Assembly: GCF_030930995.1 (NCBI RefSeq) | Contig: NZ_CP133217.1 | Location: 1,912,001-1,976,000 of the forward strand | DNA from: Thiothrix subterranea | GTDB taxonomy: Bacteria > Pseudomonadota > Gammaproteobacteria > Thiotrichales > Thiotrichaceae | Direction: 5' to 3' | DNA: 64,000 nt | In this document: positions 1 through 64,000 of the stretch, in pieces | Position numbering within the stretch: the first letter of the stretch is position 1 | Layout: each line of letters starts with the position of its first letter | The notes under the pieces: model-generated | Told to the model about the DNA's origin: nothing | The model's input: the letters and a program-made list of their open reading frames with translations, nothing else | Databases searched by the model: none | Translations under genes and position numbers: made by a program

Positions 1-366
1 GCCTTGGGTGAGGGTTTGTTGCAGGCGAGTATTTTCTTGCTCCAAGGCTTGTACTTGTTGCACCACGTGTTGCAGGGATTCGCGCATCTTGTCGTAGCGG
101 GTGCGTTCGTCTGGGGTCAGCTTTGCCAATTCCTCCGGTGTCAGTTCGGGTGCGCTGAAGGGGGATTCGGTGGGTGGCTCCGCCGCGACTGCCGGTTCGG
201 GTGCTGGCTTGGGGGGAGCTTCCAATTCTTTGAATGGGCTGGTTAACGTCAAGGTTTGTTCTTGAGGTGCTTGCGCGGCAGGTGTCAAATAAAGCATGAC
301 TCCCCCAGCAATCAGCATAAGCGAAGCCAGTGCGCCAATGGCAGTAATCGGGTCTTTAGTAGGCAT
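1..366 (-). CDS. Membrane-anchored coiled-coil protein, C-terminus cut by window edge
   Basis: The complement reads open from an ATG at 366 to the window edge (122 codons, no stop). Residues 1-11 are polar, about 12-28 form a hydrophobic helix (ASLMLIAGGVMLYL), then a Pro/Ala/Glu-rich linker runs to about residue 80. The last 40 residues (RTRYDKMRESLQHVV followed by QQVQALEQENTRLQQ) look like a coiled coil. The layout suggests a bitopic inner-membrane protein with a periplasmic coiled coil. It is divergent from the cytochrome lipoprotein gene, with 187 bp between them. I do not recognise the family. The reading is clear, the function unknown. Confidence 0.6.
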   Translation of the reverse strand, partial: MPTKDPITAIGALASLMLIAGGVMLYLTPAAQAPQEQTLTLTSPFKELEAPPKPAPEPAVAAEPPTESPFSAPELTPEELAKLTPDERTRYDKMRESLQHVVQQVQALEQENTRLQQTLTQG

Positions 367-450
367 GTGTAAGTCGTGCGCCAAAAATTCATGAGCATAA
401 TTCGCTGGCACGCGATACTCAAGCCAGAAAGCGTTTTTGAGTGTACTTAA

Positions 451-479
451 TTGACATCGTTATAGGCGTCTATTACGAT
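451..479 (+). promoter_or_regulatory. Predicted sigma70 promoter of the cytochrome lipoprotein gene
   Basis: A perfect -35 hexamer TTGACA (451-456) is followed by a 17-bp spacer and TACGAT (474-479, 4 of 6 matches to TATAAT). A start near 486 would leave a leader of about 68 nt before the ATG at 554, where GGAGAT supplies a ribosome binding site. Predicted from sequence only. Confidence 0.55.
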
Positions 480-553
480 GCCTGCCCATTGATATTCCTT
501 CCACAATAATGTAATTCAAAGTCCGATAGGACACATCCAGGAGATAGTTAGTC

Positions 554-1249
554 ATGAAAAAAATTACCGTTAGTATTTCTGCTTTGTTCTTAGCGCTGGG
601 CGTTCTGAGCGGCTGCGGCGAGAAAAAAGAAGAAGCGCCGAAAGCGGAAGCACCTGCTGCTGAGCAAAAGCCTGCTGAACAAGTTGCTCAACCCGCAGCG
701 CCCGCCGCAGAACCTGCACCAGCCGCTACCCCAGCAGTAGCAGCGGCTGACCCAGCCGTGATGCCTAACCCAATGACGGCGATGACCGATGCGGCTAAAG
801 CTGCCGGTGATGCGGTTGCACAAGCGGCTGATTCCACCACGCAAGCAGTGGGTGATGCAGCCAAAGCCGTGGGCGATACCGCTACTAAAGCGGCGGATGC
901 TACCACGCAGGCAGTAGGCGATGCGGCTCAAGCCGTGGGCGATACTGCTGCTAAAGCGGCGGATGCGACCACTGAAGCGGCAGCAGGCGCAGTAGCAGCG
1001 GCTGGCGCGGTTGACGGCGAAAAAGTTTACAAAGGTCTGTGCTTCAGTTGCCATGACATGGGGATTGCTGGTTCACCTAAGTTGGGTGATAAAGCGGCAT
1101 GGGCGCCACGTATCGCAACCGGTATGGACGCTTTGTACACCTCTTCTTTGAATGGTAAAGGTGCGATGCCAGCAAAAGGCGGCAACCCAGCACTGGCTGA
1201 TGCAGAAGTGAAAGCAGCCGTTGATTGGATGGTTGCCCAAGCAAAGTAA
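554..1249 (+). CDS. c5-type cytochrome c lipoprotein with tandem 22-residue repeats
   Basis: 231 residues. Residues 1-20 form a signal peptide ending in the lipobox LSGC, so Cys21 would be lipidated. Residues 25-75 are Ala/Pro/Glu-rich. Residues 81-146 are three 22-residue Ala-rich repeats (AVGDAAKAVGD type) that read as two 11-mers each, as in LEA-like amphipathic helices. The C-terminal domain (about 153-231) carries the haem motif CFSCH (163-167) and a late Met in GKGAMPAKGG, as in the cytochrome c5 family of small class I cytochromes. It is probably a periplasmic membrane-tethered electron carrier on a flexible helical stalk. Its partner is not indicated by the neighbours. The haem domain is nearly identical to the one fused to a TIR domain at 34219-35046. 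Confidence 0.85.
   Translation: MKKITVSISALFLALGVLSGCGEKKEEAPKAEAPAAEQKPAEQVAQPAAPAAEPAPAATPAVAAADPAVMPNPMTAMTDAAKAAGDAVAQAADSTTQAVGDAAKAVGDTATKAADATTQAVGDAAQAVGDTAAKAADATTEAAAGAVAAAGAVDGEKVYKGLCFSCHDMGIAGSPKLGDKAAWAPRIATGMDALYTSSLNGKGAMPAKGGNPALADAEVKAAVDWMVAQAK
794..991 (+). repeat. Three tandem 66-bp coding repeats (22 residues each)
   Basis: Codons 81-102, 103-124 and 125-146 of the cytochrome lipoprotein repeat the pattern A-K/Q-A-x-G-D-T/A-A-x-x-A-A-D-x-T-T-x-A. The second and third units are almost identical. Each unit splits into two 11-residue half-repeats, so the region probably forms a long Ala-rich helix. The number of units may vary between strains. Confidence 0.75.
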
Positions 1250-1267
1250 GCGCTTATTTGCTTTGCC

Positions 1268-1298
1268 ATAAAAAAAGCCCCATTACGGGGCTTTTTTT
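1268..1298 (+). terminator. Rho-independent terminator after the cytochrome lipoprotein gene
   Basis: AAAAAAGCCCC (1271-1281), a short loop, then GGGGC and a run of seven T. The flanking A and T tracts would let it work in both directions, so it may also end the small complementary gene at 1315-1395. Confidence 0.85.
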
Positions 1299-1314
1299 AT
1301 GGGTGGCGTGATGC

Positions 1315-1395
1315 CTAAATGAGGTGATATGCCGTCATTAGATTGATCATTGCCACTGAGATTAGTATCAAGATAAATTTATATTCAATATCCAT
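1315..1395 (-). CDS. Possible 26-residue single-helix membrane protein
   Basis: The complement has a strong Shine-Dalgarno GGAGGT (1407-1402), six bases, an ATG (1395-1393) and 26 codons to TAG. The product starts MDIEYKFILILISVAMIN and is almost wholly hydrophobic after residue 7, as expected for a one-helix small membrane protein. The ideal ribosome site is the main support. The reading frame is too short for statistics and I know of no family. It points toward the terminator at 1268-1298. Confidence 0.45.
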   Translation of the reverse strand: MDIEYKFILILISVAMINLMTAYHLI

Positions 1396-1604
1396 AACGA
1401 TACCTCCGATTGTTTTTATTGATTAATTTCCCTGTGCCCGTGCAGTGATAGGTGGATCACTTCTCTCCATTAGTGCGGAATAGTTTAGCACCAGCTTAAT
1501 TAATAAACGCTTAATAATTGCCTGTTTTGTGGTCACGGTAGGTGTATCTTCTCCTCTCTTTTTCACCGTTGATCAGCTAAATCGGTGCGATCTTACGGAA
1601 CTGC

Positions 1605-1633
1605 ATGACACTTGCTGTATCAAGCCGTATAAT
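1605..1633 (+). promoter_or_regulatory. Predicted sigma70 promoter of ssrA
   Basis: ATGACA (1605-1610), a 17-bp spacer, and a perfect TATAAT (1628-1633). The predicted start lies near 1640, about 23 nt before the mature tmRNA 5' end at 1663, as expected for a precursor trimmed by RNase P. Confidence 0.75.
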
Positions 1634-1662
1634 CGTGAGTCCAGCAACTTTTGCAGGATTCC

Positions 1663-2027
1663 GGGGGCGACTTGGCTTCGACGTGGATCACAAAGTCTGG
1701 GGAGCATGTAGTGGATGTGGTGACCACTTAAATTCTAGTCACAAACAATAGTCGCAAACGACGACTCTTACGCTCTCGCCGCTTAATAACCGGTAGTTAG
1801 CTGTCTGATCGCTACTGTGCTTATGCAGTACGAATATTCAGGCATCATCCAATCATAAGATCGTGCGGGAGGCTCGCCCAAGGCCAAACCACTAAACAGT
1901 ATTGGGACAGCCTGTGAGCAGCCTGTCAGTTGGCGGCAATCGGGTTAAATAAACGACTGACTAAACATGTAGTAGCCTTCAGATGGAGGGTTTGCGGACG
2001 CGGGTTCAATTCCCGCCGCCTCCACCA
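1663..2027 (+). ncRNA. ssrA: tmRNA (transfer-messenger RNA)
   Basis: The 5' end GGGGGCGACTTGGCTTCGAC and the 3' end with the T-arm GGTTCAATTCCC and CCGCCTCCACCA are the diagnostic tmRNA termini, pairing into the tRNA-like acceptor. The tag reading frame starts at GCA 1754 and reads ANDDSYALAA followed by two stops (1784-1789), a typical proteobacterial proteolysis tag ending in LAA/ALAA for ClpXP. The RNA rescues stalled ribosomes with SmpB; smpB is not in this window. A strong promoter lies upstream and a terminator downstream. Its 3' end is a common integration site, and an integrase gene follows. Confidence 0.97.
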
Positions 2028-2058
2028 ATTTACTGTTTCATGCAGTCTCATGAAGTAT

Positions 2059-2097
2059 TAAAACCCGTTACAGGCGGCAATCTGTAAGGGGTTTTTT
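2059..2097 (+). terminator. Terminator downstream of ssrA
   Basis: AAAACCC-G-TTACAG (2060-2073), loop GCGGCAAT, then CTGTAA-GGGG and six T (to 2097). The stem is long, with a poly-T tail. It lies between tmRNA and the integrase, probably insulating the two. Confidence 0.8.
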
Positions 2098-2140
2098 GTT
2101 GCATGGCGTCTTATCCCGTGTCATGACATCGCACACTTTT

Positions 2141-2189
2141 GGGGGTATCTTGGGGGGTATCTTCCAAACTCAGAAAAGCGATACCCCTT
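2141..2189. repeat. Direct and inverted GGGGGTATC repeats at the integrase 5' end
   Basis: GGGGGTATCTT occurs at 2141-2151 and again at 2153-2163, and its inverted form GATACCCC at 2180-2187. All lie between the tmRNA terminator and the integrase start at 2192. Closely spaced repeats beside an integrase near its target site are often integrase or excisionase binding sites. That role here is inference. Confidence 0.5.
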
Positions 2190-2191
2190 TT

Positions 2192-3406
2192 ATGAAACGC
2201 AGCTTGAACGACACCGCAGTTAAGAACGCCAAGCCCAAAGACAAAGAATACAAATTGAGCGACGGGGGAGGGCTGTACTTACTGGTTAAGCCCAACGGGT
2301 CTAAGTTGTGGCGTTACAAGTACAAGCTACCCAAAGAGAAAGTTCTAGCCATTGGCAGTTATCCAGAAATCAGCCTGAAGGATGCACGGTTACTGCACGA
2401 AGAGGCGCGGGCATTGTGGGCGCGTGGTGTTGACCCATCACAACACAAGCAAGCCACCAAGGGCGCAAAGCGGGCAGAATCGGCTAATACCTTTCAGGCA
2501 ATCGCGACAGAATGGCTTGTGAAGTTCACCGCAGACCAAGCACCAGAACACACCGACAGGCAGAAACGGCGGCTAGAACGTCACGTTTTCCCGTGGATAG
2601 GCGGGCGCATCATTGGGGAAATTGAGCCACCGGATATTTTAGCCGTGCTACGGCGCATCGAAGCGGCTGGAACGCTGGAAACTGCCCACAGGGTGAAAAC
2701 CATCATCGGGCAAGTATTCCGCTATGCGGTGGCAACAGGTCGGGCGGTACGTGACCAAACCGCAGACCTGAAAGGCGCACTGCCACCCGCAAAAGGCAAC
2801 CACTTTGCAGCGATCACAGACCCGAAGGAAATAGGGGCATTGTTGCGGGCTATGGCTGGCTACCGTGGGGCGATTGAAACCCGTATAGCTTTGCAATTGT
2901 CGGCTTACCTGTTCACCCGACCGGGCGAACTCAGACAAATGGAATGGGCAGAGATAGAAGGGGATGTTTGGACAATCCCAGCGGAAAAGATGAAGGCAGG
3001 GCGTGTGCATGTAGTGCCATTGTGCAAACAGGCATTAGCTTTGCTGGAAGAAATGCGACCGCTAACAGGTAAACGGCGCTATGTGTTCCCGTCCCGCACG
3101 GATACCAAAAAACCCATGAGCGCTAATACAGTGAGGTCGGCACTGGTACGGCTAGGCTATGAAAGCGACACCATGACCGCACACGGATTTAGGGCGCTTG
3201 CCAGTACCCGGTTGTATGAGATGGGCTTTCACTCAGAACTCATTGAACGGCAGTTAGCCCACACGGTAGGGAATGAGGTTCGCAGGGCTTACGACCGATC
3301 ACAGCACCTAGACCAACGTACCGCCATGATGCAGCAATGGGCGGATTACCTCGACAGTTTGCGTGATGGTGCGCAAGTCATACCGATACGACGCGCAACC
3401 AGTTAG
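2192..3406 (+). CDS. Tyrosine recombinase, P4-type phage/island integrase
   Basis: 404 residues from ATG 2192 (an upstream in-frame TTG at 2096 exists, but family members begin near MKRSLNDTAVKNAKP). The N-terminal DUF4102-like domain (about 1-95, DGGGLYLLVKPNGSKLWRYK) is followed by the core-binding domain and a catalytic domain. The active-site residues are visible: Arg in FTRPGELRQMEW, His-x-x-Arg in AHGFRALAST, His in RQLAHTVG and the nucleophile Tyr in VRRAYDRSQ. The enzyme inserts elements at tRNA/tmRNA 3' ends, which fits its position directly behind ssrA. The Shine-Dalgarno is weak. The protein appears intact even though the rest of the element looks eroded. Confidence 0.92.
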   Translation: MKRSLNDTAVKNAKPKDKEYKLSDGGGLYLLVKPNGSKLWRYKYKLPKEKVLAIGSYPEISLKDARLLHEEARALWARGVDPSQHKQATKGAKRAESANTFQAIATEWLVKFTADQAPEHTDRQKRRLERHVFPWIGGRIIGEIEPPDILAVLRRIEAAGTLETAHRVKTIIGQVFRYAVATGRAVRDQTADLKGALPPAKGNHFAAITDPKEIGALLRAMAGYRGAIETRIALQLSAYLFTRPGELRQMEWAEIEGDVWTIPAEKMKAGRVHVVPLCKQALALLEEMRPLTGKRRYVFPSRTDTKKPMSANTVRSALVRLGYESDTMTAHGFRALASTRLYEMGFHSELIERQLAHTVGNEVRRAYDRSQHLDQRTAMMQQWADYLDSLRDGAQVIPIRRATS

Positions 3407-3544
3407 CCAAGCTACTGCACACCAATACCACAGAGAGCCACACACGTTGCGGTTTTTTTATGTCTGTATTTCATAGGTTTAGCTGAAATCGGAAGGGCAG
3501 GGACACAAAAAATATTTTTTTTCTGTTGGAATGAATGAAATCAG

Positions 3545-3663
3545 GGTGTAACAGAAAGAAAAAGAATGTGAATACACATTTATTTTCTTTTATTTTCATC
3601 TATTTGCAGTGCTACACCTCTGTTACACCTTGTGGCGTTTTTAGGTGTAGCAAGGTGTAACAG
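3545..3663. repeat. Iteron-like cluster of five GGTGTA boxes around an AT-rich inverted repeat
   Basis: The 345 bp between the integrase and the next gene hold GGTGTA or its complement at about 3545, 3612, 3622, 3644 and 3654. TGTTACACCTTG (3621-3632) and CAAGGTGTAACA (3651-3662) are perfect inverted repeats, as are CTACACCT (3612-3619) and AGGTGTAG (3643-3650). Between the first box and the others lies an AT-rich imperfect inverted repeat with arms 3555-3570 and 3575-3590 (14 of 16 pairs). The layout resembles a small replication origin with iterons and an unwinding element, or integrase arm sites. No Rep gene is visible. Confidence 0.5.
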
Positions 3664-3752
3664 AACGAAGGGCAGGCGGGCAGGGAAGCCCCTAGCAGCG
3701 GCTAATCTTTGCGCCTATGCACCCACCCCAAAGCGTTGGTATACTTGCCAAC

Positions 3753-3867
3753 ATGGAAAAAGCAATATTGATTTACAAGCGGCGGCGTGAATTTGCGGAC
3801 GGCGCAACCGGAACAGGTATGGCGGGATTTTGTAACCGACATCCTCACTGAGAGGGGCAAGCCATGA
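3753..3867 (+). pseudogene. TumE-type (DUF6516) toxin remnant with internal deletion
   Basis: From ATG 3753 the frame reads MEKAILIYKRRREFADGA, resembling the TumE/DUF6516 toxin N-terminus, then leaves that frame and stops at 3851. In the +1 frame, 3805-3867 reads EQVWRDFVTDILTERGKP and a stop, which resembles the toxin's usual C-terminus and overlaps the next gene's start as ATGA (3864-3867). The middle of a roughly 110-residue toxin is missing. I read it as a deletion plus frameshift that keeps translational coupling to the downstream HTH gene. TATACT lies just upstream (3740-3745). The family assignment rests on motif memory. Confidence 0.6.
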
Positions 3868-4238
3868 GATACGCAATTATCCGCATTGCACCCAGCCTTG
3901 AAGCCGATTTGCTGGAAATGGGCGCGGCTTTCGTGGATGCACTGGAAACCGGCAGTTATCAGGGTGAGGTATTCACCTTTGAAACGCCTATGGGATTGTT
4001 TCAGGCGATTACCCCCAAGCGCTGGGAACTGCTGGACAGGCTGCAAGGCAAAGCGGCGGTGAGTATCCGCGAACTTGCCAAGCAATTGGGGCGGGATGTG
4101 AAGAACGTCCATACGGATGTAAGCAAGCTTTTGGAAATTGGCTTGCTGGAGCGTGACGAAGTAGGGCGGGTATTTTCCCCCTTTGCGGAAATCAGGACAG
4201 AATTCACCTTGAAGGGTGAGAGCAAAGCGGCGGCATGA
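3864..4238 (+). CDS. Winged-helix antitoxin-like DNA-binding protein (HVO_A0114/MarR-like)
   Basis: 124 residues. The central segment PKRWELLDRLQGKAAVSIRE, continuing into LAKQLGRDVKNVHTDVSKL, is a winged helix-turn-helix typical of the small regulators encoded next to TumE-type toxins. It starts inside the stop of the toxin remnant (ATGA), the usual layout of a two-gene operon. A clear paralogue sits at 48716-49075 (shared TPKRWELLD, LGRD.K.VHTD and GLV/L..D). It probably represses its own operon and may have neutralised the toxin, which is now broken. Function inferred from family and context. Confidence 0.75.
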   Translation: MRYAIIRIAPSLEADLLEMGAAFVDALETGSYQGEVFTFETPMGLFQAITPKRWELLDRLQGKAAVSIRELAKQLGRDVKNVHTDVSKLLEIGLLERDEVGRVFSPFAEIRTEFTLKGESKAAA

Positions 4239-4270
4239 AGAAGTTATTGCTTAATTTCCCTCTGGCGTCC

Positions 4271-4918
4271 TCAAATATCCCGCTTGCCCTGCCAAACGTA
4301 GATTACACGTCCTGAAATCACTAACTTCGCCGTTTTCATCCGCACAGTGGCAAAATTAGGATTGTCGTAGCTCACACAAACATGTTCGCCATCTGGTTCG
4401 AACTGAATGCGGGCAATGCTCAATGCTTCACCTTTGTTCTGGATGCCATATAGCCCGTTGATGTGTGTTTTTGCATCGCTATCAATGACTACTAGATCAC
4501 CACGTCGGATAGATGGCTGCATCTCGCTGGATTCCATTCGGTAGATCGTATAATTACCTTGCGAAGGACTCATCCCAAACAGCTCAGTGAGCCAATCATC
4601 TCGACAGATAAGGTTTTCATGCTGAGGTCTGTCACCTTCGTTCATATCCTTGTAATCACCCTGTTTAAAAATGGGTATGATTATTTGACCAGACGAGATG
4701 TTTATTGAGTTTGGGTGTGAATATTCGCCATGTTGTAACCATTGTGGATCACATGTTAGGTACTTTGCCGCCGAAAATAGGTAGTTATTTGGCACTTTGT
4801 CACGTCGTGTCCAGCCATAAATATGTTGTCTCTCAATGTCTAGCTCTCTGGCGAGATCAGACATATTACGTCCCATTTCTTTTAGTCTTGATTGTAAGCG
4901 TTTTTTGAGTGTTTCCAT
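4271..4918 (-). CDS. CI-like phage repressor with HTH and degenerate S24 domain
   Basis: 215 residues. Residues 15-45 form a Cro/CI-type helix-turn-helix (MSDLARELDIERQHIYGWTR). Residues about 115-212 match the LexA/CI S24 fold (YRMESSEMQPSIRRGDLVVI, GEALSIARIQF). In self-cleaving members a Ser precedes the Met-x-Pro motif and a Lys sits in a GE..VKRL strand. Here those positions are Glu132 and Ala169, so autocleavage looks impossible. It is probably the element's lysogeny-type repressor, converging on the HTH gene and reading toward the integrase. Its operator would lie in 4919-5002. Confidence 0.82.
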   Translation of the reverse strand: METLKKRLQSRLKEMGRNMSDLARELDIERQHIYGWTRRDKVPNNYLFSAAKYLTCDPQWLQHGEYSHPNSINISSGQIIIPIFKQGDYKDMNEGDRPQHENLICRDDWLTELFGMSPSQGNYTIYRMESSEMQPSIRRGDLVVIDSDAKTHINGLYGIQNKGEALSIARIQFEPDGEHVCVSYDNPNFATVRMKTAKLVISGRVIYVWQGKRDI

Positions 4919-5002
4919 TTTATTTGATGCCTATATATTTTTAATTGATTTGGCGAGTAAATGTATATCATCATTTGGCAGTTTGGCTAGGAATTTAAAC
5001 AC

Positions 5003-5977
5003 TCATGTTGATTTTTGACGCAACTGACTTTTTATCCATTCGATCATCCGCCTTTCCAGCCAATAGTCAGCCCGCCAAGGCACACGACCCGCCACAAAAC
5101 CCACATGCCCGCCGTGCGTCGTCAATTCCAGCGTGACGCTATCACTCAACATGGCTTCCGTCGGCGCAGTGGTCGGGTACATAAACGGATCATCTTGCGA
5201 ATGAATAATCAGCGTTGGGATTTCAATACGTTGCAGAAATTGCTGTGAACTGCTGCGGCTGTAGTAATCTTCCGCCCCGGCAAAGCCATTCAGCGGCGCA
5301 GTGATTTGATCGTCGAAAGCAAACAGCGTCTTGAGTGTATTCAAATCGACCGCTAACGGACTGGTCATTTGGCTGAATTTTCTACGATAGGATGCCTTGA
5401 GTTTGTTGACCAGATAACGTCCGTAGACGACAGAGAAACCCCGTTCCAGCTTGCAAGCGCATTCCTGCAATTGGAATGGCACGGAAACCGCAATCGCTGC
5501 TTGCAAACCAGCGTTCGCACCCATTTCGCCGAGGTGTTTCAAAATCAGGTTGCCACCGAGTGAGAAACCGATGGCGGCGTTGGGCATTCGTTGGGTTTGC
5601 TGCAAATACACCAGCACTTCCGCAATGTCAGCCGTGCGCCCGGAATGGTAACTGCTCGGCAAGCGATTGTGTGTGCCGCTACAGCCGCGCAAATGCATGA
5701 AGACACTCGCAAAACCCGCTTGCTGCAACGCCTGCATTAACGTTTGCACATAATGCGATTGCAACGAACCTTCCAGCCCATGAATCACCAATACCAGCGG
5801 CGCATTCGCACGTGGATACCAAGCAAGGTCGATGAAATCCCCGTCGCTGAGTTCCACCCGTTCGGCTTGCAGGGGCAGTTGCACGCGGCGGCGCAGGAAT
5901 ACCGGCCACAAGGTTTGCAAATGGGGTGAGCGTAGCCACCACGCTGGGCGAAAGGTCGATTGCTGGATTCGTTTCAT
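5003..5977 (-). CDS. YheT-family alpha/beta hydrolase
   Basis: 324 residues from ATG 5977 (the frame stays open to 6160, but [20 protein letters not shown] is the family start). Typical features are SPHLQT near the N-terminus, the oxyanion segment HGLEGS, the nucleophile elbow GFSLGGN and a late catalytic His in THGGHVGF. The family acts on acyl esters of unknown identity in the cytoplasm or at the membrane. It is divergent from hisC with 42 bp between starts. It marks the return to core genes after the tmRNA-linked element. Confidence 0.88.
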
Positions 5978-6019
5978 CCCTATATCATCACACGTTTCTA
6001 TTCGCCACCGGAAGCACGC

Positions 6020-7072
6020 ATGAGCCAATATTGGAGCAAGCTGGTACACAATCTCGACCCGTATGTACCGGGTGAACAGCCGAAAGACCAGCGTTACATC
6101 AAGCTGAATACCAACGAATGCCCGTACCCGCCCTCGCCGAATGCACTCGCGGCGATTCACGCGGCGGCGGATGAGCGGTTACGGCTGTACCCCGACCCGA
6201 ATGCGGACGAGCTGAAGGATGCGATTGCCGATTATTACGACGTGCAACGCGCCAATATTTTCGTCGGCAATGGTTCGGATGAGGTGTTGGCGCACGTTTT
6301 TCAAGGCTTGCTCAAGCACGACGCGCCGTTGTTATACCCCGACATTAGCTACAGTTTTTACCCCGTTTACGCCAATCTTTACCAGATTAATGCGCAGCAA
6401 ATCCCGTTGCGTGAGGATTTTCGGGTGTGCTTGGGTGATTATGCGGTGGATAACGGCGGCATTATTTTCCCCAATCCGAATGCGCCCACTAGCATGGCCT
6501 TGGGTTTGGATGCGATTGAAGCTTTGTTGCAAACTCACGCGGAATCCGTGGTGGTCGTGGATGAAGCCTACGTTGATTTTGGGGCGCAAACCGCGATTCC
6601 GCTGATCGACAAGTACCCGAATTTATTGGTGGTACAAACCTTCTCCAAATCACGTTCCCTTGCCGGATTGCGGGTAGGCTTCGCGGTGGGGCATCCTGAT
6701 TTGATCAATGCGCTGGAGCGGGTGAAAAATTCCTTCAACTCGTACCCCTTGGGGCGCATGGCGATTGCGGGCGCAGCAGCAGCGATGCGCGATAAGGCGT
6801 ATTTTGAGGATACTTGCCAGAAAATTGTCGCTACCCGTGAGATGACAGTGCAAAGCCTGACCGAGATGGGTTTCAGCGTATTGCCGTCAGCGGCGAATTT
6901 CGTGTTTGCGCGTCCACCTGCGGGCAATGCGGAAAGTCTGTATTTGGCACTGAAGCAGCGCGGGATATTGGTGCGTTATTTCAATAAACCACGCATTAAC
7001 GAGTATTTGCGGATTACCATCGGTACGGATGAGGAAATGGCAACCTTCCTGAGCGTATTGGCTGCGCTATGA
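6020..7072 (+). CDS. hisC: Histidinol-phosphate aminotransferase
   Basis: 350 residues from ATG 6020 ([20 protein letters not shown]). An in-frame upstream start at 5960 would overlap the divergent hydrolase. This is a PLP fold-type I aminotransferase: [21 protein letters not shown], the VVDEAYVDF Asp that contacts the pyridine nitrogen, the Schiff-base Lys in [14 protein letters not shown], and the C-terminal Arg in YLRITIG. It converts imidazole-acetol phosphate to histidinol phosphate. It is apart from other his genes and coupled to the next gene by an ATGA overlap. Confidence 0.93.
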
Positions 7073-7824
7073 ATCTCTACGTACTCGAAACCCACATTAA
7101 TACCTTGCTGAATGTTGGCAAGTTCCGCGATTACGCCCCGAATGGCTTGCAGGTCGAGGGCAGGGCGGAAGTTAAGCGCATTGTTACGGGTGTCACCGCT
7201 TCGCAGGCGTTGTTGGATGCGGCAGTGGAATGCAATGCCGATGCGGTGTTGGTGCATCACGGTTATTTCTGGAAGGGTGAATCACAGGTGATTCGCGGTA
7301 TGAAAAAACGTCGGATTGCAACTTTGCTTCAGCATGACATCAGTTTGTTGGGTTATCACTTGCCGCTGGATGCGCATCCGACGTTAGGCAATAACGCACA
7401 ACTGGCGGCACGGCTGGGCATTCGCACCGAAGGCGTAATGGATGAACGTGAACTGCAAGGCGTGGGCAATGTCGGTTCGTTGGCTGAAGCCGTGAGTTTG
7501 GATGCATTCGGGCAACACGTTGCGGCAGTGTTAGGACGTGAACCTTTGCTGATTGCAGGCGGTGAGCATCCCATCCAACGCATTGCTTGGTGTACGGGCG
7601 GCGCACAAGGTTACATCCAGCAAGCGTTTGAGCTGGGGGCGGATGCGTATTTGAGCGGTGAAATTTCCGAACACACGGTGCATTTTGCGCGGGAAAACGG
7701 CATTCATTATCTGGCAGCAGGGCATCACGCGACCGAGCGTTACGGCATTCAGGCGCTAGGAAACCATTTGGCAGCCCAATTTGGGTTGGAACATTATTTT
7801 CTGGACATCAATAACCCGGCATAA
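7069..7824 (+). CDS. Nif3-like dinuclear metal-centre protein (YbgI family)
   Basis: 251 residues, overlapping hisC by 4 nt. Metal ligands of the family are visible in [11 protein letters not shown], the [11 protein letters not shown] segment, and [14 protein letters not shown] near the C-terminus. YbgI/Nif3 proteins form hexameric rings with two metal ions per subunit and are proposed to be hydrolases acting in GTP cyclohydrolase-like or repair reactions. The true substrate is unknown. Pairing with hisC or with petABC is common in gammaproteobacteria. Confidence 0.88.
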
Positions 7825-7986
7825 GTCAGGTTATTTTGTTTGTTTTTATGCTACTATTGCCGCGCCTTACTGATGGGGTAGTCGTAAATGATCTAAATCA
7901 AAACGTTTGCGTTTTACCCGTTAAGACACGGATTTATGCTTGATTTTATGTGTGAGTTCGGACATTCTACGTAGTCTTTCAGTATA

Positions 7987-7995
7987 TGCTAATAT
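7987..7995 (+). promoter_or_regulatory. Candidate extended -10 for petABC
   Basis: In the 281-bp gap before petA, TGCTAATAT (7987-7995) is an extended -10 element, without a good -35. TATACT at 7999-8004 is an alternative. No terminator hairpin or other gene is clear in this gap; the short open frame at 7940 has no ribosome site and ignores gene structure. Confidence 0.3.
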
Positions 7996-8105
7996 AGCTA
8001 TACTTAAGTTAATGGCTCAGATATTTAGTGCGGTTGCAAGCACCATCACAGTGTTTTGCAGCGGCACAGCAGATTACATTTTGAACATTTGGGAGAGTGC
8101 TAACG

Positions 8106-8708
8106 ATGGCAAATTCTGGAGTAGATAAAGGTCGCCGTCGCGTCCTGATTGCCGCCACATCCGTGGTTGGGGCAGCAGGTGTGGCAGCGATTGCGGCTCC
8201 GTTCCTTAATTCTTGGAATCCTAGTGCACGGGCGCTTGCCGCTGGTGCGCCGGTGGAGATTTCTGTGACTAAGGCCGAGCCAGGACAACAGATTCGTGTA
8301 ATTTGGCGTGGTAAACCCGTTTGGTTGGTGAACCGCACACCGGAAATGCTGGCTGCCTTGGAAGGCTTGGCAGAAGCATTGAAAGACCCGAATTCTGAGA
8401 ATGTGAAGCAGCAGCCGGAATATGCCAAAAACTTGGCACGTACCCGTGAAGGCAAAGAGCAGTTTCTGGTATTGGTTGGTATTTGCACCCACTTGGGTTG
8501 CTCACCGACTTACCGCCCGGAAGTGGCTCCGGCGGATTTGGGCGCGGACTGGAAAGGTGGTTGGTATTGCCCATGCCACGGTTCGCGTTTTGACTTAGCC
8601 GGTCGGGTTTACAAGAATGTTCCAGCCGGATCAAACCTTGAAGTTCCCCCTTACTACTTCAAAAATGATAACACTATCGTCGTTGGTGAAAACGGAGGCA
8701 CTGCATAA
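8106..8708 (+). CDS. petA: Ubiquinol-cytochrome c reductase Rieske iron-sulfur subunit
   Basis: 200 residues from ATG 8106, with GGGAGAG nine bases upstream (a GTG at 8097 overlaps that site and is rejected). A twin-arginine type start (GRRRVLIAA) precedes one membrane helix (about 13-33). The 2Fe-2S ligands are CTHLGC (127-132) and CPCHGS (155-160). It moves electrons from ubiquinol to cytochrome c1 on the periplasmic side. First gene of the petABC operon; its stop overlaps petB by one base (TAATG). Confidence 0.96.
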   Translation: MANSGVDKGRRRVLIAATSVVGAAGVAAIAAPFLNSWNPSARALAAGAPVEISVTKAEPGQQIRVIWRGKPVWLVNRTPEMLAALEGLAEALKDPNSENVKQQPEYAKNLARTREGKEQFLVLVGICTHLGCSPTYRPEVAPADLGADWKGGWYCPCHGSRFDLAGRVYKNVPAGSNLEVPPYYFKNDNTIVVGENGGTA

Positions 8709-10135
8709 TGGCTGAACGTCCTGCACACAATTACACGGGTTTCTTAGGGTGGGTCGAAGACCGCTTCCCGATGATGGAAACTTGGCAAGCGCATTTGGCT
8801 GGTTACTATGCGCCGAAAAACTTCAATTTCTGGTATTTCTTCGGTTCACTGGCGATGCTGGTGCTGGTTATCCAGATTGTTTCTGGCCTATTTTTGGCAC
8901 TGCACTACAAACCGGATGTTAGTCTGGCATTTGCTTCCGTTGAATACATTATGCGGGATGTGCCGGGTGGCTGGTTTATCCGCTACATGCATTCCACGGG
9001 CGCGTCAGCGTTCTTTATCGTGGTGTATTTGCACATGTTCCGCGCCCTGATTTACGGGTCTTACAAAGGTAAGCGTGAACTGATCTGGTTGATCGGTATG
9101 GCGATTTATCTGGTATTGATGGCAACCGCGTTCATGGGTTACTTGCTGCCTTGGGGACAAATGTCTTACTGGGGTGCGCAGGTTATCATTAACTTGTTTA
9201 ACACCATTCCGTATATCGGTGAAGGCTTGTCTACGTGGATTCGCGGTGACTTCGTACTCGGTGATGCAACCTTGAACCGTTTCTTCGCGTTGCATTTCTT
9301 CCTGCCTTCGTTGGTATTGCCTGCCTTGGTTTTTGTGCACATTGTGGCATTGCACGCGGTCGGTTCTAACAACCCGGATGGCGTTGAAATCAAGAAAGGC
9401 CCTAAGGGTAACAAGTGGAGCGATACAGCTCCTGCTGATGGTATTCCGTTCCACCCTTATTACACCGTGAAAGACATCGTGGGTGTTGTGGTATTCCTGA
9501 TCGGTTTCTTTGCGATTCTGTTCTTTGCGCCAGAAGGCGGCGGTTACTTCATTGAAGCCCCGAACTTCGAGCCAGCAAATGCCTTGAAAACACCGCTGCA
9601 TATTGCGCCGGTTTGGTACTTCACACCGTTTTACACCATCTTGCGGGCTATTCCTGATCCGTTTTTAGGAACTTTGGCCATGTTTGGTGCGATTGCAGTA
9701 CTGTTTCTTATACCGTGGATTGACCGTAACCCGGTTAAATCTTGGCGCTACCGTACCAGCGCTCACAAGATCAACTTGCTCTTGTTTGCGGTGGTATTCA
9801 TGATCTTGGGTTGGATGGGTGTTGAAGCCGTTACGCCAGCGTTCAAAGAACTGGGTACGCGCATGACGCAAATCTACTTCATCTTCTTTGTGGTTCTGTG
9901 GATTCACAGCACGCCAGCGAAAGCGAAGTATGTGATGTGGTTTGGAATTTTGCTGGCGGCAATCGTGGCGTATGACATTATGTTCCGCTATATCCCCGGC
10001 GATGCAGAAGCTACCAACCAAATGCTGGTGCAGTTCATTTGGCCCGTAGCGTACTTGGCGCTGACGCTGTTGTTGCCTGCTTTCAAAGCAAGCTGCAACG
10101 CGGAAAAGCCCGTTCCAGACCGTGTGACAGGTTGA
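8708..10135 (+). CDS. petB: Cytochrome b subunit of the bc1 complex
   Basis: 475 residues with eight or more membrane helices. The haem b ligands are in helices B and D: His in RYMHSTGASAFF and YLHMFRAL, and in ALHFFLPSL and VFVHIVALH. The quinol-oxidation PEW-type loop appears as PVWYFTPFY, with Trp-Tyr replacing Glu-Trp as in many gammaproteobacteria. The protein is longer than mitochondrial forms because of extra C-terminal helices (IWPVAYLALTLLLP). It forms the Qo and Qi sites that drive proton translocation. Confidence 0.96.
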   Translation: MAERPAHNYTGFLGWVEDRFPMMETWQAHLAGYYAPKNFNFWYFFGSLAMLVLVIQIVSGLFLALHYKPDVSLAFASVEYIMRDVPGGWFIRYMHSTGASAFFIVVYLHMFRALIYGSYKGKRELIWLIGMAIYLVLMATAFMGYLLPWGQMSYWGAQVIINLFNTIPYIGEGLSTWIRGDFVLGDATLNRFFALHFFLPSLVLPALVFVHIVALHAVGSNNPDGVEIKKGPKGNKWSDTAPADGIPFHPYYTVKDIVGVVVFLIGFFAILFFAPEGGGYFIEAPNFEPANALKTPLHIAPVWYFTPFYTILRAIPDPFLGTLAMFGAIAVLFLIPWIDRNPVKSWRYRTSAHKINLLLFAVVFMILGWMGVEAVTPAFKELGTRMTQIYFIFFVVLWIHSTPAKAKYVMWFGILLAAIVAYDIMFRYIPGDAEATNQMLVQFIWPVAYLALTLLLPAFKASCNAEKPVPDRVTG

Positions 10136-10146
10136 GGTGTAGCAAC

Positions 10147-10908
10147 ATGAAGAAATTTATTATTGGTGTAATGTTCGCACTGTCCGCGTCTCTGATGACC
10201 ACTACTGCATTGGCAAGTGGTGATGGCGTGGAACTGGAAGATGCGAAGGTCGATATTCATAACCAACCAAGTTTGCAACGTGGTGCGAAGTATTTCGTTA
10301 ACTACTGCATGGGTTGCCATTCCTTGAACTTCAGCCGTTATAACCGCATGGCGGCTGACTTGGGTTTGACCGAAGAGCAGGTGGCTAAAAACCTGATCTT
10401 TACCCGTGATGCGGATGGTGAAATCGACAAGCCCGGCGTGTTGATGAAAAACGGTATGTCTCAGAAGCAGTCCGCCGAATGGTTCGGTGCGCCGCCACCG
10501 GATTTGTCTTTGGTGGGGCGTTCGCGTGGGTCAGACTGGATTTACAGCTACCTGAAAGCCTTCTACCTTGATCCGACTCGCCCACTGGGTGTAAACAACA
10601 CCGTATTCCCGAATGCAGGGATGCCACATGTGTTGTGGGAACTGCAAGGTATGCAGGAAAAGCATTGCACCAAGGGTGAAGGCGAACACGCGACCGAACA
10701 TTGCGAGCTGAAACTCGTGAAAGCGGGTAGCATGACGCCGGTTGAATACGACCAAACCATTCGTGATATTACTAACTTTCTAACGTATGTGGGTGAGCCA
10801 GCCAAGCTGCACCGTACTACTTACGGCATCTTTACGTTGCTGTTCTTGGTATTGTTCGCTGTGGTTGCGTATTTCCTTAAGAAGGAATATTGGAAGGACG
10901 TGCATTAA
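10147..10908 (+). CDS. petC: Cytochrome c1 subunit of the bc1 complex
   Basis: 253 residues from ATG 10147, 11 bp after petB. A cleaved signal peptide (MKKFIIGVMFALSASL, Ala-rich to about 23) is followed by the haem c site CMGCH (54-58), a Met ligand candidate in GMPHVLWELQGM, and a C-terminal anchor helix (GIFTLLFLVLFAVVAYFL) with a positive tail. It passes electrons from the Rieske protein to soluble or membrane cytochromes such as c5 types. The operon ends with a terminator at 10931. Confidence 0.95.
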   Translation: MKKFIIGVMFALSASLMTTTALASGDGVELEDAKVDIHNQPSLQRGAKYFVNYCMGCHSLNFSRYNRMAADLGLTEEQVAKNLIFTRDADGEIDKPGVLMKNGMSQKQSAEWFGAPPPDLSLVGRSRGSDWIYSYLKAFYLDPTRPLGVNNTVFPNAGMPHVLWELQGMQEKHCTKGEGEHATEHCELKLVKAGSMTPVEYDQTIRDITNFLTYVGEPAKLHRTTYGIFTLLFLVLFAVVAYFLKKEYWKDVH

Positions 10909-10930
10909 TCGTTCACCGGTATAACACCTT

Positions 10931-10967
10931 GAAGCCACTCTAGTGTAATATAGAGTGGCTTTTTTGT
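10931..10967 (+). terminator. Terminator of petABC
   Basis: A perfect 10-bp stem AGCCACTCTA / TAGAGTGGCT (10933-10942 with 10951-10960) is followed by six T. Confidence 0.9.
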
Positions 10968-10992
10968 TTTCAGTCCAGGGAGTTCCGCTTAT

Positions 10993-11622
10993 ATGGCTTC
11001 GCTTTCCAGCCGAAGATCTGTGATGACATTATTTTCCGCCCCCGACTGCGCAGACAGTCATCGGGTGCGTATTGTGCTGGCGGAAAAAGATATTACCGTC
11101 GATATTCTCAACATCAACCCCGATAATAAACCCGAAGATCTCGCGGAGTTGAACCCTTACAACACCACCCCAACCTTGTTGGATCGTGATTTAGTGTTGT
11201 ATGACGCCCGTATTATCATGGAATACTTGGATGAGCGTTTCCCACATCCACCCCTGATGCCCGTTGACCCGGTAACGCGGGCGCATTCCCGTTTGGCATT
11301 GTTCCGTATTGAAAAAGACTGGTTTTCACTGGTACACGATATTGAGCATGGCGATACGGATACTGCTTCCCAAGCCCGTAAAATTTTGCGCGAAAGTGTG
11401 CTGTCAGCCGCTGAAGTATTTGCGGTTAAACCGTATTTCCTCAGTGACGATTTTTCCTTAGTGGATTGCACGATTGCGCCGATTTTATGGCGTTTGCCAA
11501 AATACGGCATTGATGTCCCCGAAAAACAGGGTAAGCCCATACTGAAGTACATGGAGCGCGTATTCTCACGCGATGCGTTCCAACAATCATTAAGCAAGGT
11601 TGAAAAGTCGATCCGCCCATGA
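10993..11622 (+). CDS. sspA: Stringent starvation protein A
   Basis: 209 residues. GST fold with N-terminal thioredoxin-like domain (RRSVMTLFSAPDCADSHRVR, LNPYNTTPTLLDRDLVLYD, IMEYLDERFPHPPLMPVDP) and an all-helical C-terminal domain. SspA lacks transferase activity and binds RNA polymerase, changing promoter choice in stationary phase. The start at 10993 follows GGGAG at a proper distance. The order petABC-sspA-sspB is standard in gammaproteobacteria. Confidence 0.94.
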   Translation: MASLSSRRSVMTLFSAPDCADSHRVRIVLAEKDITVDILNINPDNKPEDLAELNPYNTTPTLLDRDLVLYDARIIMEYLDERFPHPPLMPVDPVTRAHSRLALFRIEKDWFSLVHDIEHGDTDTASQARKILRESVLSAAEVFAVKPYFLSDDFSLVDCTIAPILWRLPKYGIDVPEKQGKPILKYMERVFSRDAFQQSLSKVEKSIRP

Positions 11623-12149
11623 GTCAGCCGAATCCTCCTGAATTTATTGCCACGCCGAAGCGCCCTTATTTATTACGGGCGTTTTATGAATGGATCGTGG
11701 ATAACGGCATGACGCCACACATTATGGTCGATGCGCGTTCGCCTAAGGTGAAAGTGCCGCGTCAATTCGTCAAAGATGGCAGCATCGTGCTGAATGTGAG
11801 CATGACCGCTGCCAATAATTTGTTGATGGATAACGATCAGGTTACGTTCAATGCGCGTTTCGGTGGCAAAGCCATGTCGATTTGGTTGCCGATGTGGTCA
11901 ATCATGGCGATTTATGCACGTGAAACACACGATGGTCTGAATTTCCCGCTGGAAGAATACGCCGAAAGCATGGCGCTTACCGAGGCGGCGACATCTCGCC
12001 CGACCTTGGCTAGCGTACCTGCGGCGGATGCAACGGTGAGTGACTCGGAAACCAGCGATGAAGCCGACGCAAGCGATGATTCGAACGATGATGAACCGCC
12101 ACCACCGAAACCCACTACCCGCCCTTCGTTCTTGCGGGTGGTAAAATAA
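11619..12149 (+). CDS. sspB: ClpXP specificity-enhancing factor SspB
   Basis: 176 residues, overlapping sspA by ATGA. The N-terminal substrate-binding domain (KRPYLLRAFYEWIVDNGMTP, NVSMTAANNLL, ARFGGKAMSIWLPMWSIMAIYARE) recognises the ssrA tag. An acidic flexible linker (about 135-160) ends in the Pro/Arg-rich tail RPSFLRVVK, which docks on the ClpX N-domain. It works functionally with the tmRNA encoded at 1663, delivering ANDDSYALAA-tagged proteins to ClpXP. Confidence 0.94.
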   Translation: MSQPNPPEFIATPKRPYLLRAFYEWIVDNGMTPHIMVDARSPKVKVPRQFVKDGSIVLNVSMTAANNLLMDNDQVTFNARFGGKAMSIWLPMWSIMAIYARETHDGLNFPLEEYAESMALTEAATSRPTLASVPAADATVSDSETSDEADASDDSNDDEPPPPKPTTRPSFLRVVK

Positions 12150-12154
12150 GCCCA

Positions 12155-12640
12155 ATGCTGTCTTTAATTGCAGCAATGACACCGCAGCGGGTAATCGGGT
12201 GCAATGGTGCTATGCCTTGGCATTTACCCGCTGATTTAGCGTGGTTTAAGCAAAAGACCCTGGGAAAGCCTATTATAATGGGTCGTAAAACTTGGGATTC
12301 GATTGGGCGGGCGTTACCGGGGCGGCGCAATCTCGTCATTTCACGCGACGAGGCATTCCAACCGATAGGTGCGGAACGTGTCGGCTCACCGGATGCGGCA
12401 CTGGCTGCTGTTGCCGATGTACCAGAAGTCATGATCGTCGGTGGTGCACAAATTTATCAGCACTTTCTTGCAGATGCCGATCGTCTGTATTTAACCCTGA
12501 TTGATGCTGATTTTGCAGGCGATACGTTTTTTCCCGACTATAATCAGTATCAATGGCGCACCGTAGAGCAGGTTGATTATCCTGCTGACGCTAAAAACCC
12601 CTATCCTTATTCTTTCCTGGTTCTTGAACGGGAATCCTGA
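12155..12640 (+). CDS. folA: Dihydrofolate reductase
   Basis: 161 residues, the usual length. Motifs include LIAAMTPQRVIGCNGAMPWH (Trp-His gate), LPADLAWFKQKT with the catalytic acidic Asp, GRKTWDSIGRALPGR, and VGGAQIYQHFL. It reduces dihydrofolate to tetrahydrofolate with NADPH. It lies 5 bp after sspB and 20 bp before the dihydroorotase gene, so the three are probably co-transcribed. Confidence 0.95.
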   Translation: MLSLIAAMTPQRVIGCNGAMPWHLPADLAWFKQKTLGKPIIMGRKTWDSIGRALPGRRNLVISRDEAFQPIGAERVGSPDAALAAVADVPEVMIVGGAQIYQHFLADADRLYLTLIDADFAGDTFFPDYNQYQWRTVEQVDYPADAKNPYPYSFLVLERES

Positions 12641-12660
12641 TCCCAAGGAGACTCTTCCCC

Positions 12661-13998
12661 ATGAGTTCACTGTTGATTGTCAATGCCAATATTGTCAATG
12701 AAGGGCAGATCGTCGAGGCGGATGTGTTAATTCGTGATGGACGTATTGCCGCGCTCGGTAAGCACTTATCAGCACCGGGTGTTGCAGTGCTGGATGCGGC
12801 AGGGCGTCATTTGCTACCCGGTATGATTGATGATCAAGTGCATTTCCGTGAACCGGGAATGACGCACAAAGCGGATATGGCAACGGAAAGCCGTGCAGCC
12901 GTAGCCGGGGGCATCACCAGTTTCATGGATATGCCCAATACCATCCCGAATACACTGACGTTGGCGATTCTCAATGATAAGAAACAGTTGGCTGCTGGTC
13001 GGGCGGCGGGGAATTATGCCTTCTATCTTGGTGCTTCCAACGATAATCTGGAAGCGATTAAGGCATTAAACCCCAAGGATGCTTGCGGGATAAAAGTTTT
13101 CATGGGGGCGTCAACCGGCAATATGTTGGTCGATGACCCTGAGGTGTTGGAGCAAATCTTCACACATGCGCCGACGCTGCTGGCAGCACATTGTGAAGAT
13201 ACGCCAACGATTATGGAAAATGAGGAAAGTTACCGCAGTATTTACGGTGACAACATCCCGTTTAATTTGCACCCGACCATTCGCAGTGAGGCGGCTTGCT
13301 ACAAATCGTCGTCAATGGCGATGGAATTGGCAAAACGTTGTGGGACACGCTTGCATATTTTGCATATTTCCACGGCAAAAGAAGCTGAGATGTTTTCGGA
13401 TATTGCCTTGAAAGATAAGCGCATTACCGCCGAAGCTTGCGTGCATTTCCTGCATTTTGCGGATGAGGATTACGCCAGCAAAGGCGCATTAATCAAGTGC
13501 AACCCCGCGATTAAAACAGCCGAAGATCGGGCGGGTATTATTCAGGCATTGCTGGATGGCAGACTGGATGTTATCGGCACGGATCATGCGCCGCATACGT
13601 GGGAGGAGAAACACAACCCCAGCTATTTCAAAGCGCCCTCCGGGTTGCCCTTGGTGCAGCACGCGCTGCCGCTGGTGTTGGAACATTATCAGGATGGCAT
13701 TTTCACGCTGGAATTTATCGTCGAAAAGACCAGTCACGCGGTGGCGGAAATGTTCAATATCAAAGAGCGGGGTTATATCCGCGAAGGTTATTGGGCGGAT
13801 TTGGTATTAGTCGATTTGGAAACACCCTTCATCTCGACGCACGCTAACAGCTTGTCGAAGTGCGGGTGGACGCCGTTTGATGGTCATGAATTCCGCTCCA
13901 GCATTGCCGCCACCTTGGTTAATGGGCAACTGGTGTGGCAAGACGGCAAATTGCTGGACGTTGCACCTGTTGGCATGGCGCTGGAATTTGAGCGCTAA
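12661..13998 (+). CDS. Dihydroorotase (class I-like, HFREPG type)
   Basis: 445 residues with a good AAGGAG site. Amidohydrolase fold: DDQVHFREPGMTHK near 58, the carboxylated-Lys segment CGIKVFMGASTGN, zinc His in LLAAHCEDT and LHILHIST, and catalytic Asp in DVIGTDHAPH. It closes carbamoyl aspartate to dihydroorotate in pyrimidine synthesis. The usual HxH motif reads QVH here, as I recall for a Bacteroidetes-type branch. This is not the short PyrC typical of enterics. Gene context suggests it is the working enzyme. Confidence 0.88.
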   Translation: MSSLLIVNANIVNEGQIVEADVLIRDGRIAALGKHLSAPGVAVLDAAGRHLLPGMIDDQVHFREPGMTHKADMATESRAAVAGGITSFMDMPNTIPNTLTLAILNDKKQLAAGRAAGNYAFYLGASNDNLEAIKALNPKDACGIKVFMGASTGNMLVDDPEVLEQIFTHAPTLLAAHCEDTPTIMENEESYRSIYGDNIPFNLHPTIRSEAACYKSSSMAMELAKRCGTRLHILHISTAKEAEMFSDIALKDKRITAEACVHFLHFADEDYASKGALIKCNPAIKTAEDRAGIIQALLDGRLDVIGTDHAPHTWEEKHNPSYFKAPSGLPLVQHALPLVLEHYQDGIFTLEFIVEKTSHAVAEMFNIKERGYIREGYWADLVLVDLETPFISTHANSLSKCGWTPFDGHEFRSSIAATLVNGQLVWQDGKLLDVAPVGMALEFER

Positions 13999-14002
13999 TA
14001 TT

Positions 14003-14104
14003 ACCCCTCACCCCAACCCCTCTCCCTCAAGGGTAGAGGGGCTAAGAGTATCGTTCTTTCTCCCCCTCGCCCCTTGAGGGAGAGGGGGTTGGGGGGTGAG
14101 GGGT
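14003..14104. repeat. Palindromic double-hairpin element, intergenic copy
   Basis: The 110-bp gap between two convergent genes is filled by an inverted repeat. ACCCCTCACCCCAACCCC at 14003-14020 pairs with GGGTTGGGGGGTGAGGGGT-like sequence at the far end. Inside, each arm has its own CCCCTCTCCCTCAAGGG-type hairpin. It is the same family as the copies inside prmC (22261-22365) and recG (38313-38409). It could also act as a terminator for both flanking genes. Confidence 0.8.
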
Positions 14105-14108
14105 TCTT

Positions 14109-14993
14109 TTAAAGCTCCCTAACCAGCCGGAAGCCGAGGTTGGTATCCATTTCATCCATGTAGCGTTTTTTGCGTGCGGCACTGCGTGCGCGTGCGGCAG
14201 GGTCAAACCACGAGCCACCCTTAGTGACATACCAGTAAGGGCTGGCGGCAATGGAGGGGCTACCATCACGGTTAGCGTTTAGATGGGAAGTCGTCCAGTG
14301 ATCTTGGGTGAATTCCCACACATTGCCGTGCATATCGTGTAAGCCCCACGCATTCGGGGCTTGCAACCCTACTTCACTGGCTTTGGGGCTGGGGAAACAA
14401 TGTGGCAGGTACCACCGGCGTTTTTCCTGCTGTTCCCGGTAAGGGAAAAACGGGTTGAAATGTACCTCACGGCAACTGACATCTTCGCCATGATGAAACG
14501 GGGTGGTCGTGCCAGCACGCGCCGCGTATTCCCATTCTGCTTCGGTCGGCAGGCGATATTTCTGTCCTGTTTGCAGGCTTAACCATGCCAGAAACAGTTT
14601 AACATCTTCCATGCGAATATTGATGGCAGGGTAGCGACCTTCATGCCAGATGAGTTCCGGGCGTAAAAACCACTCGGTATCCTCGCGAAATAGCCGGAAT
14701 TCTTCACCGGTGATGGGGTAGACGCCAATAGCGAAAGGCTTGCGGATCATGGTGAGATGGCGTGGGGCTTCGTCACGCTGATGCCCGTGTTCGCTAGGTT
14801 CTGAACCCATTTCAAAACGCCCGGCTGGGATGATTGCTAATTCAGGGCCGCTGCGACCGGTTTTCAGGGTGTCATGAAACTGAGGCGTTAAATGGTGCGC
14901 CTGTGCTGTAGCTAGTTGTAATTGCGTAATTTGTTGAGGTGTTAGCTCGTCAACAAATACGGTATGCGATTCATAAGTGAGGGTTTCTGTCAT
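14109..14993 (-). CDS. Sulfatase-modifying-factor (SUMF1/FGE)-like protein
   Basis: 294 residues from ATG 14993 (an upstream TTG at 15005 is possible). The FGE-sulfatase domain spans about 55-294: IPAGRFEMGSEPSEHGHQRD, FAIGVYPITGEEFRLF, YRLPTEAEWEYAARAGT, NAWGLHDMHGNVWEFTQD and the end FRLVREL. Real formylglycine enzymes have two Cys in the GGSW region (RGGSF..C....C); here it reads GGSWFDPAARARSAARKK with none. Sulfatase activation is therefore unlikely. The fold is shared with EgtB and many proteins of unknown role. It converges on the dihydroorotase gene. Confidence 0.82.
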   Translation of the reverse strand: MTETLTYESHTVFVDELTPQQITQLQLATAQAHHLTPQFHDTLKTGRSGPELAIIPAGRFEMGSEPSEHGHQRDEAPRHLTMIRKPFAIGVYPITGEEFRLFREDTEWFLRPELIWHEGRYPAINIRMEDVKLFLAWLSLQTGQKYRLPTEAEWEYAARAGTTTPFHHGEDVSCREVHFNPFFPYREQQEKRRWYLPHCFPSPKASEVGLQAPNAWGLHDMHGNVWEFTQDHWTTSHLNANRDGSPSIAASPYWYVTKGGSWFDPAARARSAARKKRYMDEMDTNLGFRLVREL

Positions 14994-15141
14994 TATCTTG
15001 CTCAATTAGTAACAGGTAATATACTAAACTTCTTGTATTATCCCCAAATTTAGTGCAAAGACAACGCCAAAAAATCATTTTTGCACTATAGTTAAACCGA
15101 GGGTTAGTACTAGTAGTCAGTCAAAGACGGGGAGCTTGTCA

Positions 15142-15324
15142 ATGAATAGAAGGCTTGTGGGTAGAAATAGCGTAGGGCAGCGTAGCACTGCTCAATTGTT
15201 GTTGGATGGTTTGATTCTTTATCGTCAGGATTTAGGTGATCTGGGTAAACAATTAGAGCGTTTGCTGAGGGAAGGTGGCATGAGGTCGACTTTTGACCCT
15301 ACCTTTTCCTTGAGAGTGCATTGA
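15142..15324 (+). CDS. Small basic hypothetical protein, possibly frameshifted
   Basis: 60 codons from ATG 15142, with GGGGAG eight bases upstream. The product (MNRRLVGRNSVGQR, then a Leu-rich helix LILYRQDLGDLGKQLERLLR) matches no family I know. After the stop, another frame is open over 15298-15419 and reads PYLFLESALKWCIENDYQRH then ELFVWLSRLLREH, which looks protein-like. The original protein may thus have been about 100 residues and broken by a frameshift. A terminator follows at 15427. Confidence 0.5.
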   Translation: MNRRLVGRNSVGQRSTAQLLLDGLILYRQDLGDLGKQLERLLREGGMRSTFDPTFSLRVH

Positions 15325-15426
15325 AATGGTGCATTGAAAATGATTACCAACGTCATGAACTATTTGTCTGGCTATCGCGACTCTTAAGAGAACATAGTAG
15401 TGTCATGGTCATGAGTTGAGAGTTTA

Positions 15427-15453
15427 GAACCCCGGTCATCCGGGGTTTTTTTA
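15427..15453 (+). terminator. Terminator before the minor pilin operon
   Basis: AACCCCGG, loop TCAT, CCGGGGTT, then a T run. The 149 bp from here to pilV hold a TATAAT at 15551-15556 with no convincing -35; I see no gene in it. Confidence 0.88.
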
Positions 15454-15602
15454 TGGGTTGTGTGATTACTATGCAATTACCATTGGTTCCCAGAATACTA
15501 CAGTTTGTCGGCATAAATTGGGTTTTTCCAGCATAGATTTCAGTTTGCAGTATAATAGCCTTAGTTAATACGCCTCCAATCATAAAAGTAATAGGTGGCT
15601 TT

Positions 15603-16184
15603 ATGCCGATACGTTTAGCTTCTCGACGCCAGCAGTCAGGTTTAAGCCTGATTGAAGTGTTAATTGCCACTGTGGTGTTGTCCACCGGTTTGTTAGGTCT
15701 TGCCGGTTTGCAAATTGCTGGAATGAAAACCACGCACAATTCTTATCAGATGCAACAAGCAACGTGGATTGTGCACGAATTGCTGGAAAAAATGCGGGCA
15801 AACCGAACAGAAGTGTTTCGTATGAGCAGTGATTCAACGCCCGTGCCGCAATCGGGGTATTTGTTAGCTAATCTGACCAATGCAGCGACTTACTGCGCCA
15901 ACACGTCTCTTGCAAAGAATTGTGCGGTGGATACCGATTGTACCAATGCACAACTAGCAACTTACGACCTTCATCAAACCTTGTGTGGGTATGGTTCAAG
16001 CACTGGGATCAGCAATGTCTTGATTGGGGGGCAATTGCAAGTCACTTGTCCGACGGGTAATTGCAGTAATGGCGTGACTGTGACGTTGCAATGGGATGAG
16101 CGCAATGCGACCCGTCAAGCGGATTTTGATGGCGGCACGGATGGCATTGAAACCTTCACCATTAACCTCAATGCGGTTTTATAA
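15603..16184 (+). CDS. pilV: Type IV pilus minor pilin PilV
   Basis: 193 residues. Class III-like prepilin signal RRQQSGLSLIEVLIATVVLS: PilD would cut after Gly and methylate the new N-terminus, with the conserved Glu5. The continuation GLLGLAGLQIAGMKTTHNSY is typical of PilV. Minor pilins V, W, X and E prime pilus assembly with PilY1 at the tip. Four Cys lie in the middle domain. First gene of the operon in this window; fimU is not beside it. Confidence 0.9.
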   Translation: MPIRLASRRQQSGLSLIEVLIATVVLSTGLLGLAGLQIAGMKTTHNSYQMQQATWIVHELLEKMRANRTEVFRMSSDSTPVPQSGYLLANLTNAATYCANTSLAKNCAVDTDCTNAQLATYDLHQTLCGYGSSTGISNVLIGGQLQVTCPTGNCSNGVTVTLQWDERNATRQADFDGGTDGIETFTINLNAVL

Positions 16185-16193
16185 GGGGAAAGC

Positions 16194-17060
16194 ATGAAAG
16201 ACAGCAAGAAACAGCGCGGGCTTTCCTTGATCGAATTGATGATTGCTATGGTGGTCAGTTTGGTATTAGTCGCTGGTGTCGGCACTGTTTATATGAGCAG
16301 CAAGCGTAATTACCATGCCCGTGACCAACTCTCCCTGATGGATGAAACAGCGCGGATTGCTTTGAATGCGCTAACCAAGCATTTGGAACACGCGGGTTAT
16401 GCCACCCCGACAAAACTGCCAATGGGTGAATACATGTACCCTCTCGGTGGTGCTACGCCACCAAAAGCTGCTTGTGACGGTACTAATAGTGGGGTGCATC
16501 CAAGTTTGAATTTGACGACATTTGCCGCACGAGCAGCGCAGGATAATTACAAGCCAGATGGTGTGACTGTTACAGGTGATGCCGTCAGTGTCCGTTTTTT
16601 GGGAGATCCCGCCTTATTTACCGATTGCGCTAATGGCGTACTGCCTGAGAATTGTCGCGTGGGTAAAGCCCCTAGCATGGAAGCCGCATTCATCTACAAC
16701 ACGTTTTTTGTTAATGAAAGTACCGGACATCCGACGTTGATGTGTTTCGGTTCGCGCAATACCAGTGCGACACCTATTGTTAATGGCGTGGAAAATATTC
16801 AATTTTTGTACGGTGTGGATGCCAATGCCGATGGCAATGTCGAGCAGTACCTGAATGCAACGGCGGTATCCGCAGCCTCCGCATGGCAGCGGGTGATAAG
16901 CATTAAAGCCGGTATTCTGGTCAGGTCATTAGAGCCGGTATTGCCCGTAGCAGAAGCGAAGTCTTATGACGTGTTGGATGTAACGCTGGATCGTAATGAC
17001 CGTTTTCAGCGGTCGGTGTACACCACGGTTATTCATTTGCGCAACGTCGTTGAAGATTAA
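16194..17060 (+). CDS. pilW: Type IV pilus minor pilin PilW
   Basis: 288 residues, 9 bp after pilV. Prepilin signal KKQRGLSLIELMIAMVVSLV and the PilW-type follow-on VGTVYMSSKRNYHARDQLSLM with helix DETARIALNALTKHLEHAGY. A late DANADGNVEQY loop resembles a calcium-binding turn. It bridges the tip complex with PilX, PilV and PilY1. Confidence 0.9.
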   Translation: MKDSKKQRGLSLIELMIAMVVSLVLVAGVGTVYMSSKRNYHARDQLSLMDETARIALNALTKHLEHAGYATPTKLPMGEYMYPLGGATPPKAACDGTNSGVHPSLNLTTFAARAAQDNYKPDGVTVTGDAVSVRFLGDPALFTDCANGVLPENCRVGKAPSMEAAFIYNTFFVNESTGHPTLMCFGSRNTSATPIVNGVENIQFLYGVDANADGNVEQYLNATAVSAASAWQRVISIKAGILVRSLEPVLPVAEAKSYDVLDVTLDRNDRFQRSVYTTVIHLRNVVED

Positions 17061-17070
17061 GGTAATAACT

Positions 17071-17598
17071 ATGCAAACCAGTAAAAATCAACAACAAGGT
17101 GCGGTGCTCGTGTGGGGCATGGTGATTCTCTTAACGTTAACGGTCATTGGCATTGCGGCAACCCGCATGGCAACGGTTGATAGCCGTATTGCAGGAAACC
17201 AGATGATGTATATGCTGACTTTCCAAGGCGCGGATTCGATGCTCAATAAGTCCCGCAGTTTGTATGAGGTGATGATGACTGTTCAACATGGAGTCGCCGA
17301 AAACGGTATAAATCGGGTACGTAAAATGGATGATATGAATGCAACCAAGGCTGGTACTTGGAATGACGGTTACACCGAGAATACCAGTGGTGTAGCCGTC
17401 ACCGCGCAGTCATCAATGGGTGATGAGTCCGGTTGCCCGCCCTTAAAAGGCATTGCGATGACGACCGAAATGACGCCGGATGCAGGAGGGATTGCCTGCC
17501 GTGTCTTTACCACCAATGCCGACGCATCCTTATCAGGTACGGGGGCGCAAAGTACGCATTCTGAAGGTGTGTTAAAGCCCGTTCCCAAACTTAACTAA
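17071..17598 (+). CDS. pilX: Type IV pilus assembly protein PilX
   Basis: 175 residues from ATG 17071; an upstream frame start lies inside pilW and is rejected. The N-terminus SKNQQQGAVLVWGMVILLTL is the PilX prepilin pattern (Gly before the helix, with Val replacing Glu5 as usual for PilX-like minor pilins), followed by RMATVDSRIAGNQ, the family signature. Minor pilin of the tip complex. Confidence 0.88.
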   Translation: MQTSKNQQQGAVLVWGMVILLTLTVIGIAATRMATVDSRIAGNQMMYMLTFQGADSMLNKSRSLYEVMMTVQHGVAENGINRVRKMDDMNATKAGTWNDGYTENTSGVAVTAQSSMGDESGCPPLKGIAMTTEMTPDAGGIACRVFTTNADASLSGTGAQSTHSEGVLKPVPKLN

Positions 17599-17611
17599 AC
17601 AGGAATTAATC

Positions 17612-18076
17612 ATGACAACAATAAAAAATCACCAAGGTTTTACCTTGATAGAACTCATGATCACGGTGGCGATTCTGGGGATTTTGGCGGCGATTGCTTA
17701 CCCCAGTTACACCGCGCAAGTACAAAAAAGTCGGCGGGCAGATGCACAAGTAGCCTTACAGGAAATTGCACAACGTCAGGAGGCATATTTTCTGCGCAAT
17801 CGCAGTTATGCCAAAGATGTGGCGCAACTGGGCTATGCCGCCACCAGTGCTGAGGGACAGTATGACTTGAGTATTGCGCCAACACCCAGTACTTGTACCG
17901 GGTTGGCAGCGACTGCTTGTACAGCCTATGTAGCAAGTGCAGCACCCACAACCGGTAAAGCACAGGTTCACGATAAACCTTGTCAGGCGTTGACGCTGGA
18001 CGATCGCGGTAGGAGGCGTGGTGGTACTAATGCGACGACTGCCGCTGCGGATAATGCGCAAACCTGTTGGAAGTAA
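17612..18076 (+). CDS. pilE: Type IV minor pilin PilE
   Basis: 154 residues, 13 bp after pilX. Classic prepilin signal HQGFTLIELMITVAILGILA with Glu5, then AIAYPSYTAQVQKSRRADAQ and EIAQRQEAYFLRNRSYA. The C-terminal Cys pair (DKPCQALTLDD ... CW) forms the pilin D-loop. As in Pseudomonas, this small pilin is encoded within the minor-pilin operon rather than being the major subunit. Here it precedes pilY1 rather than following it. Confidence 0.9.
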   Translation: MTTIKNHQGFTLIELMITVAILGILAAIAYPSYTAQVQKSRRADAQVALQEIAQRQEAYFLRNRSYAKDVAQLGYAATSAEGQYDLSIAPTPSTCTGLAATACTAYVASAAPTTGKAQVHDKPCQALTLDDRGRRRGGTNATTAAADNAQTCWK

Positions 18077-18140
18077 ACAGCATAGACTGTGAATGATTGC
18101 CCGTTGATTGCCCATTAAACTGAATCACAAAAATAATGCC

Positions 18141-21100
18141 ATGAAAAAACTACGTTGTAGCCTGCGGTGGCTGTTGTTAACCGCACCTTTGTTGTTCGCT
18201 ACTGTCTTAATGGCGGACGAAACCGAAATTTACTTTGCCGACAAAAGCGGTGAGGTAGCCCCTAATGTGCTGTTTGTGATTGATGCATCAGGCAGTATGA
18301 GCCAAGTAGTGACGGGAGATACTTCAAGTCGTACTCGGCTGCAAGTATTAAAAGATTCTTTCCAAGAAGTGATGAATACTGCACCTGCCAATTTGAATGT
18401 GGGCTTGATGCATTATGCCAACCACGGTTTAGGCAATGATTATTGGTGGAGTTCGATTAAGGGAGTGAACTTTCCTATTTCACCGATTGATACAGTCGTA
18501 CAGCCACTCCTTGAACCGTATGAAAATAGTGATAACCTACCGAATCCAGCACCTGCCCCCGCCAGCACTGCGGTGCGCTCATTTCTAGCGAGTATAGTCA
18601 ACAGTTGGGATGCTAATGGCTATACGCCAATTGTGGATTCATTGTATGAAGCGGCGCGTTATTTTCGGGGTGAGTCTGTTGAATGGGGTATGGATCTTCC
18701 CAGTATCGGTTGGGCAGCACATCCGTTAACGTATGATAATGCGCCAAATTGTACCGCTTCACGTACAGAAGAGTGCGTCAAAAGTTGGGGGCAATGCAAC
18801 ACCAATATTGTGAAGGATAGTTGTAACTCTACCAGCCATAACCAATGTTGTAACTGGATTACCACGGGTGGTGATGGTTCGGGGTATTGCAAAGATGAGG
18901 ATTATACGTGTGCGACAACCATCGAAAAGTGTCAACACATCGTTTGTGAAGCAGTGGAAGGTGCTCCCGTATACCAATCCCCGATTCAATACAGTTGTCA
19001 AGCCAATTACTTGGTATTGATGTCGGATGGTAAGCCGGAATACCCTTATTTCCCCGGATTGAAGGATATAGATGGCACGCATTATTACCCACCCTCAGTA
19101 AAAAATTTGGCGATTGGCGATTTCAAACTTATGCCATTTGGTTGGGATGCGTATTTCAACCCACTCATTGCCACTAACAATAGCCAGATTAAAGTCGCAC
19201 CCCGTTTACAGGATTATTTGGGAACTGCCGCCGCGAAAGGGTGTGATACTGCTACTGCTGCGCCACAAGGTTTCAACAGCGGGCGTTGTGGGCCTGAGTT
19301 GACCCGATGGTTAGCAGATACGGATCACAATACAACGCTCGAAGGTAAGCAGGGTGTTGAAACTTATACCGTGGCATTTGCATTGGCGGATGAACCAAAA
19401 GGTACGGCTTATCTGAAAGATTTAGCAACCAAAGATGACGGTGCATTCACAGCGGATAATGCCGATGAATTGGCAGGGGCATTCAAGGCGATTTTGAGTT
19501 CGATTAGTAAGAGCGCGTCATCGTTCAGTTCTCCTACCTATGCCATTGATACCAGTAATATGTTGGCACACAGTGATGAAGTCTATATTCCGATGTTTGC
19601 ACGTAGCACTACCGCGATATGGCCGGGTAATCTGAAAAAATTTAAGCGTAAGCTGTTCGATAATGGGGATGGCACTAAAACCAGTAAAATTGTTGGTTAC
19701 AATGATGAGGTGGCAGTGAATGCTAAGGGGGAGTTTTTGGATACTTCTCGTGATTTGTGGGGTGGTGTCGCCAGCGGTTCAGATGTTAAAAGCGGTGGTG
19801 CTGCCAGCCAATTACCTGTGCCTGATGACCGTAACTTGTATACCGATGTCAGCACTGATAGTAATCTCACCGCAGCAGGAAACGCATTAAAGGGTTCTAA
19901 TACTAATCTATCAGTTGCAAGTATTTATCAAGATAATGACGGTAATAATGGCCATGGTGATAATCCTAACGGTTGTGATCCCGATAACCTCGATGCGGAC
20001 ACGAGAAGCGAGTGCACCGTGCTGAAAACCCAATTGATCAATTTTGCGCGGGGTAAAATAGACGATCCGGCTAGTGCTGACCCGACGGCGACGATTCCGC
20101 GTCAGCAGATGGGGGATATGCTCAACAGCAAGCCATTGATTGTGGATTACGGTAAAGATGCCAGCGGTAACAAGATAGAGCGGATTTTTGCCGCGACTAA
20201 CGAAGGTTTTCTACATTCCATTGATACCGAGGATGGCAAAGAGCAATGGGCATTTATGCCAAAAAGTTTGTTGCCTAATATCAAAACCTTCATGGAAAAC
20301 TTACCGACCAAAGACCATGTTTACGGCATTGATGGTCCACTCACTTTGTGGAATTACGACAAAAATTCCGATGGTCAAATCAAGGCAGCCGATGGCGACA
20401 AGCGCATCTTGTTCTTTGGTTTGCGGCGCGGTGGCAAAGCCTATTACGCGCTGGATATTACCAGCCCTGATAGCCCGGTGATTTTGTGGAAAAAGGAAAA
20501 TACCCTAACAGTTGACGATAACGCTTGGAAGGAGCTAGGCGAAACATGGTCAAAACCCACCTTGGCAAAAATGCGAATTGGCAGTGCCACCTCTAATAAA
20601 GTGCATGATGTTGTAGTATTCGGCGCGGGTTACGATGCGTCTAAAGATGCGGAAACCGGTCGCCAACCGGATCAACTCGGTCGAGATGTCATGATTGTGG
20701 ATGCCTTAAGCGGTGAACTGCACTGGTCATTGCAGCGCGATGTCTACGGTGGCAACCCTGACAGCAACCCCATTAAACACAGCATCCCTGGCGATATTCG
20801 GGTATTGGATATGGATCGCAATGGCACGCTTGACCGTCTGTATTTTGCGGATACCGGCGGCAACGTGTGGCGCGTCGATATGGATCACGATTTGCGTGAC
20901 AGCGACCCCGATATGTATGACTACGGTGACGCGATTCTTACCAAAATTGCGGACTTGGGTACGAATGGCGATCACGGTACGGATACCCGTAAATTTTTCT
21001 ACGAACCTGACACTGCACTGATTCAGCATAATGGCAAGGTTCACATGACGATTGCATTGGGCAGCGGCTACCGCACACACCCCTTGAATACCCATACCGA

Positions 21101-21752
21101 AGACCGTTTTTACGTGTTGATGGAACCGAATGTTTACAATGAACCACCACCCGGTTTTACGGCACTCACGAACGCGGATTTGGTCAACGCCAGAACCGGT
21201 TTCACCGGTGTGAATGACAACCTGCTCACTCCGCCTGCCGATACGGTTTACAAAGGTTGGTACTATGATTTCACGCATACGGGAGAAAAAGTACTCGCAC
21301 CAGCGATCACCTTCTTGAATAAAGTGGTGTTTACGACATTCGCTCCCGTGGATGACGCGGGACAAGGCCCGTCTGATGACCCTTGTAAAGTTCCACCTAA
21401 TAGTGCCAGAGCCTATGTCTTGGACTTGTTTACGGGTAAAGCTGTCGCTAATCTCGACCGTAATGCGGAAACCGGTACGGGCGGCAAGGATGACTTTGTG
21501 GTGGCAGGTGTCAACGAAATCCTCGATGCTGCCAAGATCATTTTCCGTATGCCCAGTGCAGCCGATGGTGGCGACTGTGCAGCCGGTGACTGCCAGCAAA
21601 CCGTAGAAATTCGCGTTGGCAAGCTAGAAATGCCGGTTTTGGATGCGAGTAATGATGAGCAGGGTATTGGTGTAGGCGGTGTGGCAGGCAGTGTCGATTT
21701 AACCGACATCTTACCACGCATGTTCTGGTTGGATCACAATGTGATTGATTAA
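18141..21752 (+). CDS. pilY1: Type IV pilus tip adhesin/assembly protein PilY1
   Basis: 1203 residues from ATG 18141, the start of a clear signal peptide (to about 25). A von Willebrand A-like domain starts at about 40, with the metal-site motif DASGSMS (48-54). An inserted segment at about 203-290 has 11 Cys, including CC. The C-terminal half is the PilC/PilY1 seven-bladed propeller (RIFAATNEGFLHSIDTEDGK, ILFFGLRRGGKAYYALDITS). DKNSDGQIKAADGD is a candidate calcium loop of the kind that controls twitching. It sits at the pilus tip, promotes extension and can signal surface contact. It ends overlapping prmC tail to tail. Confidence 0.92.
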   Translation: MKKLRCSLRWLLLTAPLLFATVLMADETEIYFADKSGEVAPNVLFVIDASGSMSQVVTGDTSSRTRLQVLKDSFQEVMNTAPANLNVGLMHYANHGLGNDYWWSSIKGVNFPISPIDTVVQPLLEPYENSDNLPNPAPAPASTAVRSFLASIVNSWDANGYTPIVDSLYEAARYFRGESVEWGMDLPSIGWAAHPLTYDNAPNCTASRTEECVKSWGQCNTNIVKDSCNSTSHNQCCNWITTGGDGSGYCKDEDYTCATTIEKCQHIVCEAVEGAPVYQSPIQYSCQANYLVLMSDGKPEYPYFPGLKDIDGTHYYPPSVKNLAIGDFKLMPFGWDAYFNPLIATNNSQIKVAPRLQDYLGTAAAKGCDTATAAPQGFNSGRCGPELTRWLADTDHNTTLEGKQGVETYTVAFALADEPKGTAYLKDLATKDDGAFTADNADELAGAFKAILSSISKSASSFSSPTYAIDTSNMLAHSDEVYIPMFARSTTAIWPGNLKKFKRKLFDNGDGTKTSKIVGYNDEVAVNAKGEFLDTSRDLWGGVASGSDVKSGGAASQLPVPDDRNLYTDVSTDSNLTAAGNALKGSNTNLSVASIYQDNDGNNGHGDNPNGCDPDNLDADTRSECTVLKTQLINFARGKIDDPASADPTATIPRQQMGDMLNSKPLIVDYGKDASGNKIERIFAATNEGFLHSIDTEDGKEQWAFMPKSLLPNIKTFMENLPTKDHVYGIDGPLTLWNYDKNSDGQIKAADGDKRILFFGLRRGGKAYYALDITSPDSPVILWKKENTLTVDDNAWKELGETWSKPTLAKMRIGSATSNKVHDVVVFGAGYDASKDAETGRQPDQLGRDVMIVDALSGELHWSLQRDVYGGNPDSNPIKHSIPGDIRVLDMDRNGTLDRLYFADTGGNVWRVDMDHDLRDSDPDMYDYGDAILTKIADLGTNGDHGTDTRKFFYEPDTALIQHNGKVHMTIALGSGYRTHPLNTHTEDRFYVLMEPNVYNEPPPGFTALTNADLVNARTGFTGVNDNLLTPPADTVYKGWYYDFTHTGEKVLAPAITFLNKVVFTTFAPVDDAGQGPSDDPCKVPPNSARAYVLDLFTGKAVANLDRNAETGTGGKDDFVVAGVNEILDAAKIIFRMPSAADGGDCAAGDCQQTVEIRVGKLEMPVLDASNDEQGIGVGGVAGSVDLTDILPRMFWLDHNVID

Positions 21753-22693
21753 GCCACCAGCCATTGCCCTAGGCTGACTCTATCGTTGCCTGCCAAATCC
21801 GGTAGGCAACGCACTTGGTGAAAGCCTGCCATTTGCAGCAGAGCAGTGACGGCTGTTCCTTGATTGTAGCCGTGTTCCAACAATAACCAGCCACCGTTTA
21901 CTAGCCAGTGCGGTGCAGTTTGCACAATGTGGCGAATATCATCCAGCCCATCTTGCCCAGCCGTCAGTGCGGTTAACGGTTCAAAGCGCACGTCGCCTTG
22001 GCTGAGGTGTGGGTCATTGGTTTCGATGTAGGGCGGGTTAGAAATAATGGCCTCAAAGCGTTGTGGTGGTAGGTGACTGAACCAGTCGGACTGGATGAAA
22101 CTGACATTGTGCAGTTGGTGGGTGTTGGCGTTTTCGATCGCAACGGCGAGAGCAGCGGCGGAAAAATCGCAGGCGGTAATGCTGAGGTCGGGGCGTTCGC
22201 TGGCGAGGCTCAGGGCGATTGCGCCCGTGCCAGTGCCGAGGTCGAGGATAGTGGAACGAAGAACCTCACCCCCCGCCCCCCTCTCCTTGACAGGAGAGGG
22301 GGAGGAAGAAGACCACTCTTGTCCCCCCTCTCCTGTCAAGGAGAGGGGGCTAGGGGGTGAGGTTCTTTCTTCAAGCAAGAAAAGAGCGGTTTCGACCAGT
22401 AGTTCGGTTTCGGGGCGGGGAATTAGGGTGTCGGAAGTGACTTTCAGGTTCAACGTCCAGAATTCACGCTGTTCAGTCAGGTGTGCAACCGGAACACCGC
22501 GTATACGTTCCGCCAGCAATTGCTGAAACTTTGCTTCAACTTCCGGTTCGACAAGTTTTTCAGGCCATGTCATCAACCAAGTCCGCGATTTTTGCAGGCA
22601 ATGTGCCAGCAAAATCTCCGCATCCGCCCGCGCCGATTCCGAAGTGGTGGTTAGTCGTTGCGTGGCTTCAGCGAGTAGTTCTTTGTTATTCAC
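21749..22693 (-). CDS. prmC: Peptide chain release factor N5-glutamine methyltransferase, with in-frame insertion
   Basis: 314 residues from GTG 22693, overlapping the prfA stop by 8 nt (an ATG at 22729 would lie deeper inside prfA). Family parts: [43 protein letters not shown], the SAM motif [20 protein letters not shown], and catalytic NPPY in [20 protein letters not shown]. Between [10 protein letters not shown] and ILDLGTGTG lies an extra low-complexity stretch of about 40 residues ([13 protein letters not shown] ... [12 protein letters not shown]) encoded by a palindromic element. It methylates the GGQ glutamine of RF1 and RF2. Confidence 0.92.
22261..22365. repeat. Palindromic element inserted in frame in prmC
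   Basis: 105 bp (35 codons). GAACCTCACCCCC at 22261-22273 pairs with GGGGGTGAGGTTC at 22353-22365. Inside are two hairpins, CCCCTCTCCT-TGAC-AGGAGAGGGG and CCCCTCTCCT-GTCA-AGGAGAGGGG, facing opposite ways. No stop codon is created in the prmC frame. Same family as the copies at 14003-14104 and 38313-38409. Confidence 0.88.
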
Positions 22694-23765
22694 CCGCCAA
22701 CGCTGCCAACTGATCCGCTTGATATTCATTGATCAGCGGTTCGATCACCTGATCAACACTGCCCACCAAAATTTCATCCAGCTTATACAGCGTCAGGTTG
22801 ATGCGGTGATCGGTGACGCGCCCCTGCGGGAAGTTGTAAGTGCGGATGCGTTCGGAACGGTCGCCAGACCCGACCAAGCTTTTGCGGGTTTCGGCTTGTT
22901 CAGCGGCTTGTTTTTGGCGTTCGCCTTCAAAGATGCGTGATTGCAACAGCCCCATCGCTTTGGCGCGGTTTTTATGTTGGGAACGTTCTTCCTGACATTC
23001 GACCACGATGCCGGTGGGAAGGTGGGTAATGCGGATGGCGGATTCGGTTTTGTTGATGTGCTGACCACCTGCGCCCGATGCGCGGTAGGTGTCGACTTTC
23101 AAATCTGCCGGATTAATGTCGGTGGCTTCGACCTCATCCAGCTCTGGCATGACCGCAACCGTGGCTGCCGAGGTGTGAATCCGCCCTTGCGATTCGGTGG
23201 CAGGCACGCGCTGCACGCGGTGTGCGCCGGATTCAAATTTCAGCCGTGAATACGCACCCTGCCCAATAACGCGGGAAATGATTTCTTTGAAACCGCCGTG
23301 TTCGCCTTCGTTTTGGCTGATGATTTCCACTTGCCAGCGGCGGCTTTCGGCGTAACGCGCGTACATGCGGAACAAGTCTCCGGCGAAAATCGCAGCTTCA
23401 TCCCCGCCCGTGCCTGCGCGGATTTCGAGGAACACGTTGCTGTTATCGTGCGGGTCTTGCGGCAATAACAGTTTTTGCAGGTCGAGTTCGAGCGTAGCGC
23501 GGCGGGTTTTGGCGGCTTCGATTTCTTCTTGTGCCATGTCACGCATTTCGGGGTCGGCGAGCATTTCCTGTGCGGATTCGATGTCAGCAGCGGTTTGTTG
23601 GTAGGCGTGAAAGCCTTGCGACACCGGTTCGAGCTGGCTGTATTCGATCGAGAGTTTGCGGAATTGTTGCTGATCGCCAATCACATCCGGTTCACCCAGC
23701 AGGGCGGAAATTTCGGCGTAGCGTTCGCTTAAGGCTTCAAGTTTTTGCAGAATAGATGCTTTCAC
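22686..23765 (-). CDS. prfA: Peptide chain release factor 1
   Basis: 359 residues, full length. The GGQ motif is in [20 protein letters not shown], and the stop-codon recognition region is near [20 protein letters not shown] (domain 2, PxT-like PAT). It releases peptides at UAA and UAG. It follows hemA by 6 bp and overlaps prmC, the methyltransferase that modifies it: the conserved hemA-prfA-prmC order. Confidence 0.96.
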
Positions 23766-23771
23766 AGATTG

Positions 23772-25034
23772 TTAGCCGTTGTCGTCAGTGGAAAGGTTAA
23801 ACAGGGCGCGGGCGTGTGCCAATAATTGGTGGTCGCCGTTGCGTGCCGCGTGATGCATGGCTTGGGTCGCGTCGTGTGAGAGTTTGTTTGCTAGGGTATG
23901 TGCTAGAAATTGCAGGGCTTCTTCGGGGCTTTTGCCGTTTTGCAGCAAGGCAGTAGCTTTGTCGAATACTTCTTGGCGGATGCTGTCGGTGCGGGCGCGG
24001 TAGGCGCGAATGGTGTTCATGTGGTCTTGCGCCCGCAGCCATGCCATGAAATGGCTGACTTCGGTGCTGACCATGCCTTCGGCTTGTTCGGCAGCAGCGC
24101 GGCGCGATTGGAGATTTTCCTCGATTACCGAGTGCAAATCGTCCACGGTGTACAGGTAGACATCATCGAGTTCTGCCACTTCTTGCTCAATATCACGCGG
24201 AACGGCGATGTCGACCATGAACATGGGGCGGTGTTTACGGATTTTTAGCGCTCGTTCCACCGCGCCTTTGCCTAAAATCGGGACGGGTGAGGCGGTGGAG
24301 GAAATCACAATATCCGCTTGCGGCAAATGATCGGCTAATTCGGGTAAGCCGATGCCTTTGCCGCCGTATTCTGCGGCGAGTTTTTGGGCTTTGTCGACAC
24401 TGCGGTTGGCAACGATAATTTTGCCAATATTATTGGTGGCAAGGTGTTTGCCGACGAGTTCGATGGTTTCGCCTGCCCCAATCAGTAGCGCGGTTTGCTT
24501 TTCGAGTTTGCTGAAAATTTGTTTGGCAAGGCTGACGGCGGCAAACGCTACTGAGACCGGGTTTGCACCGATGCTGGTTTGGGTGCGTACTTTTTTGGCG
24601 GTGGAAAAGGCGTGCTGCATCAGGCGGTTTAATTGATTGCCGGTGGTGGCTTGGTCGCTGGCAGCTTGCAGGGCGGTTTTGAGTTGCCCCAAAATTTGCG
24701 GTTCGCCCAAGACCAGTGAATCCAGCCCGCAGGCAACCCGCAAGGCGTGGCGCACGGCTTCGTCTTGCTGGTGGATATACAGATAGGGTTGCAATTGGGA
24801 GGCAGGCATTTTGTGCCAGCTTGCCAGCCAGTCGATCAGCGCTGCTACGGATTGTTGCGGATGGGTGGCGGCGTAGATTTCGGTGCGGTTGCAAGTCGAG
24901 AGTATCAGATTTTCAGGCACGACCTGATGGGCAGCGTGCAGTGCCAGCGGCAAGCTGTCGGGTGAGAACGAAACCTTTTCCCGGATGGAGACTGGGGCGG
25001 TTTTATGATTGACTCCAACGATCAGGATGGACAT
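23772..25034 (-). CDS. hemA: Glutamyl-tRNA reductase
   Basis: 420 residues. N-terminal catalytic domain with NHKTAPVSIREKVSF and nucleophile Cys48 in LSTCNRTEIYA. The NADPH domain holds LLIGAGETIELVGKHL and DIVISSTASP, and a C-terminal dimerisation helix follows. It makes glutamate-1-semialdehyde, the first step of C5 haem synthesis, which would supply the bc1 and c-type cytochromes in this window. It is divergent from the TPR lipoprotein gene; the 190 bp between show no clear hairpin. Confidence 0.95.
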   Translation of the reverse strand: MSILIVGVNHKTAPVSIREKVSFSPDSLPLALHAAHQVVPENLILSTCNRTEIYAATHPQQSVAALIDWLASWHKMPASQLQPYLYIHQQDEAVRHALRVACGLDSLVLGEPQILGQLKTALQAASDQATTGNQLNRLMQHAFSTAKKVRTQTSIGANPVSVAFAAVSLAKQIFSKLEKQTALLIGAGETIELVGKHLATNNIGKIIVANRSVDKAQKLAAEYGGKGIGLPELADHLPQADIVISSTASPVPILGKGAVERALKIRKHRPMFMVDIAVPRDIEQEVAELDDVYLYTVDDLHSVIEENLQSRRAAAEQAEGMVSTEVSHFMAWLRAQDHMNTIRAYRARTDSIRQEVFDKATALLQNGKSPEEALQFLAHTLANKLSHDATQAMHHAARNGDHQLLAHARALFNLSTDDNG

Positions 25035-25224
25035 TCAGTAGTTTACCAACGGATACATTTCAGCCTTTACGCTTTTTCAGAGCGAGGTAGTTAACTTTCA
25101 GAACCGCGAATTTTCTGATACGTTATGGCTTATTACAAGGTAATTCGCTGAATATATCCTTAAAACTTCCGACAACATAATACGATCAGTCACAATCAGG
25201 TGTTGTGATAGACCGGAGAAATAC

Positions 25225-26943
25225 ATGCCCAGCAGCCGTTTACCGCGCCGTTTTGTGAGTTTAGGTCTCGCGCTCTTGATTGGTGGGTGTACGTTGGGGA
25301 ACGCCCCGTTTGCCGACCAGTCGATCGGTAATGTCGCTACCTTTAGTAGTCCCTTAAGCTATCAGGTTTACAATATCCTTGCGGGAGAAATGTTTGTAAA
25401 ACAGGGCAATGTAGCACAGGCAGCGTTGCATTACGTCGCTGCCGCTCAGCAGACTACCGACCCAGCCGTGGCGCAGCGCGCGGTGGAATTGGCGATGAGT
25501 GCCGAGGATACGCCGTTGGCAGGGCGTGCGCTGGAACGTTGGATGACGTTATCGCCGGATTCCACCGAAGCGGTTCAGTATCAAGCCTTGGCGAATTTAC
25601 GTGCTGAAAAATACGCAGAAGCGGTCAAGGATTTGGTGAAAATTCGTGATGCTGCCGAAAAAGAAGCCGGGCATGGGTTTGCTTTCATCGTGTCTTTGCT
25701 GGCATTGGAGCCGGACTCGAATAAGTCTTACGAAACCTTCAAACGCTATGTGGAGACTGTGGACAGTTCACCGCAAGCGCAACTCGCGTTAGCGTCGTTT
25801 GCCCTTAAGGTAGAGCAATTTGAGGTGGCTTTGCAGGCGAGTCAGGCGGCAAAAAAGCAGGGTACTGCCGCCGAGAAGGTGCAGGCAGCGCGGTGGGTTG
25901 CTAAAGCATTAGCAGGTTTGGGGAAATTACCCGACGCTATCCAAGAGCTGGAAGCCCTTGGCAAGGATAGTCAGGATACCGAATTTAAATTGGATTACGC
26001 TCGCCTACTGATTTTGGCGGATCGGCGAGTGGAAGCGCTACCGATTTACCAACAGCTTTACGCTACGCTTCCCAATAACGTGGATATTATTTATACCTTA
26101 AGCTTGTTATTTCTTGAGCAAAAGTCGTTCACCGCTGCTGAGCCGTTGATTACTAAATTGCTGACTGTGCCGGAGCGTGCGGCGGATGCCAGTTATTTCA
26201 TGGGGCAAATTCATGAAGGTTTGCAACGCCCCAAACAAGCGCTTGAGGTTTATCAACAAGCGCTTGGCGGGCAATACAGCCGTCAAGCGACGTTACGTAT
26301 TGCCGATTTACTGGTTGAAACCGCGAGTTTGGCGCGTGCGCGTGACTGGCTGGCAGCGCAATTGAAGGCCACATCTGACAATGAGCGCAAAGTGTTGTTG
26401 TTACAGTTAGATGGGCAGATTCTGCATGATCAGGAAAAATATGCGGAGGCTGTCGAGAGTTTTGGCAAGGCATTGGCGGTGAAAGCCGATGACCCGGATG
26501 TGCTGTATTCCCGCGCTCTGAGCACCGAAAAGCTCGGTGATTTCGGCAAAGCGGAAGCCGATTTACGCGCGGTACTGAAATTACAGCCTGACAATGCCAC
26601 CGTATTGAATGCCTTGGGGTATATGCTGGCGGTGAATACGCAACGTTATGCAGAAGCCAGCGATTTGATCACCAAAGCGCTCACCGGTCGCCCGGATGAT
26701 CCGGCGATTATGGATAGCATGGGGTGGGTATTATTCCTGTCGGGCAAACCGCAAGAAGCAGAAACTTGGTTACGCAAAGCCTATACTCTGTTACCAGACC
26801 CTGAAGTTGCCAGCCATTTGATTGAAGTGCTGGCGGCGCGTGGCAATAAAACCGAAGCGCAAGGTATTCTCGATGCCATGCTCAGCAAGTTTCCGGACGA
26901 TAGCTTGCTGCTTAACGCCAAGGCAAAGCTGGTTAGTTTGTAA
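25225..26943 (+). CDS. TPR-repeat lipoprotein
   Basis: 572 residues. The signal peptide ends in LIGGC with lipidated Cys22. About a dozen TPR-like helices follow (ILAGEMFVKQGNVAQAALHY, DVLYSRALSTEKLGDFGKAE, ATVLNALGYMLAVNTQRYAE, IMDSMGWVLFLSGKPQEAET). It is encoded directly before lolB, as in Pseudomonas (PA4667-like). It is probably an outer-membrane periplasmic scaffold; the binding partner is unknown. Confidence 0.85.
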   Translation: MPSSRLPRRFVSLGLALLIGGCTLGNAPFADQSIGNVATFSSPLSYQVYNILAGEMFVKQGNVAQAALHYVAAAQQTTDPAVAQRAVELAMSAEDTPLAGRALERWMTLSPDSTEAVQYQALANLRAEKYAEAVKDLVKIRDAAEKEAGHGFAFIVSLLALEPDSNKSYETFKRYVETVDSSPQAQLALASFALKVEQFEVALQASQAAKKQGTAAEKVQAARWVAKALAGLGKLPDAIQELEALGKDSQDTEFKLDYARLLILADRRVEALPIYQQLYATLPNNVDIIYTLSLLFLEQKSFTAAEPLITKLLTVPERAADASYFMGQIHEGLQRPKQALEVYQQALGGQYSRQATLRIADLLVETASLARARDWLAAQLKATSDNERKVLLLQLDGQILHDQEKYAEAVESFGKALAVKADDPDVLYSRALSTEKLGDFGKAEADLRAVLKLQPDNATVLNALGYMLAVNTQRYAEASDLITKALTGRPDDPAIMDSMGWVLFLSGKPQEAETWLRKAYTLLPDPEVASHLIEVLAARGNKTEAQGILDAMLSKFPDDSLLLNAKAKLVSL

Positions 26944-26971
26944 GCTTCTCATTACTTAAGGATAACGACTC

Positions 26972-27610
26972 ATGAAACAATGGATGCTGGTTGCGGCGTG
27001 TTGCGCCCTGACGCTGGGCGGGTGTGCAACGCAAACCAAAAGCCCCACCGTAGGCGCTGAAGTGCCGAATAAGCCTGCGGATGCGCAAAGTGCTTGGCAG
27101 CAGCGTCAGGCTGAATTTGCCCGCATGAGTAGCTGGCGTTTACAAGGCAAAGTGGGCGTGCAGTTTCAGGAGCAAAGCGCTTCGTTCAATATTTCATGGC
27201 TTCAGACCGGCAATGATCAGTATGAGATGAACATTAAAAATCCGCTGACAGGCTCGATTGTCGCTTATCTCAAGGGCGAGCGTTCTGAAGTGGTGATGCA
27301 AGCCAATGGCAAGACTTATAAAGACTCGAATGCCGAACGTTTGTTGCAAGCGCAACTGGGGGTGTCTTTACCGCTGGATGGCATGAAATATTGGGTGCGC
27401 GGTATTCCTGCCCCCGATTCCCCCGTGCAGCAAGTCAAACTGGATGCGCAAGGCCGCCCCGAACTGCTGCAACAATCCGGCTGGCAGGTGGAATACAGCG
27501 GCTGGAAAGGCACGGATTGGAAAGCGTTACCGGAAAGAATCAACCTGAGCCGCACCCCGGATAACACCAAGGTCAAGGTAATTGCGAAAGATTGGCAGAC
27601 ACGTTACTGA
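26972..27610 (+). CDS. lolB: Outer-membrane lipoprotein insertion protein LolB
   Basis: 212 residues with lipobox LGGC (Cys18). The LolB core is visible: MSSWRLQGKVGVQFQEQSAS, FNISWLQTGNDQYEMNIKNP, LTGSIVAYLKG and LPLDGMKYWVRGIPAP. It accepts lipoproteins from LolA and inserts them in the outer membrane, and would serve the lipoproteins encoded here. It lies in the conserved lolB-ispE-tRNA-Gln-prs block, 5 bp before ispE. Confidence 0.93.
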   Translation: MKQWMLVAACCALTLGGCATQTKSPTVGAEVPNKPADAQSAWQQRQAEFARMSSWRLQGKVGVQFQEQSASFNISWLQTGNDQYEMNIKNPLTGSIVAYLKGERSEVVMQANGKTYKDSNAERLLQAQLGVSLPLDGMKYWVRGIPAPDSPVQQVKLDAQGRPELLQQSGWQVEYSGWKGTDWKALPERINLSRTPDNTKVKVIAKDWQTRY

Positions 27611-27615
27611 TTCTT

Positions 27616-28473
27616 ATGCAAACGTTAACATTGCCTGCACCCGCTAAGCTCAATCTGTTTCTGCACATTACCGGCAGGCGTGCGGATGGCTACCATTTGC
27701 TGCAAACCCTGTTTGTGTTCCTCGACTTTGGCGATGAAATTACCTTGAGCGTGCGCGATGACAGGGTAATTCAGCGCTCCGTCGGCGCTGTGGGCGTGCC
27801 GGAAGCGGCTGATCTGACGGTGCGGGCAGCGCGGTTGTTGCAGCAGGTGGCGGGCTGTTCTTTGGGGGCGGATATTCAGGTGTTGAAGCGCATTCCCATG
27901 GGCGGTGGTTTAGGTGGTGGTAGCTCCGATGCAGCAACGGTGTTGCTGGGGCTGAACTACCTATGGCGTTGCGGTTTGAGTACGGATGAATTGGCTGTTT
28001 TGGGTTTGCGTTTAGGGGCGGATGTGCCGGTTTTTGTGCGTGGTCATGCAGCATGGGCGGAAGGCGTCGGGGAGCAGTTAACCCCCGTGAGCTTGCCTGA
28101 CGCTTGGTATGTGGTGATTCATCCCGGTGTGCATGTGCCTACTGCCGAACTTTTTTCTGATTCGGGCTTGACACGTGACTGTCCTCCCATTACATTAGCG
28201 ACCTTCCACGCGGGGCTAGGCAGAAATGTCTTTCAACCGGTGGTAGAAAAGCGTTATCCCGAAGTTGCCACGGCCTTACGTTGGTTATCTCGGTATTCAA
28301 ACGCGGTGTTGACAGGTTCAGGCAGTTGCCTGTTCGCCTCGATCGAAAGTAAGCAAGACGGTGAAATAATCCTGCAAAACTTACCCGATCAGTGGTTCGG
28401 TTTTGTCGCAAGCAGTGTGAATACTTCACCGTTGCAACGGAAATTGTTAACATTGCCAGCGCTTCACAACTAG
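27616..28473 (+). CDS. ispE: 4-diphosphocytidyl-2-C-methyl-D-erythritol kinase
   Basis: 285 residues from ATG 27616 (an upstream in-frame start lies inside lolB). GHMP kinase fold: [23 protein letters not shown]-binding [20 protein letters not shown], and late [15 protein letters not shown]. It phosphorylates CDP-methylerythritol in the MEP isoprenoid path; dxr at 58704 and uppS at 57154 act in the same route. Confidence 0.95.
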
Positions 28474-28480
28474 TTTCAGA

Positions 28481-28555
28481 AGGGCCGTCGCCAAGCGGTA
28501 AGGCACTGGATTTTGATTCCAGCATTCCCAGGTTCGAATCCTGGCGGCCCTGCCA
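28481..28555 (+). tRNA. tRNA-Gln (anticodon TTG)
   Basis: The 75-nt cloverleaf has acceptor AGGGCCG / CGGCCCT, anticodon stem CTGGA / TCCAG with loop TTTTGAT (anticodon TTG at 28513-28515), T-arm GGTTCGAATCC, discriminator G and encoded CCA. It stands between ispE and prs, its usual place in gammaproteobacteria. Confidence 0.97.
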
Positions 28556-28586
28556 TTTTTTCCTCCCCACTCAATGCGGATATGTC

Positions 28587-29543
28587 ATGTCTGACGATAG
28601 AATGATGGTGTTTACAGGCAACGCTAACCCTGAACTCACTGAAAAAATCGTCGATCACCTCGGAATTTCCCCCGGTAAAATCAAAGCAGAACGCTTCAGC
28701 GATGGCGAAGTGCATGTTGAGATCTTGGAAAACGTGCGTGGTCGTGATGTCTTCATCGTGCAATCTACCTGCGCACCGACCAACGATAACCTGATGGAAC
28801 TGCTGATCATCGCTGATGCGTTGTATCGTGCTTCCGCAGGGCGGATTACCGCAGTGATACCGTATTACGGTTATGCGCGACAAGATCGCCGGGTACGTTC
28901 ACGGCGTGTGCCGATTTCTGCCAAGCTCGTCGCCGATATGATTGCCACAGGGCATGTTGATCGCGTTCTAACCATTGATTTGCACTCCGACCAAGTTCAA
29001 GGCTTTTTCGACTTACCCGTGGACAATGTGTATGCATCCGGTGTGTTGATTAAAGACGTATTGGCCTGTGAGCTGGATAACATTATGGTGGTGTCACCGG
29101 ACGTTGGCGGTGTAGTACGTGCTCGTGCCTTAGCCAAAGGTCTTGGTGAAGTCGAATTGGCGATTATCGACAAGCGCCGCCCTGAACCCAATAAATCCGA
29201 GATTATGAATATCATCGGGAATGTGGAAGGGCGCAATTGCATTTTGATCGACGATTTGATCGACACTGGCGGTACGCTATGCAATGCCGCGACTGCATTA
29301 AAGCAGCACGGCGCATTAAGCGTCCGCGCGTATGCCACGCACGCCGTCTTTTCGGGCAAAGCGGTCAGCAATATCGAACATTCTCAGCTTGATGAGGTGG
29401 TTATCACCGATACCATTCCATTAAGCGACGCTGCGAAAAAATGTGCTAAGATTCGCCAGCTTTCGGTAGCAGGGGTGTTAGCGAAAACCATTTTACGCAT
29501 CAATCAGGATGAGTCAGTCAGCTCACTGTTTGAAGGTTTATAA
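28587..29543 (+). CDS. prs: Ribose-phosphate pyrophosphokinase
   Basis: 318 residues from ATG 28587 ([20 protein letters not shown]); the frame upstream runs through the tRNA and is rejected. Type I PRPP synthase motifs: [45 protein letters not shown], and the PRPP loop [12 protein letters not shown]. It makes PRPP for nucleotide, histidine and NAD synthesis. A terminator follows. Confidence 0.96.
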
Positions 29544-29548
29544 GTTTA

Positions 29549-29571
29549 GTCCCCGTTCGCGGGTTTTTTAG
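29549..29571 (+). terminator. Terminator after prs
   Basis: CCCCG / CGGGG-type stem with a TTC(G) loop, CCCGTTCGCGGG, followed by six T. It sits between prs and rplY. Confidence 0.78.
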
Positions 29572-29616
29572 TTGCCGTCCGGTCGCGTTCGGTAACGATT
29601 TTGTTGGAGAGATAAC

Positions 29617-30189
29617 ATGTCAAAACAATACGTTCTGCAAGCGCAGGTACGTGAATTGCAGGGTAAGGGTGCGAGCCGCCGCCTGCGTAACACCGGTTTA
29701 GTGCCTGCCGTTATTTACGGTGCAGGCGGTGAAGCACAATCCATTTCTTTGCGTCACAATGAAATGATCCGTAATTTGCAGGAAGAAGGTTTCTACTCGC
29801 AAATCATCACGGTTGATTTCGGTGATCGCAAAGAGCAAGTGATTCTGCGTGACCTGCAACGTCACCCGGCTAAGCCAATCATTATGCACGCTGACTTACA
29901 GCGCATCCGTGATGATGAAGAAATCAACGTCCACGTGGCGCTGCACTTCCTCAATGACGACGTGTCAAAAGGTGTGAAAGAGCAAGGTGGTACGGTCAGC
30001 CACATGATTTCTGAAGTAGAAGTGTCTTGCTTGCCGAAGAACTTGCCTGAATTTATCGAAGTTGACATGATCAACGTCGAAAAAGGCCAGATTCTGCACT
30101 TGTCTGACCTGAAATTGCCAGAAGGCGTGAGCCTGCCAGCCTTGGCACTGGGCGAAGATCACGATAACGCCATCGCAGCGATTCACTAA
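29617..30189 (+). CDS. rplY: 50S ribosomal protein L25, long CTC-type
   Basis: 190 residues, the long form with an N-terminal 5S rRNA-binding domain (LQAQVRELQGKGASRRLRN, GLVPAVIYG, YSQIITVDFG) and the TL5/CTC C-terminal beta domain (HVALHFLNDDVSKGVKEQGG, EVEVSCLPKNLPEFIEVDMI). Good GGAGAG site. It is followed by pth as in most gammaproteobacteria. Confidence 0.94.
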   Translation: MSKQYVLQAQVRELQGKGASRRLRNTGLVPAVIYGAGGEAQSISLRHNEMIRNLQEEGFYSQIITVDFGDRKEQVILRDLQRHPAKPIIMHADLQRIRDDEEINVHVALHFLNDDVSKGVKEQGGTVSHMISEVEVSCLPKNLPEFIEVDMINVEKGQILHLSDLKLPEGVSLPALALGEDHDNAIAAIH

Positions 30190-30200
30190 GGTCAATACCA

Positions 30201-30776
30201 ATGGGAACCCCGATCCGCCTTATTGCAGGCTTGGGCAACCCCGGTAGCCAGTACGACAAAACCCGGCACAATGCCGGGTTTTGGTTTGTTGACGAACTGG
30301 CAAGGCGTTACTCCGGCAAGTTTGCCGTCGAGAAGCGTTTTTCCGGCGAAGTCTGTAAACTGCAAGTCGGCAGCGCCACGGTATGGCTGATTAAGCCCAT
30401 GACCTTCATGAACCGTAGCGGGCTGGCAGTGAAGCAGTTAGCCAGTTTCTACCAAATTCCGGTGGAACAAATTTTAGTAGCGCACGACGAGCTGGATATT
30501 GCACCCGGTGACGTGCGTTTGAAACTAGCCGGTGGTCACGGCGGACATAACGGTTTGCGTGATTGCCATGCGCATTTGAGCGCGGAGTATTGGCGGTTGC
30601 GGCTGGGTGTCGGACACCCCGGCGACCGTAATAAAGTGGTCGATTATGTGCTGTCGCGCCCTTCGTTGGATGATGAAATCGTCATTTCACGGGCGATTGA
30701 TAAAGCCGCCGACCAGATTGAATTGATTTTATCAGGTGAAATGCAGAAAGCGATGAATGCACTGCACACTAAGTAA
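30201..30776 (+). CDS. pth: Peptidyl-tRNA hydrolase
   Basis: 191 residues. [20 protein letters not shown] carries the catalytic His, followed by [33 protein letters not shown]-type core and [19 protein letters not shown]. It frees tRNA from dropped peptidyl-tRNA. It is coupled closely to rplY (11 bp) and ychF (19 bp). Confidence 0.95.
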
Positions 30777-30795
30777 ACATAAGCAGGTACAACTC

Positions 30796-31890
30796 ATGGG
30801 ATTCAAGTGCGGCATTGTTGGTTTACCAAACGTGGGGAAATCCACATTATTCAATGCGTTGACCAAGGCTGGCATTCAAGCTGCTAATTACCCGTTTTGT
30901 ACGATTGAGCCGAACGTCGGCATTGTGCCAATGCCTGATCCGCGTTTGGATGCGTTGGCAGCCATTGTTAAGCCGATCAAAATTCTCCCGACCACGATGG
31001 AATTCGTGGACATTGCAGGCTTAGTGGCAGGCGCGTCACAGGGCGAAGGCTTGGGCAATAAGTTTCTGGCGCATATCCGCGAGACTGATGCGATTGCGCA
31101 AGTGGTACGTTGCTTTGATAACGATGACATTATTCACGTTGCAGGCAAGATTGACCCCGCTTCCGACATCGACACCATCAATACGGAATTGGCGTTAGCG
31201 GATTTAGACACGGCGGAAAAGGCAGTCAATCGTCTGACCCGTTCGGCTAAATCCGGCAGCAAAGATTTACTGGCGCAAAAAGTCTTGGCAGAACGCTTAT
31301 TCGCGCACTTGTCCGAAGGGCATTCGGCACGTTCAATGGATATGACGCCTGAAGAACGCATTTTGGCTATCCGCGAATTCCACTTGATTACCATCAAACC
31401 GTTGATGTTCATTGCTAACGTCAGTGAAGACGGCTTTGAAAACAACCCGTATCTGGATCAAGTTCGCGCCATTGCAGTGCGTGAAAACGCGGTCGTCGTA
31501 CCGGTGTGTGCGGAAATGGAATCCGAACTCTCGCAATTAGACGATGCGGAACGCGATGAGTTTTTGGCGGGCATGGGGCTTGATGAGCCGGGTTTGAACC
31601 GCGTGATTCGCGCCGGTTACGACTTGCTGGGCTTGCAGACGTATTTCACCGCAGGCGTGAAAGAAGTGCGGGCGTGGACGATTCCAAAAAATGCGACTGC
31701 GCCACAAGCGGCTGGCGTGATTCATACGGACTTTGAGCGTGGCTTCATCCGTGCGCAAACCATTGCGTTTGAAGATTTCATTGCTTACAAAGGTGAGCAA
31801 GGCGCGAAAGAAGCCGGGAAAATGCGCGCTGAAGGCAAGGAATACATTGTGAAAGATGGCGATGTATTGAATTTCTTATTTAACGTGTAA
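30796..31890 (+). CDS. ychF: Redox-regulated ATPase YchF (OLA1 family)
   Basis: 364 residues from ATG 30796 ([20 protein letters not shown]); an earlier in-frame start lies inside pth. P-loop GLPNVGKST, switch region [20 protein letters not shown], a coiled-coil insert and the C-terminal TGS domain ([32 protein letters not shown]). It binds ribosomes and prefers ATP over GTP; linked to translation and oxidative stress. Confidence 0.95.
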
Positions 31891-31901
31891 TAGATTCCCC
31901 A

Positions 31902-32390
31902 CTACTTCATTAGCGCGTTGGGGATGTTCCATTGGAGTTCCCCAACACCGCTTGTCATGTCGACTTCTAGGCGTATCAATCCGGCTTTTTTGACTTTAAT
32001 ACGGCTGTTAGGGCTGCCTAACAAGTGGGCGATTAAGGTTGAAAATTCCGGTTCATGACCCACCAGCCAAATATTGTTGTCACCGTTTGCGGCTAATGCT
32101 GCCAGTGCTTGCAGCGCGGTTTGGGTATCTGCGCCATGCGCTAACCACGGCACTATGATTGCTTTGGGGCAAGCGGGTAAGTGTTTGCGTAAACCTTGCG
32201 CGGTTTCCAAAGCTCTTACCAGTGGGCTGCACAGCAAGTGGGTGGGAAGTAAGGCGTGGCGTTGGCAAAAGTCGGCAACCCGTTGCGCTTGCTTGTGACC
32301 TTTGGGGGTAAGGCGGCGTGCTTCATCGGGAATCGGCAGATTGTGATCTTCAGCGGTGGCATGGCGTAAAAAAGTCAGTGTGGTTGTCAT
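31902..32390 (-). CDS. sixA: Phosphohistidine phosphatase SixA-like
   Basis: 162 residues from ATG 32390; the longer open frame up to 32972 runs antisense through the MFS gene and is rejected. Histidine-phosphatase motif LTFLRHATAEDH near the start, LLCSPLVRALETAQGL, and a second catalytic His in WLVGHEPEFSTLIAHLLG. SixA removes phosphate from phosphohistidine, for example in phosphorelay or PTS proteins. It overlaps the upstream MFS gene by 4 nt. Confidence 0.88.
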   Translation of the reverse strand: MTTTLTFLRHATAEDHNLPIPDEARRLTPKGHKQAQRVADFCQRHALLPTHLLCSPLVRALETAQGLRKHLPACPKAIIVPWLAHGADTQTALQALAALAANGDNNIWLVGHEPEFSTLIAHLLGSPNSRIKVKKAGLIRLEVDMTSGVGELQWNIPNALMK

Positions 32391-33604
32391 GCTGGTTTTC
32401 GCTGTGAAAATAGAGCGGTGGTGGCGGCTAAGCCGAAAATCAAGAAGCCGCTGATCAGGGGTAATATTGTGCCATCGTAGGCTTGCCCGACAAACGTTCC
32501 TAGCGGAATCGCGATCAGGGTGGATAGCGAGCCGATGACCGATGCGCCAATTCCGGCAATATGCCCCAACGGTTCCATCGCCAGCGCGTTGAGATTGCCG
32601 AATAACATGCCTAATGCCAAAAATGCCAGCATGAAATACGCCATCAACAGCGGCAATGCGGGGTGTCCAGCGCTGTTGTAAGTGACGAACCAAAATGCGC
32701 CTGATAGCAGCGTGAACAGCAGCAATGCCCGCTTTGAAATCCAGTGCATTCCGTAGCGCATTACCAGCTTGGCATTCAGTAACGATGCGCCGCCAATCGC
32801 CAGCGCCAGCAGCGCAAAATACAGCGGGAAACGTTCCCCCAAGCCGTATTGGATTTGCAGGATTTGTTGTGCTGAACTCAAATAGCCGAGAAATGCGCCA
32901 AATACAATGCCGGTGGTGAGGGTGTAGGTCATGCTGATACGGTTGCTGACGACTTCTTTTAGCCCCTGCCAAAATTCACCAAAACGGAAAGCGCGGCGTT
33001 TATCAGTGGCTAGGGTTTCCGGCATTCGCCACCAAAACCATACCGCCACACTAAGCGCCAGCACAAAAAACAGTGTGAAAATACTGCGCCAGCCTGCTAC
33101 AAGCAAAATACCTTGCCCTAATGATGGCGCAATCATTGGCACGAGGATAAAAATACTCATGGTGAATGACATGACCCGCGCCATTGCACGCCCGGAATAG
33201 CAATCGCGCACCAGTGCCATCGTTAACACACGCGGGGCAGATGCGCCGACCCCTTGCAAGAAGCGCCCGATCAGCATGTGCGAAAAGTCTTGCGCGAACA
33301 TTGAGAGCAAACTGCCGAGCATAAAGATGCCCAAGCCCACGTACATTAGCGGCTTACGCCCGGTCGCATCGGATAAGGGGCCGAAAAATACTTGCCCCAG
33401 CGCCAAACCCAGAAATAAGGTGGTGAGGATTAATTGCGCGTCGTTGTCGTGTTGCACGCCCAGTTCGCGTCCGATGGTGACGAGCGCAGGCAGCATGGCA
33501 TCAATCGCCAGCGCGGTTAGGGAAGTGAGCATGGCGATGAGGGCGGCAAATTCGCCGAAGCGGGGGAGGTTGGCTGGCATGTTAGGGGGCGCTGACGTCA
33601 GCAT
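32387..33604 (-). CDS. Bcr/CflA-family multidrug MFS transporter
   Basis: 405 residues from ATG 33604 (an alternative ATG at 33580 sits one base after the upstream gene's stop). Twelve membrane helices. MFS signature QVFFGPLSDATGRKPLMYVG between helices 2 and 3, and the Bcr/CflA pattern AIDAMLPALVTIGRELG with RFLQGVGASAPRVLTMALVRD. A proton-driven exporter of drugs or small metabolites such as dipeptides or sulfonamides. It is probably in an operon with the 170-residue protein upstream and sixA downstream. Confidence 0.9.
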   Translation of the reverse strand: MLTSAPPNMPANLPRFGEFAALIAMLTSLTALAIDAMLPALVTIGRELGVQHDNDAQLILTTLFLGLALGQVFFGPLSDATGRKPLMYVGLGIFMLGSLLSMFAQDFSHMLIGRFLQGVGASAPRVLTMALVRDCYSGRAMARVMSFTMSIFILVPMIAPSLGQGILLVAGWRSIFTLFFVLALSVAVWFWWRMPETLATDKRRAFRFGEFWQGLKEVVSNRISMTYTLTTGIVFGAFLGYLSSAQQILQIQYGLGERFPLYFALLALAIGGASLLNAKLVMRYGMHWISKRALLLFTLLSGAFWFVTYNSAGHPALPLLMAYFMLAFLALGMLFGNLNALAMEPLGHIAGIGASVIGSLSTLIAIPLGTFVGQAYDGTILPLISGFLIFGLAATTALFSQRKPA

Positions 33605-34094
33605 CCGCAGGGCGGATCTCTGCTTGTTCGAGCAGTAATAGCGGGTCTTCTACGCCAGCCATGTCGCCTAACATGGCGGTATAGTTGCGCAAGTTGGCTT
33701 GCAGTTCCGCGAGTTCTTGACGGAATGCGAGACGTTGCACCGAATCATTGAATGCCCCAGAGACTGACGGTTTGTGCCACCGCGCGGTGAAGGGGCGGAT
33801 AATCTGGTTCAGTACCACAATTGCCAGCTTGGTAAATTCCAGGCTATCGCGCCCATGACGTTTGATGATTTCGCGGGTGATCTCAAAGAGTTTATAAATG
33901 CTGTCGAGTGCGGTTTTCTCATCACCGTCTTTGGGGTCGAGCGCTTGGGTGGTGATGCGGGTCAGGAGTTCGATGTACATTTCCCACGCGGCATCTTTGT
34001 CGGCATCGGCAAACTTCAATTCGACGTTGAGAAAGGGTGGGTTGAGTTGCAGGTTGGTCATTTTCCATTTTTTCAGCCAGTCGCGCCAGATCAT
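33582..34094 (-). CDS. Conserved hypothetical protein, helical, 170 residues
   Basis: From ATG 34094 (MIWRDWLKKWKMTNLQLNPP). No signal peptide or membrane helix is visible. It is rich in helix (DKDAAWEMYIELLTRITTQA, ITREIIKRHGRDSLEFTKLA, RLAFRQELAELQANLRNYTA). I cannot place the family. It ends inside the MFS start, so the two are coupled, and it is divergent from the TIR-cytochrome gene with 124 bp between starts, which leaves a shared promoter region. Confidence 0.7.
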   Translation of the reverse strand: MIWRDWLKKWKMTNLQLNPPFLNVELKFADADKDAAWEMYIELLTRITTQALDPKDGDEKTALDSIYKLFEITREIIKRHGRDSLEFTKLAIVVLNQIIRPFTARWHKPSVSGAFNDSVQRLAFRQELAELQANLRNYTAMLGDMAGVEDPLLLLEQAEIRPADADVSAP

Positions 34095-34218
34095 GAGAGT
34101 TCCTTTGGGGTGTTTAATCGTGCTGACAGAATAGCGCAACTGTGTGATTCAAAACATCCCTTTGAGTGGCAATATCGTTTACTATCCGCTTATCAGAAAT
34201 TTGCCATCAGTGATCAGT

Positions 34219-35046
34219 ATGAACGATATTTTTCTCAGCTATTCCACCAAAGACCGTGACCGTTTAAAGCCGTTGTTTCAAGCATTGGCACAGCAGGGCT
34301 GGTCGGTGTTTTGGGATCATCAGTCTATCCACACTGGCGAAAACTGGCATCGCAAGATTGAAGAGGCGATTAATAATAGCCGTTGTGTGGTGGTGGTGTG
34401 GTCAAAGCATTCAATACACTCAGAATGGGTGTTGGAAGAAGCCAGCCGGGGCAAAGCCCGTGACGTGTTGTTGCCGATTAGAATTGATGCGATTGAACCA
34501 CCGTTTGGTTTTGGAATGCGCCAAGCGGGTGATTTCACTGGCTGGAATGGCAAAGGTGATCATCCCGCTTTTATTGAATTGGCGGCGCAGATTTACGGCT
34601 TGTTAGGGCGTGGTTCTCAGCCACTTCCGCCGCCACCGAAATCTAGGCAGGGTGTGGTGTTAGCGGGCGTGACTGCTGTGGCGGTGGCAGGTGGGGGTAT
34701 CTATTTGCAGCAGAATGGCTATTTTACTGGGGAAAATGGGGCGGCGATTGAGCAATCCGTTGCGTCTGTTGCCGAACTCAAGGTTGTGCCTGCACCGGTT
34801 GCTACATTTGACGGTGAAAAAGTTTACAAAGGTCTGTGCTTCAGTTGCCATGACACGGGCGTTGCTGGCTCACCTAAGTTAGGTGATAAAGCTGCATGGT
34901 CACCACGTATCGCTACTGGTAATGATGCACTGTATGCTTCTTCCCTCAATGGTAAAGGTGCAATGCCAGCAAAAGGTGGCAATTCAGCACTGTCTGATGA
35001 AGAAGTTAAAGCAGCGGTTGACTGGATGGTTAGTCAAGCCAAGTAA
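34219..35046 (+). CDS. TIR domain-membrane helix-cytochrome c5 fusion protein
   Basis: 275 residues from ATG 34219 (MNDIFLSYSTKDRDRLKPLF); the longer frame from 34144 adds no family sequence. Residues 1-125 are a bacterial TIR domain: FLSYSTKDRDR, GWSVFWDHQSI, CVVVVWSKHS, and SEWVLEEA with Glu73/Glu74 at the place of the NADase catalytic Glu. A Pro-rich linker (134-144) and one hydrophobic helix (about 145-163) lead to a c5-type haem domain (198-275) with CFSCH at 207-211. Positive residues before the helix predict TIR inside and haem outside. The haem domain has 69 of 78 residues identical to the lipoprotein at 554-1249. It may couple NAD(P) signalling to the periplasmic redox state; this is inference. 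Confidence 0.88.
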   Translation: MNDIFLSYSTKDRDRLKPLFQALAQQGWSVFWDHQSIHTGENWHRKIEEAINNSRCVVVVWSKHSIHSEWVLEEASRGKARDVLLPIRIDAIEPPFGFGMRQAGDFTGWNGKGDHPAFIELAAQIYGLLGRGSQPLPPPPKSRQGVVLAGVTAVAVAGGGIYLQQNGYFTGENGAAIEQSVASVAELKVVPAPVATFDGEKVYKGLCFSCHDTGVAGSPKLGDKAAWSPRIATGNDALYASSLNGKGAMPAKGGNSALSDEEVKAAVDWMVSQAK

Positions 35047-35163
35047 TTCATGACTGAAGTCGAATGGGGCGGCATTTTGCCTAAATCTTGAAATTTCCCC
35101 ACCACATCCGGCTGGTTAATTTCCTGTGCTATCATTGCCCCATACAGCTAGGCAGGAAAACCC

Positions 35164-36855
35164 ATGAAACTCCCCTACGGTGAAAGCAACTTCAAAAAGG
35201 TGATAACTCAAGGCTACACCTACATCGACAAGACGGCTTATATCGCACGTTTGGAAGAAACAGGCAGCCACATTATTCTGCTACGCCCGCGCCGTTTTGG
35301 GAAAAGTTTGTTCCTGTCTGCTTTGTGGCACTATTACGACGTGCATTACCGTGATGAATTTGACACGCTGTTTAGCCAGTTATACATCGGGCAGCACCCC
35401 ACCCCGCTCAAAAGTAGCTACCAAGTGCTGTTCATGGAGTTCAGCGGAATCGGTGTCGAAGGTGGGCGCGGGCAAATTTACCAAGAGTTTGACCGCAAAA
35501 TCGCCCATGCCCTGCAAAAATTCCTCACCCGCTATGGCTACCCTGAGAATACCTTGGCTGGGGTGGAACGCGAACCCTCGCCCCAAACAAAAATGGAGTA
35601 TTTTTTCAGGATCACGGCGGGGCAAAAAATCCTACTGCTGATTGATGAATACGACCACTTTGCCAACACTATTTTGTCGCAAGACCTTAAGCTATTTCAG
35701 GACGTGGTTGGCAGGGGTGGTTTCGTGCGCAGTTTTTACGAAACCATCAAAACCGCCACGCTGACGGGCACGGTAGACCGCTTGTTCATCACGGGTGTGA
35801 CCCCGCTGATGCTTGACAGCATGACTAGCGGTTTTAACATTGGTGAAAACATCTCCCTACATGAAGATTTCAATAGTGCCGTAGGCTTCACCCCAACCGA
35901 AGTAGCCAGCCTGCTACAGCCCCTTACGAAGCTTTGCCAGCTTGATGACGAAGCACTGCTGGCGGATGTGCGGCGTTGGTACAATGGCTACCGTTTCAAT
36001 GCACAAGCGGAAGAAACCGTTTACAACCCCAATATGGTGCTGTATTTCCTGAAAAATTTTCGAGTTAAGGATTGCAGCTATCCCGAACAAATGCTGGATG
36101 AAAATATCGCCTCGGATTATGGCAAAATTATGGGGATGTTCAGCATCGGCAACCGTGACACCAATTTTGCTGTTTTGGACGACATTATCAACATAGGCGA
36201 AGTGACCGCGCCGCAACGACGCAAATTTGAGTTTGAAAAGGGCTTTGATCGTGATGATTTCATCAGCTTGCTGGCCTACATGGGATTTGTGTCATTACAA
36301 CGAAAAACCCTGTCTGGTGATGTGTTCAGCATTCCCAACCACGCCATTCAGGAGTTGTACTTCCACTATTTCAAGGTCGAGTTGGAACGCCGTAACCAAA
36401 TCTGCATTCCCAGCAATACTTTGTTGCAAGCGGTAGAAGCCTTGGCATTGCATGATGACATCCAACCGCTGGCAACGGAAATGCAGCGGGTCATGCAAGT
36501 ACTGTCCAACCGTGATTTCAGCAATATGGACGAAAAGCACGTTAAAACCTTGGCATTGACCTTGTTGTACCAATCTTCGGTGTATTTTATCCAGAGCGAG
36601 CGGGAAATGAACCACAAGTATCCCGACATTCTGTTATTGGAGCGTAGCCCTTATGTGGTCAACTATCAGCACCTGATCGAGTTAAAATATGCCAAACGGG
36701 GTGATGGTGAAAAAGGTTGGGAAGCCAAACGGCAGGAGGGTATCAAACAAGTACAGGGCTATTTACAGTTACCAGAAGTTGCCGCTTTGCCCAAACTCAG
36801 CGCATGGGTGCTACTGGCAAATGGGGAGCGTGTCGATGCCATAAAGGTATCATGA
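35164..36855 (+). CDS. AAA-ATPase-like/PD-(D/E)XK nuclease family protein
   Basis: 563 residues. The N-terminal AAA_9-like domain starts KLPYGESNFKKVITQGYTYI, continues YIDKTAYIARLE, has P-loop-like RPRRFGKSLFLSAL and Walker B-like ILLLIDEYDHFA, and sensor-like RLFITGVTPLML. The C-terminal domain resembles DUF1703/PD-(D/E)XK (RSPYVVNYQHLIELKYAKRG with Glu-x-Lys). The family is expanded in Bacteroidetes and in large sulfur bacteria and is of unknown function. It converges on recG and follows the TIR fusion by 117 bp. Confidence 0.85.
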   Translation: MKLPYGESNFKKVITQGYTYIDKTAYIARLEETGSHIILLRPRRFGKSLFLSALWHYYDVHYRDEFDTLFSQLYIGQHPTPLKSSYQVLFMEFSGIGVEGGRGQIYQEFDRKIAHALQKFLTRYGYPENTLAGVEREPSPQTKMEYFFRITAGQKILLLIDEYDHFANTILSQDLKLFQDVVGRGGFVRSFYETIKTATLTGTVDRLFITGVTPLMLDSMTSGFNIGENISLHEDFNSAVGFTPTEVASLLQPLTKLCQLDDEALLADVRRWYNGYRFNAQAEETVYNPNMVLYFLKNFRVKDCSYPEQMLDENIASDYGKIMGMFSIGNRDTNFAVLDDIINIGEVTAPQRRKFEFEKGFDRDDFISLLAYMGFVSLQRKTLSGDVFSIPNHAIQELYFHYFKVELERRNQICIPSNTLLQAVEALALHDDIQPLATEMQRVMQVLSNRDFSNMDEKHVKTLALTLLYQSSVYFIQSEREMNHKYPDILLLERSPYVVNYQHLIELKYAKRGDGEKGWEAKRQEGIKQVQGYLQLPEVAALPKLSAWVLLANGERVDAIKVS

Positions 36856-36859
36856 AGCA

Positions 36860-39034
36860 TCAACTCTGGAAAAACTGCGTAGCCGTTTCCCCATCCGGCT
36901 GCTGCAACCAACGTTGCGTCAACGCTTCCACCCGCTCTGGGTAATGCGCCACCACCTCTCGCGCGGCTGTTTGCACCGCTGGCAGCAAATGCTGATCGCG
37001 CAGCAAACTCGCAATCCGCAGCCGCACATCCCCCGTCTGGCGCGTTCCCAACACCTCGCCGGGGCCGCGCAATTCCAAATCAATATCCGCAATCATGAAA
37101 CCATCGGTAGTAGTGCGCATCGCATCCAGCCGTTTCCGCGCCGTTTTGCCCAGCGGATGCTGGTAAAGCAGCACGCAACTACTCGCCACACTGCCGCGCC
37201 CAACCCGTCCACGCAACTGATGCAATTGCGACAAACCCATACGCTCGGCATTTTCGATCACCATCAAGGACGCATTCGGCACATCCACCCCCACCTCAAT
37301 CACCGTCGTTGCCACCAAAAGCTGGATTTCCCCCAATTTGAACTGACGCATGATGCTCTCCTTTTCCGAACCGTGCAGCCGCCCATGTACCAGCCCCACC
37401 GCAACGTGTGGCAAACGTTCGTGCAACATCGCCGCAGTGACTTCCGCCGCTTCACATTGCAAGGCTTCCGACTCTTCGATCAGCGTGCAAACCCAATACA
37501 CCTGCCGACCTTCGCGGCACGCGGCGGAAATACGCTCAATCACTTCATCGCGGCGCTCATTATTCAGGGCTACGGTGGTGATCGGCGTGCGCCCTGGCGG
37601 TAATTCATCAATCACCGAATAATCCAGATCGCCGTAAGCGGTCATTGCCAAGGTGCGCGGAATCGGTGTCGCCGTCATCACCAACTGGTGCGGGTAATGG
37701 TCGCCTTGCTTGCCTTTTTCGCGCAAGGCCATGCGCTGATGCACGCCAAAACGGTGCTGTTCGTCGATAATGATCAGCCCCAGTTGCAGGAATTCCACCG
37801 TGCGCTGGAACAAAGCGTGTGTGCCGACCGCGATATGCCCGATGCCCAGCAGCAAATTTTCCACCTTGCGGCGGCGTTGGCGTGGGGTTTGATTGCCGGA
37901 AATGTACACGGTTTCCACCCCCAACGGTTCGAGCCAGCGCACAAGGTTTTGGTAATGCTGTTCCGCCAGCAATTCGGTGGGAGCCATGAGCGCGACTTGG
38001 AAACCATTGGCAATCGCGTGTAACGCTGCGGCAACGGCAACCAGCGTTTTGCCCGAACCGACATCGCCTTGCACCAAGCGATTCATCGGCACTGTTTGTT
38101 GCAAATCGGTGGTAATTTCCGCAATCACGCGATTTTGTGCGTCCGTCGGAGCAAACGGCAAGGTACGCAGCAATTGCTGCCAGTAGTGGTTGGTTTCTGG
38201 CATGGTGTGCGCTTGCACTTGCTTGAGTTCGTGCCGCGCTTGTTGCACACCGAGTTGATGCGCAAGCAATTCCTCGAAAATCAAGCGACGGGAAAATATC
38301 TCAAGATTAAAAGAAACCCCTCCCGGCCTCCCCTTATCAGGGGAGGAGGAAGAAAGCGCGGCATCTCTTACTCCCTCCCTTGATAAGGGGAGGGTTGGGG
38401 AGGGGTTTCCCTGCGGTGTATGCAACATCCGCACACATTGCGCCAACGGCGGAAAACGGTGTTGCTTAACCACGCTTTCCGGCAATAAATCGGGCAATTC
38501 CTCCACATGTTCCAACGCCAAATCAATCAAGCGGCGTAGGCTACGTTGCTGCAAACCTTCAGTCGTGGGGTAAGTCGGCGTCAGTGTGTTCGCAATCGGT
38601 TCGTGTTCATCGGCTTTGAGGTAATGGCATTCGGGGTGTGCCATTTCCAGCTTCATCCCGGATTGGCGCACTTCACCAAAACAGCGCAGCAACACGCCTT
38701 TACGCAAGCTGTATTTCTGGGCGGAGGTGAAGTGGAAAAAGCGTAAGATTAAGGTGCCGCTGCCATCGTTGAGGTAGCACAGCAACATGGTGCGCCCGCG
38801 TTGCACCACTTCGGCGTATTCGATTTCACCTTCAACCAGCACCTCCTGCCCGACTTTGAGGCTGGCGATGGGGTAAATGCGGGTGCGATCCTGATAGCGC
38901 AGCGGCAAATGAAACAGCAAATCTGCCACACGCAAAATGCCTAGCCGTACCAATTTTTCCGCCACCGCATCACCCACCCCACGCAAGGCGGTCACAGGTT
39001 GCTGTAAAAAATCGGGTTCGGCTGCTTCAGTCAT
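36860..39034 (-). CDS. recG: ATP-dependent DNA helicase RecG, with in-frame insertion
   Basis: 724 residues. The wedge/OB domain (LFHLPLRYQDRTRIYPIASL) is followed by helicase motifs: NRLVQGDVGSGKTLVAVAAA, DEQHRFGVHQR, VMTATPIPRTLAMTAYGDLD, ATTVIEVGVDVPNASLMVIE and QLHQLRGRVGRG. RecG remodels stalled forks and Holliday junctions. Between CVRMLHTPQG and SRRLIFEELLAHQL is a low-complexity stretch (NPSPTLPLSREGV ... SSSSPDKGRPGGVS) not expected in RecG, encoded by a palindromic element. The motifs are otherwise complete. Confidence 0.95.
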   Translation of the reverse strand: MTEAAEPDFLQQPVTALRGVGDAVAEKLVRLGILRVADLLFHLPLRYQDRTRIYPIASLKVGQEVLVEGEIEYAEVVQRGRTMLLCYLNDGSGTLILRFFHFTSAQKYSLRKGVLLRCFGEVRQSGMKLEMAHPECHYLKADEHEPIANTLTPTYPTTEGLQQRSLRRLIDLALEHVEELPDLLPESVVKQHRFPPLAQCVRMLHTPQGNPSPTLPLSREGVRDAALSSSSPDKGRPGGVSFNLEIFSRRLIFEELLAHQLGVQQARHELKQVQAHTMPETNHYWQQLLRTLPFAPTDAQNRVIAEITTDLQQTVPMNRLVQGDVGSGKTLVAVAAALHAIANGFQVALMAPTELLAEQHYQNLVRWLEPLGVETVYISGNQTPRQRRRKVENLLLGIGHIAVGTHALFQRTVEFLQLGLIIIDEQHRFGVHQRMALREKGKQGDHYPHQLVMTATPIPRTLAMTAYGDLDYSVIDELPPGRTPITTVALNNERRDEVIERISAACREGRQVYWVCTLIEESEALQCEAAEVTAAMLHERLPHVAVGLVHGRLHGSEKESIMRQFKLGEIQLLVATTVIEVGVDVPNASLMVIENAERMGLSQLHQLRGRVGRGSVASSCVLLYQHPLGKTARKRLDAMRTTTDGFMIADIDLELRGPGEVLGTRQTGDVRLRIASLLRDQHLLPAVQTAAREVVAHYPERVEALTQRWLQQPDGETATQFFQS
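38313..38409. repeat. Palindromic element inserted in frame in recG
   Basis: About 97 bp. GAAACCCCTCCC at 38313-38324 pairs with GGAGGGGTTTC at 38399-38409. Internal hairpin arms use CTCCCCTTATCAGGGGAGG at one side and CTCCCTTGATAAGGGGAGGG at the other. The recG frame stays open and reads Pro/Ser/Gly-rich. Same architecture as 14003-14104 and 22261-22365. Confidence 0.82.
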
Positions 39035-39046
39035 GCCGTGAGTATA

Positions 39047-40792
39047 CTATCGCTTGAAGCGCAATGCCTCAGGGTAGGGGAACACATCTTCGTATTGCCC
39101 GTTATTGATCTTGTCTTTTTTGTCTTGCCAATAACGTGCATCCAACAAATTGCGGTGGTATTTAAGGAAAAACTTACGAATTTTGGGTGTAGACAGCAAA
39201 AATGTGCCGAATTCTTCTGGGAATACATCGTTAGGCTCGACCGAATACCAAGGTTCGGAACGGAATTCGTCTTCAGGAAAACGCGGCGGCGGAATCCGGC
39301 GGAAATTACATTCTGTCATGTAAGTGATTTCATCGTAATCGTAAAACACCACCCGTCCCAATTGCGTGACCCCAAAGTTTTTATAAAGGAAATCGCCAGG
39401 GAAAATATTCGCGCCCGCTAGTTGTTTAATGGCATTGCCGTAGTCGTCTATCACCCGTTCCAGCGTTTCATCATCGGCGGTTTCGATGAAGATATTCAAC
39501 GGAATCATGCGCCGTTCTAAATAAATGTGCCGGAAGATAATATTATCGCCGTCAAAGCTAATGCTGCTGGCACAGGTTTCTTGTAACTCTTGCAACAGTT
39601 CTGGCACGAAACGTTCGATTGGCAGCACCACGTTGGAATATTCCAGCATGTCTGCCATGCGCCCCACGCGGTCATGGCGTTTTACCAACTGGTATTTGTC
39701 TTCGACTTGTTGGCGGGTGAATTCTTTTTGCGGTGCGAATTTGTCTTTGATGATTTTGAATACATAAGGGTAAGAGGGCAGGGTGAATACCATCATGACC
39801 ATGCCGCGTATCCCCGGTGCGACGATCATTTCATCGCTGGAATGCCTCAAATGGTGCAAGAAATCGCGGTAAAACGCGGATTTGCCTTGCTTGTGCAAGC
39901 CAATCGCCGAATACAGTTCTGACGTATCACGGCGCGGTAATAAATGCTGCAAAAACGACACCACGGCGGAAGGCACTTGGTGTTCCATCATGAAATACGC
40001 TTGTGAATAGCTGAAAACCACCGAAAGCTGCTTTTCCCCCAGCAATAGCGCGTCAATGTACAAGCCACCGTTTTCATTATTGAGAATCGGCAGTGCGAAC
40101 GGAATGTCTTCGCGCCCATTGATCATGCGCCCCACCAAATACGCGGCTTTATTGCGGAAAAACGGGTGGCGAATCACCGAGAGTTGGAAATTCAATTGCG
40201 CTTTACGGGCGGATTTGCCTCGGTAGTGTTTGACAATGGCGCGGAAAATATTGCGAACATCGCGCTCCAGATTTTCAAATGGCAATTCAAATCCCGCATT
40301 TTGCAGAATACGCGCTAGGGATTCGCGCAAACCAATTTTGCCGGGGTAATAACACAGGTAGCTGGTTTCTTGTGAATCAATGTATTCGGTCGAAATGGAA
40401 CTGCGCACGAAAATAAATTCGTTGGTGTAATGCTCACGCGGAAATTGGCGGCAGAATACCGAGGTATAAAAGGTTTCGGCTAATTCGGGTTGTTGGTGAT
40501 CCAATAGCAAGCGCATGTAGCAATGTTTTACTTCACGCCACAGCGACAGATTCACGGTTTTGATTTCGTAGAGTTCTTGCACCATTGACACGGTTTCTTT
40601 AACGCGCCAATCGTACAACACAATGCGTTCGCGGGAGGCGAGTTGTACCGCTTTCCAATCGGCTTCTTCAAAACGCTGCCGTGCACCAGCGGTGATTTGC
40701 TGGAAAATATCAAAGTGCCGGTTAAAGCCTTGCAGGATGGTGGTGGCAATGCCGCGTGCAAGAGAATTGATCTGCAAAGCCTGTTCTGCCAT
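39047..40792 (-). CDS. aceK: Isocitrate dehydrogenase kinase/phosphatase
   Basis: 581 residues, full length. N-terminal regulatory half (FNRHFDIFQQITAGARQRFE, VFCRQFPREHYTNEFIFVR). ATP loop APGIRGMVMMVFTLPSYPYV with Lys in FKIIKDKFAPQK, and the catalytic region DYGNAIKQLAGANIFPGDFL then KNFGVTQLGRVVFYDYDEI. AceK switches isocitrate dehydrogenase off and on to open the glyoxylate bypass. It is divergent from icd, so both share the 187-bp regulatory region. Confidence 0.95.
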   Translation of the reverse strand: MAEQALQINSLARGIATTILQGFNRHFDIFQQITAGARQRFEEADWKAVQLASRERIVLYDWRVKETVSMVQELYEIKTVNLSLWREVKHCYMRLLLDHQQPELAETFYTSVFCRQFPREHYTNEFIFVRSSISTEYIDSQETSYLCYYPGKIGLRESLARILQNAGFELPFENLERDVRNIFRAIVKHYRGKSARKAQLNFQLSVIRHPFFRNKAAYLVGRMINGREDIPFALPILNNENGGLYIDALLLGEKQLSVVFSYSQAYFMMEHQVPSAVVSFLQHLLPRRDTSELYSAIGLHKQGKSAFYRDFLHHLRHSSDEMIVAPGIRGMVMMVFTLPSYPYVFKIIKDKFAPQKEFTRQQVEDKYQLVKRHDRVGRMADMLEYSNVVLPIERFVPELLQELQETCASSISFDGDNIIFRHIYLERRMIPLNIFIETADDETLERVIDDYGNAIKQLAGANIFPGDFLYKNFGVTQLGRVVFYDYDEITYMTECNFRRIPPPRFPEDEFRSEPWYSVEPNDVFPEEFGTFLLSTPKIRKFFLKYHRNLLDARYWQDKKDKINNGQYEDVFPYPEALRFKR

Positions 40793-40880
40793 ACCCTACC
40801 CATCCAAAATATCCAAGGAAAGAGGTCAGAATATTACAGGAATATTTATGTGCGCTGCAACAAACGCATTGAAATGACAT

Positions 40881-40956
40881 ATTGTCGACAATTAGTGTTT
40901 TATTATGCGGATTTTGTGGCGATTTCGGCCTGTTTTATATAAAATTGTCTGACAAT
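40881..40956. promoter_or_regulatory. Two ATTGTC/GACAAT palindromes between aceK and icd (candidate operators)
   Basis: ATTGTCGACAAT (40881-40892) is a perfect 12-bp palindrome. ATTGTC-T-GACAAT (40944-40956) repeats the same half-sites with one base between. Their centres are about 63 bp apart, close to six helical turns. The second abuts the predicted icd -10. GntR-type regulators bind sites of this shape; the regulator is not identified. Confidence 0.55.
40914..40943 (+). promoter_or_regulatory. Predicted icd promoter
   Basis: TTGTGG (40914-40919), an 18-bp spacer and TATAAA (40938-40943). AGGAA at 40966-40970 precedes the ATG at 40980. Confidence 0.45.
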
Positions 40957-40979
40957 ACCGCTTCTAGGAATACTTATAC

Positions 40980-43250
40980 ATGAATAATGAAACACCAAAG
41001 GTCATTTACACACTGACGGATGAAGCGCCACTGCTGGCGACTTGTTCTTTGCTACCGATTATCCGCACCTTTGCATCAGGCGCAGGCATTGAAATTACCA
41101 AAAGTGATCTGTCACTGCCTGCACGTACCCTTGTCGAGTTCGCTGACTATCTGACCGCAGCACAACAGGTATCTGACGATCTGGGGATACTGGCGCAACT
41201 GACGCAAGAACCGGATAGCAACATTGTCAAGTTGCCTAATATCAGCGCATCTGTCCCGCAACTGGTCGCGACGGTCAAAGAACTGCAAGCCGCAGGCTAC
41301 CCACTGCCGGATTACCCCGAAGACCCGCAAACCGAAGACGAAAAAACCATTCTGCGCCGTTACTCCAAAGTGCTGGGCAGTGCAGTCAACCCTGTGCTGC
41401 GTGAAGGTAACTCGGATCGGCGCGTACCTGCGGCGGTCAAGCGTTACGCACAAACGTTTCCGCATGAAATGAAGGAATGGAGTCAGGCTTCACGCACCCA
41501 CGTTTCGCACATGCAACACGGCGACTTTTACAGCAGTGAAAAATGCCTGACGCTGGATCGTGCCTGCGATGTCAGCATGGATTTGGTGACGAACAGCGGC
41601 AAAACCATCGTGCTCAAGCCGAAAGTGTCATTGCTGGAAGGCGAAATCATCGACAGCATGTTCATGAGCAAAAAAGCCCTGTGCGAGTTCTACGAAAAGC
41701 AGATTGAGGACGCAAAGGAAACCGGCGTGATGTTCTCGCTGCACGTGAAAGCTACCATGATGAAAGTTTCGCACCCGATTGTATTCGGTCATTGCGTCAA
41801 GATTTTCTATAAAGAGCTATTTGAAAAACACGCTCAGTTGTTCAAGGAATTGGGTGTCAACCCCAACAACGGCATGAGCAGTGTGTATGAAAAAATTGCC
41901 ACGCTGCCGACCTCGTTGCGTGAAGAAATTGAGCGGGATATTCATGCCTGTTACGAACACCGCCCGGAACTGGCGATGGTGGATTCAGCCAAAGGCATTT
42001 CCAACCTGCATTCCCCGAACCATGTCATCGTGGATGCCTCGATGCCTGCGATGATCCGCAATGGCGGCAAAATGTATGGTCCAGCGGGTAAGTTGAAAGA
42101 TACCAAGGCGGTGATGCCGGAAAGCACCTTTGCGCGGATTTATCAGGAAATTATTAATTTCTGTAAAACCCACGGTTCTTTCGACCCGCGCACCTTGGGC
42201 ACTGTGCCGAACGTTGGTCTGATGGCGCAAAAAGCCGAAGAATACGGTTCGCACGACAAGACGTTTGAAATTCCTGAAGATGGCGTGGCGCGTATTGTCG
42301 ACGATCAAGGCAATGTCCTGATTGAGCAAAACGTGGAAGCGGGCGACATCTGGCGTATGTGTCAGACTAAAGACTTGCCGATTCGTGACTGGGTGGGTCT
42401 GGCGGTCAGACGGGCGCGTGAATCCCAATTGCCAGCGGTGTTTTGGCTGGATGAGTATCGTCCGCATGAATATGAACTGATCAAGAAGGTGAAACTGTAC
42501 CTGAAGGATCACGACCTGACGGGCGTTGATATTTCTATTATGTCACCCCTGCGCGGGATGCGTTTCAGTCTGGAACGGATTATTCGTGGCAAGAACACGA
42601 TTTCTGTGACCGGCAATATTTTGCGCGACTACCTGACCGACCTGTTCCCGATTATGGAAGTGGGCACGAGCGCCAAAATGCTGTCGGTTGTCCCGTTGAT
42701 GAAAGGCGGCGGCTTGTATGAAACAGGTGCGGGTGGTACTGCGCCGGTCTTGGTGAAGCAATTGCTGGAAGAGAACCACCTAAGCTGGGATTCCTTGGGT
42801 GAGTTTCTGGCGCTGACGGTTTCGTTTGAACAGGTGGCGAGACAATACGGCAGCAATAAAGCCAAAGTGCTGTCGGTCACGTTGGATGAGGCTATCGGCA
42901 ATGTGTTGTTGAGCGATAAGTCACCAAAGCCGCGCACCGGCGAATTGGATACACGCGGCAATCACTTCTATTTGGCGATGTATTGGGCGCAAGCGCTTGC
43001 CAAGCAAACCGAAGAGCCGGAAATGGCTGAACATTTCGGCAAGCTGGCGCAAGTCCTGACGGAAAATGAAGAAAACATCATTACCGAGATTAGGAATGTT
43101 CAGGGGCAGCCAGTTGATATTGGCGGTCATTTCTTTGCCGATTCCGCAAAGACCAAAGCGGTGATGCGTCCGAGTGCGACCTTCACGAATGCCATTATGG
43201 CGGCACGTATGCCGGGCTTTAGTGCGGCGGAGTTAGACGTTCCTCACTGA
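40980..43250 (+). CDS. icd: Monomeric-type NADP isocitrate dehydrogenase
   Basis: 756 residues, matching the large monomeric IDH (about 740) and not the roughly 415-residue dimeric enzyme. Family segments: [40 protein letters not shown] with the substrate Arg pair, [41 protein letters not shown], and [14 protein letters not shown]. It oxidises isocitrate in the TCA cycle. The 3' end overlaps the convergent flavoprotein gene by 32 bp. Its pairing with aceK is unusual because AceK was characterised on the dimeric form. Confidence 0.95.
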
Positions 43251-44466
43251 CCGAAGCTAACCAACGGATGACGCCCTCTCCGACCTCTCGTCCGCTGGCA
43301 AAGCACGCCGTCAGGAGATAACCTCCTGTCGGCGCTTCCCAATCCAGCATTTCCCCCGCGCAAAATACCCCCGGTAATGCCCGCAACATCAAATTCTCAT
43401 CCAAGGCTTCAAACGGTACGCCGCCTGCGGTGCTGATCGCCTCATCAATGGGGGTGGTCGCAGTGACGGTAATCGGGATCGCTTTTAAAGTTGCAGCGAG
43501 CAGTGGAATGTTCTGCCAGTGTGCTTTATCCAGCGTTTCAAACAGCAATGCTGCTTTTACCCCATCCAATTTCCAGTGACTTTTCAGGAAGTTGCCCAGC
43601 GTTTTATTGGCAGGCTTTTTGTGTAAAGCGGCTTCAAGCTGAGCGTGGCTGTGGTTGGGGAGCAAATCCAAGTGGACGGTGGCTAAACCGTGGACATCCA
43701 ACGTGTCACGTAAGCGAGCAGCAAAGGCGTAGATCAAGCTGCCTTCTACCCCGCGTGCCGTCACTATCATTTCACCCATGCGCGTTTCGGTTTGTCCCGC
43801 TAAATCGGTGAAGCGGAGGGCGACGGATTTTAGCGGTGAACCGGCAAAGCGGCTGCTGAGGTGTTCGCTCCATGCACACAGAAAGCCGCAGTTGGCGGGT
43901 TTTAAAGGGGTGATGGGGATGTGACGGGCGGTCAGCAGCTTGACCCATACGCCATCGCTGCCGAGTTTTTTCCAGCTACCACCGCCGAGCGCGAGAATGA
44001 CGGCGGTGTGGGGGGGAGTAACCGTGCCTTGCGGTGTTTCAAATACGAGCTGCCCTTGCGCATCCCACCCCACCCACCGATGACGCGGATGCACCCGCAA
44101 CCCATTCCGTTTCAGCCGTGCCAGCCACGCCCGCAACAGCGGCGCAGCTTTCATTTCCTTGGGAAATACCCGTCCCGACGTACCAACAAACGTTTCCACG
44201 CCCAATTCGGCACACCATGCCCGCAATGCCTCCGCCCCAAAACGTACCAACAGCGGTTGTATTTGCGACTGACGTTCAGCATAGCGGCTGCAAAACGCCT
44301 CAAACGGTTCAGAATGCGTAATGTTCAAACCGCCAATGCCCGCCAGCAAGAACTTGCGCCCCAGCGTCGGCATGGCATCGTACAAATCCACCGCATAACC
44401 GGCGTTGGTAAGCTGTTCGGCAGCCATCAACCCAGCGGGGCCGCCGCCAATAATGATCACACTCAA
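43219..44466 (-). CDS. NAD(P)/FAD-dependent oxidoreductase, HI0933/BaiN family
   Basis: 415 residues. N-terminal FAD motif MSVIIIGGGPAGLMAAEQLT, then GRKFLLAGIGGLNITHSEPF (family signature), and the closing FAD segment FCAGEMLDWEAPTGGYLLTA. It belongs to the TIGR03862-like branch of flavoproteins whose substrate is unknown. It overlaps the ABC permease start by 4 nt, so it may be the third gene of that operon. Confidence 0.88.
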   Translation of the reverse strand: MSVIIIGGGPAGLMAAEQLTNAGYAVDLYDAMPTLGRKFLLAGIGGLNITHSEPFEAFCSRYAERQSQIQPLLVRFGAEALRAWCAELGVETFVGTSGRVFPKEMKAAPLLRAWLARLKRNGLRVHPRHRWVGWDAQGQLVFETPQGTVTPPHTAVILALGGGSWKKLGSDGVWVKLLTARHIPITPLKPANCGFLCAWSEHLSSRFAGSPLKSVALRFTDLAGQTETRMGEMIVTARGVEGSLIYAFAARLRDTLDVHGLATVHLDLLPNHSHAQLEAALHKKPANKTLGNFLKSHWKLDGVKAALLFETLDKAHWQNIPLLAATLKAIPITVTATTPIDEAISTAGGVPFEALDENLMLRALPGVFCAGEMLDWEAPTGGYLLTACFASGREVGEGVIRWLASVSEERLTPPH

Positions 44467-45236
44467 CTGCGAATCCCAATGCCTTTATTCAACAAATGCA
44501 GGCTAAACCCGCCCAGCAGCAGGATAAATGCCATGATTACTCCGTAACTCAGCCAAATCGACATATCCGACGCGCCCAAAATGCCATAACGGAAGCCGTT
44601 CACCATATAAAGCACCGGATTCAGCAAGGAAATGTTCTGCCACAGCGGTGAAAGCATCGCAATCGAGTAAAACACCCCGCCCAAATACGTCAGCGGTGTT
44701 AGCACAAAAGTCGGCACAATGCTGATGTCATCGAAACTTTTCGCGTACACCGCATTAATCAGCCCCGCCAGCGAAAACAGCGTGGAAGTCAGCAGCACGA
44801 TGGTAAACGTGATGAAAACGTGTTGCACGCTCAAATCGCTGAACAGCAATGACACCAACGTAACCGCCAGCCCGACGGCTAAACCCCGCGCCACGCCACC
44901 GCTGATAAAGCCTGCCAGAATGATCCAATTCGGCATGGGCGACACCAGCATTTCGGCGATATTGCCCTGAAACTTGCTGCCGTAAAACGACGACACCACG
45001 TTGGCGTAGGAGTTGGTGATCACCGTCATCATGATCAACCCCGGCGTGATGAAGTCGATATAGCTATGTCCACCCATGTCACCGATTTGCGAGCCGATCA
45101 GATTGCCGAAAATCACGAAATACAGCGCGGTGGTAATCACCGGCGGGATGATGGTTTGCACCCAAATGCGTGTAAAGCGCAGCACTTCTTTGACCAGAAT
45201 GGTGGTGTAGGCTGTCCAGAGTTGTTGTGCATTCAT
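44463..45236 (-). CDS. ABC-2 type transporter permease (YadH family)
   Basis: 257 residues with six membrane helices. The ABC-2 signature lies in SMVQE-like start TILVKEVLRFTRIWVQTIIP and the core LVSPMPNWIILAGFISGGVA with FVLTPLTYLGGVFYSIAMLS. It pairs with the ATPase encoded just upstream (ATGA overlap). Such exporters move lipids, polysaccharides or drugs; the substrate is not known. Confidence 0.9.
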   Translation of the reverse strand: MNAQQLWTAYTTILVKEVLRFTRIWVQTIIPPVITTALYFVIFGNLIGSQIGDMGGHSYIDFITPGLIMMTVITNSYANVVSSFYGSKFQGNIAEMLVSPMPNWIILAGFISGGVARGLAVGLAVTLVSLLFSDLSVQHVFITFTIVLLTSTLFSLAGLINAVYAKSFDDISIVPTFVLTPLTYLGGVFYSIAMLSPLWQNISLLNPVLYMVNGFRYGILGASDMSIWLSYGVIMAFILLLGGFSLHLLNKGIGIRS

Positions 45237-46159
45237 TGCTTGTTGTTCTCCACTAAATCCATGAAAAGCTGTTCTAAGCGGTTGGTTTTATTGCGCATAC
45301 TGTTGACCACGACACCGTGTTCATTGAGGAAGGCGAAGACTTTATTGAGTGAATAGTGTTCTTTGTGGAACACCACTTCCACGGTAGTCGGGTCTTGCAG
45401 GGTGAAATGGCACAGGTTGCTGGTGGTCGGTAATGCATCCACGGGGCTGGCAAGGTCGAAGACGTAGCTTTCGGTATCCAGCCGGTTGAGGAGCTGTTTC
45501 ATGCTGGTGTTTTCGATCAACTCGCCCCGGTCGATAATGCCAATATTGCGGCACAGGCTTTCGGCCTCTTCCAGATAGTGGGTGGTGAGGATGATGGTGG
45601 TGCCATCCGCGTTGAGCTTGCGCAGGAATTCCCACATCGAGCGGCGGATTTCGATGTCAACGCCCGCCGTGGGTTCGTCGAGGATCAGCAGGCGCGGTTG
45701 GTGGATGAGGGAACGTGCAATCATCAGGCGGCGTTTCATACCACCGGAGAGGGTGCGGGCTTGGTCGCGGGCTTTTTCCCACAAGCCGAGTTGTTTGAGC
45801 AAGACTTCGGCGCGAGCAAAGGCTTCCGCACGGGGAATGCCGTAATAGCCGCCTTGATTCACGAGGATTTCGACGACTGGCTCGAAGATATTGAAGTTGA
45901 ATTCTTGCGGCACTAGCCCGATTTGCGCTTTGGCTTGTTCGCGCTGGGTGTCGAGGTCGTAGCCGAAAATACTGACCTTGCCTGCGGTTTTGTTCACCAA
46001 AGAGCTGGCAATGCCGATGGTGGTGGATTTGCCTGCGCCGTTTGCGCCGAGCAGGGCGAAAAAGTCGCCTTGTTCCACGCGCAAGTCGATGCCTTTGAGG
46101 GCGGTAAAGCCGTTGCCGTAGGTTTTTTGTAAGCCTTGAATGTCGAGAGCCGTCGTCAT
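45233..46159 (-). CDS. ABC transporter ATP-binding protein (YadG family)
   Basis: 308 residues. Walker A GANGAGKSTT, Q-loop QIGLVPQEFNFN, signature RTLSGGMKRRLMIARSL, Walker B LLILDEPTAGVD, and H-loop ILTTHYLEEAE. It drives the permease encoded next to it. It is divergent from mtgA with a short shared promoter region (84 bp). Confidence 0.93.
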   Translation of the reverse strand: MTTALDIQGLQKTYGNGFTALKGIDLRVEQGDFFALLGANGAGKSTTIGIASSLVNKTAGKVSIFGYDLDTQREQAKAQIGLVPQEFNFNIFEPVVEILVNQGGYYGIPRAEAFARAEVLLKQLGLWEKARDQARTLSGGMKRRLMIARSLIHQPRLLILDEPTAGVDIEIRRSMWEFLRKLNADGTTIILTTHYLEEAESLCRNIGIIDRGELIENTSMKQLLNRLDTESYVFDLASPVDALPTTSNLCHFTLQDPTTVEVVFHKEHYSLNKVFAFLNEHGVVVNSMRNKTNRLEQLFMDLVENNKQ

Positions 46160-46243
46160 AATGCTTTTTCTACTAAAAACGAAACGCGAATGTTACCACG
46201 TATCTCACGGGTGGGGTTTTGTTGTGACATAATGCGCGACATT

Positions 46244-46969
46244 ATGAAATTGTATGATCTGTTTGCGAAATGGAAGGCTCAACATTGGGCGCACTGGCTG
46301 TGGCGCGTGCCGTTGCTGCTGTTCGTGGCATTGTGTGTGTGGCTGCTGATTTTCCGCTGGCTGCCTGTGCCGACCTCGGCGTTTATGTTGCGCCAAGATG
46401 TGGTGGCAATCTTTAGCGCGGAAACGCCGTTTGTGCGCCATGACTGGGTGAGTTTGGCGGAGATTCCGCGCCACATGCAGTTGGCGGTGATTGCGTCCGA
46501 AGACCAGCGTTTTGCCGAACATTGGGGTATTGATATGGTGGCGACCGAGGCGGCGATTCGGGCGGAAATGCGCGGGCGCGGCAAAGGTGGCGGCAGCACG
46601 ATTACCCAGCAGTTGGTTAAAAACCTGTTCCTGTGGGAAGGGCGAAGTTATGTGCGCAAGGGGCTGGAATGGGGCATTGCGGGCGTGATGGAAATCTTCT
46701 GGTCGAAAGAGCGGATTCTGGAGGTTTACCTGAATACCGCACAATTCAGCAATGCAGATTATGGGGTGGGTGCAGCGAGTCAGTATTTGTTGAAAAAGCC
46801 GGTCGGTAAATTGGCAGCGGCGGATGCGGCGTTGTTGGCAGCGGTGTTACCCGCACCGCGCAAATACAGCGTGGTGAAACCTTCCGGTTATGTGCGAGCG
46901 CGGCAGAACCGGATTTTGCGGCAGATGCGTTCTTTGGGTGGGGCGGCGTATTTGCAGCGTTTGGATTGA
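46244..46969 (+). CDS. mtgA: Monofunctional biosynthetic peptidoglycan transglycosylase
   Basis: 241 residues from ATG 46244 (ATG 46232 is an alternative; neither has a clear Shine-Dalgarno). One membrane helix (about 20-40), then the GT51 domain: VIASEDQRFAEHWGIDMVAT with the catalytic Glu, GRGKGGGSTITQQLVKNLFL, WSKERILEVYLNTAQFSNAD and YGVGAASQYLLKKP. It polymerises lipid II glycan chains without a transpeptidase domain. Confidence 0.93.
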   Translation: MKLYDLFAKWKAQHWAHWLWRVPLLLFVALCVWLLIFRWLPVPTSAFMLRQDVVAIFSAETPFVRHDWVSLAEIPRHMQLAVIASEDQRFAEHWGIDMVATEAAIRAEMRGRGKGGGSTITQQLVKNLFLWEGRSYVRKGLEWGIAGVMEIFWSKERILEVYLNTAQFSNADYGVGAASQYLLKKPVGKLAAADAALLAAVLPAPRKYSVVKPSGYVRARQNRILRQMRSLGGAAYLQRLD

Positions 46970-47033
46970 GTCGGCTTTGCCTGTTTTTCCGTGCTAAAAT
47001 GACAACACCAAAAAGTAAGAGCAGGAGTTTGGT

Positions 47034-47282
47034 ATGCGCAAACAACGAATCGTTTTCACTTCACCGCTGGATGCTTTGGTTGCGGTCAGTAAGCGTTTGA
47101 GTCTTTATGAAAATCAACAGCGTATGGATTCCGAATCCTTTATTGATCGCTACCGCAAGGGGCAATTAGCGGATGATGCCACCTTTGTCGAGTGGTCGAA
47201 TGACTACCAGCATTATGTAGCACTGCGTCAACAGCTACCATTTTCAGAACGATGCCAATGTCTTGATGTTCCGTTACGATGA
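47034..47282 (+). CDS. TumA-like antitoxin, C-terminus fused out of frame to toxin sequence
   Basis: 82 codons with AGGAG eight bases upstream and an extended -10 TGCTAAAAT at 46992-47000. Residues 10-68 (SPLDALVAVSKRLSLYENQQ ... DDATFVEWSNDYQHYVAL) match my memory of the small antitoxin encoded before TumE/DUF6516 toxins. The last 15 residues or so (PFSERCQCLDVPLR) are toxin DNA read in the wrong frame. So a deletion has joined the antitoxin 3' end to the middle of the toxin gene. Confidence 0.65.
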   Translation: MRKQRIVFTSPLDALVAVSKRLSLYENQQRMDSESFIDRYRKGQLADDATFVEWSNDYQHYVALRQQLPFSERCQCLDVPLR

Positions 47283-47403
47283 CACGCCGCATTTTCCTGC
47301 CTTGCCTACTTTTCCACATCACAAACACACGCAGGAAACCGTCATTGCTCATAACAAACCAGATTTGCTGGATGTTTTGCACGAGGCAGCAGAGTGGGCG
47401 TAG
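47233..47403 (+). pseudogene. TumE-type toxin C-terminal half, 5' part deleted
   Basis: In the +1 frame relative to the antitoxin, 47233-47403 reads SYHFQNDANVLMFRYDDTPH, then FPALPTFPHHKHTQETVIAH and NKPDLLDVLHEAAEWA to a TAG. FRYD..PH and PTFPHHKH are hallmarks of TumE/DUF6516 toxins. The first half of the toxin, with its start, is missing. An internal ATG (MFRYDD) has no ribosome site. I judge it non-functional. Confidence 0.7.
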
Positions 47404-47430
47404 GCGGTTGATTGCCCACTCCAAAAACTC

Positions 47431-48543
47431 TTACTCTTCTGGATAGAATTGAGAAGCGTGTTCTTCCCAGTTACTTAATCGCTTTATAGCTGTTTTATCT
47501 TTGCCATTTGCTGCTACTGTGTACCAGTGATGTGCCAAATTCAAATCTCTTTTAGACCCCCGCCCGTCAAGATAGCAATCGGCTAAATACCGACAGGATT
47601 GAGCATGACCTTGTTCCGCAGCGGCTTTGTAGCTGTTGAACGATAATTCATGTTTATTGGCGAGTGAGTAATGTGCGCCAAGTTCGCATTGCGCTGGTGC
47701 ATAACCTTGTTCAGCAGATTGCTTGATTATTGAAAAGCTAAATTTTTCGTGGCTCATACCGTTGCGTTGTGCTGGTTTGAGATACTCCATGTAGGCGAGC
47801 TTACCGAGGTGATACTGAGCTTCTGCATTTAGTTTATTAGCGGCTGATAACATAAAAGGGATTGCCTGATATTCATCTTTTTCTGCTCCCCTACCTGTAA
47901 AATGTGCTTTGCCAGCCGCAACTTGAGCTAAGGTATGTCCTAGATCTGCTGCTTCTACAAACAAGCGGTATGCTTCTTTTAGGTTTTTACGTACCCCATT
48001 CCCAGTATCATACCGACATGCAAGTTCGTACTTGGTTTCTGCGTCATCGTTTTGTGGTATGGTTTTATGGTTATGCATGAGTGGGAATAACGCGATATTC
48101 TGAGAAGTATGCGGTTGTGCTTTTTCAGTCACGGCAGGGGCAGGGGGAATTATGGACTTTTCTGCGTTGGGTTGATGCTCAAAATATACTGTTCGGTTCT
48201 CACAAACCTTTTTGATCGCCCGAAGTGCTACGGATAAGTCACACTCAAACCATTCCTTTCCTGCATTGACAAAAGCCAGCATGTCGTGGGCAAGTTTCTC
48301 AACCTGCTTAGGGTTGTCAATCAGAGCTTCATATTCCACTTTATAGGGATGAGGTGCGCCAGTACCAAGTTCAGCAGCGCGTTCTTTTGGGTCTTTGTTC
48401 GAGTAGCCAACTTTAATGATACCCGGCATAGCCTTGTTTGAAATGATATAAACCCACCCCTTCATCGACTTGTCCTCATAAGCTTTCCCTGAATAATTCA
48501 TCAGGTTAATGATATTGGCATGAGTAACTTGTGCATAAAACAT
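47431..48543 (-). CDS. GIY-YIG (T5orf172)-Sel1 repeat fusion protein
   Basis: 370 residues from ATG 48543 with AAGGA upstream (a GTG at 48564 is possible). Residues about 27-110 form a T5orf172/GIY-YIG-like nuclease domain: KGWVYIISNKAMPGIIKVGY SN, KERAAELGTGAPHPYKVEYE and HDMLAFVNAGKEWFE. A polar linker (115-165) leads to four to five Sel1-like repeats (AETKYELACRYDTGNGVRKN, AQCELGAHYSLANKHELSFN, SCRYLADCYLDGRGSKRDLN). The nuclease part may cut or bind DNA and the Sel1 part binds proteins. Neighbours are decayed toxin loci, so a defence or selfish role is plausible but unproven. Confidence 0.75.
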   Translation of the reverse strand: MFYAQVTHANIINLMNYSGKAYEDKSMKGWVYIISNKAMPGIIKVGYSNKDPKERAAELGTGAPHPYKVEYEALIDNPKQVEKLAHDMLAFVNAGKEWFECDLSVALRAIKKVCENRTVYFEHQPNAEKSIIPPAPAVTEKAQPHTSQNIALFPLMHNHKTIPQNDDAETKYELACRYDTGNGVRKNLKEAYRLFVEAADLGHTLAQVAAGKAHFTGRGAEKDEYQAIPFMLSAANKLNAEAQYHLGKLAYMEYLKPAQRNGMSHEKFSFSIIKQSAEQGYAPAQCELGAHYSLANKHELSFNSYKAAAEQGHAQSCRYLADCYLDGRGSKRDLNLAHHWYTVAANGKDKTAIKRLSNWEEHASQFYPEE

Positions 48544-48634
48544 ACTCTTTCTGATTTCCTTCACCCAACCCTAACCAATGGCGCTTTGACACTTAATTCT
48601 GAGCTTGCAATCCTTCCGTTATGGCATAACATGC

Positions 48635-48726
48635 CATTATGATCGTGATGAACTTCATTCAATGCCTTGGATATATTGGTGAGGGACTTTTTAGACGATG
48701 TAAAGAGGGTGAAACATGAACGATAA
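48635..48726 (+). pseudogene. Short remnant of a third TumE-type toxin C-terminus
   Basis: 48652-48726 is open in one frame and reads FNALDILVRDFLDDVKRV then KHER and a stop, like the C-terminal helix of TumE toxins. Just upstream in another frame is HYDRDELHS, which resembles the preceding conserved stretch. It overlaps the start of the HTH gene at 48716, the same layout as at 3753-3867. Nothing further upstream is recognisable. Assignment is tentative. Confidence 0.4.
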
Positions 48727-49075
48727 AACACTATTGGTCCACATCGGCACAGCAGAGGACGCACTTCAAGATTTCATGGATGTCTGGAAAAGCGGCAAAC
48801 CCGCCAGCCTCGTCAACCGCTTGAGTTTTGAAAGCATGGCTGGCTTCATGCGGGCATTCACCCCCAAACGCTGGGAACTGCTGGATGTTTTGAAACGGCG
48901 CGGCGAACAAAACATCAACCAGTTGGCACAATTGTTAGGGCGCGATTACAAGAGTGTGCATACCGATATTCAAACCCTGCACGAATTGGGGCTGGTGCAA
49001 AAAGACAAAAACGGGCTGGTGTTTGTCCCTTGGGATGAAATAGAAACCCATTTCAAATTGGGAATGGCAGCTTGA
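48716..49075 (+). CDS. Winged-helix antitoxin-like protein, paralogue of the one at 3864
   Basis: 119 residues. MNDKTLLVHIGTAEDALQDF starts the usual N-terminal domain, and TPKRWELLDVLKRRGEQNIN then QLAQLLGRDYKSVHTDIQTL forms the winged helix. It shares many residues with the protein at 3864-4238 (TPKRWELLD, QLGRD/LLGRD, VHTD, LxELGL). It is retained although the adjacent toxin is reduced to a fragment. Confidence 0.75.
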   Translation: MNDKTLLVHIGTAEDALQDFMDVWKSGKPASLVNRLSFESMAGFMRAFTPKRWELLDVLKRRGEQNINQLAQLLGRDYKSVHTDIQTLHELGLVQKDKNGLVFVPWDEIETHFKLGMAA

Positions 49076-49083
49076 TTTAGTAG

Positions 49084-49110
49084 AAATCTTCCTTATTAGA
49101 AGGAAGATTT
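49084..49110. terminator. Strong hairpin between convergent genes
   Basis: AAATCTTCCTT (49084-49094), loop ATTAG, AAGGAAGATTT (49100-49110): 11 perfect pairs. There is no long T run beyond the stem's own TTT. It probably limits read-through from both the HTH gene and moeA. Confidence 0.6.
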
Positions 49111-49132
49111 CCCGAAAATCTCAAGGCAATGC

Positions 49133-50371
49133 CTATAAAAACCCCTCAAACGGTATAATCGTCACCGTCGCTCCCGCCTCCAAATTCCCCATCTCCCGTG
49201 GCAAGGCGATAAAGCAATTCGCCTGACTCATGGAGCGCAAAATATGCGAGCCTTGCCCGCCCGTGCTGCGCACTTGCCATTGCCCCTGTGCATCACGCTC
49301 GCAAATGCCGCGTTGATAGTCGGTGCGCCCCGGTACTTTTTTCAGCGGGGTGGTACACAGCGCGGTGTATTCCGGCACGGTGGGCAAGCTTTCGCCGCGC
49401 AGCCGCAAAATGGCAGGGCGCACAAACAGCATAAAGGTTGCCATAACGGACACAGGGTTGCCGGGTAACCCAAAGAATACACATTCACCCAAGGTGCCAA
49501 ACGCCAGCGGTTTGCCCGGTTTCATGGCTATTTTCCAAAAATTTACCTGCCCCAAGCGTTCCAATGTAGACGTGACGTAATCGGCTTCTCCGACCGATGC
49601 GCCGCCACTGGTGATGAAAACATCCGCTTGTTGCATGGCTTGTTGGAAAGCATGTTCCACCGCTTCGGGGGTATCGCGCACCACGCCGAGGTCGATGATT
49701 TCCACGTCGAGATTTTGCAGCAAGCCGTACAAAGTGTAGCGATTGCTGTCGTAAATATCACCGGGTTGCAAGGGTTCGCCAATGCTTTTGAGTTCGTCGC
49801 CGGTGGAACAAAACGCGACACGCGGGCGGCGTAATACCTTAGCGTCGCTAATGCCGAGCGAGGCAAGCAAGCCAAGGTCAGCCGCATTCAGTTTGCGCCC
49901 TGCATCGAGAACCGTGTCGCCAGTGCGCATGTCTTCGCCGGGATGCCGCACATTTTCACCGTGCATCAGGCTGCTGGTGATGCGAATATGGTCGCCATCA
50001 CGTTGCACATTTTCTTGCATGACTACGCTGTCTGTACCATCAGGAACGACTGCTCCGGTCATAATGCGCACGCATTCACCGGGCTGTACCTCACCCGCAA
50101 ACGGGCGACCTGCAAAGGATGCACCCACCAGGTGCAGCGGTTTCTCGCTGGCAAGATCGGCATAACGCAGGGCGTAACCATCCATCGCGGAATTGCGGTG
50201 CGGCGGAACATCCAGCGGTGCGCACACCGTTTCTGCCAGAATACGCCCCTGTGCTTGCCATAAAGTGACGGATTCGCTGGCTTGCAACCCCGTAACGCTG
50301 CCAAGAATGTGGGTTTGCGCCTGTTCGACACTTAAAATGCCGGGGGGTAAGAGGTCACACGTGTGGGTCAT
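49133..50371 (-). CDS. moeA: Molybdopterin molybdotransferase
   Basis: 412 residues. MoeA signature near the start: LAETVCAPLDVPPHRNSAMD GYALR. Central MoCF-binding motif CVRIMTGAVVPDGTDSVVMQE, GDELKSIGEPLQPGDIYDSN, FITSGGASVGEADYV and FFGLPGNPVSVMATFMLFVR. It inserts molybdate into adenylylated molybdopterin. No other mo- genes are adjacent. It sits 29 bp after glnD in the same direction. Confidence 0.95.
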   Translation of the reverse strand: MTHTCDLLPPGILSVEQAQTHILGSVTGLQASESVTLWQAQGRILAETVCAPLDVPPHRNSAMDGYALRYADLASEKPLHLVGASFAGRPFAGEVQPGECVRIMTGAVVPDGTDSVVMQENVQRDGDHIRITSSLMHGENVRHPGEDMRTGDTVLDAGRKLNAADLGLLASLGISDAKVLRRPRVAFCSTGDELKSIGEPLQPGDIYDSNRYTLYGLLQNLDVEIIDLGVVRDTPEAVEHAFQQAMQQADVFITSGGASVGEADYVTSTLERLGQVNFWKIAMKPGKPLAFGTLGECVFFGLPGNPVSVMATFMLFVRPAILRLRGESLPTVPEYTALCTTPLKKVPGRTDYQRGICERDAQGQWQVRSTGGQGSHILRSMSQANCFIALPREMGNLEAGATVTIIPFEGFL

Positions 50372-50400
50372 GGGTGGTTCTCATGGTTAATCAGGTGTGG

Positions 50401-53037
50401 TTAATGGAGTTGCAAGGCTTGTTCGAGCGTGTGCCGAATGTGGGCTTGTTGCGCTTCATTCACAATCATTTCGCAGTTGCGGGTGGTGATGTAGAAAATA
50501 TCCTGCGCCTGTTCGCCGAGGGTATTGATGCGGGCGTTGTGTACCCGCAGCCCCAAGCCATCCATTGCTTCACCAAGGCGTGAAAGTAGGCCCGGCATGT
50601 CACCGGCATTGATTTCCAGCAGTGTCAGGTTTTTTTCGGGTTGCTGGCTGAAGTGAATGCGCGTCGGCACATTGAAATTACGCAAAATGCGCGGTTTGCG
50701 ATGGCTGTGATGGTAGGGCTGATCGCGTTCCAAATTGTTACATAACGTATCAATAATGTGTTGCTGATCAATGTCACTGATAATGAGTTGATTGTCAGGG
50801 CCGAGGATGTGCAGGGTGTACAGGTCGAAACCTTCGGTGGTCGACACAATGCGGGCTTGCACCACGTTGAGATTAAGTTGTTCCAACGACGCGACCACCC
50901 GCGAAAACAGGTCGTCGCGGTCTTTGCTGTAGACAAACAGGACGTTGCTGCTGCCCGATACGGTGCGGCGGATGTGAATCAGCGTGGGTTTGAAGGGGGC
51001 TTCGGCGAGAATGTGGCGGGTATGCCAGAGTACCGATTCCACCGAATGCATCAGGTGATAATCAGCACCGAATTGCTGCCAGAGGGCGCTGCATTCGGCG
51101 GCGCTAAAGCCTTCTTGCAAGAGCGGTTCGAGTGCTGCGCTGCGCTTTTCTTCAATCAAAAGCTGACTTTCGTGGGTGAGCAGGGTGCGGTTGCTCAATA
51201 AACGGCGGGTGGAATGGTAGAGTTCGTGCAGCAGGGATTGTTTCCAACTGTTCCATAATTTGGGATTAGTGCCGCGAATATCCGCAATGGTGAGCAAAAA
51301 TAAGCAGTCAAGACGGCTTTGCGATGCCACAATGCCCGCGAATTCGTGAATCACGGCGGGGTCGCTAATGTCTTTGCGCTGCGCGGTCATGCTCATTAGC
51401 AAATGATGGCGCACCAACCAACTGACCAGCGAAGCATCGTGCAAATTGAGGCCGTGTTCACGGCAGAAATCGTAAGCATCGGTTGCGCCTAATACGGAAT
51501 GATCCCCTTTGCGGCCTTTGGCAATGTCGTGGAATAACCCGGCGAGGTACAAAATTTCCGGGTCACGCAAGGTTTTAAAGACTTCGGCACACAAGGGCAA
51601 TTCTTGAGCGCCCAGTGCGGTGCTGTAACGCCGTATATTGCGCACCACAAACAGGGTGTGTTCATCCACGGTGTACATGTGGAACAGGTCGTATTGCATC
51701 CGCCCGACGATATTGGCAAAGGCGGGGATATACGCCGCCAAAATGCCGTAGCGGTTCATCAAGCGCATTACAAAGGTAATGCCTTTGGGTTGGCGCAAAA
51801 TTTGGACGAATAATTGCCGGTGGCGGGCTTGCTGGCGGAAACTGGCATCAATGCGGTGCAAATTGTGCCGAATCAGGCGGGTGGTATCGGGTGTCAGCCC
51901 GGTTACGCCCGGTATCATTTGCAGCAGCAGGAAAATTTCCAGCAACGCTGTCGGGTAGAGCACGAACACATCGGGCGAATTCACCGAAATCAGGTTGCCG
52001 CGCTTTTGATACCACTCGCCTAACATTTCGGGTAATGGCGGGTGTTGCGTGAGGATACGGTCGCGGAAAATCCCCATCAGCATATCGTTTAAGCGTTCGA
52101 GATCCGTAATCGTGCGGTAATAACGCTGCATAAACGCCTCCACCGCTGCATTATCGGCATCGTCGGTATACCCGAACAGGTGCGCCAGACTGCGCTGATA
52201 ATCAAACAGCAAGCGGTCTTCTTTGCGGTTGGCGAGTTCGTGCAGGGCGAAGCGAATCCGCCATAAAAATTCACGGCCTTCGCGTAAGGTTTGAAATTCG
52301 TCGTATTCTAATAGCCGGTTTTCGTGCAACTCTTGCAAGGACATTGTGCCGTATTCGCGGTGTGTTACCCAGCTAATCGTCTGAATATCCCGCAAGCCGC
52401 CGCGACCTTCCTTGAGGTTGGGTTCAACCCGGTGCGAGGTGTCGCCTAATTTGAGGTAACGTTTTTGCTGTTCCTCAAATTTGGCTTGGAAAAATTCTGC
52501 GCTGCTCCACATGTGTGCGGGCGTAATGGCTTCACGTAAGCGCTGGAACAATTGCTCATTGCCGCTGAGGTAGCGCGATTCGATTAAATTGGTAATGACG
52601 GTAAGGTCAGCGCGTGCGGTTTCTAAACATTCATCGAGGGTGCGCACACTGTGACCCACGTCTAAGCCAATGTCCCACAGCAGGGTGATAAAGCTGGAGA
52701 GACGGTCGCGGCATTCTTCACCCGGTGTGTCGGTGAGCAGAATCAGCAAATCAATGTCTGAGGCGGGGTGAAGTTCACGCCTGCCATAACCACCCACGGC
52801 AATCAAGGTGGCGCGGTGGTGTTGGGGAATACCGTTCAGCCCCCACAAATGCTGTAACAGGGTGTCGATGAATTCCGCATGATCTTGTAATAGGGTGCGA
52901 ATGTCGCTGCCTGCGTGAAACGCTTCCCCTAATAATCGCCGCGCATCCTTAATCGCTTGAGCGTAATCGGCCGTGCGTGGCGGGTCGCGTGCCAGGAGTT
53001 GGTCATAAACATCCAATAAGGCGTTGGTTTGAATCAT
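50401..53037 (-). CDS. glnD: Bifunctional uridylyltransferase/uridylyl-removing enzyme
   Basis: 878 residues. Nucleotidyltransferase domain with VGGYGRRELHPASDIDLLIL, GlnD-E linker region, HD hydrolase domain with YLAGLFHDIAKGRKGDHSVLG, and two C-terminal ACT domains (SSNVLFVYSKDRDDLFSRVV, LTLLEINAGDMPGLLSRLGE). It adds or removes UMP on PII proteins in response to glutamine. It overlaps map by 4 nt (ATGA). Confidence 0.95.
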   Translation of the reverse strand: MIQTNALLDVYDQLLARDPPRTADYAQAIKDARRLLGEAFHAGSDIRTLLQDHAEFIDTLLQHLWGLNGIPQHHRATLIAVGGYGRRELHPASDIDLLILLTDTPGEECRDRLSSFITLLWDIGLDVGHSVRTLDECLETARADLTVITNLIESRYLSGNEQLFQRLREAITPAHMWSSAEFFQAKFEEQQKRYLKLGDTSHRVEPNLKEGRGGLRDIQTISWVTHREYGTMSLQELHENRLLEYDEFQTLREGREFLWRIRFALHELANRKEDRLLFDYQRSLAHLFGYTDDADNAAVEAFMQRYYRTITDLERLNDMLMGIFRDRILTQHPPLPEMLGEWYQKRGNLISVNSPDVFVLYPTALLEIFLLLQMIPGVTGLTPDTTRLIRHNLHRIDASFRQQARHRQLFVQILRQPKGITFVMRLMNRYGILAAYIPAFANIVGRMQYDLFHMYTVDEHTLFVVRNIRRYSTALGAQELPLCAEVFKTLRDPEILYLAGLFHDIAKGRKGDHSVLGATDAYDFCREHGLNLHDASLVSWLVRHHLLMSMTAQRKDISDPAVIHEFAGIVASQSRLDCLFLLTIADIRGTNPKLWNSWKQSLLHELYHSTRRLLSNRTLLTHESQLLIEEKRSAALEPLLQEGFSAAECSALWQQFGADYHLMHSVESVLWHTRHILAEAPFKPTLIHIRRTVSGSSNVLFVYSKDRDDLFSRVVASLEQLNLNVVQARIVSTTEGFDLYTLHILGPDNQLIISDIDQQHIIDTLCNNLERDQPYHHSHRKPRILRNFNVPTRIHFSQQPEKNLTLLEINAGDMPGLLSRLGEAMDGLGLRVHNARINTLGEQAQDIFYITTRNCEMIVNEAQQAHIRHTLEQALQLH

Positions 53038-53846
53038 AGACTGGCACGCCAGTTAGCTTCTTCGGCGCGGAGGGTGAGAATTTCAAAACCCTCTTCGGTC
53101 ACTAGCACGGTGTGTTCCCATTGCGCGGATAATTTATGGTCTTTAGTGACGGCGGTCCATTGATCGGGAAGGATTTTCAGGTGGCGCTTGCCTTGGTTGA
53201 TCATCGGTTCGATGGTAAAAATCATCCCCGCTTCCATAATGATTTTATCGCTGTCTTTGCTGTAGTAATGCAGGATCTGCGGCGCTTCGTGGAAACGGCT
53301 GCCGATGCCGTGTCCGCAGAATTCTTCGACCACACTGTAATTGTAGGCGTGCGCGTGTTTTTGGATCACTTTGCCAATCTCGCCGAAGGTTGCGCCGGGG
53401 CGGACTTGCAAAATACCAAGATACATACATTGCTGGGTAACGTGGCTTAAGCGTTTGCCTGCAATGGTCGGTTCGCCGACGTGGAACATTTTGCTGGTGT
53501 CGCCGTGGTAGCCGTCTTTGATCACGGTAATGTCGATATTCAAGGCATCGCCGTTTTTCAGTTTCTTATCGCCGGGGATGCCATGACACACGACATTATT
53601 GAGCGAGGTGCAGATGGATTTAGGGAAAGGCGGCGTACCGTAGTTTAACGGGGCGGGAATCGCTTGCTGCACATTAACAATGTAGTCATGGCAAATTTTA
53701 TCCAATTCATCGGTAGTGATACCGGGTTTAACGTGTTCTGCAATCATGTCCAGCACGTCGGCTGCCAGCTTGCCTGCTACCCGCATTTTGGCGATTTCGT
53801 CCGCCGTTTTGATCGTTATTGTTTGATCACGTTGTGTCTTTGCCAT
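53034..53846 (-). CDS. map: Methionine aminopeptidase, type I
   Basis: 270 residues. Metal ligands in LNIDITVIKDGYHGDTSKMF, FCGHGIGSRFHEAPQI (His), FTIEPMINQGKR (Glu) and AQWEHTVLVTEEGFE (Glu). It removes N-terminal Met. It is divergent from rpsB, the usual gammaproteobacterial arrangement, with 198 bp between. Confidence 0.95.
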   Translation of the reverse strand: MAKTQRDQTITIKTADEIAKMRVAGKLAADVLDMIAEHVKPGITTDELDKICHDYIVNVQQAIPAPLNYGTPPFPKSICTSLNNVVCHGIPGDKKLKNGDALNIDITVIKDGYHGDTSKMFHVGEPTIAGKRLSHVTQQCMYLGILQVRPGATFGEIGKVIQKHAHAYNYSVVEEFCGHGIGSRFHEAPQILHYYSKDSDKIIMEAGMIFTIEPMINQGKRHLKILPDQWTAVTKDHKLSAQWEHTVLVTEEGFEILTLRAEEANWRASL

Positions 53847-53915
53847 TTCTAGTTGTTCCCGGTAGCACTCAAAAGCGTTTCATGGTATAAAGCGCCCGCG
53901 AATTCCGCAAATAGT

Positions 53916-53943
53916 TTTACATATTGTCTAACTGTTTTATTTT
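53916..53943 (+). promoter_or_regulatory. Candidate rpsB-tsf promoter
   Basis: TTTACA (53916-53921), a 16-bp spacer and TATTTT (53938-53943). An AT-rich stretch follows. The start would leave a leader of about 95 nt before rpsB. Confidence 0.4.
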
Positions 53944-54011
53944 AAATCCACACATACATCGACACGACACGCAGGGTGCCTGACCAAAAAAACAGGTTGC
54001 GCTTGTTGGGA

Positions 54012-54034
54012 TGTATGGAGGCATAACCCATACA
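54012..54034 (+). promoter_or_regulatory. rpsB leader hairpin next to the ribosome binding site
   Basis: TGTATGG (54012-54018) pairs with CCATACA (54028-54034), and AGGAG starts at the last paired base (54034-54038), seven bases before the ATG. A structured leader abutting the Shine-Dalgarno is what S2 autogenous control of rpsB-tsf would use. Regulation is inferred from position. Confidence 0.5.
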
Positions 54035-54044
54035 GGAGCTTATC

Positions 54045-54809
54045 ATGCCTAAAGTTACTATGCGCCAAATGCTCGAAGCAGGCGTTCACTTCGGTCACCA
54101 GACCCGTTACTGGAACCCTAAAATGGGTCAGTTCATCTTCGGTGAGCGCAACAAAATCCACATCATCAACCTTGAGCAATCTTTGCCAATGTTCAATGAT
54201 GCAACCAACTTCATCGGCAAGTTGGCGGCGAAAGGCGGCAAAATCATGTTCGTTGGCACCAAGCGTTCAGCGCGTGATGCGGTCAGCGAAGCGGCGGCGG
54301 CTTGCAAAATGCCTTACGTCAACCATCGCTGGTTGGGTGGGATGCTGACTAACTTCAAAACCGTTAAGCAATCCATCAAGCGTTTGAAAGATCTGGAGCG
54401 CATGGCTGAAGACGGCACGTTCCAGAAATTGGGCAAAAAAGAAATCCTGACCTTGACCCGTGAATCCGAAAAGCTGGAACGCAGCCTCGGCGGGATCAAA
54501 GACATGCGCGGTCTGCCGGATGCGATTTTCGTTATCGACGTAGGCTACGAAAAAATCGCCGTTCAAGAAGCGAACAAGCTGGGCATTCCGGTTATTGGTA
54601 TCGTGGACACTAACAACTCCCTGCAAGGTGTTGATTACGTTATTCCGGGCAATGATGACGCGATCCGCGCTATTCAATTGTACGTTTCTGCGGCTGCTGA
54701 TGCGATCAACGAAGGTCACACCGCAGCGGCTATTACGCCAATGCCAGAAGCGGAAGCACCGGCAGAAGCTGCTGACGAAGCACAAACCACTGACGCTGCT
54801 GGCGAATAA
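54045..54809 (+). CDS. rpsB: 30S ribosomal protein S2
   Basis: 254 residues. [60 protein letters not shown] and [20 protein letters not shown] are invariant S2 segments. An Ala/Glu-rich tail (about 228-254) is a common extension. First gene of the rpsB-tsf-pyrH-frr translation block. Confidence 0.97.
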
Positions 54810-54839
54810 GTCAGCCCGTTCAAACAAGGAGTTACCCTA

Positions 54840-55709
54840 ATGGCAATTACTGCTGGAATGGTGAAAGAGCTGCGCGAACGTACCGGCGCAGGCATGATGG
54901 AATGCAAAAAAGCCCTGACTGAAACCAATGGTGACATGGAAGCGGCTATCGACCTGATGCGCAAATCCGGTGCAGCGAAAGCTGACAAGAAAGCCGGTCG
55001 TGTTGCTGCGGAAGGTCGCGTGGTGATTGCACTGACGGCTGATGCGAAACGTGCAGCGGTTATTGAAGTCAACAGCGAAACCGACTTCGCGGCAAAAGAC
55101 AGTTTCTTCGTGGCATTTGCTGATGAAGTGGGCGCAACTGCACTGGCAAACAATGTTGCTGATGTTGAAGCTTTGTCAGCGCTGACCGAAGCCAGCCGTA
55201 CTGCGTTAATCGCCAAAATTGGTGAAAACGTGCAAGTGCGTCGTTTGGTATGGGTCGATGCTGGCGACGGTCAACTGGCGACTTACCAACACGGCGCGAA
55301 AATCGGCGTAGTGGTTTGCATGGCAGGCGATGATGGCGAAGCAGGCAAGCACGTTGCGATGCATATCGCTGCCAGCCGTCCGGCTTGCGTTGACGAATCT
55401 GGCGTACCCCCTGAAATGGTGGAGCGTGAGCGCGAAATCCAGATCGACATCGCGATGCAAAGCGGCAAAGCCCGTGAAATCGCTGAAAAGATGGTGGTTG
55501 GTCGCATGAAGAAATTCATGGGCGAAATCACTTTGGTGGGTCAGCCGTTCGTCATGAACCCTGATCAAACCGTTGGCGAATTCCTCGCATCCAAAGGCGC
55601 AAGCATTTCTCAGTTTGTGCGTCTGGAAGTCGGCGAAGGCATCGAGAAGAAACAGGATAACTTTGCTGAGGAAGTGGCGGCGCAAGCGGCTGCGGCAGCA
55701 GGGAACTAA
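54840..55709 (+). CDS. tsf: Elongation factor Ts
   Basis: 289 residues. N-terminal [20 protein letters not shown] and the core [19 protein letters not shown] (Asp-Phe pair that opens EF-Tu), then [20 protein letters not shown]. It exchanges GDP for GTP on EF-Tu. 30 bp after rpsB; a terminator follows. Confidence 0.97.
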
Positions 55710-55734
55710 GAAGACCTTCGGGTTTTTCAGTAAG

Positions 55735-55758
55735 GAGGGGCACTGGTTGCCCCTTTTT
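55735..55758 (+). terminator. Terminator after tsf
   Basis: GGGGCA (55737-55742), loop CTGGT, TGCCCC and a five-T run. It separates rpsB-tsf from pyrH. Confidence 0.82.
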
Positions 55759-55806
55759 GCTGTCCCCTGTATAAATACACCCATCTAATTTAACACAGGC
55801 ATACTC

Positions 55807-56541
55807 ATGACCTCTTCAGCATCCAATCCTGCCATTCGTTTCCGTCGGATCTTATTAAAACTCAGTGGTGAAGCCCTTTTAGGCAACCAAGATTCCGGCA
55901 TCGACCCCGACATCCTCTATCGCGTCGCGGGCGAAGCCCTTGCTGTGCAACGTTCCGGCGTGCAAGTCGCCATCGTTATCGGCGGCGGCAACTTATTCCG
56001 AGGTGCTGGCTTGGCGGAAAAAGGCATGGATCGGGTGCGTGGCGACCAAATGGGCATGTTGGCAACCGTGATGAATTCCCTTGCAATGCAGGATGCCATC
56101 GAAAAACTCGGTGGGAATTGCCGCGTGTTGACCGCGCTCGGCATTGATCAAGTCGGCGAACGCTATTCTGCGCATCAAGCCCGCCGTTATTTAGAGCAGG
56201 GCGACATCATTATTTGTGCAGCAGGCAGTGGCAACCCGTTTTTTACGACGGATACGGCTGCCAGCTTGCGCGGGGTTGAATTACAATGTGACCTATTGCT
56301 GAAGGCGACCAAAGTGGACGGTATCTATGATGCTGATCCGAAAAAAAATCCTACGGCGAAACGCTTCGATCGGTTATCCTTCGAGGACGCCATCCAGCGC
56401 CAATTAGGTGTCATGGACTTAACGGCAATGGTCATGTGCCGTGATAATAAACTGCCGCTGGGTGTGTTCGATATGTTCGCACCGGGGGCGCTTGCTGCGA
56501 TGGTTCGCGGTGAGATTGTTGGAACATTGGTTGAGGTTTAA
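55807..56541 (+). CDS. pyrH: Uridylate kinase
   Basis: 244 residues. Amino acid kinase fold: [60 protein letters not shown], and [15 protein letters not shown]. It converts UMP to UDP; hexameric and allosteric in bacteria. It precedes frr by 4 bp. Confidence 0.96.
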
Positions 56542-56545
56542 GGTA

Positions 56546-57103
56546 ATGATTGCAGACATTAAAAAAGATGCAGAGCAGCGGATGCACAAAAGTATTGACG
56601 CGCTACGCAATGATTTGGCAAAGATTCGTACAGGTCGCGCTCACCCCAGTTTGCTGGATCAAATCACCGTGGATTACTACGGTTCGGACGTTCCCTTAAG
56701 CCAAGTGGCAAATATCGGCACGGAAGATGCGCGTACCTTGAAAGTCACGCCGTGGGAAAAGCCAATGGCGGCGAAAATCGAAAAAGCGATCTTGACCTCC
56801 AATTTGGGTTTAAACCCGTCTAGCGATGGCAATGTGATTCGCGTGCCGTTGCCTGCCCTGACCGAAGAGCGTCGCCGCGATTTGGTGAAAGTGGTGAAAG
56901 GTGAGGCCGAAGGTGCGCGGGTCGCTATTCGTAATATTCGCCGCGATGCTAACTCTGATTTCAAGGCACTGCTCAAGGAAAAAGAGATTTCCGAAGATGA
57001 AGAGCGCCGTGCGGCAGAGGAAATCCAGAAGCTGACTGACCATTTCATTAAAGAAGTGGAAACAGTGCTGGAAACCAAAGAAAAAGAATTAATGGTGGTT
57101 TGA
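56546..57103 (+). CDS. frr: Ribosome recycling factor
   Basis: 185 residues from ATG 56546 ([20 protein letters not shown]); the upstream in-frame start lies inside pyrH. Family core: [61 protein letters not shown]. It splits post-termination ribosomes with EF-G. Confidence 0.96.
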
Positions 57104-57153
57104 TGATTGCTGCTGCCTCGGTTCGGGGCGTGCTTGCATACGATGGGGCCTGA

Positions 57154-57903
57154 ATGACAAATACAACGCCAAAAGACGCGGTTCCCCGGCATGTTGCCAT
57201 TGTGATGGATGGCAACGGACGTTGGGCGAAAGCGCGTTATCTGCCCCGTTTGATGGGGCATCATCGCGGAGTTGAAGCTGCCCGCAAAGTTATCCGTGGT
57301 TGCAATAGCGCTGGGGTGGAATGCCTTACGCTATTCGCATTCAGCAGTGAAAATTGGCGCAGACCCGAAGAAGAAGTCAGCGGTCTGATGTCATTGTTCA
57401 TGTCAGCGCTGGAGCGCGAATCCGCTGCTTTATTCCGTCACAATGTCAACATGCGTTTTATTGGCGACCGCAGCGGTTTTTCGGTGAGTTTGCAGGAAAA
57501 AATCCAGCAAGTGGAGGCCATGACTGCCAGTTGTACCGGAATGCGTTTGCTGATTGCGGCAAATTACGGCGGGCGCTGGGACATTTTGCAGGCGGTGCGT
57601 ACCGTTGCCAGTCAGATTGCGGCAGGTGAGTTGGATGCGGTGGCGTTGGATGAGGCAACGTTCAGCGGTTTATTGTCCACTAACGGTGTGCCTGAACCCG
57701 ATTTATTTATTCGCACAGGCGGGGAAAAACGCATCAGTAATTTCCTGATGTGGCAAATGGCATACGCTGAATTGTATTTCACGGATGTATTATGGCCGGA
57801 ATTTGATGAACAATGCTTGCGTGATGCCTTTGCGGATTTTGCGTGTCGGCAGCGGCGTTTCGGAATGACCGGCGAACAGGTATCAGGAGGAAAACATGCT
57901 TAA
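57154..57903 (+). CDS. uppS: Undecaprenyl diphosphate synthase
   Basis: 249 residues. Motifs HVAIVMDGNGRWAKARYLPR with the catalytic Asp, GHHRGVEAARKVIRGC, LFAFSSENWRRPEEEV, and PDLFIRTGGEKRISNFLMWQ. It builds the C55 carrier for cell-wall synthesis. The stop overlaps cdsA by 8 nt. Confidence 0.96.
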   Translation: MTNTTPKDAVPRHVAIVMDGNGRWAKARYLPRLMGHHRGVEAARKVIRGCNSAGVECLTLFAFSSENWRRPEEEVSGLMSLFMSALERESAALFRHNVNMRFIGDRSGFSVSLQEKIQQVEAMTASCTGMRLLIAANYGGRWDILQAVRTVASQIAAGELDAVALDEATFSGLLSTNGVPEPDLFIRTGGEKRISNFLMWQMAYAELYFTDVLWPEFDEQCLRDAFADFACRQRRFGMTGEQVSGGKHA

Positions 57904-58714
57904 ACAACGGGTGATTACGGGGCTGGTACTGATTTTATTGGTATTTGCCGGTATCGTGTTCCTGCCAGTCGAGTTGTTTGGTTTGTTTTCATTGATGTTT
58001 ATTGTGGGCTTGGGTGCTTGGGAATGGGCGGGGTTAACCGGTTGTTACCTGCCAGAAAAGCGCATGGCTGGCACGATGATGATTTTGACCGCTTCGATTC
58101 CGTTGGTGTTTATTCGCCCTGATCCCGTTTGGGTGTTGGCGGTGAGTATTCCGGTGTGGTTGCTGGTGTTGGTGGCGTTGCAAGTATATCCACGCAACGC
58201 GGGATTTTATAAAAAGCACGCGCTGGCGATGCGTTTATCCGGTATTTTGGTGCTGTTGCCTGCTTGGTATGCGCTGATGCATTTGCATGTGATGCATTAT
58301 ACCTATGTTATCTATTTGATTACCTTGATTGCATTGGCGGATACAGCGGCGTATTTCACGGGGCGTAAGCTGGGAAAAAATAAATTGGCCCCGGATTTAA
58401 GCCCCGGTAAAACCAGAGAAGGCATGTCAGGCGCTGTGCTTGCTACGGCTGTTTGGGCGTCTTTAGCCACGTTCTGGCTGGACATTCCTGAAGGTAAAGG
58501 CGTGCTATTCATGGTGCTATCCATGTTTGTGGTGTTGATGTCGGTGGCCGGTGATTTGTTTGAAAGTTTGCTCAAGCGCGAAGCGGGAGTGAAAGACAGC
58601 GGACGCATTTTGCCGGGACACGGCGGCATTCTGGATCGCATTGATAGCCTGTTAGCGGCAGCACCGTTATTCACATTGGGTTTACTGTGGCTGGGGATTT
58701 CGCGTGGCATCTAA
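57896..58714 (+). CDS. cdsA: Phosphatidate cytidylyltransferase
   Basis: 272 residues, seven to eight membrane helices. The CTP transferase signature is near the C-terminus: [49 protein letters not shown] with SPGKTREGM is also typical. It makes CDP-diacylglycerol for phospholipids. Overlaps uppS and dxr. Confidence 0.95.
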
Positions 58715-59894
58715 AGGCATTACGATTTTAGGCGCAAGTGGCAGTATCGGGGTCAGTACCTTGGATGTCTTGGCGCGTCACCCTGAGCGCTTTCACGTTT
58801 ACGCCCTGACCGCACACAGCAATGTGGATAAATTATTCGAGCAATGCCAGCAATTTCAGCCGCGTTATGCGGTAATGGTTGATCCCCTAGCAGCGTCCGT
58901 GCTGGAAAAGCGCTTACAAGCAGTGGGCAGTGATGTGGTGGTGTTAGCGGGTGCGGAAGCTTTGGATGCGGTTGCGAGCAGCCCTGACACCGATTACGTG
59001 ATGGCGGCGATTGTTGGTGCGGCGGGTTTAGTGCCAACGTTGGCAGCGGCGCGTGCCGGTAAGCGCGTCATGTTGGCGAATAAAGAAGCGTTGGTAATGT
59101 CGGGGCAATTGTTCATTGATGCGGTGTGTGCATACGGTGCCGAATTATTGCCGATTGATAGCGAACATAACGCGGTATTCCAGTGTCTCCCTTCGGCTTC
59201 GCTCAGGGAACGCGAACATCGCGGGGTGGAAAAGATTTTGCTGACTGCTTCTGGGGGGCCTTTCCGTACATGGGCAGCCCGCGATCTGCATGATATTACT
59301 CCCGAACAAGCCGTGGCACACCCGAATTGGTCGATGGGGCAAAAGATTTCGGTCGATTCGGCGACCTTGATGAATAAAGGTTTGGAAGTCATTGAAGCTT
59401 GCTGGTTATTTGGTCTGCCAGCCGAGCGCGTGGAGGTGGTTGTACACCCACAAAGCACTATTCATTCAATGGTGTCCTATAATGATGGTTCGGTGTTGGC
59501 GCAATTGGGCAACCCCGATATGCGTACCCCGATTGCGTATGCCTTGGGGTGGCCTGAGCGTTTGGCGTCAGGGGTCGCACCGTTGGATTTGTTTGCGACC
59601 GCAAGATTGGATTTTGAACAACCGGATCGGGAACGTTTTCCATGTCTGCAACTGGCGTATGATGCCCATGTGCGCGGTGGTTATGCCACGATTGCGTTGA
59701 ATGCGGCGAATGAAGTGGCAGTGAAAGCCTTTCTGGGGCGCGAAATCGGTTTTACCGATATTCCAGTGCTGGTCAAGGCTGTGATGCTTACAGCGTCCAC
59801 CGGCACGCCGATGAACCTCGAAGAGATACTTATTCAGGATGAGGAAAGCCGTGTGCGTTCACTATCTTGGATAAAAAACAAGAAAATACATTAA
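58704..59894 (+). CDS. dxr: 1-deoxy-D-xylulose 5-phosphate reductoisomerase
   Basis: 396 residues from GTG 58704, inside the cdsA end. NADPH motif [33 protein letters not shown], metal site [44 protein letters not shown] and [20 protein letters not shown]. It commits DXP to the MEP route. The loop after FQCLP reads SASLREREH and coincides with a small palindrome at 59188-59209, differing from the loop I expect. Confidence 0.95.
59188..59209. repeat. Small TCCCTTCGG...CTCAGGGA palindrome inside dxr
   Basis: TCCCTTCGGCTTCGCTCAGG with a final GA has TCCC/GGGA ends and resembles the CTTCG..CTCAG dispersed repeats seen in many bacterial genomes. It lies in a variable surface loop of dxr. Single copy in this window, so identity as a mobile repeat is weak. 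Confidence 0.35.
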
Positions 59895-59897
59895 ATC

Positions 59898-61274
59898 ATG
59901 AACTTGTTAATCATAATTCCTGCATTCCTTGTCGCGATTGGTATATTGGTTACAGTACACGAATTCGGACATTTTTGGGTCGCTCGTAAACTGGGCGTCA
60001 AAGTCCTGCGTTTTTCGGTGGGTTTTGGTAAACCGCTGTGGCGGCGCGTGTCCAACGATGCCGATCAGATTGAGTATGTGTTAGCTGCGTTGCCCTTTGG
60101 TGGCTACGTCAAAATGCTGGACGAGCGCGAATGCGAAGAGGGTTGCGACATTCCTGAGAAAGATTTGCCCCGCGCATTTAACCGTCAGGTGTTGTGGAAG
60201 CGTGCCGCGATTGTGGTGGCAGGCCCGGTGGCTAATTTCCTATTGGCTATCCTGATTTATGCGCTGGTGAATATGATCGGTCAGGATGCGATGCGTCCGT
60301 ATGTCGATGTGGTGAAAGATTCCCCGATGGCGGTGGCAGGTTTTCAGCCCGGTGAAGAAGTGACCGCGATTAACGGCATTGCCACGGATTCATGGGAAGA
60401 CATGCGCATGTTGTTGATTGATGAATATTTGAAATCCCCGCAATTGTTGTTCAGTGTGAAAGCGGCGGATGGTGTCGCCCTGCAACGCCAATTAGATCTG
60501 AGCAAGGTGGCGATGTTTGATGAAGAAGCGGGAGCATTGGATAAGCTCGGTTTGAATCCGTGGTTGCCGCCCTACGATGTAGTGGTTCATGCGGTTTTAC
60601 CGGATACCCCCGCTGCGCAAGCAGGTTTGCAAGCGCAGGATAAAATTCTGCAAATTGACGATTTGAAACCGACCAATGGGCGCGTTTTCATTGAACATAT
60701 TCAGCAACATGCCGATCAAGCGGTGACGTTAACGCTTGAGCGTGCTGGCAGTGTGCAAACCTTGACGCTTACGCCGCGTATTAATCTCGCCAGCGGTGTG
60801 GAGGTTGCTACCATTGGGGCGCAATTAGCCCCGCCGCCCGCGAGTTTGCGTGAGCAAGTGTATTTCACTCAATCGTATGGTTTTGGCGAATCGCTATGGC
60901 GCGGAATGAATAAAACTTGGCAGATGTCGGTCGTGACTTTGAAATTAATGGGACGAATGCTGACAGGTGATGTGTCGTTGAAAAACGTCAGTGGGCCGGT
61001 AACGATTGCGCAATATGCCGGTGTTACTGCGTCGATTGGTTTCACGGTTTATCTAGGGTTTCTTGCGATTGTAAGTGTTAGCCTTGGGGTATTGAATTTA
61101 CTGCCTATTCCGATGTTGGATGGTGGGCATTTATTTTATTATTTGATTGAATGGATAAAAGGTAGCCCGGTGTCGGCAGAAACGGAGGCCGTCGGTTTTC
61201 GGGTAGGAATGGCAATCATTGGCGGACTGATGGTGCTTGCCTTGTATAATGACGTTACACGGTTATTAAATTAA
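59898..61274 (+). CDS. rseP: Site-2 intramembrane metalloprotease RseP
   Basis: 458 residues. HExxH in VTVHEFGHFWVARKLGVKVL (first helix), GGYVKMLDERE, two PDZ domains (about 110-290, GFQPGEEVTAINGIA and GLQAQDKILQIDDLK), and the second metal site LNLLPIPMLDGGHLFYYLIE. It cuts anti-sigma factors in envelope stress and cleans signal peptides. Its place beside bamA is conserved. Confidence 0.95.
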   Translation: MNLLIIIPAFLVAIGILVTVHEFGHFWVARKLGVKVLRFSVGFGKPLWRRVSNDADQIEYVLAALPFGGYVKMLDERECEEGCDIPEKDLPRAFNRQVLWKRAAIVVAGPVANFLLAILIYALVNMIGQDAMRPYVDVVKDSPMAVAGFQPGEEVTAINGIATDSWEDMRMLLIDEYLKSPQLLFSVKAADGVALQRQLDLSKVAMFDEEAGALDKLGLNPWLPPYDVVVHAVLPDTPAAQAGLQAQDKILQIDDLKPTNGRVFIEHIQQHADQAVTLTLERAGSVQTLTLTPRINLASGVEVATIGAQLAPPPASLREQVYFTQSYGFGESLWRGMNKTWQMSVVTLKLMGRMLTGDVSLKNVSGPVTIAQYAGVTASIGFTVYLGFLAIVSVSLGVLNLLPIPMLDGGHLFYYLIEWIKGSPVSAETEAVGFRVGMAIIGGLMVLALYNDVTRLLN

Positions 61275-61276
61275 TT

Positions 61277-63568
61277 ATGAAAAAACACACTCTTGTAATT
61301 TCGGCTGTAAGCTGTCTGTTGGCAGTTTCTCAAGCGGTTTGGGCTGCTGCCTTCGTAGTCCGCGACATTGAAGTGAATGGTTTGGAACGCATTGCCGCCG
61401 GTACGGTATTAAATTACTTACCCGCCCAAGTTGGTCAACCGTTTAATGATGCGCAATCGGCTGAAGCGATTCGTACATTATTCCAGACGGGTTTGTTTGA
61501 AGACGTGCAACTTGGTCGGCGTGGCGATGTGTTGGTGGTGACGGTGGTGGAACGCCCCGCTATTGGTGAATTGACCATTAAAGGCAATCGCAAAATTCCT
61601 ACCGATAAGTTAATGGAAGTGTTGAAACTACGCAATATCAGCAAAGGCAATACTCTTGATAAAGCGGCCTTGGCAACCATTCAGCGCGAATTGGCAGAAC
61701 AATACCAAGGCATGGGGCATTACGGCGTTGATATTAATACTGCAATTGAAGCTTTGCCGCGCAATCGGGTCGCCGTTAATATTAATATTAACGAAGGCAA
61801 TGTGGCACGTATTCAAAAAGTTAAAATTATCGGTAATAAAGCTTTTCCCGAATCGGTATTGCTGAAACAATTGGAATCAGGGCCACGCGGGGCGTTTTCG
61901 ATTCCCTTTTTGAGCGATAGCGACAAGTATTCCAAAGAAAAACTGATGGCGGATTTGGATGCGCTCAACAGTTTCTACCGTGACCGTGGTTATATCAATT
62001 TTGAAATCGCTTCGGCTGATGTGTCAATGTCGCCGGATAAAAAAGATATTTTCCTGAATGTCAGCGTGAACGAAGGAGCGCAGTACCGCATTGGTGACGT
62101 GAGTGTCGCGGGAAATCCTGGTTTATCCAAAGAACAATTGGCTAAATCGGTTAAATTACGCAAAGGCGAAGTGTTTTCACAAAAAGCGTTGGAAGAAACC
62201 CGTAAAAACCTTTCCAATCAGCTTGGTGCGCAAGGTTATGCGTTTACCAAAGTGGCGGCAACCCCGGATTTTGATGAAAACAATAAGCAAGTAGGTATTT
62301 TGCTGTCCGTCGATCAGGGTAAGCGCACGTATGTCCGCCGCATCGACATTCGTGGTAATAACCGTACCAAAGATGAAGTGTACCGCCGTGAATTGCGTCA
62401 GGTAGAAAGCTCGTGGTTCTCGAAAGAGCAGGTGGAGCGTTCCAAAACCCGCTTGCAGCGCCTGCCTTACGTTGAAGAAGCCACGATTGAGGTAGAACCG
62501 GTTGCTGGCACAGAAGATCAGGTGGATTTGATTGTCACCGTGAATGAGCGTTCTTCTAACCAATTCCGGGTGGGGGCGGGTTATTCACAATCGCAAGGCG
62601 TGTTATTCAACGTTAACCTTAACCAAGATAACTTCATGGGAACGGGTAAAAAGTTGGATGTGAACGTTGATAACAGTAAAGTCAATAAAAACTACAGCAT
62701 CGGTTATACCAATCCTTATTATACGCCTGATGGTATTAGCCGTGGTTTCAGCGGTTATTACAAAGAATACGATGCTGAGGCAGAAGATATTGCCAGCTAT
62801 GCCTCTAATCGTTACGGCGGCAGCGTCAATTACACCGTGCCATTGAGTGAGCATGATTCGGTATACGCCAGCGTCGGCGCGGAAAAGCGTGAAATTGTGT
62901 TGGGTACTGCCCCGGCGCAGCGCATTAAAGATTTCGTCGATACCAACGGTGATGAATACAATCAATTGCCGGTGACGGTCAGCTATGTGCATGACACCCG
63001 CAACCGTACCGTTTTCCCAACCGAAGGCCAGCGTCATCGGGTTTCTTTGCAAACAGCCGTGCCGGGTAGCGATTTGGAATACCACAAATTGAACTATGAC
63101 GGTGCCGCTTATAAACCCATTACCGATAATGTTACGTTCGCGGTAAAAGGGAAAGTTGGTACGAGTACGACGGGCGGTGATCTCGATAATTTACCGTTTT
63201 TCGATAAATACTACGCGGGCGGCATTAACAGTGTGCGTGGTTTTGACCAGAGTTCATTGGGTTCACGTGATGAAAACGATGATCCAACCGGCGGTGATTT
63301 GTTAGTGACGGCGACGGCTGAAGTGCAATTCCCTGTTCCTTTAGCAGAAGATGTGAAAGGCTTGAAAATGAGCGCCTTCGTGGACGGCGGGAATGTGTTT
63401 GATGATACCGGTGATTTTAAAGCGGATGAGATGCGTTATTCCGCTGGTGTAGGCGCGGTCTGGTTATCGCCGATTGGCCCGCTGGAAGTCAGTTATGCGA
63501 AACCGTTGAATGCTGAAGAAACGGATAAAGAGCAGAAGGTACAATTCAGTATTGGGGCATCGTTCTAA
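61277..63568 (+). CDS. bamA: Outer-membrane assembly factor BamA
   Basis: 763 residues. Signal peptide to about 23 (AVWA/AAF). Five POTRA domains (about 24-420, starting FVVRDIEVNGLERIAAGTVL), then a 16-strand barrel (YKEYDAEAEDIASYASNRYG, YHKLNYDGAAYKPITDNVTF) with the lid-locking motif VRGFDQSSLGSRD and a C-terminal Phe (SIGASF). It inserts beta-barrel proteins. 2 bp after rseP. Confidence 0.96.
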   Translation: MKKHTLVISAVSCLLAVSQAVWAAAFVVRDIEVNGLERIAAGTVLNYLPAQVGQPFNDAQSAEAIRTLFQTGLFEDVQLGRRGDVLVVTVVERPAIGELTIKGNRKIPTDKLMEVLKLRNISKGNTLDKAALATIQRELAEQYQGMGHYGVDINTAIEALPRNRVAVNININEGNVARIQKVKIIGNKAFPESVLLKQLESGPRGAFSIPFLSDSDKYSKEKLMADLDALNSFYRDRGYINFEIASADVSMSPDKKDIFLNVSVNEGAQYRIGDVSVAGNPGLSKEQLAKSVKLRKGEVFSQKALEETRKNLSNQLGAQGYAFTKVAATPDFDENNKQVGILLSVDQGKRTYVRRIDIRGNNRTKDEVYRRELRQVESSWFSKEQVERSKTRLQRLPYVEEATIEVEPVAGTEDQVDLIVTVNERSSNQFRVGAGYSQSQGVLFNVNLNQDNFMGTGKKLDVNVDNSKVNKNYSIGYTNPYYTPDGISRGFSGYYKEYDAEAEDIASYASNRYGGSVNYTVPLSEHDSVYASVGAEKREIVLGTAPAQRIKDFVDTNGDEYNQLPVTVSYVHDTRNRTVFPTEGQRHRVSLQTAVPGSDLEYHKLNYDGAAYKPITDNVTFAVKGKVGTSTTGGDLDNLPFFDKYYAGGINSVRGFDQSSLGSRDENDDPTGGDLLVTATAEVQFPVPLAEDVKGLKMSAFVDGGNVFDDTGDFKADEMRYSAGVGAVWLSPIGPLEVSYAKPLNAEETDKEQKVQFSIGASF

Positions 63569-63571
63569 GCC

Positions 63572-64000
63572 ATGTTGAAATTAGGCGCGTTATGCATGTG
63601 CGGGTTGTTGCTCTTGATGGGGCAACAATCCGTGGTTATTGCCGCTGATGAAGCAGAACAACGCCCGGTGCGTATTGCGATTGTGAATATGGCGGGTTTA
63701 CTGGAGAATGCGCCGCAGTCTAAAGCAGCGGATGCTCAATTGAAGCTGGATTTTGTGCCGCGTGAACGCAGGCTGGAGGCTGATCAAAAAGCTATCCGGC
63801 AATTGGAGGACGAGCTGTCCACCAGTATTCAATCCGGTGTATTGCCTGATCTTGAAAAAGTGGAAGGCCAACGCAAGTTACGTGACCTACAGCGCACTTA
63901 TGCGCGTGAGATGGAAGATTTTCGTGAGGCAGTCCGCCTTGCCCGCGATACGGCGATTGGTGCTTTGCAAGCCGAGATTGTGCAGGCGATTGTTGAAGTG
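63572..64000 (+). CDS. skp: Periplasmic chaperone Skp/OmpH, C-terminus cut by window edge
   Basis: 143 codons are visible from ATG 63572. A signal peptide (MLKLGALCMCGLLLLMGQQS to about 25) is followed by RIAIVNMAGLLENAPQSKAA and a long charged coiled coil (QKAIRQLEDELSTS, ERKLRDLQ-like), as in the Skp tentacles. It carries unfolded outer-membrane proteins to BamA, encoded just before it. Confidence 0.92.
   Translation, partial: MLKLGALCMCGLLLLMGQQSVVIAADEAEQRPVRIAIVNMAGLLENAPQSKAADAQLKLDFVPRERRLEADQKAIRQLEDELSTSIQSGVLPDLEKVEGQRKLRDLQRTYAREMEDFREAVRLARDTAIGALQAEIVQAIVEV

Follow-up and report, generated by a model that had tools for sequence, protein, structure and literature searches.

A c5-type cytochrome as the outer domain of a predicted membrane-anchored TIR protein in Thiothrix subterranea

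A single gene in Thiothrix subterranea joins a TIR domain, by way of one predicted membrane helix, to a c5-type cytochrome c domain, and lies within the 64,000-nucleotide stretch of DNA analysed here (referred to as the window; Table 1). The protein is most plausibly a membrane-anchored, single-pass TIR receptor with a cytochrome c outer domain, a reading held with moderate confidence, in which a change in the haem domain would cluster the chains and switch on NAD+ cleavage.

The gene runs from an ATG (34219) to a TAA (35046) as one stop-free frame of 275 amino acids, and translation, Pfam and hydropathy upheld the coordinates, the single frame and the TIR-helix-haem domain order given in a preliminary description made from the DNA letters. 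The TIR_2 score of 87.8 bits against a cut-off of 28 places the first half in the TIR family, and its nearest solved TIR structures by sequence include AbTIR, TcpB and 3h16, the last of which we take to be PdTIR. In the alignment, Trp70 and Glu74 stand opposite the W-x-x-x-E of AbTIR, whose glutamate is presumably the catalytic residue, so that the WxxxE signature of TIR NADases is present by sequence. Among 32 aligned family rows from the matches listed, gaps ignored, the Glu74 column is invariant and that of Trp70 nearly so. The preliminary description had named Glu73/Glu74 for a test of NADase activity; this invariance extends to Glu74 and not to Glu73. NADase activity of the TIR half is predicted on these grounds. 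The second half scores 59.2 bits for Cytochrome_CBB3 (cut-off 27) and carries both a CxxCH motif and a distal Met, as expected of class I (c5-type) cytochromes c, and the nearest solved haem proteins by sequence are cytochromes c-556, c551, c-555 and c5. The only hydrophobic segment, residues 145-163 (Kyte-Doolittle mean 1.9), is preceded by three Lys/Arg residues and followed by none, a charge bias that agrees with the earlier prediction of a cytoplasmic TIR and a periplasmic haem domain; export of the haem half is predicted by this bias, and its covalent haem loading is putative. An AlphaFold2 model of the protein was weak (12 alignment rows, mean pLDDT 56.5, pTM 0.37), with pLDDT values of 71-91 across the cytochrome and 44-65 across the TIR, where the beta/alpha pattern was visible, and below 35 in the Gly/Ala-rich membrane stretch, which was not drawn as a helix.

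Table 1. Features of the fusion gene and its surroundings (positions are those of the window unless a locus is named).
Feature	Position	Strand	Basis or remark
TIR-membrane helix-cytochrome c fusion gene	34219..35046	+	275 aa; translation and Pfam
TIR domain, residues 4-111	34228..34551	+	Pfam TIR_2, E 1e-24
Glu74, putative catalytic glutamate	34438..34440	+	invariant in 32-row alignment; opposite AbTIR WxxxE Glu
Membrane helix, residues 145-163, after Pro-rich stretch and KSR	34651..34707	+	hydropathy 1.9
c5-type monohaem cytochrome c domain, residues 198-270	34810..35028	+	Pfam Cytochrome_CBB3, E 4.9e-16; PDB relatives
CFSCH haem-attachment motif, residues 207-211, His211 ligand	34837..34851	+	sequence position
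Met249 (Met of GAMPAKGG), expected sixth haem ligand	34963..34965	+	putative ligand role, from family
Junction: TIR-helix-linker DNA ends, cytochrome DNA begins	34797..34808	+	identity switch within ~10 bp, from T. fructosivorans locus L047 to c5 gene
c5 cytochrome gene, among nearest relatives of haem half	554..1249	+	85% DNA identity; lipoprotein-like N-terminus by eye
Conserved 5' leader, core 34176-34194	34171..34218	+	common to other Thiothrix TIR genes
small185, divergent neighbour, uncharacterised family	33582..34139	-	TIR gene adjacent at 10/12 inspected loci
AAA-ATPase_like/PDDEXK_9 gene, downstream	35164..36855	+	Pfam; many copies across genus
35 bp copy of recG 3' end	L047 9107-9141 and 14597-14633; window 36864-36898		

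The family to which this protein belongs was delineated from the TIR rows among the matches listed in an order-level search, giving the window protein and 31 relatives, a set from which 13 of the 16 TIR_2 places of its own genome are absent. Pfam matched TIR_2 in 31 of these 32 proteins (relatives among the matches listed), and the domains found beside it, with the same scope, were FGE (10), Lcl_C (5), Sel1 (2), DUF4384 (2), protein kinase (2), SH3 (1) and cytochrome (1), nine proteins having TIR without a further Pfam domain. A membrane helix, defined as a segment with hydropathy of at least 1.2 anywhere after residue 110, was found in 26/32 of the proteins among the matches listed and in none of the other 6; in 22 of the 26 the positive charge was greater on the TIR side, the remaining 4, T. 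lacustris included, being ties. The commonest ectodomains, FGE or Lcl_C (15/32 among the matches listed), are absent from the fusion protein, which has a cytochrome instead; since the ectodomain slot varies across the family, these domains were not counted as defining membership, and the fusion protein belongs by virtue of a closely similar TIR and helix region, a common leader and the same locus. The haem is confined to the window protein, CxxCH being absent from the other 31 relatives among the matches listed. The picture that emerges from these sequences is of a TIR and an outer domain that can be exchanged, most commonly of lectin fold, with a single helix joining the two. At one locus (L086 9959-11646, genome G048) a TIR-helix-FGE gene is split over two frames and is a probable pseudogene or sequencing error.

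The search for the joined TIR-membrane helix-cytochrome arrangement that the preliminary description had proposed returned no second such gene among the matches listed. The own gene was the only whole-length match among those listed in 63 genomes of the order, with all candidates scored, and in 369 genomes of the class, with at most 6 candidates scored per genome; it was likewise the only one in 398 genomes of the phylum, with up to 6 candidates scored within an E limit of 1e-25, and no other whole-length match appeared in 48 genomes of one other class (E limit 1e-22), these genome sets overlapping one another. A joined TIR-cytochrome gene should rank high in those match lists. Coverage of 80% of the query was reached by 0 of 28 matching plasmid records and by 0 of 1 matching phage record, and 0 of 11 GTDB loci, all from close relatives, matched both halves. 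The earlier statement that no TIR with a haem c had been described also held among the matches listed from open-licence papers, where no TIR-cytochrome c protein was described; in the retrieved excerpts of PMC10158934, 'TIR domain' and 'c-type cytochrome' are both present and not joined. Because the C-terminal domains vary among relatives, haem occurs here only and no other joined gene was found, the cytochrome is interpreted as an ectodomain new to a TIR family that is modular and receptor-like.

At the DNA level the gene is a mosaic. Positions 33647-34801 are collinear with T. fructosivorans (locus L047; 82.5% identity over 1161 bp), whose partner gene is of the TIR-helix-FGE type and ends in PEGA and FGE, whereas 34808-35046, up to the stop codon, has 85% identity over 239 bp to positions 1011-1249 of a c5 gene 33 kb upstream in the window. 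An assembly or sequencing chimera could explain why the fusion is present in one genome only, and the preliminary description had held that homologues each lacking one of the two domains would point to such an error. Every homologue among the matches listed indeed covers one half only, yet the error did not follow: the closest copies in the genome are at 85% DNA identity for the haem half and 77% for the TIR half, with nothing nearer, so that neither half has a near-identical source, the frame is single, and the assembly (4.41 Mb, 2 contigs) is 100% complete and 1.12% contaminated. The chimera was rejected on this divergence of both pieces from the own-genome copies, and its probability is negligible. 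Both segments differ by 15-18% from the sequences nearest to them, and synonymous changes are in excess in the haem half, which indicates that the fusion gene is an old natural recombinant that arose by local fusion.

Over 73 codons the haem half has 86-89% protein identity to the four free relatives closest to it, and the corresponding pairwise dN/dS values are 0.127-0.139 (0.127 to the c5 gene of the window); the TIR half gave 0.078 against T. fructosivorans. The haem-domain comparison started from 106 matches, less 24 gapped and 5 short ones; 64 rows were left after removal of identical rows and of rows with ambiguous bases or stops, and the tree was built from the 40 nearest, with weak deep support. 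Three-taxon distances with 4 near relatives and 5 outgroups assigned to the fused branch of the haem half a mean of ~0.26 synonymous and 0.047 non-synonymous substitutions per site, a ratio of ~0.18, which is poorly bounded, as 300 codon bootstraps, for which 2 of these relatives and 3 of these outgroups were used, gave a median of 0.23 and a range of 0.07-1.41, with 3.7% at or above 1. On these ratios, purifying selection on the haem half is likely. Third-position GC (GC3) was 0.316 in the haem half, below both the c5 domain at 1011-1246 (0.443) and the TIR half (0.515).

Two further explanations can be set beside the receptor reading. The first is an accidental fusion, in which recombination cost a TIR-helix gene its ectodomain and left it with a stray cytochrome end that supplies a stop codon and a soluble tail only. 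Its occurrence in a single genome among the matches listed, the other TIR gene held in the slot by the sister genome G060 and the width of the dN/dS interval all speak for such an accident, but over the ~0.26 synonymous substitutions per site of the fused branch no stop or indel has arisen, CxxCH and Met249 are both still there, and the mean dN/dS is the low one given above, so that we regard it as rather improbable. The second is a membrane-tethered electron carrier, in which the function lies in the cytochrome, sulfur oxidation being one candidate role, and the TIR is inactive or serves only as an anchor. Thiothrix is a sulfur-oxidising genus, the c5 domain is intact and the genome has 19 Cytochrome_CBB3 places, 15 of them over the cut-off; against this, Glu74 and the TIR core are kept, the pairwise dN/dS is low and it is the TIR, not the haem, that the relatives have in common, which leaves the carrier very unlikely.

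TIR genes from different species and from separate loci have a conserved stretch of ~48 bp directly upstream of the start codon. A 19-base core of this leader, searched with at most 2 mismatches, was matched 32 times, in 14 of the 16 genomes of the genus, against 9 times for a reversed control pattern, and at 13 of the 21 matches inspected (of the 32) a TIR gene starts 42-45 nt downstream of it, which was not so at the other 8. Leader and TIR thus seem to travel as one cassette or to be kept alike by common regulation. The leader was seen ~43 nt before the start codon of Thiothrix TIR genes at L161, L162, L165, L169, L181, L182 and other loci, and those at L165 and L182 are TIR genes of a different type, which hints that TIR genes form a regulon or that the 5' cassette is mobile.

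Around the fusion gene the order is MFS transporter, divergent small185, fusion gene, AAA-ATPase-like gene, RecG, AceK and IDH (RecG and MFS by Pfam). The T. lacustris locus reads prs-pth-ychF-MFS-small185-TIR-RecG-AceK-IDH, as in the window except for the TIR-RecG interval (prs, pth and ychF are our presumed assignments at both loci), and its TIR-helix gene ends in an FGE-sulfatase-like, lectin-fold domain. The TIR-helix-PEGA-FGE gene of T. fructosivorans adjoins small185 with RecG-AceK-IDH downstream, and an MFS gene was not found in the part of that locus viewed. In G060, the nearest sister genome, the same slot is occupied by another kind of TIR gene, between flanking proteins that are 93-100% identical. 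Across the 8 loci at which the MFS and RecG flanks are both visible, a TIR gene is present in 3 (window, T. lacustris and G060) and in none of the other 5. What lies between MFS and RecG varies across the genus (window 32387-39034; L049, L085, L089, L090, L092, L095 and L097); elsewhere than at the TIR genes there are short genes that look like Uma2, as checked by Pfam for the one at L049. In T. fructosivorans, 35 bp from the 3' end of recG recur as a copy in the 3' end of the small185 gene, possibly a recombination scar. The downstream AAA-ATPase_like/PDDEXK_9 gene was considered as a partner, which is unlikely because of its many scattered copies in the genus, and it probably lies outside the system.

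The divergent neighbour, small185, had no Pfam, NCBIfam or PADLOC match and represents a family of ~160-190 aa proteins in Pseudomonadota and Cyanobacteriota, with relatives in 5 of the 63 genomes of the order, 5 of the 369 of the class (its own included) and 11 plasmid records. Twelve loci were inspected (the window, L047, L049, L086, L094, L155, L156, L157, L158 and the plasmid loci L143, L144 and L145, these being 3 of the 11 plasmid records), and four of the ten with an adjacent TIR gene are from Thiothrix; no TIR gene lies beside small185 at L094, and the L157 locus ends at a contig end. In Photobacterium a TIR gene starts 13 bp downstream of the small185 relative, in Mesorhizobium the relative is fused to a patatin phospholipase amid TIR genes, and in Calothrix the homologue lies directly upstream of a TIR protein annotated as GUN4, while relatives in G202 and G104 stand beside ThsB_TIR genes and that in G383 beside a TIR with SLOG. 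At L158 (5485-7740) a TIR-SLOG cluster2 fusion protein overlaps a distant small185 homologue. The chance that a random point of the T. subterranea chromosome has a TIR place within 2.5 kb is 0.017, a rough yardstick that derives from one genome and is applied to Thiothrix loci that are not independent. From this genomic association small185 is likely to be an unnamed partner of TIR proteins, and it may act with, or regulate, the TIR of the fusion protein.

Several known systems offer partial likenesses. AbTIR, TcpB and 3h16 resemble the first half in being TIRs by sequence, and for AbTIR the glutamate of WxxxE also falls in register; to our knowledge none of the three has a membrane helix or a haem domain. 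With Thoeris (ThsB/ThsA) the fusion protein has in common a weak ThsB_TIR match, and small185 relatives occur beside ThsB_TIR genes; it differs in its membrane anchor and haem, and no ThsA-like gene was found among the neighbours inspected (small185, AAA-ATPase_like/PDDEXK_9, RecG, AceK, IDH and MFS). A STALD search of the genome gave no match, its control being equally silent. The gene annotated GUN4 at L145 starts with a TIR; GUN4 has a different fold and is not known to carry covalent haem, and the haem c of the fusion protein is predicted to lie outside the membrane, in contrast to the cyanobacterial GUN4-TIR proteins. The likeness to these proteins is a TIR tied to a tetrapyrrole-binding domain, with the small185 homologue upstream in Calothrix, and, in the text retrieved from PMC7159879, GUN4, found with TIR among other domains, is proposed as a tetrapyrrole sensor reporting metabolic state. 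TIR and FGE-type domains occur in surveys of conflict systems and DGR targets, according to the retrieved portions of PMC7159879 and PMC10907252, the latter proposing the lectin-fold (FGE) domain as the sensor; FGE is also the commonest partner in the present relatives (10/32 among the matches listed), whereas the fusion protein has a single helix link and a cytochrome c in the slot. As far as these sources go, TIR and FGE-type domains in conflict systems are already published and the haem c ectodomain on a TIR-helix protein is new.

In the receptor reading, the TIR would face the cytoplasm and the haem the periplasm, and a change in the haem domain, be it in oxidation state, through a docked partner or by damage, would change, by way of the single helix, how the chains cluster. 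TIRs brought together in this manner may then cleave NAD+ through Glu74, with the result that the cell is stalled or killed, or that a nucleotide signal is made. The input could be redox state, a small ligand, a docking partner or, if the domain is a decoy, an attacker of cytochromes. Some observations point against this reading: the fusion is known from one genome, the fused-branch dN/dS is loosely bounded, AlphaFold2 did not draw the helix, the TIR gene that G060 has at the locus is a different one, the haem half is low in GC3, and among the matches listed 6/32 relatives are without a helix and 9/32 without an extra domain.

Plant NLR receptors carry integrated domains as decoys, and by analogy the haem half could be a c5 copy that serves as bait, such that a phage product or a rival's toxin directed at periplasmic cytochromes, to bind or to damage them, would hit the copy and trigger the TIR. 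The haem half is closest to c5 genes of its own genus, one of them in the window, the C-terminal slot has been exchanged over evolution and the gene occupies the variable MFS-RecG slot, all of which fits a decoy; no attacker is known, the haem half bears no sign of fast change, and local copying of a domain is also the easiest accident, so that a decoy is possible but on the unlikely side. The origin of the haem half from the genus's own c5 genes is equally compatible with a sensor and with a decoy. A more specific form, to be entertained only tentatively, would be a bacterial equivalent of plant receptors with an integrated decoy, in which the c5 copy guards the periplasmic electron-transfer chain and works with the widespread small185 partner. 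For the receptor reading as favoured here, the comparison suggests that a lectin-like outer domain was replaced by a copy of a cytochrome c of the same genus, and that this copy watches the outer side of the membrane or baits attackers there.

The exchange of an outer domain in a receptor-like TIR family is thus visible once at a shared locus, with the junction resolved to ~10 bp, and it has placed a haem protein where the sensor should be. This opens the direct question of whether a periplasmic cytochrome, by its state or on being damaged, may switch a cytoplasmic NAD+-consuming enzyme. In addition, small185 emerges as an uncharacterised candidate partner for TIR proteins in distant bacteria and deserves a name of its own.
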